12,690 nucleotides of DNA from Candidatus Fermentibacterota bacterium (GTDB lineage: Bacteria; JAFGKV01): contig JAUXFG010000109.1 in the NCBI GenBank assembly GCA_030620115.1, forward strand, positions 1 to 12,690, read 5' to 3'. Shown here piece by piece: positions 1 to 12,690 of this stretch (positions are counted from its first letter, which is position 1; each line of letters begins with the position of its first letter). The position numbers and the translations under genes were made by a program. A model generated the notes under the pieces. It was not told the DNA's origin, did not search any database, and worked only from the letters and a program-made list of their open reading frames with translations.

Positions 1-4
1 AGAA

Positions 5-19
5 GCGAAGAATCTCTCC
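5..19 (+). repeat. Half-copy of the GCGAAGAATCTC repeat family, cut by the window edge
   Basis: The 15 bases GCGAAGAATCTCTCC match exactly the inner part of the long palindrome at 6805-6889, and 12 of them match the arm at 133-144. The CATTCTGAG part expected upstream would lie outside the window. Confidence 0.6.
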
Positions 20-80
20 TACATCTTTCCTCCATCATCTGAACGCTCAGCGCTGCACGCTCTCTTCTTCCCAATCCCCC

Positions 81-112
81 ATTCATCCATTCACCCATTC
101 ACCCATTCACCC
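81..112. repeat. Short tandem repeat, period 8 bp
   Basis: Four consecutive 8-base units, one ATTCATCC followed by three ATTCACCC, run directly into the ATTCTGAG of the adjacent dispersed repeat. The shared ATTC suggests slippage amplification from the edge of that repeat. No coding content was seen around it. Confidence 0.85.
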
Positions 113-144
113 ATTCTGAGCGACTACAAGGAGCGAAGAATCTC
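112..144 (+). repeat. Solo arm of the CATTCTGAG...GCGAAGAATCTC repeat family
   Basis: CATTCTGAG (112-120) and GCGAAGAATCTC (133-144) are separated by 12 bases, the same arrangement as the left arm of the complete palindrome at 6805-6837. No right-hand inverted arm follows, so this is a solo copy. It lies in the roughly 270-bp gene-free leader before the DUF2147 gene, where nothing else was recognised. Confidence 0.75.
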
Positions 145-268
145 CCCTCCTGATCGACTTGGCTTGAAAGGGATACATTTTTGGCTTTCTTCATGGGGGA
201 GAATTCGTCGGCCGGCCCGCTTTTCCATGCCAGGGTTCGGTTGTGTCCGCACACAGAAAGGCATTCGA

Positions 269-742
269 ATGATTCATGCAACCCATACCCGAAAGACGTG
301 GATGTCGCGAATCCTCGTCATTCCAATGCTGGTCGGTGCTCTCTCCTGGAGCTTCGCCTTGGCTAATGAAGAGCAAAACCCTGTCCTGGGCCACTGGAAG
401 ACGATAGATGACGAAACCGGGAAACCGAAATCCATCGTGGATATCTACTTGGAGCAGGACAGGCTTTATGGCAGAATCGTGGAAATCTTCCCTGAAGAGG
501 GCAAGGACCCCGATCCTCTCTGTGACAAGTGCCCAGGGCATAGGAAGGACCAGAAGATCGTCGGCATGGTAATCACCGATGGACTGCAACAGAAAGGTCA
601 TGCATGGTCGGAAGGCAAGATACTCGATCCGGAAAAGGGGAAAGAATACCGGTGCAAAATCTGGCTCGAGGAGGAAAATTTGAAGGTCCGTGGCTATATC
701 TTGTTCCTCCATCAAACACAGACATGGCTAAGGGTTCGCTAG
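269..742 (+). CDS. Secreted DUF2147-family protein
   Basis: A 157-residue protein of unknown biochemical function, resembling the DUF2147 family of small exported beta-rich proteins. The family pattern is visible: a 'GHWKTIDDETGKPKSIV' opening, a 'LYGRIVEIFP' strand, a 'CDKCPGHRKDQKIVGM' cysteine-containing turn, and a C-terminus ending in 'TQTWLRVR'. The start chosen is the ATG at 269, preceded by AGAAAGG at 255-261. An in-frame ATG at 302 gives a more classical signal peptide (MSRILVIPMLVGALSWSFALA), so the first eleven residues may not be used. Either way an N-terminal hydrophobic segment with an A-x-A cleavage site predicts export to the periplasm. The frame stays open upstream to a TTG at 164 but that stretch does not look coding. 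The stop codon lies just inside the repeat-bounded segment that precedes alr. Family identity is fairly confident; function is not known. Confidence 0.82.
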   Translation: MIHATHTRKTWMSRILVIPMLVGALSWSFALANEEQNPVLGHWKTIDDETGKPKSIVDIYLEQDRLYGRIVEIFPEEGKDPDPLCDKCPGHRKDQKIVGMVITDGLQQKGHAWSEGKILDPEKGKEYRCKIWLEEENLKVRGYILFLHQTQTWLRVR

Positions 743-948
743 CCCGCATTTCTCACCAGCTTTCGTCGCGAAGTGGCGAAGATGGCTGCGGCTGCAAGGC
801 TTGCGACCGAGGACCCCGCAGTCGTATCCTCTGCGATACGGCGAGGTGTCCGACGGAGCGCAACGAAGCAGGCGCGGCGAGATGCGACGCTGCAGCAGAT
901 AGTTGGTGAGATATGCGGGCCTCGGTGAGTTCCGATCCTAAGGGTTCG
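728..948. repeat. Insertion-like segment bounded by an 11-bp direct repeat
   Basis: The sequence CTAAGGGTTCG occurs at 728-738 and again at 938-948, exactly 210 bp apart. Between them lies the inverted-repeat element 742-920. In-frame joining of the outer copies would place ATG 724 as 'MAKGSLDRHTW', directly in front of alr homology. The direct repeat does not touch the inverted repeats (3 bp off on the left, 17 bp on the right), so a simple target-site duplication is not proven. Confidence 0.55.
742..920. repeat. Palindromic element with 20-bp imperfect inverted termini
   Basis: The left terminus 742-761 (GCCCGCATTTCTCACCAGCT) and right terminus 901-920 are inverted copies matching at 18 of 20 positions. 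The 179-bp body has no credible gene of its own. Its right terminus supplies ATG 913, the first possible start of alr, and the DUF2147 stop codon ends at its left terminus. No transposase is present, so it is a MITE-like or REP-like non-autonomous element by inference. Confidence 0.7.
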
Positions 949-2088
949 TTGGACAGGCATACATGGATTGAACTCAACGCCCGCGCGTACCGCCATAACA
1001 TTGGCCATTTCCGGAAGAGAATACCGTCACGCACACGGATCTGTGTCGCAGTCAAGGCAAATGCATACGGACATGGTCTTCGGGAGATGGTGCGTATCTC
1101 GCGAGAATTCGTTGGAATCGATTGGTTTGCGGTTCATACGCTTCAAGAGGCCAAGGAGGTGCAGGACACGGCTCCAACGCACCCCGTGCTCATTCTCGGC
1201 TATGTGCCGTTGAGAGCGCTGCACCGTGCGGTACGCCCCGGCGTCAGGCTCACCGTCTGGAATCCCGAAACCGTGCATGCACTTTCGTCTCAAGCGCATG
1301 TACGGGGCCTGCTCGTGCCTGTGCACATCAAACTCGAGACAGGGACAAATCGACACGGCGTACATGCGGAAGATATCACTGCCTTTGTCCGGCTCATCGA
1401 TGCGCTCCCAGGCATCAAGCTGGAGGGACTCTCGACGCACTATGCGAACATCGAGGATACGACCGACTACTCGTATGCGCGTCATCAGACTGAAATTCTC
1501 TTTGGGGTCAGGAATCAGCTTCATGACATGGGGCATACCGATCTGATGGTGCATTCTGCTTGTTCCGCCGCAGCGCTCTTGTTCCCAGCAACCCATCTCG
1601 ATATGATCAGGATCGGCATCAGCGCATACGGGATATGGCCGTCAAAAGAGACGTTGGTGAGTGCATCGTCGCTTCCGGGCTTCGAACCCCTTCGTCCTGT
1701 GCTGACATGGAAGGCACGACTGAGTCAGGTCAAATCGGTGCCAGAAGGCCAATTCATCGGCTATGGATGCACCTACCGAGCGACCCGAAGCACACTCCTG
1801 GGAATCGTACCAGTCGGCTACTCGGAAGGCTATCCGCGACATCTATCCGGCAGGGCCCATGCCCTATTCCATGGCCAACGGGCTCCGCTTCGGGGACGCG
1901 TGTGTATGAACATCATTATGGTAGATCTCACCGATGTGCCCGATGCCCACATCGAGGCTCCTATTACTCTGATCGGGCATGACGGAGATGAAAGGGTTAC
2001 GGCAACCGATCTCGCGGCCCTTTGTGGAACCATTCCATATGAGATCCTTGCACGGCTCAGCCCGGCAATTCCGAGGATCATCACATGA
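913..2088 (+). CDS. alr: Alanine racemase (PLP-dependent)
   Basis: Interconverts L- and D-alanine with pyridoxal phosphate in the cytoplasm, supplying D-Ala for peptidoglycan. The 391-residue ORF has the family landmarks. The PLP lysine is K48 in 'VAVKANAYGHG', the substrate/PLP arginine motif is 'ETGTNRHG' (about 142-149), 'HSACSAA' is at 214-220, 'RIGISAYG' at 233-240, the second catalytic base is Y284 in 'IGYGCTYRA', and 'GRVCMNIIMVDLT' is at 328-340. Homology begins at 'HTWIELNARAYRHN' (about residue 16), so the true start is uncertain. ATG 913 lies inside an inverted-repeat arm with a GGTGAG only 2 nt upstream, which is too close. GTG 925 and TTG 949 (AAGGG 4 nt upstream) are in-frame alternatives. 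An in-frame TGA at 907-909 excludes anything further upstream. The gene is followed 13 bp later by a cvpA-family gene. Confidence 0.95.
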   Translation: MRASVSSDPKGSLDRHTWIELNARAYRHNIGHFRKRIPSRTRICVAVKANAYGHGLREMVRISREFVGIDWFAVHTLQEAKEVQDTAPTHPVLILGYVPLRALHRAVRPGVRLTVWNPETVHALSSQAHVRGLLVPVHIKLETGTNRHGVHAEDITAFVRLIDALPGIKLEGLSTHYANIEDTTDYSYARHQTEILFGVRNQLHDMGHTDLMVHSACSAAALLFPATHLDMIRIGISAYGIWPSKETLVSASSLPGFEPLRPVLTWKARLSQVKSVPEGQFIGYGCTYRATRSTLLGIVPVGYSEGYPRHLSGRAHALFHGQRAPLRGRVCMNIIMVDLTDVPDAHIEAPITLIGHDGDERVTATDLAALCGTIPYEILARLSPAIPRIIT

Positions 2089-2095
2089 GAGGGGG
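2087..2095 (+). promoter_or_regulatory. Shine-Dalgarno that sets the TTG start of cvpA
   Basis: GAGAGGGGG overlaps the last two bases of the alr stop codon and lies 6 nt before TTG 2102. This fixes the cvpA start and suggests coupling to alr. Confidence 0.7.
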
Positions 2096-2101
2096 AACGC
2101 A

Positions 2102-2671
2102 TTGACCACCTTGGATATCGTTCTTGGCGTCTTGCTTCTTCTTGCCGCCATCGTGGGAGCATACAAGGGGCTGCTACGACAGTTGGGCGGCATTTTTGCG
2201 ATTCTCTTAGGCGTCATTCTCGCATTCAGATACGGAACTCGTTTGGCTGATCTTGCCGCGTCATATCTGCGATCTGATCAACTGAGGAATGTATTAGGAC
2301 CAGTCGTGGTCTTCCTTGTTGTCTATCTTGGCGTTATTCTGATTGCCTCAATCCTGCATAAAGCAATCCACGGTATCCATATGGGATGGATGAATCGTGT
2401 GGCAGGCGCATTCTTCTGCTCCTTGGCCGCGGCAATACCTGCAGGCGCCCTTCTCCTTCTTCTGGTGGGCTATGTCCCCAATGTGAGACCGGTGGTTGCC
2501 TCCTCTCCTGTGGCGTGTCATATGATGGATCTCTCTGGGATCTTCCTGCGCCTTATTCCGGAGAACGCCAAAGAAGTTATTGCCGCAGGGAAAGAGGATC
2601 TCAAGGAACTCATTGAGAAATACAAGCAATCCCGGAAAGACCAGAAGCCAGAGCTGACACTGGCTCCCTAA
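2102..2671 (+). CDS. cvpA: CvpA-family membrane protein
   Basis: A 189-residue inner-membrane protein of the CvpA (colicin V production) family. Several hydrophobic segments are visible from the chosen start: about residues 4-24, 28-42, 66-84 and 101-122. They are followed by a charged, lysine-rich C-terminal tail (about 155-182). The N-terminal pattern 'LDIVLGVLLLLAAIVGAYKG' with a following 'LGGIFAILLGVILAFRYG' is typical of the family, whose molecular role is poorly defined (envelope integrity and colicin V export in E. coli). The start is TTG 2102, because the strong Shine-Dalgarno GAGAGGGGG at 2087-2095 lies 6 nt upstream. The longer open frame back to 1979 overlaps alr and has no family resemblance. 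The Shine-Dalgarno overlaps the alr stop codon, so alr and cvpA are probably co-transcribed and coupled. Confidence 0.85.
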   Translation: MTTLDIVLGVLLLLAAIVGAYKGLLRQLGGIFAILLGVILAFRYGTRLADLAASYLRSDQLRNVLGPVVVFLVVYLGVILIASILHKAIHGIHMGWMNRVAGAFFCSLAAAIPAGALLLLLVGYVPNVRPVVASSPVACHMMDLSGIFLRLIPENAKEVIAAGKEDLKELIEKYKQSRKDQKPELTLAP

Positions 2672-2688
2672 GGCGGCTTCTGGCCGCA

Positions 2689-2709
2689 ATCCCGCGCAGT
2701 ACGCGGGAT
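2689..2709. repeat. Hairpin with 8-bp stem, member of a repeat pair
   Basis: ATCCCGCG and CGCGGGAT pair around a CAGTA loop, 18 bp after the cvpA stop. A smaller stem GCGGC/GCCGC at 2673-2687 precedes it. The complex could end alr-cvpA transcription, but no T-tract follows. The core recurs in inverse orientation at 4279-4298. Confidence 0.7.
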
Positions 2710-2774
2710 CAGAGGTCAGCAGAAGAGGGGAAATGCAGAGCCTAGCAACAAGACCGGAATCGGATATCGTTCAT

Positions 2775-2801
2775 ATCGACCACGCGTTCCGCGTGGTCGA
2801 T
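2775..2801. repeat. Perfect 12-bp-stem hairpin
   Basis: ATCGACCACGCG (2775-2786) and its exact reverse complement (2790-2801) flank a TTC loop. No T-run follows on either strand, so it is more like a REP-type palindrome than a canonical intrinsic terminator. Confidence 0.8.
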
Positions 2802-2981
2802 GTCGCGGCACGAAGGCTCTAACCCTTGAAACTCGGCACCTGACACCTGAATCCTGCTGCCCGTGAACATCTGCAAGATATGAGGATGTTTCATTTTCTC
2901 GTTTTACGGGTTCGGCCTCGCGCTACGGCTCACGATAGGAATAAGAAATCCCGTAGAGAGATCCCGGAAGCGTGGCCCCAC

Positions 2982-3101
2982 CCTCAGTCATTGCGAGGAG
3001 CCCTTCGACAAGCTCAGGATAGAATCCGCGACGAAGCAATCTCATCCGCCCATTGAGATCGCCGCGCTGTCGCTCGCGATGACCCCGGGCCTCAGTCATT
3101 G
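2982..3101. repeat. CATTGCGAGGAG / GAAGCAATCTC palindromic repeat with a nested insert
   Basis: The left arm CATTGCGAGGAG (2989-3000) plus CGACGAAGCAATCTC (3029-3043) pairs imperfectly with the right arm at 3055-3083, whose reverse complement reads GTCATCGCGAGC...GGCGATCTC. The left arm is interrupted by a segment starting CCCTTCGACAAGCTCAGGAT (3001-3020), which looks like a second repeat placed inside the first. A 12-bp direct repeat CCTCAGTCATTG occurs at 2982-2993 and 3090-3101. Similar CATTGCGAGG palindromes are widespread in several phyla. Confidence 0.65.
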
Positions 3102-3153
3102 TATGGAGGATTCCGAAAGCGTAGAGCATTTCCCGGCCTGTCCTGCTTCCAGT

Positions 3154-3196
3154 CATGAGCCTGCCGAATGGAGCTCAGTCGAAGGGCCTATCCTGA
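3154..3196. repeat. Degenerate GAGCTCAGTCGAAGGG repeat fragment
   Basis: GAGCTCAGTCGAAGGG at 3171-3186 and the nearby CCTATCCTGA (3187-3196) resemble the reverse complement of the segment at 3001-3022 (CCCTTCGACAAGCTCAGGATAG), with AGT replacing CTTG. ATGAGCCTGCCGAATGG just upstream is another degenerate version. It lies about 50 bp before the regulator gene. Confidence 0.5.
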
Positions 3197-3225
3197 AACA
3201 TCCCAAAAACCCTTGCGCGATGATC

Positions 3226-3237
3226 ATATGCACATAT
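3226..3237. promoter_or_regulatory. AT-rich dyad upstream of the ArsR-methyltransferase gene, possible operator
   Basis: ATATG-CA-CATAT is a 5-bp-arm dyad 12 bp before the ATG, in an AT-rich patch that contrasts with the GC-rich surroundings. ArsR-family repressors commonly bind such AT-rich dyads in their own promoter. Whether this matches a SahR operator could not be tested. Confidence 0.35.
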
Positions 3238-3249
3238 CTTTATACGATT

Positions 3250-4191
3250 ATGAACCTTGATGAAGCCAAAAACCTCTTTGGTGTGCTGGCCGATTTCACA
3301 CGGCTCAGGCTTCTCTTTGCGCTCAGCATCGAGACGCAGACGGTGTCGGAGCTCGTGGCTGCGCTCGATATAAGTCAGCCCCGTGTTTCGCATCACCTTG
3401 CCCTGCTCCTGAAGACAGGGCTGGTCACCGTGCTCCGAGAAGGGCCGAGGGCGTACTATTCGTTGGCACCGTCGAAAGAGAGTAAGGAACTGGTTTCAAA
3501 GGTTCTATCTAGGATTGACGAGGATCCGGTGCTCGTTCGAGACAATGTCCGCATTCTCCGGCAGATCGGCAGACGGAAGGCGGCAAGCCAAGCCTTTTTC
3601 TCTGATCTTGCCGGGAGATGGCCGGGCAAAATCGGCAAATGGATAGATCTCCCGCGATACAAGTCGTTGCTAATTCATCTCCTCCCTTCAGGGCTCACCA
3701 CAGCGGATCTTGGATGTGGGCCGGGATGGTTGCTCCCTGAGATGGCTTCTCGGGCTCCCAGGATCATCGGTGTGGATCACTCGCCGGACTTTTTGGCCAT
3801 AGCACGCCAACATGCGGCGGAAAGCGGGCTGGCGAATTGCGAGTTCCGGCTGGGAGAGCTTGAGCACCTCCCTCTCGGAGATGGCGAAATCCAACTCGTG
3901 GTGATGGGCCTCATCCTTCACTATCTCGTGGATCCAAGAGCGGCATTGTGTGAGGCTGCTCGCATAGCCAAAGACGACGCGCAGCTTCTCGTGGTTGAGC
4001 CACTCAGACATACCCTAGCTCAGGCCAGGCTCGAGCTCGGTGAGATCTGGATGGGCTTCAGCAAAGCGGAGCTTACGGCATGGATCAGGGAGGCGGGATT
4101 CAAGCCGTCCGTAGTCGAAACGGTGCCTCCGCAGCCCGGCAAGCTGGGGCTGTTGGCGATTCGTGCAGCGAAGAAGACATTGTCTCAATAA
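3250..4191 (+). CDS. ArsR-type HTH fused to SAM-methyltransferase domain, SahR-like regulator
   Basis: A 313-residue two-domain protein. Residues about 1-85 form an ArsR winged helix ('LADFTRLRLLFALS', recognition helix region 'ISQPRVSHHLALLLKTGLV', wing 'VLREGPRAYYSL'). The metal-binding ELCVCD motif is absent, since the equivalent is 'TVSELVAAL', so metal sensing is unlikely. Residues about 130-300 are a class I SAM-dependent methyltransferase fold with motif I 'ADLGCGPGW' (152-160), 'GVDHSPDFLAIAR' and 'LGELEHLPLGDGEIQLVV'. From established knowledge, ArsR-methyltransferase fusions next to ahcY are known as SahR, a repressor of methyl-cycle genes that responds to S-adenosylhomocysteine. 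The gene sits directly upstream of ahcY, so the same role is inferred. The start ATG 3250 fits the domain onset but has no clear Shine-Dalgarno, so a short-leader or leaderless mRNA is possible. An upstream ATG at 3220 is equally unsupported. An enzymatic methyltransferase role is not excluded. Confidence 0.85.
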   Translation: MNLDEAKNLFGVLADFTRLRLLFALSIETQTVSELVAALDISQPRVSHHLALLLKTGLVTVLREGPRAYYSLAPSKESKELVSKVLSRIDEDPVLVRDNVRILRQIGRRKAASQAFFSDLAGRWPGKIGKWIDLPRYKSLLIHLLPSGLTTADLGCGPGWLLPEMASRAPRIIGVDHSPDFLAIARQHAAESGLANCEFRLGELEHLPLGDGEIQLVVMGLILHYLVDPRAALCEAARIAKDDAQLLVVEPLRHTLAQARLELGEIWMGFSKAELTAWIREAGFKPSVVETVPPQPGKLGLLAIRAAKKTLSQ

Positions 4192-4278
4192 GGGTTCGCG
4201 CAGGAATAGGTTCGCAGTTCTGGCGCACAGATTTGCCGTAGAATTGGTCTCCCCGAGGGAGCGAAACCGGAGGCGTAG

Positions 4279-4298
4279 TCCCGCGTACTGCGCGGGAT
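4279..4298. repeat. Hairpin inside the MITE, inverse copy of the one after cvpA
   Basis: TCCCGCG-TACTG-CGCGGGA forms a 7-bp stem. The 20 bases 4279-4298 match the reverse complement of the hairpin at 2689-2709, including the loop. Confidence 0.75.
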
Positions 4299-4308
4299 GA
4301 AGATGAGA

Positions 4309-4317
4309 TGCTAGAAT
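4309..4317 (+). promoter_or_regulatory. Possible extended -10 element near the right end of the MITE
   Basis: TGCTAGAAT resembles an extended -10 (TGnTAnAAT) about 42 bp before the ahcY start. No -35 match is seen, so this is a weak candidate for a MITE-borne ahcY promoter. Confidence 0.2.
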
Positions 4318-4343
4318 GTGAAGTTATTCCTGCGCGAACCCTA

Positions 4344-4350
4344 AGAAAGG
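4344..4350 (+). promoter_or_regulatory. Shine-Dalgarno that sets the GTG start of ahcY
   Basis: AGAAAGG lies 8 nt before GTG 4359 and just outside the MITE. This favours a start where homology begins over the longer open frame from 4308. Confidence 0.65.
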
Positions 4351-4358
4351 TGTTGACC

Positions 4359-5612
4359 GTGAACTACAAAGTAGCTGACATGGGGCTTGCCCCCCAAGGC
4401 AAAGAAAAAATGCGATGGGCCGAGGCCCGAATGCCTGTTCTCTCGGCTCTTCGCAAACGGTATAGTGAAACCAAACCATTGAAGGGCATGCGAGTCGCGG
4501 GGTGTCTCCATGTGACGAAGGAGACGGCGGTGCTCGTCAAGACGCTGGTCGCCGTCGGCGCGGATGTTTCTTGGAGTGGATGCAATCCTCTCTCTACTCA
4601 GGACGACGTGGCCGCCGCCTTGGCGGCAGAGAATATCTCGATCTTCGCCTGGCACGGCATGAGCGTTGACGAGTTCTACTGGGCAATTGACAAAACGCTC
4701 GACTTCAAGCCAACTCTTACTCTTGATGACGGTTCCGATCTCATCTTCCGAGTGCACAGCTCCCAGCCGGAACTTGCCGAGGGTATCCTGGGCGGTACGG
4801 AGGAGACCACCACGGGAGTGCATCGGCTTCGGGCCATGGCGCGTGCCGGCAAGCTCCTTTATCCGGTGATCGCCGTGAATGACGCAGAAACGAAGTGGGA
4901 CTTCGACAATGTATACGGTACCGGGCAGTCCTCTATCGACGGCATCCTGCGCGCCACCAGTATCATGCTCGCGGGCAAGGTGTTCGTCGTGGCGGGCTAC
5001 GGGCACTGCGGAAAAGGTTGCGCCATGCGGGCGAAAGGCATGGGAGCCAACGTAGTGGTGACGGAAGTCAAACCCACGGCTGCGCTCAAGGCAACATTGG
5101 ATGGTTTCCGCGTCATGCAGATGGATGATGCTGCCAAGATCGGTGATATCTTCATCACCGCAACCGGCATGAAGGATGTGATTGTGAGCAGGCACTTCGC
5201 CTCAATGAAGGAGGGCGCGGTGGTCTGCAATACGGGCCACTATGACTGCGAAATCAACATCCCTGACCTGGAGAGGCTGGCGGAGCGATCGACCGAGATC
5301 AGACTAAACTGCGAAGAATATGTTCTATCCGGCGGGAAGAGAGTTTATCTTCTTGCCAAAGGACGATTGGTAAATCTTGCCGCAGCCGAAGGCCATCCAA
5401 GCGAGGTGATGGATATGAGCTTCGCCAACCAGCTTATGTCCCTTCTGCGATTGAGCAAACACGGGGCTCAAATGGAGAAGCAGGTCTACGACGTGCCGGA
5501 AGAACAAGACCAGGATATTGCGAGACTGAAGCTCGAGACCAATGGTCTCTCCATCGATACGCTTACTCCCGAGCAGCTGGCCTATCTCGAGGATTACGCC
5601 GCAGGGACCTAG
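4359..5612 (+). CDS. ahcY: S-adenosylhomocysteinase (short form)
   Basis: Hydrolyses S-adenosylhomocysteine reversibly to adenosine and homocysteine in the cytoplasm, relieving product inhibition of methyltransferases. The 417-residue enzyme uses bound NAD. Visible elements are the substrate residues D124 in 'LDDGSD', 'EETTTGVHRL' (148-157), 'NDAETKWDFDNVYGTGQS' (174-191, with K179, D183 and N184), the Rossmann motif 'GYGHCGKG' (213-220), 'NTGHYDCEIN' (291-300) and 'EGHPSEVMDMSFANQ' (344-358). The 'GTGQSSIDGILRAT' signature, the lack of the roughly 40-residue insert seen in eukaryotic and many proteobacterial forms, and the C-terminus ending in GT resemble the archaeal/Thermotoga short type. 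The start is GTG 4359, with AGAAAGG 8 nt upstream. The frame is open to an ATG at 4308, but that would begin inside the upstream MITE. The likely regulator of the gene lies upstream, and a protease gene starts 10 bp after the stop. Confidence 0.96.
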   Translation: MNYKVADMGLAPQGKEKMRWAEARMPVLSALRKRYSETKPLKGMRVAGCLHVTKETAVLVKTLVAVGADVSWSGCNPLSTQDDVAAALAAENISIFAWHGMSVDEFYWAIDKTLDFKPTLTLDDGSDLIFRVHSSQPELAEGILGGTEETTTGVHRLRAMARAGKLLYPVIAVNDAETKWDFDNVYGTGQSSIDGILRATSIMLAGKVFVVAGYGHCGKGCAMRAKGMGANVVVTEVKPTAALKATLDGFRVMQMDDAAKIGDIFITATGMKDVIVSRHFASMKEGAVVCNTGHYDCEINIPDLERLAERSTEIRLNCEEYVLSGGKRVYLLAKGRLVNLAAAEGHPSEVMDMSFANQLMSLLRLSKHGAQMEKQVYDVPEEQDQDIARLKLETNGLSIDTLTPEQLAYLEDYAAGT

Positions 5613-5622
5613 AGGCATTCTC

Positions 5623-6699
5623 ATGCGATCCCAGACCGTCATTGCCGCACTGTCAGTACTGATAGTTTTCTTGACGGTCTGGGGTTGTACCCAACGAACT
5701 TTCTACGTCGATCCGTCCCGTGCCGGAACAGGGCGCTACTCCACATTTCCATCGGGGTCTGGCTGGAAGACTTGGCCCCCCAACTATCTGGTCATGGTGA
5801 TGACTACCGCCCAGTACGAGGTAACCCGATACAATCACGTCATGACCGCAACGGGCCCCGTGGTAGATCCATCAAGCCCCACTGGGTTCGCGCTCATCCC
5901 AGGCGAGGAGGGCCGATACGAGGACAAGACCAGCGAGAGCATTCGTGGAGCTGGCCTCATCCTCCGGCAAGAGGGTTCCGAATATCTGATCCTTACATGC
6001 CGCCATGTGGTGAACTTCCCCGAGAAACTGAGGTATGAAATCGTCTCAGAGCATGACGAAACAAAAAAAATCCTCATAGGGGAGGGGGAACGAAAGAGGC
6101 AGACCGTCTTCGTGGGTTGGCCAGGGGTGGGTCAGATACAGGCGAGCATGGTTGCCTCATCAGAAACAGACGATTTGGCGCTCCTGCGTGCGAATCTCCG
6201 CAGATTCGAGAACACAATCTCCCCATCACCTTTTCCGCTGGGGGCAAGCGGCGAAATCAGGGCCGGTGATGGCGTGTATATCTTGGGCGCTCCCCGGGGG
6301 AAGTTCCAGGTGACATGGGGTATTGCAACCCCTGGCAGCGAGTCCCTCTTCTTCGTTGATACTTCGACTCCCCCAGGCTACAGCGGAGGTCCCGTCGTGG
6401 GGATTTCACGAGAGAGCGGTCGAATGGAACTCGTGGGCATTATTACAGGATCGGCCGGAAAGATGATACGAGGGTGGGAATTCGATGATACCATAGTGCC
6501 TGGGCTGAGCCTGGCCGAGATTGCGCTCAAACGGGTTACTGCGCGGGAAACGAAAACGTTTGACTATGGCGTGACACACTGTATCACTGTGCAACGTATC
6601 CGGGCGCTCCTCCGGGACGCCGGCACCGCTCCAGGGCGGATACCCGGCCCCACCCCGGAAAATCTCACCGGGAGCACCACCGACCGCAACGCACCTTAA
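5623..6699 (+). CDS. Trypsin-like (HtrA-fold) serine protease, putative lipoprotein
   Basis: A 358-residue predicted exported peptidase with a chymotrypsin-fold domain. The catalytic triad can be read directly: H128 in 'LILTCRHVVNF', D184 in 'ETDDLALLRA' and S254 in 'PPGYSGGPVVG'. The N-terminus is a signal peptide ending in 'LTVWGC', with C22 as a probable lipid-modified cysteine. Tryptophan in the lipobox is atypical, so lipidation is only probable. No PDZ domain is evident after the protease domain, which is followed by a short proline-rich tail, so it is not a classical DegP. The sequence around residues 45-105 precedes the protease core and is not recognised. The start ATG 5623 has AGAGG 7 nt upstream. 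It begins 10 bp after ahcY and may be read through from it, although a functional link to methyl metabolism is not obvious. Confidence 0.85.
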   Translation: MRSQTVIAALSVLIVFLTVWGCTQRTFYVDPSRAGTGRYSTFPSGSGWKTWPPNYLVMVMTTAQYEVTRYNHVMTATGPVVDPSSPTGFALIPGEEGRYEDKTSESIRGAGLILRQEGSEYLILTCRHVVNFPEKLRYEIVSEHDETKKILIGEGERKRQTVFVGWPGVGQIQASMVASSETDDLALLRANLRRFENTISPSPFPLGASGEIRAGDGVYILGAPRGKFQVTWGIATPGSESLFFVDTSTPPGYSGGPVVGISRESGRMELVGIITGSAGKMIRGWEFDDTIVPGLSLAEIALKRVTARETKTFDYGVTHCITVQRIRALLRDAGTAPGRIPGPTPENLTGSTTDRNAP

Positions 6700-7026
6700 T
6701 TCATTTCCACGACTTCGCGTAGAATTGAAGCCGACCGTTCCAGTCGGACAGACAGTAGACAGATGACCGATCCTGACTAGAACGTATACCTTCCACGCCA
6801 CTATCATTCTGAGTGACCGCAGGGAGCGAAGAATCTCTCCTCATGGCCGAGATCATGCACTTTGAGATTCTTCGCATGCGCTCAGAATGACAGACCGAGC
6901 AAAAATCGTATACAAGACAACTCACAACGGACAATCCACGACGTGCTTTGCGAATCCGCTCGCCGGTGGATAATCTCGCGCCGATAGATGCCTAGCCCGG
7001 CAAGTCTTGTCGTTCTCCAACCGATA
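6700..7026. other. Convergent intergenic region
   Basis: About 330 bp between the stops of the serine protease (+) and the GNAT gene (-). It contains the long interrupted palindrome 6805-6889 and two short GTATAC-containing stretches (around 6784 and 6909). No gene or canonical T-tailed terminator was seen. Confidence 0.6.
6805..6889. repeat. Full palindromic repeat with CATTCTGAG / GCGAAGAATCTC arms
   Basis: CATTCTGAG (6805-6813) and GCGAAGAATCTC (6826-6837) are mirrored by GAGATTCTTCGC (6864-6875) and CTCAGAATG (6881-6889). Both arm blocks are exact inverted copies with different spacers (12 and 5 bp). RNA from either strand could fold into a long interrupted stem between the two converging genes. 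It belongs to the same family as the solo arms at 5-19 and 112-144. Confidence 0.85.
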
Positions 7027-7566
7027 TTATAGCTGCTTCCACTCCATGCCTAGTGCCGTCACGAAATCTCTTGGCTCAGGATGCGAGTCGGAAAGGTTCT
7101 TCCGGAGTTCGATGGTATTGAGAATCTCGTACCCTTCCGCCCGCGCGAGGCGAATCATGGCGTGATTATGCGGCACGCACGAGATGCACGCCATCTCTTG
7201 GCTTCTTGTCAGAAGCCATGCTTCGAAATGCGCAATGAGCGCCTTCGCAATACCACGCCCTCGGAAGCCAGGCTTGACGAAAAGCTCCCTGGTGAAGTAG
7301 AACTCATCCCGCAGTTCCCACCGGCGGAATGCAAGCACATCGAGGCCGTCCACCGCCACGAAATAGCCGCCATGCGGACTGGAAAGATGATTCGTCACCT
7401 CTGCAATCGCATCATCCAGCGAAAACGTCTTCTGTGATCCCAACAATTGGTGATGCTCGTTCCAGAAACCACATACGAGTTGCGCAAGGATGGAGATATC
7501 GTCTTTAACCGCGGCTCTCACATGTATGTCCAGAATCAGTTCTCCTTTTCCCGCTTCGCGAACCAT
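7027..7566 (-). CDS. GNAT-family N-acetyltransferase
   Basis: A cytoplasmic acetyl-CoA-dependent acyltransferase of the GNAT superfamily, about 179 residues, substrate unknown. The N-terminal 'IHVRAAVKDDISILAQLV' is the usual first strand and helix. The strand 'YFVAVDGLDVLAFRRWELRDEFYFTRELFV' leads into motif A 'KPGFRGRGIAKALIAHFEAW' with the acetyl-CoA pyrophosphate loop R-G-R-G-I-A (102-107). Motif B follows as 'HNHAMIRLARAEGYEI'. The ATG at 7566-7564 shares one base with the TGA stop of the desulfurase-SelD gene, suggesting translational coupling. A GTG lies one codon further upstream. An AAAAGGAG sequence sits inside the frame at 7542-7549, upstream of an ATT (7536) and a CTG (7533), so a shorter protein starting near 'LDIHVRAA' is possible. 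The context suggests co-expression with selenium metabolism, but no mechanistic link is seen. Confidence 0.85.
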   Translation of the reverse strand: MVREAGKGELILDIHVRAAVKDDISILAQLVCGFWNEHHQLLGSQKTFSLDDAIAEVTNHLSSPHGGYFVAVDGLDVLAFRRWELRDEFYFTRELFVKPGFRGRGIAKALIAHFEAWLLTRSQEMACISCVPHNHAMIRLARAEGYEILNTIELRKNLSDSHPEPRDFVTALGMEWKQL

Positions 7567-9788
7567 CACGAAACACTCCCTGATATCACATGTATTCGGC
7601 CTTCTCCCCGCGTCTTGCAGAGACCGATGATGGCGGCGGCGTGGACCCCCGCATCCCTCAGGGCTTGAACCATCCGGTCACCATGCGCAGGCGTCACGGC
7701 AATAAGCAGCCCTCCTGATGTCTGCGCGTCGGTCAGCACAAGACGCATCGACCGAGGGATCTTATTTCCCCATGATACGATTCCTTCCACATACTCGAGA
7801 TTATTGAGTGTTCCCCCAGGTATGATACCGCTGGCGGCGAAATCCCTGGCCTCCTTGAGGAACGGAACTGCATTCGCCCAGATCTCAACATCCACCTTGC
7901 TGCCGCGCGACATCTCGCGCAGGTGTCCCAACAGACCGAATCCCGTGACATCGGTACAGCCGGAAACATCGAAGTCTCGCATGACATGCGCGGCATCTTT
8001 GTTGAGCCTTCCCATGATATCCGCAACTCGGTCTTCCAAGGCACGGTCGGTCAATCCTCGCTTGATTGCAGTGGATATGAGGCCGACCCCCAGGGGCTTT
8101 GTCAGGACCAGCAGATCTCCAGGACGGGCTCCACTGTTGGTCAATATCCTCCCGGGATCGACCAAGCCGGTCACTACCAACCCATACTTGGGTTCGATAT
8201 CGTCCACCGTGTGCCCGCCGACAATGCAGATTCCCGCTTCCTTCGCCTTGTCCTGTGCTCCTCTGAGGATGTCCTCAAGCACCGACATTGGAAGTCTATT
8301 GGAGGGAAAGCCCACGATGTTGAGGGCGAACAATGGCGTACCGCCCATGGCATAGATGTCACTCAACGCATTTGCGGCGGCTATGGCTCCAAACGTGTAG
8401 GGATCGTCAACCACCGGTGTAAAAAAATCTACTGTCTGCACCAAAACATGGCCATCGTCCAACCGGTATACGGCCGCATCGTCGCCGGTCTCAGGGCCCA
8501 CGAGAAGGTTGGCATCGCGGGGAGCTGAGAGGGTAGCCAATACTCGTTCCAATGCCTGGGGCCGCAACTTGCATGCACATCCAAGGCCATGTGTGTAATG
8601 GGTAAGCTTGATCTCCTTCTCGCCCGAGACCATGTGTGTATGTTCGCCCCCGTGGAGTAGCCTGCCCGCAACATCAGCGATCTCGTCGATGGCAGTCGTG
8701 ATCTCGTTTTCCGTGGTCATTCTGCCGGTGGAGAAGCGTATTGTGCCCATGGCGTACTCCCGGGGCGCCTCCATGGCTTCCAGCACATGCGAGATCTCCA
8801 CATCATCCGCGTGGCATGCGGCGCCAGCCGAGGCGGCGACCCCTTCGAGTTCGGCAAGCAGCGTATTGGCTTCCACGCCGGGAAACGATACACTGACTGT
8901 ATTGGGCAGCCTGAGATCAAGATGCCCATTGAGGCGGATCTCTGGGAGCCGTTCTTTGAGGCCCTCGTACAATCGATCCCGCAGCTTCCGGCAATGTCGT
9001 CCATCATCTGCAAGTCGCGTGCGCGCTATCTCGCACGCTTTTCCCAGCCCCACGATCTCCAGTACATTCTCGGTGCCGGCCCGGATATCCCTTTCATGGT
9101 CTGCCCCGTGGATGAGCTTCACCAGTCGTGTACCGTGCCTCACATAAAGCGCACCGATTCCCTTGGGTGCGTAGAGCTTGTGCCCAGCCACGGTGAGCAG
9201 ATCAACACCTAGATCATTCACATCCACAGGAATCTTGCCCGCCGATTGAGCTGCATCCGTGTGCACCAATATATGGTGTTCATGTGCTACTGAAGCTATC
9301 CGCTCGATGGGTTGGATCGTACCGACCTCATTATTGGCATGCATGATCGTCACAAGAATCGTTTCCGGGCGTATGGCTTGTTGGAGGGCTCCCATGTCAA
9401 TGCGACCGGTAGAATCCACCGGGAGATAGGTGACCTGGAATCCCTGTGTTTCGAGATACCGGCACACCTCCATCACCGCCGGATGTTCGATGGAGGACGT
9501 AATGATATGGTCACCTTTGGTGCGGTAAGCCTCGGCTACCCCCTTGATGGCAAGATTATTCGCTTCGCTCCCCCCGCTGGTGAACACCAGCTCGTCGGAT
9601 TCGCAACCAAGCAGCGAGGCAACCTGCGCCCGAGCCTGCTCCACCGCTCTCTTCGCCTGAGAACCAAACCAATGGGCGCTGGAAGGATTGCCGAAGAACT
9701 CCGACAGGTAAGGCTTCATGGCCTCAGCCACGGCGGGATCAATGGGAGTTGTCGCGTTGTAATCCAGATAGATAGGTTTGGTTGTCAT
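7566..9788 (-). CDS. selD: Cysteine desulfurase (NifS/IscS-type) fused to selenophosphate synthetase (SelD)
   Basis: A 740-residue bifunctional protein. Residues 1 to about 380 form a class V PLP aminotransferase-fold cysteine desulfurase: 'YLDYNATTP' at the N-terminus, PLP-stacking H102 ('SIEHPAV'), 'HANNEVG' (150-156), D178 and Q181, PLP lysine K204 ('AGHKLYAPKG') and catalytic C325 ('SAGAACHAD'). Residues about 390-740 form SelD, an AIR synthase-related ATPase that makes selenophosphate from selenide and ATP. Its N-terminal active-site loop is 'THGLGCACKL', with C404, C406 and K407 at the positions of E. coli Cys17, Cys19 and Lys20. The active-site residue is encoded by TGT, so this is a Cys and not a Sec SelD. 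The two domains are in one continuous frame with a short His/Gly-rich linker (about 378-392). An ATG at codon 386 could allow separate SelD initiation. The fusion would let the desulfurase hand selenium from selenocysteine or cysteine directly to SelD (inference). The start ATG 9788 has only a weak Shine-Dalgarno. Confidence 0.94.
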   Translation of the reverse strand: MTTKPIYLDYNATTPIDPAVAEAMKPYLSEFFGNPSSAHWFGSQAKRAVEQARAQVASLLGCESDELVFTSGGSEANNLAIKGVAEAYRTKGDHIITSSIEHPAVMEVCRYLETQGFQVTYLPVDSTGRIDMGALQQAIRPETILVTIMHANNEVGTIQPIERIASVAHEHHILVHTDAAQSAGKIPVDVNDLGVDLLTVAGHKLYAPKGIGALYVRHGTRLVKLIHGADHERDIRAGTENVLEIVGLGKACEIARTRLADDGRHCRKLRDRLYEGLKERLPEIRLNGHLDLRLPNTVSVSFPGVEANTLLAELEGVAASAGAACHADDVEISHVLEAMEAPREYAMGTIRFSTGRMTTENEITTAIDEIADVAGRLLHGGEHTHMVSGEKEIKLTHYTHGLGCACKLRPQALERVLATLSAPRDANLLVGPETGDDAAVYRLDDGHVLVQTVDFFTPVVDDPYTFGAIAAANALSDIYAMGGTPLFALNIVGFPSNRLPMSVLEDILRGAQDKAKEAGICIVGGHTVDDIEPKYGLVVTGLVDPGRILTNSGARPGDLLVLTKPLGVGLISTAIKRGLTDRALEDRVADIMGRLNKDAAHVMRDFDVSGCTDVTGFGLLGHLREMSRGSKVDVEIWANAVPFLKEARDFAASGIIPGGTLNNLEYVEGIVSWGNKIPRSMRLVLTDAQTSGGLLIAVTPAHGDRMVQALRDAGVHAAAIIGLCKTRGEGRIHVISGSVS

Positions 9789-9822
9789 GTTTGGATCCGA
9801 TCGAAGCCTTCGGCGGATGAGT

Positions 9823-9874
9823 GTTCAGGGTTCAGGAGGGACGCTCTCCCTATCCTGAACGCTGAACCCTGAAC
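9823..9874. repeat. Inverted repeat with 13-bp perfect arms
   Basis: GTTCAGGGTTCAG (9823-9835) and its exact reverse complement (9862-9874) enclose a 26-base loop that carries a further copy-like TCCTGAAC and GGGA/TCCC pairing. It lies between the barrel-like protein gene and the desulfurase-SelD gene, where it may act as a boundary or terminator. No T-tract follows in the minus direction. Confidence 0.75.
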
Positions 9875-9899
9875 TCCCGTAGAGATAGAGGCTACGGGA
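9875..9899 (-). terminator. Hairpin overlapping the stop codon of the barrel-like protein gene
   Basis: TCCCGTAG (9875-9882) and CTACGGGA (9892-9899) form an 8-bp stem with a 9-base loop. In the minus direction the TAG stop is the last part of the first arm. A T-run is missing, so a terminator role is only possible. Confidence 0.35.
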
Positions 9900-10500
9900 A
9901 GTAGTTGAGCTCCAGGACGAGTTGGGCATCGCCAAACGAGTGTGACTCGTCGATAAGACCGGCCTTCCCGAGTCCTTTGTGATCGTGGTAGTGTATCGTC
10001 AACCCCGAATAGACCACCGCAGCGGTCATCCCGAACTGCTCGGTGATGACCCCTTGGAGGCCGAGCTTCGCGTACAGCCCCACGTCTGTCTGGCTATCGA
10101 TGTCCACCGCGGTTCTCACGAGAGCGACGCCAATGGTGCCATAGGGAATCACCCGCTCTCCAGACCCGATGAGGGGTATGGAATACACAGGTCCAAGGAA
10201 GGCCTGGATAGTATTGAGACCGAGCCCTTCAACGGAACCGCTCTTGCTCGCATAGGAAAAAACCATCTCCGCTCCGAGGCGGGACGTACCAAAACTCCTG
10301 AAGCTCATTCCCAATGCGAAAGCCGGGTATGTTCTGTCGCCAGGCGAAATCCACGCACCAAGCTCTCGGTAGAACGCTTTCTGAGGCCCACTCAAGAACA
10401 TGGCATTCACGCCAATGACATTGCGGGCTTCTGAGAACCCCGCCATGGCGGCACTCGGCAGCAGAACCGCAATAAACGCAAGAAGCGCTCCCTTTCTCAA
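9892..10500 (-). CDS. Small exported beta-barrel-like protein, hypothetical
   Basis: A 202-residue protein with no recognised family. It starts with a basic N-region and hydrophobic stretch ending in 'PSAAMAG', a clear signal peptidase I site. The mature part has alternating hydrophobic/polar strands rich in glycine and aromatics ('FALGMSFRSFG', 'RLGAEMVFSYAS', 'PYGTIGVALVRT', 'LYAKLGLQGVITEQFGMTAAVVY'). It ends in 'AQLVLELNYFP', where the penultimate phenylalanine resembles an outer-membrane barrel end. An eight-stranded OmpW/OmpX-sized barrel is a plausible inference. The start is taken as TTG 10500, because AAGGAGG at 10507-10513 lies 6 nt upstream. A second TTG at 10503 would be only 3 nt away. 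It begins 12 nt after the coiled-coil gene, so it probably ends the envelope operon. Its stop codon is inside a hairpin. Confidence 0.7.
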   Translation of the reverse strand: MRKGALLAFIAVLLPSAAMAGFSEARNVIGVNAMFLSGPQKAFYRELGAWISPGDRTYPAFALGMSFRSFGTSRLGAEMVFSYASKSGSVEGLGLNTIQAFLGPVYSIPLIGSGERVIPYGTIGVALVRTAVDIDSQTDVGLYAKLGLQGVITEQFGMTAAVVYSGLTIHYHDHKGLGKAGLIDESHSFGDAQLVLELNYFP

Positions 10501-10506
10501 CAACAG

Positions 10507-10513
10507 CCTCCTT
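10507..10513 (-). promoter_or_regulatory. Shine-Dalgarno for the barrel-like protein gene (TTG start)
   Basis: AAGGAGG on the minus strand lies 6 nt before TTG 10500 and 3 nt before TTG 10503, favouring the second of two adjacent TTG codons. Confidence 0.65.
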
Positions 10514-10959
10514 TATCCGCGCCTGAGTTGCGCCAAGAAATACATGAGCAGCACAATGGCGAGACCCGCCATTACCAGAATAACCGTCTTTCTGACCTTC
10601 CTACTGCCCAGATGATGCCGGGGATCATGGCGTCTTTGTTGGTGTTTGACCTTCTCTTCTTCCCATTTGGCGTACTGCTCAGGACTTAGCCATTTGACAG
10701 TACCCACCCTATCAACGAAGCGTCTGTATCCCCTCTCCGTATAGCATCGTTCTTCTTCCTCTTTCTCGATTTCCCGGACTCGTTGAGCTCGGCCGGAAGG
10801 GAGCGCCTGTCGTTGCCGCTGCGCTTCCTCCTCTCGTTGTTGTTCTTCTTCGAGCTCTCGCCTGATACGTGCCCTAAGTCCCTGGATCTCCTCCTCGGGG
10901 AGCACCTCGTAACCGGACCCGCTCCCTGTCATCAGGTTTTCTGTCTTGTCCTCTCTCAC
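10513..10959 (-). CDS. Coiled-coil, C-terminally membrane-anchored protein, hypothetical
   Basis: A 148-residue protein of unrecognised family. Residues about 22-72 are very rich in Glu, Arg and Gln with heptad-like spacing ('IQGLRARIRRELEEEQQREE', 'RAQRVREIEKEEEERC'), predicting a coiled coil. Residues about 85-100 ('VGTVKWLSPEQYAKWEEE') form a small Trp-rich segment, followed by a basic/His stretch. A single transmembrane helix lies at about 124-143 ('TVILVMAGLAIVLLMYFLAQ') with a short basic tail 'LRRG', so it looks like a tail-anchored protein with the bulk in the cytoplasm. The start GTG 10959 overlaps the TGA of the upstream gene (GTGA), a typical coupled arrangement. An ATG at 10932 is an alternative but has no Shine-Dalgarno. 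The small-membrane-protein neighbours suggest a shared complex. No function can be assigned. Confidence 0.7.
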   Translation of the reverse strand: MREDKTENLMTGSGSGYEVLPEEEIQGLRARIRRELEEEQQREEEAQRQRQALPSGRAQRVREIEKEEEERCYTERGYRRFVDRVGTVKWLSPEQYAKWEEEKVKHQQRRHDPRHHLGSRKVRKTVILVMAGLAIVLLMYFLAQLRRG

Positions 10960-11138
10960 TTGGCCTTAACATTGGTCCTTAGCCAAGAGAAACCCCACCA
11001 CAAGACACAGACACCAATCGCCAGAGAAAAATACGCCCGCGAGAGGGCTACCCTGTCCCACTCAAAGAGGAAACCAGCAAGCCCAGGGATTGCGGAAGCA
11101 ATGATAAGCAGCAGCCAACCAAGAATCGAACCTATCAT
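10956..11138 (-). CDS. Small two-helix membrane protein, hypothetical
   Basis: A 60-residue, strongly hydrophobic protein with two predicted transmembrane helices, about residues 4-24 ('SILGWLLLIIASAIPGLAGF') and 34-54 ('RAYFSLAIGVCVLWWGFSWL'). A short loop with 'EWDRVALS' joins them and the tail is basic. GAGAGGAG lies upstream of the ATG at 11138, but the GGAG is about 13 nt away, somewhat long. The gene overlaps the next gene by four bases and starts 33 bp after the 87-residue membrane-protein gene, consistent with a polycistronic unit. No family is recognised. The membrane-segment pattern and operon packing support a real gene more than sequence similarity does. Confidence 0.6.
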   Translation of the reverse strand: MIGSILGWLLLIIASAIPGLAGFLFEWDRVALSRAYFSLAIGVCVLWWGFSWLRTNVKAK

Positions 11139-11171
11139 GGGTAAACAAACACTCCTCTCTGAAAAAGGGGA

Positions 11172-11435
11172 CTACTCGTCCCCCGGGCCTTTGTTTATGA
11201 GAACAATACCCATGGCTCCCAGGGCAAGGGCAATAAGCTGGGCCGCCACTGCATGCCCCACAAATCCCCCCTCAGGCTCCCAGAGTATCTTGCCCCTCTC
11301 GAGGAAATCCGCGCTGAGAGCCGCCGAACCTTCCGCGGTTTCATAGTGAGGCCCCTCTTGAAAAACCCACCACACTGAGAACACGATCCCCACTATGATC
11401 AACACGATTCCAGCGACACGTTTCGCCATCGTCAA
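11172..11435 (-). CDS. Small two-helix membrane protein, hypothetical
   Basis: An 87-residue protein with two predicted transmembrane helices, about 6-24 ('RVAGIVLIIVGIVFSVWWV') and 60-81 ('GHAVAAQLIALALGAMGIVL'). They flank a roughly 35-residue soluble loop containing 'GPHYETAEGSAALSADFLER'. The N- and C-termini would be on the same side. The start is TTG 11435, because GAGGAGG at 11442-11448 is 6 nt upstream. The in-frame ATG 11429 would be 12 nt from it and is the alternative (MAKRVAG). It follows the M48 protease gene by 18 bp and is very likely co-transcribed with it. Family not recognised. A helper or substrate of the protease is possible but is inference from position only. Confidence 0.65.
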   Translation of the reverse strand: MTMAKRVAGIVLIIVGIVFSVWWVFQEGPHYETAEGSAALSADFLERGKILWEPEGGFVGHAVAAQLIALALGAMGIVLINKGPGDE

Positions 11436-11441
11436 AGTCTG

Positions 11442-11448
11442 CCTCCTC
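11442..11448 (-). promoter_or_regulatory. Shine-Dalgarno for the 87-residue membrane protein gene (TTG start)
   Basis: GAGGAGG on the minus strand lies 6 nt before TTG 11435 but 12 nt before the in-frame ATG 11429, supporting the TTG. Confidence 0.6.
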
Positions 11449-11453
11449 TCCTT

Positions 11454-12320
11454 TTAGGATCCGAGTACCTGAACAACATTCTTCTGAAATCGTTTCTCGA
11501 GCAACACACTTGCCTTGCCGTCATATTCCTGACGATTCAGCATATCGATCCTCTCGCCCATGGCTGGGTGGGTGGCTTGAAGCTTCTTCAACGGCGTCTT
11601 GGCAGGTTCCTTCTTGAGCCGGCCCAGAAGCGCACTCATCGCATGAGGAGCATAGCCCACTCCTGCCGCGAAACGAACTCCCTCTGCATCGGCCTGGAAC
11701 TCATCCTCGCGGGATCTCCCCTTCTCGAGAATCGAGTAGCAGTAATCAGCCACCTCTCCGAGTTCCTGGTCACTCATGGCGGAAATCGCCTCGGACGCGA
11801 GTATTCCTACGCGTTGGGCCTTCTCGACGCGCCTTATCTCATCTTTGTCTTCCACGTGCCAGGTCTCATGCCCCAATACACAGGCCAGCTCAGCCTCGTT
11901 CCTCATCTCCTCGAGCAATCCGCGGGTGATCATGACGAATCCACCAGGGGCCGCAAAGGCGTTTATTTCGTCGGAATCAAGAATGGTGTAGCTGTACTTG
12001 ATCTCTTTTCTTTCCCCTTGCCAAGAAACGGCGGTGCCTACAAGCGCCACGTATCGCTCGAGAGGCTCGTGGTGGTACACACCATACTGATGTTGGATCT
12101 TTGCCGCAACCCGCTCGCCCAACTCGATCTCCTCGTCAAGAGAGATGGGGAGAAGGGCTTTCAGCTGCTTGAGCCTCTTGTCGTCCTTGATTTCCTTGGC
12201 CTTGTCCAAAGCCTTGCCTATGTTGAACTTCACACCCCCGTGGCAGGGAAGCACGAGCACCAAGAGCAGCGTAGCCGCCATTCGCAATGTGGAAAATCCG
12301 AGAGGTCGCTTAGCCGCCAT
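11454..12320 (-). CDS. M48-family zinc metallopeptidase, exported
   Basis: A predicted periplasmic or membrane-attached zinc endopeptidase of the M48 (Ste24/BepA/LoiP-like) family, 288 residues from the chosen start. Counting from the two-codon-longer ATG 12326, the zinc motif is H153-E154-T-W-H157 in 'LGHETWHVED'. The third ligand is E209 in 'REDEFQADAEG' (ExxxD), and the family strand 'INAFAAPGGFVMITRGLL' is at 121-138. The C-terminal 'LQATHPAMGERIDML' is the usual M48 'THP' end. The N-terminus has a hydrophobic signal ('MAATLLLVLVLPCHGG'). The cysteine after 'VLP' could be lipidated, but the lipobox is imperfect. The start is ATG 12320, with GGAGG 7 nt upstream at 12328-12332. ATG 12326 would be almost touching that Shine-Dalgarno. 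It overlaps the end of the upstream partial gene by 11 bp. No TPR domain follows, unlike BepA. Confidence 0.9.
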   Translation of the reverse strand: MAAKRPLGFSTLRMAATLLLVLVLPCHGGVKFNIGKALDKAKEIKDDKRLKQLKALLPISLDEEIELGERVAAKIQHQYGVYHHEPLERYVALVGTAVSWQGERKEIKYSYTILDSDEINAFAAPGGFVMITRGLLEEMRNEAELACVLGHETWHVEDKDEIRRVEKAQRVGILASEAISAMSDQELGEVADYCYSILEKGRSREDEFQADAEGVRFAAGVGYAPHAMSALLGRLKKEPAKTPLKKLQATHPAMGERIDMLNRQEYDGKASVLLEKRFQKNVVQVLGS

Positions 12321-12690
12321 CACCATACCTCCCCAGTTTGCCGTCTCTCAAGAAACGATCCACCTCGTCGGGGATGGGCCGGTATCCTTCGTAAACCGCG
12401 CCGCCACCGCTTCCACTGGTGCTGCCTTCTTGCAAGCCCTGAACTCCTGCGGTTTCCGTGTATTCGCCATCTTCTGAGCCTACCAGTTGCCCAAGCGGCT
12501 TCGAAAGATCGGCAAGGCGTATCCCACTCTCCTCATCAAGAGAGAATAGGTCGTCCGATAGGGAGCTTCTCCTGAACCGTGCTCGCTCCAGAACGGCGAG
12601 CAAATTCCCGTCTTTGTCACGGATCATCGCTCGTGACCATGGCGCACCTGCGTCTGATTCCTCGAATGAGACTCTCGCTTTGGTACTCCC
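12310..12690 (-). CDS. C-terminal part of an unrecognised protein, gene truncated by the window edge
   Basis: The frame stays open from the right edge of the window to the TAA at 12310-12312, giving 126 visible residues without a start. An internal ATG at 12627 is not needed as a start, because the frame continues coding-like upstream ('GSTKARVSFEESDAGAPWSR'). The visible part contains 'AMIRDKDGNLLAVLERARFR' and 'LDEESGIRLADLSKPLGQLV'. A low-complexity Gly/Ser linker (around 'GSTSGSGGGAV') follows, then a short C-terminal piece 'YRPIPDEVDRFLRDGKLG'. The region is polar with no membrane segment. It overlaps the M48 gene by 11 bp, so it is the upstream member of that operon. The family is not recognised and the function unknown. 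Confidence 0.6.
   Translation of the reverse strand, partial: GSTKARVSFEESDAGAPWSRAMIRDKDGNLLAVLERARFRRSSLSDDLFSLDEESGIRLADLSKPLGQLVGSEDGEYTETAGVQGLQEGSTSGSGGGAVYEGYRPIPDEVDRFLRDGKLGRYGDGG
12328..12334 (-). promoter_or_regulatory. Shine-Dalgarno that decides the start of the M48 protease gene
   Basis: GGGGAGG on the minus strand is 1 nt from ATG 12326 and 7 nt from ATG 12320, so the inner ATG is preferred. It sits inside the coding sequence of the overlapping upstream gene. Confidence 0.65.

What the first reader, a model, noticed from the sequence alone, without database searches (positions are those of the whole stretch)
7566..9788. Cysteine desulfurase and selenophosphate synthetase fused in one reading frame
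Both halves keep their catalytic residues: PLP lysine K204 and cysteine C325 in the desulfurase half, and C404/K407 in the SelD loop. The protein is therefore plausibly bifunctional, mobilising selenium from selenocysteine and channelling it to selenophosphate synthesis. In most bacteria these are separate proteins. I recall that NifS-SelD fusions have been noted in comparative surveys of selenium use, so the architecture may be rare and not new. The short His/Gly linker and the internal ATG at codon 386 raise the question of whether free SelD is also made.
Basis: partly seen in the sequence, partly recalled or inferred. Interest (0 to 1): 0.6.

Follow-up and report, generated by a model that had tools for sequence, protein, structure and literature searches.

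The report
Selenocysteine lyase–SelD fusion enzyme (Cys type)
One gene makes a two-part enzyme whose first half should strip selenium from the amino acid selenocysteine and whose second half should turn that selenium into the cell's activated form; the architecture has been reported before in a few organisms, but it proves to be a widespread family that often sits beside a second, selenium-containing version of the same enzyme.

Summary
Window 7566-9788, minus strand, is one uninterrupted 740-codon frame: a NifS/IscS-type half (1-377) joined to a complete SelD (390-733). K204, C325, C404 and K407 are all present. It is not an assembly error: 69 of the 80 best loci in a scan of 84,980 genomes carry both halves in one frame, in about 16 phylum-level groups. 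All aligned copies keep both catalytic cysteines. The SelD halves form one clade. The architecture is known (Geobacter FRC-32; Zhang 2008, Mariotti 2015), so this is a new member of a known kind.

What the tools add: (1) the lyase active-site segment (SAGAACHxD) resembles mammalian selenocysteine lyase, with His326 invariant, but the published Sec-specificity residue (Asp146) is Pro here. (2) The genome has selA, selB and tRNA-Sec, and no mnmH, so selenophosphate goes to selenocysteine. (3) It also has a separate SelD that is itself a selenoprotein (in-frame UGA at the catalytic Cys); half of the sampled fusion genomes share this pairing. (4) In Bacteroidota the fusion often lies just behind mnmH. 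Most likely function: selenium recycled from selenocysteine is handed to SelD in one chain. Direct transfer is inferred. Free SelD from Met386 is not supported.

The parts
7566..9788 (-). Gene for the 740-aa selenocysteine lyase/cysteine desulfurase-SelD fusion, with stop codon
8658..9788 (-). Lyase (NifS/IscS-fold) half, residues 1-377; PLP Lys204, catalytic Cys325, His326
   Evidence: fold match to IscS, Nfs1 and human/rat selenocysteine lyase
8622..8657 (-). Linker, residues 378-389, pLDDT < 50 over 382-389; contains Met386
7590..8621 (-). SelD half, residues 390-733; catalytic loop GLGCACK (C404, C406, K407)
7027..7566 (-). GNAT acetyltransferase gene; its ATG overlaps the fusion stop (TGATG), so probably co-translated; a link to selenium is not shown and it did not recur as a fusion neighbour

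Best explanation
The gene encodes a bifunctional selenium-recycling enzyme. The N-terminal PLP domain cleaves L-selenocysteine to alanine and loads the selenium on Cys325 as a sulfoselenide. The mobile Cys325 loop then hands it, as selenide or directly, to the flexible Cys404/Lys407 loop of the SelD domain, which makes selenophosphate with ATP. In this genome the product feeds selenocysteine synthesis (SelA, tRNA-Sec, SelB), including production of a second, stand-alone SelD that is itself a selenoprotein. In Bacteroidota relatives it feeds MnmH (tRNA 2-selenouridine). Shown by sequence: the fusion, the intact catalytic residues, the selenophosphate users, and the clade. Inferred: selenocysteine preference over cysteine, direct transfer, and the relation to the second SelD.
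For: Domain models cover both halves fully. Catalytic residues of both halves are invariant in 59 proteins: H102, D178, Q181, K204, C325; C404, C406, K407, D437, D454, D477, D613. The active-site segment of a natural fusion homologue finds human and rat selenocysteine lyase as its top PDB matches, above every IscS, though E is only about 0.002. H326 corresponds to hSCL H389, which is His in Sec-specific enzymes and Thr/Ala in non-specific ones (PMC3266270), and the genome's own stand-alone NifS has Ala there. selA 7e-167, selB 1e-98, tRNA-Sec 75 bits, no mnmH. Of 42 fusion genomes 29 have SelA, 10 have MnmH and 36 have at least one. mnmH is the most frequent conserved neighbour, directly upstream with gaps of 5-18 bp among those sampled. 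Low pLDDT falls on the two Cys loops and the linker. Literature: direct Sec lyase-to-SPS delivery proposed (PMC3266270), and trypanosome Sec lyase binds SPS through the SPS N-terminal region, which is where the lyase is fused here (PMC7595633).
Against: The hSCL residue shown to fix Sec specificity (Asp146) is an invariant Pro103 here, as in the genome's ordinary NifS, and hSCL Val256 is Ala201, so cysteine may also be used. Overall the lyase half matches IscS/Nfs1 better than Sec lyase. The model is one chain with pTM 0.76 and no readable coordinates, so C325-C404 proximity is untested. There is no biochemistry. The lyase half also occurs unfused, so fusion is not obligatory.
Confidence: 0.8

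Rival explanations
1. The N-terminal half is an ordinary cysteine desulfurase. It uses abundant cysteine, and the fusion mainly anchors a general chalcogen donor to SelD (which would exclude or reject sulfur).
For: Group-I desulfurases usually act on both substrates (PMC3266270); the Asp146 determinant is absent (Pro103); overall identity is highest to IscS/Nfs1.
Against: His326 and the AACHxD segment are invariant or nearly so and differ from IscS/NifS (TSASLEPSYVL / ASGSLQPSHVL); the genome has its own separate NifS (L007); the IscS C-terminal tail after about residue 380 is replaced by the linker.
Confidence: 0.3
2. The two halves work independently. The fusion is only a way to co-express them and selenide diffuses freely between them.
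For: Linker lengths vary moderately (45 residues between the RFSTG and SelD motifs in the window, 43-47 in most homologues, up to 78), its sequence is not conserved, and its confidence is low; lyase and SelD are separate neighbouring genes elsewhere, e.g. sclA-selD in Enterococcus faecalis.
Against: The fused form is kept across about 16 phylum-level groups; published Sec lyase-SPS binding uses the SPS N-terminus (PMC7595633).
Confidence: 0.35
3. An internal start at Met386 also yields free SelD.
For: An in-frame ATG stands 18 codons before C404, with a GGGGG run about 13 bases upstream.
Against: A Met at that place is not conserved: 19 of 65 relatives have any Met in the 30 residues before the motif, at scattered positions, some only in the motif itself; the genome already has a stand-alone SelD.
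Confidence: 0.07
4. Assembly or sequencing artefact joining two genes.
For: None beyond the fact that the genome is a draft of 296 contigs.
Against: 69 loci from independent genomes, including a contig titled as a chromosome (L063), carry the same fusion; G001 of the same family has it too.
Confidence: 0.01

Closest known systems
NifS-SelD fusion of Geobacter sp. FRC-32 and the NifS-SPS fusions of Acanthamoeba and Naegleria (Zhang 2008 PMC2398784; Mariotti 2015 PMC4561486)
   Same: Same order: desulfurase N-terminal, SelD C-terminal, in one frame
   Different: The Geobacter protein has Sec at the SelD active site; this protein and all 65 relatives in which the motif was read have Cys (GCACK, or GCPCK in one). 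69 loci found here against two bacterial instances reported in 2015
Ndh-SelD fusion (NADH dehydrogenase-like + SelD; PMC2398784)
   Same: N-terminal partner fused to a Cys-type SelD; the paper reports a CxxC motif in all of them
   Different: Different partner; no Ndh domain here
Mammalian selenocysteine lyase (human SCL, PDB 3GZC; rat 3A9X)
   Same: Fold, catalytic Lys and Cys, the AACHSD-type segment with His after the catalytic Cys
   Different: Lacks Asp146 and Val256 equivalents (Pro103, Ala201); fused to SelD
SclA-SelD gene pair of Enterococcus faecalis
   Same: Sec lyase gene directly before selD in an operon
   Different: SclA is a divergent family (fusion scores 138 bits against the 525-bit cut-off); separate genes; with yqeB/yqeC and xdh (Se cofactor trait)

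Membership tests
Selenophosphate synthetase SelD | Full-length AIRS fold scoring over curated SelD cut-offs | tested here: met
   TIGR00476 401 bits (cut-off 125), PRK00943 381 (299)
Selenophosphate synthetase SelD | Catalytic Cys/Sec and Lys in the Gly-rich loop, plus conserved Asp residues | tested here: met
   C404, K407, D437, D454, D477, D613 invariant
Selenophosphate synthetase SelD | Makes selenophosphate from selenide and ATP | not testable with these tools
   needs biochemistry or E. coli selD complementation
NifS-SelD fusion | Group-I desulfurase N-terminal to SelD in one open frame | tested here: met
NifS-SelD fusion | Sec at the SelD active site, as in Geobacter FRC-32 (a trait of that one member, not a requirement of the architecture) | tested here: not met
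   Cys in the window protein and in all relatives read; Mariotti 2015 names Geobacter FRC-32 as the single exception to Cys among fused SelDs
Selenocysteine lyase (Sec-specific) | PLP Lys and catalytic Cys of group-I NifS-like enzymes | tested here: met
   K204, C325
Selenocysteine lyase (Sec-specific) | His after the catalytic Cys (hSCL H389) | tested here: met
   H326 invariant in 59 proteins
Selenocysteine lyase (Sec-specific) | Asp at hSCL position 146 (specificity determinant) | tested here: not met
   Pro103, invariant; the E. coli IscS residue in the same column is Lys, as the paper says for group I; the hSCL sequence itself was not aligned here. So it is not filed as a Sec-specific lyase, only as working like one
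Housekeeping cysteine desulfurase NifS/IscS | Scores over the NifS or IscS equivalog cut-off | tested here: not met
   492 bits against 531 (NifS), 439 against 643 (IscS)

The most novel reading that the evidence does not exclude
Division of labour between two SelDs. The Cys-type lyase-SelD fusion is the selenoprotein-independent enzyme that recycles selenium and primes synthesis of the second SelD, which cannot be made without selenocysteine; the stand-alone Sec-SelD is then the high-capacity enzyme for fresh selenide. The pairing (fusion GCxCK, partner nearly always GUA[A/S/G/C]K) would be a solution to the start-up problem of a selenoprotein SelD.
Probability: 0.25. Interest if true: 0.65.

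Novelty: new member of a known kind. Interest (0 to 1): 0.42.

Why it matters
Which molecule delivers selenium to SelD in cells is still described as incompletely elucidated (PMC13188914). A natural fusion of a lyase carrying a Sec-lyase-like active-site segment with SelD, kept as one clade across many phyla and found with either Sec machinery or mnmH, is comparative evidence for a selenocysteine-to-selenophosphate route in bacteria and gives single-chain proteins on which direct transfer can be tested. The co-occurrence of a Cys-type fusion with a Sec-type SelD also raises a testable question about how selenoprotein SelDs are first made.

Tried and rejected
Orphan or third selenium trait: rejected as the general explanation, since 36 of 42 fusion genomes have SelA or MnmH; of the other six, three have a Sec-SelD, two are Thorarchaeota, which would use the archaeal pathway instead of SelA (my knowledge; not searched), and one is a small MAG. 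Stand-alone SelD from Met386: not conserved. Sec-containing fusion: none among the loci read. SECIS in the second SelD: Rfam gave no hit and the fold of the region after the UGA is not better than shuffles (z -0.6), so UGA decoding rests on its position at the catalytic Cys, repeated in about 30 stand-alone SelDs, and on selA/B/C. A Sec formate dehydrogenase was sought: absent over cut-off in this genome, present with one in-frame TGA in both family members G001 and G002.

Full report
Observation. The window is one whole contig, C33, of a 4.1-Mb draft genome (296 contigs, 98% complete). The finding's frame runs on the minus strand, 9788 down to 7566: 740 codons, no internal stop. Pfam and NCBIfam place a group-I NifS/IscS domain at residues 6-377 and a complete SelD at 390-733.

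Not an artefact. A scan of 84,980 genomes with the protein kept the best 80 loci. Sixty-nine of them carry both halves in one frame, in MAGs titled Calditrichota, KSB1, Zixiibacteriota, Bacteroidota, Planctomycetota, Chloroflexota, Cloacimonadota, Eiseniibacteriota, Krumholzibacteriota, Armatimonadota, Acidobacteriota, Thermodesulfobacteriota, Myxococcota, Effluviviacota, Neomarinimicrobiota and Thorarchaeota. In an alignment of 59 full-length proteins the catalytic residues of both halves are invariant. The fusion is nevertheless uncommon: in an even draw of 296 genomes of the phylum of G017 (a Bacteroidales MAG), 51 had SelD over the cut-off, and only the seed genome itself had a frame of fusion length with this architecture.

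Evolution. The SelD halves form one clade against 31 stand-alone SelDs from the same and related genomes (63 fusions, 100/99), and again when 31 stand-alone Cys SelDs from that phylum and E. coli are added (99/96). This fits one fusion event followed by spread. The fusion of G001, from the same family as the window genome, falls among Planctomycetota; holding it together with the window's fusion is rejected at p 0.014 (the pair was chosen after seeing the tree). The stand-alone Sec-SelDs of that family do cluster together. So at least one fusion in the family was probably acquired horizontally. Lyase halves of the same type also occur unfused, intermixed with the fused ones in a quick tree; two of the apparent unfused cases (L087, L092) end at or near a contig end.

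Where the selenium goes. The genome has selA (7e-167), selB (1e-98) and tRNA-Sec (75 bits), and no mnmH/ybbB. Among 42 fusion genomes 29 have SelA, 10 have MnmH and 36 have at least one. mnmH is the most frequent conserved neighbour: directly upstream on the same strand in about 10 of 62 loci, with gaps of 5-18 bp among those sampled. MAG incompleteness makes absences weak.

A second SelD. The genome also has a stand-alone SelD on contig C293 with one in-frame TGA, at the position of the catalytic Cys (GUAAK). Half of the fusion genomes searched (21 of 42) have such a partner. The fusions read GCACK (GCPCK in one) and the partners GUA[A/S/G/C]K, apart from one Cys partner (GCSAK in G017). So the fusion is not the only SelD here, and the two are different lineages. 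A hairpin lies downstream of the UGA, but its fold is not better than shuffles, so a SECIS is not shown.

The lyase half. A 42-residue active-site segment of a natural homologue finds human and rat selenocysteine lyase first in the PDB, above all IscS entries, at weak E-values. His326 corresponds to hSCL His389. The residue shown to set Sec specificity, Asp146, is Pro103 here, and Val256 is Ala201. I therefore claim it works like a selenocysteine lyase but do not file it as a Sec-specific one. The genome keeps a separate NifS with an ordinary active-site segment.

Mechanism. The lyase charges Cys325 with selenium; the SelD loop with Cys404/Lys407 makes selenophosphate. Both Cys loops and the linker are low-confidence, presumably mobile parts of the AF2 model (pLDDT 89.7, pTM 0.76). 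Published work proposes direct delivery from Sec lyase to SPS (PMC3266270) and shows that trypanosome SPS2 binds Sec lyase through its N-terminal region (PMC7595633), the end at which the lyase is fused here. Transfer within one chain is inference; no distance could be measured.

Novelty. NifS-SelD fusions were reported in Geobacter FRC-32 (PMC2398784) and as two bacterial instances plus two protists (PMC4561486). Four later surveys or reviews that I searched do not name this fusion. This is a new member of a known kind. The wide Cys-type clade, the Sec-lyase-like segment, the mnmH neighbourhood and the pairing with a Sec-SelD were not found in the papers read, which are open-access only.

Noticed in passing
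L168:1399-3459 (-), genome G104 (phylum of G017, Bacteroidota): A single 687-aa frame fuses MnmH (tRNA 2-selenouridine synthase, 358 bits) to SelD (531 bits): selenophosphate user joined to its producer. I found no report of it in the titles and abstracts searched.
   Followed up: partly
L124:1880-2952 (genome contig C293): Stand-alone SelD with in-frame TGA at the catalytic Cys, behind what looks like a ZIP-type metal transporter gene: a second, selenoprotein SelD in the window's genome.
   Followed up: yes
L034 and L077: Two Thorarchaeota MAGs carry the fusion and group together inside the bacterial fusions (100/98), one on a 471-kb contig; suggests transfer into Asgard archaea, though MAG contamination is not excluded.
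   Followed up: partly
L129:3462-4712 (G001); also L134 and L145: A SclA/SufS-like cysteine desulfurase family protein lies directly upstream of the Sec-SelD (380 bits to SclA, below its 525 cut-off): a second lyase-SelD pairing, unfused, of a different lyase lineage.
   Followed up: partly
L128:2505-6264 (G001): Genes that read like a xanthine dehydrogenase-type molybdenum hydroxylase lie near the fusion, with one opposite-strand gene between; a link to the selenium cofactor trait was not tested.
   Followed up: no
window 7027-7566 (-): GNAT acetyltransferase whose ATG overlaps the fusion stop (TGATG); it did not recur as a neighbour in the 62 loci compared.
   Followed up: partly
window 3079-4191 (+): ArsR-type regulator fused to a SAM methyltransferase, directly before adenosylhomocysteinase (4308-5612).
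   Followed up: no
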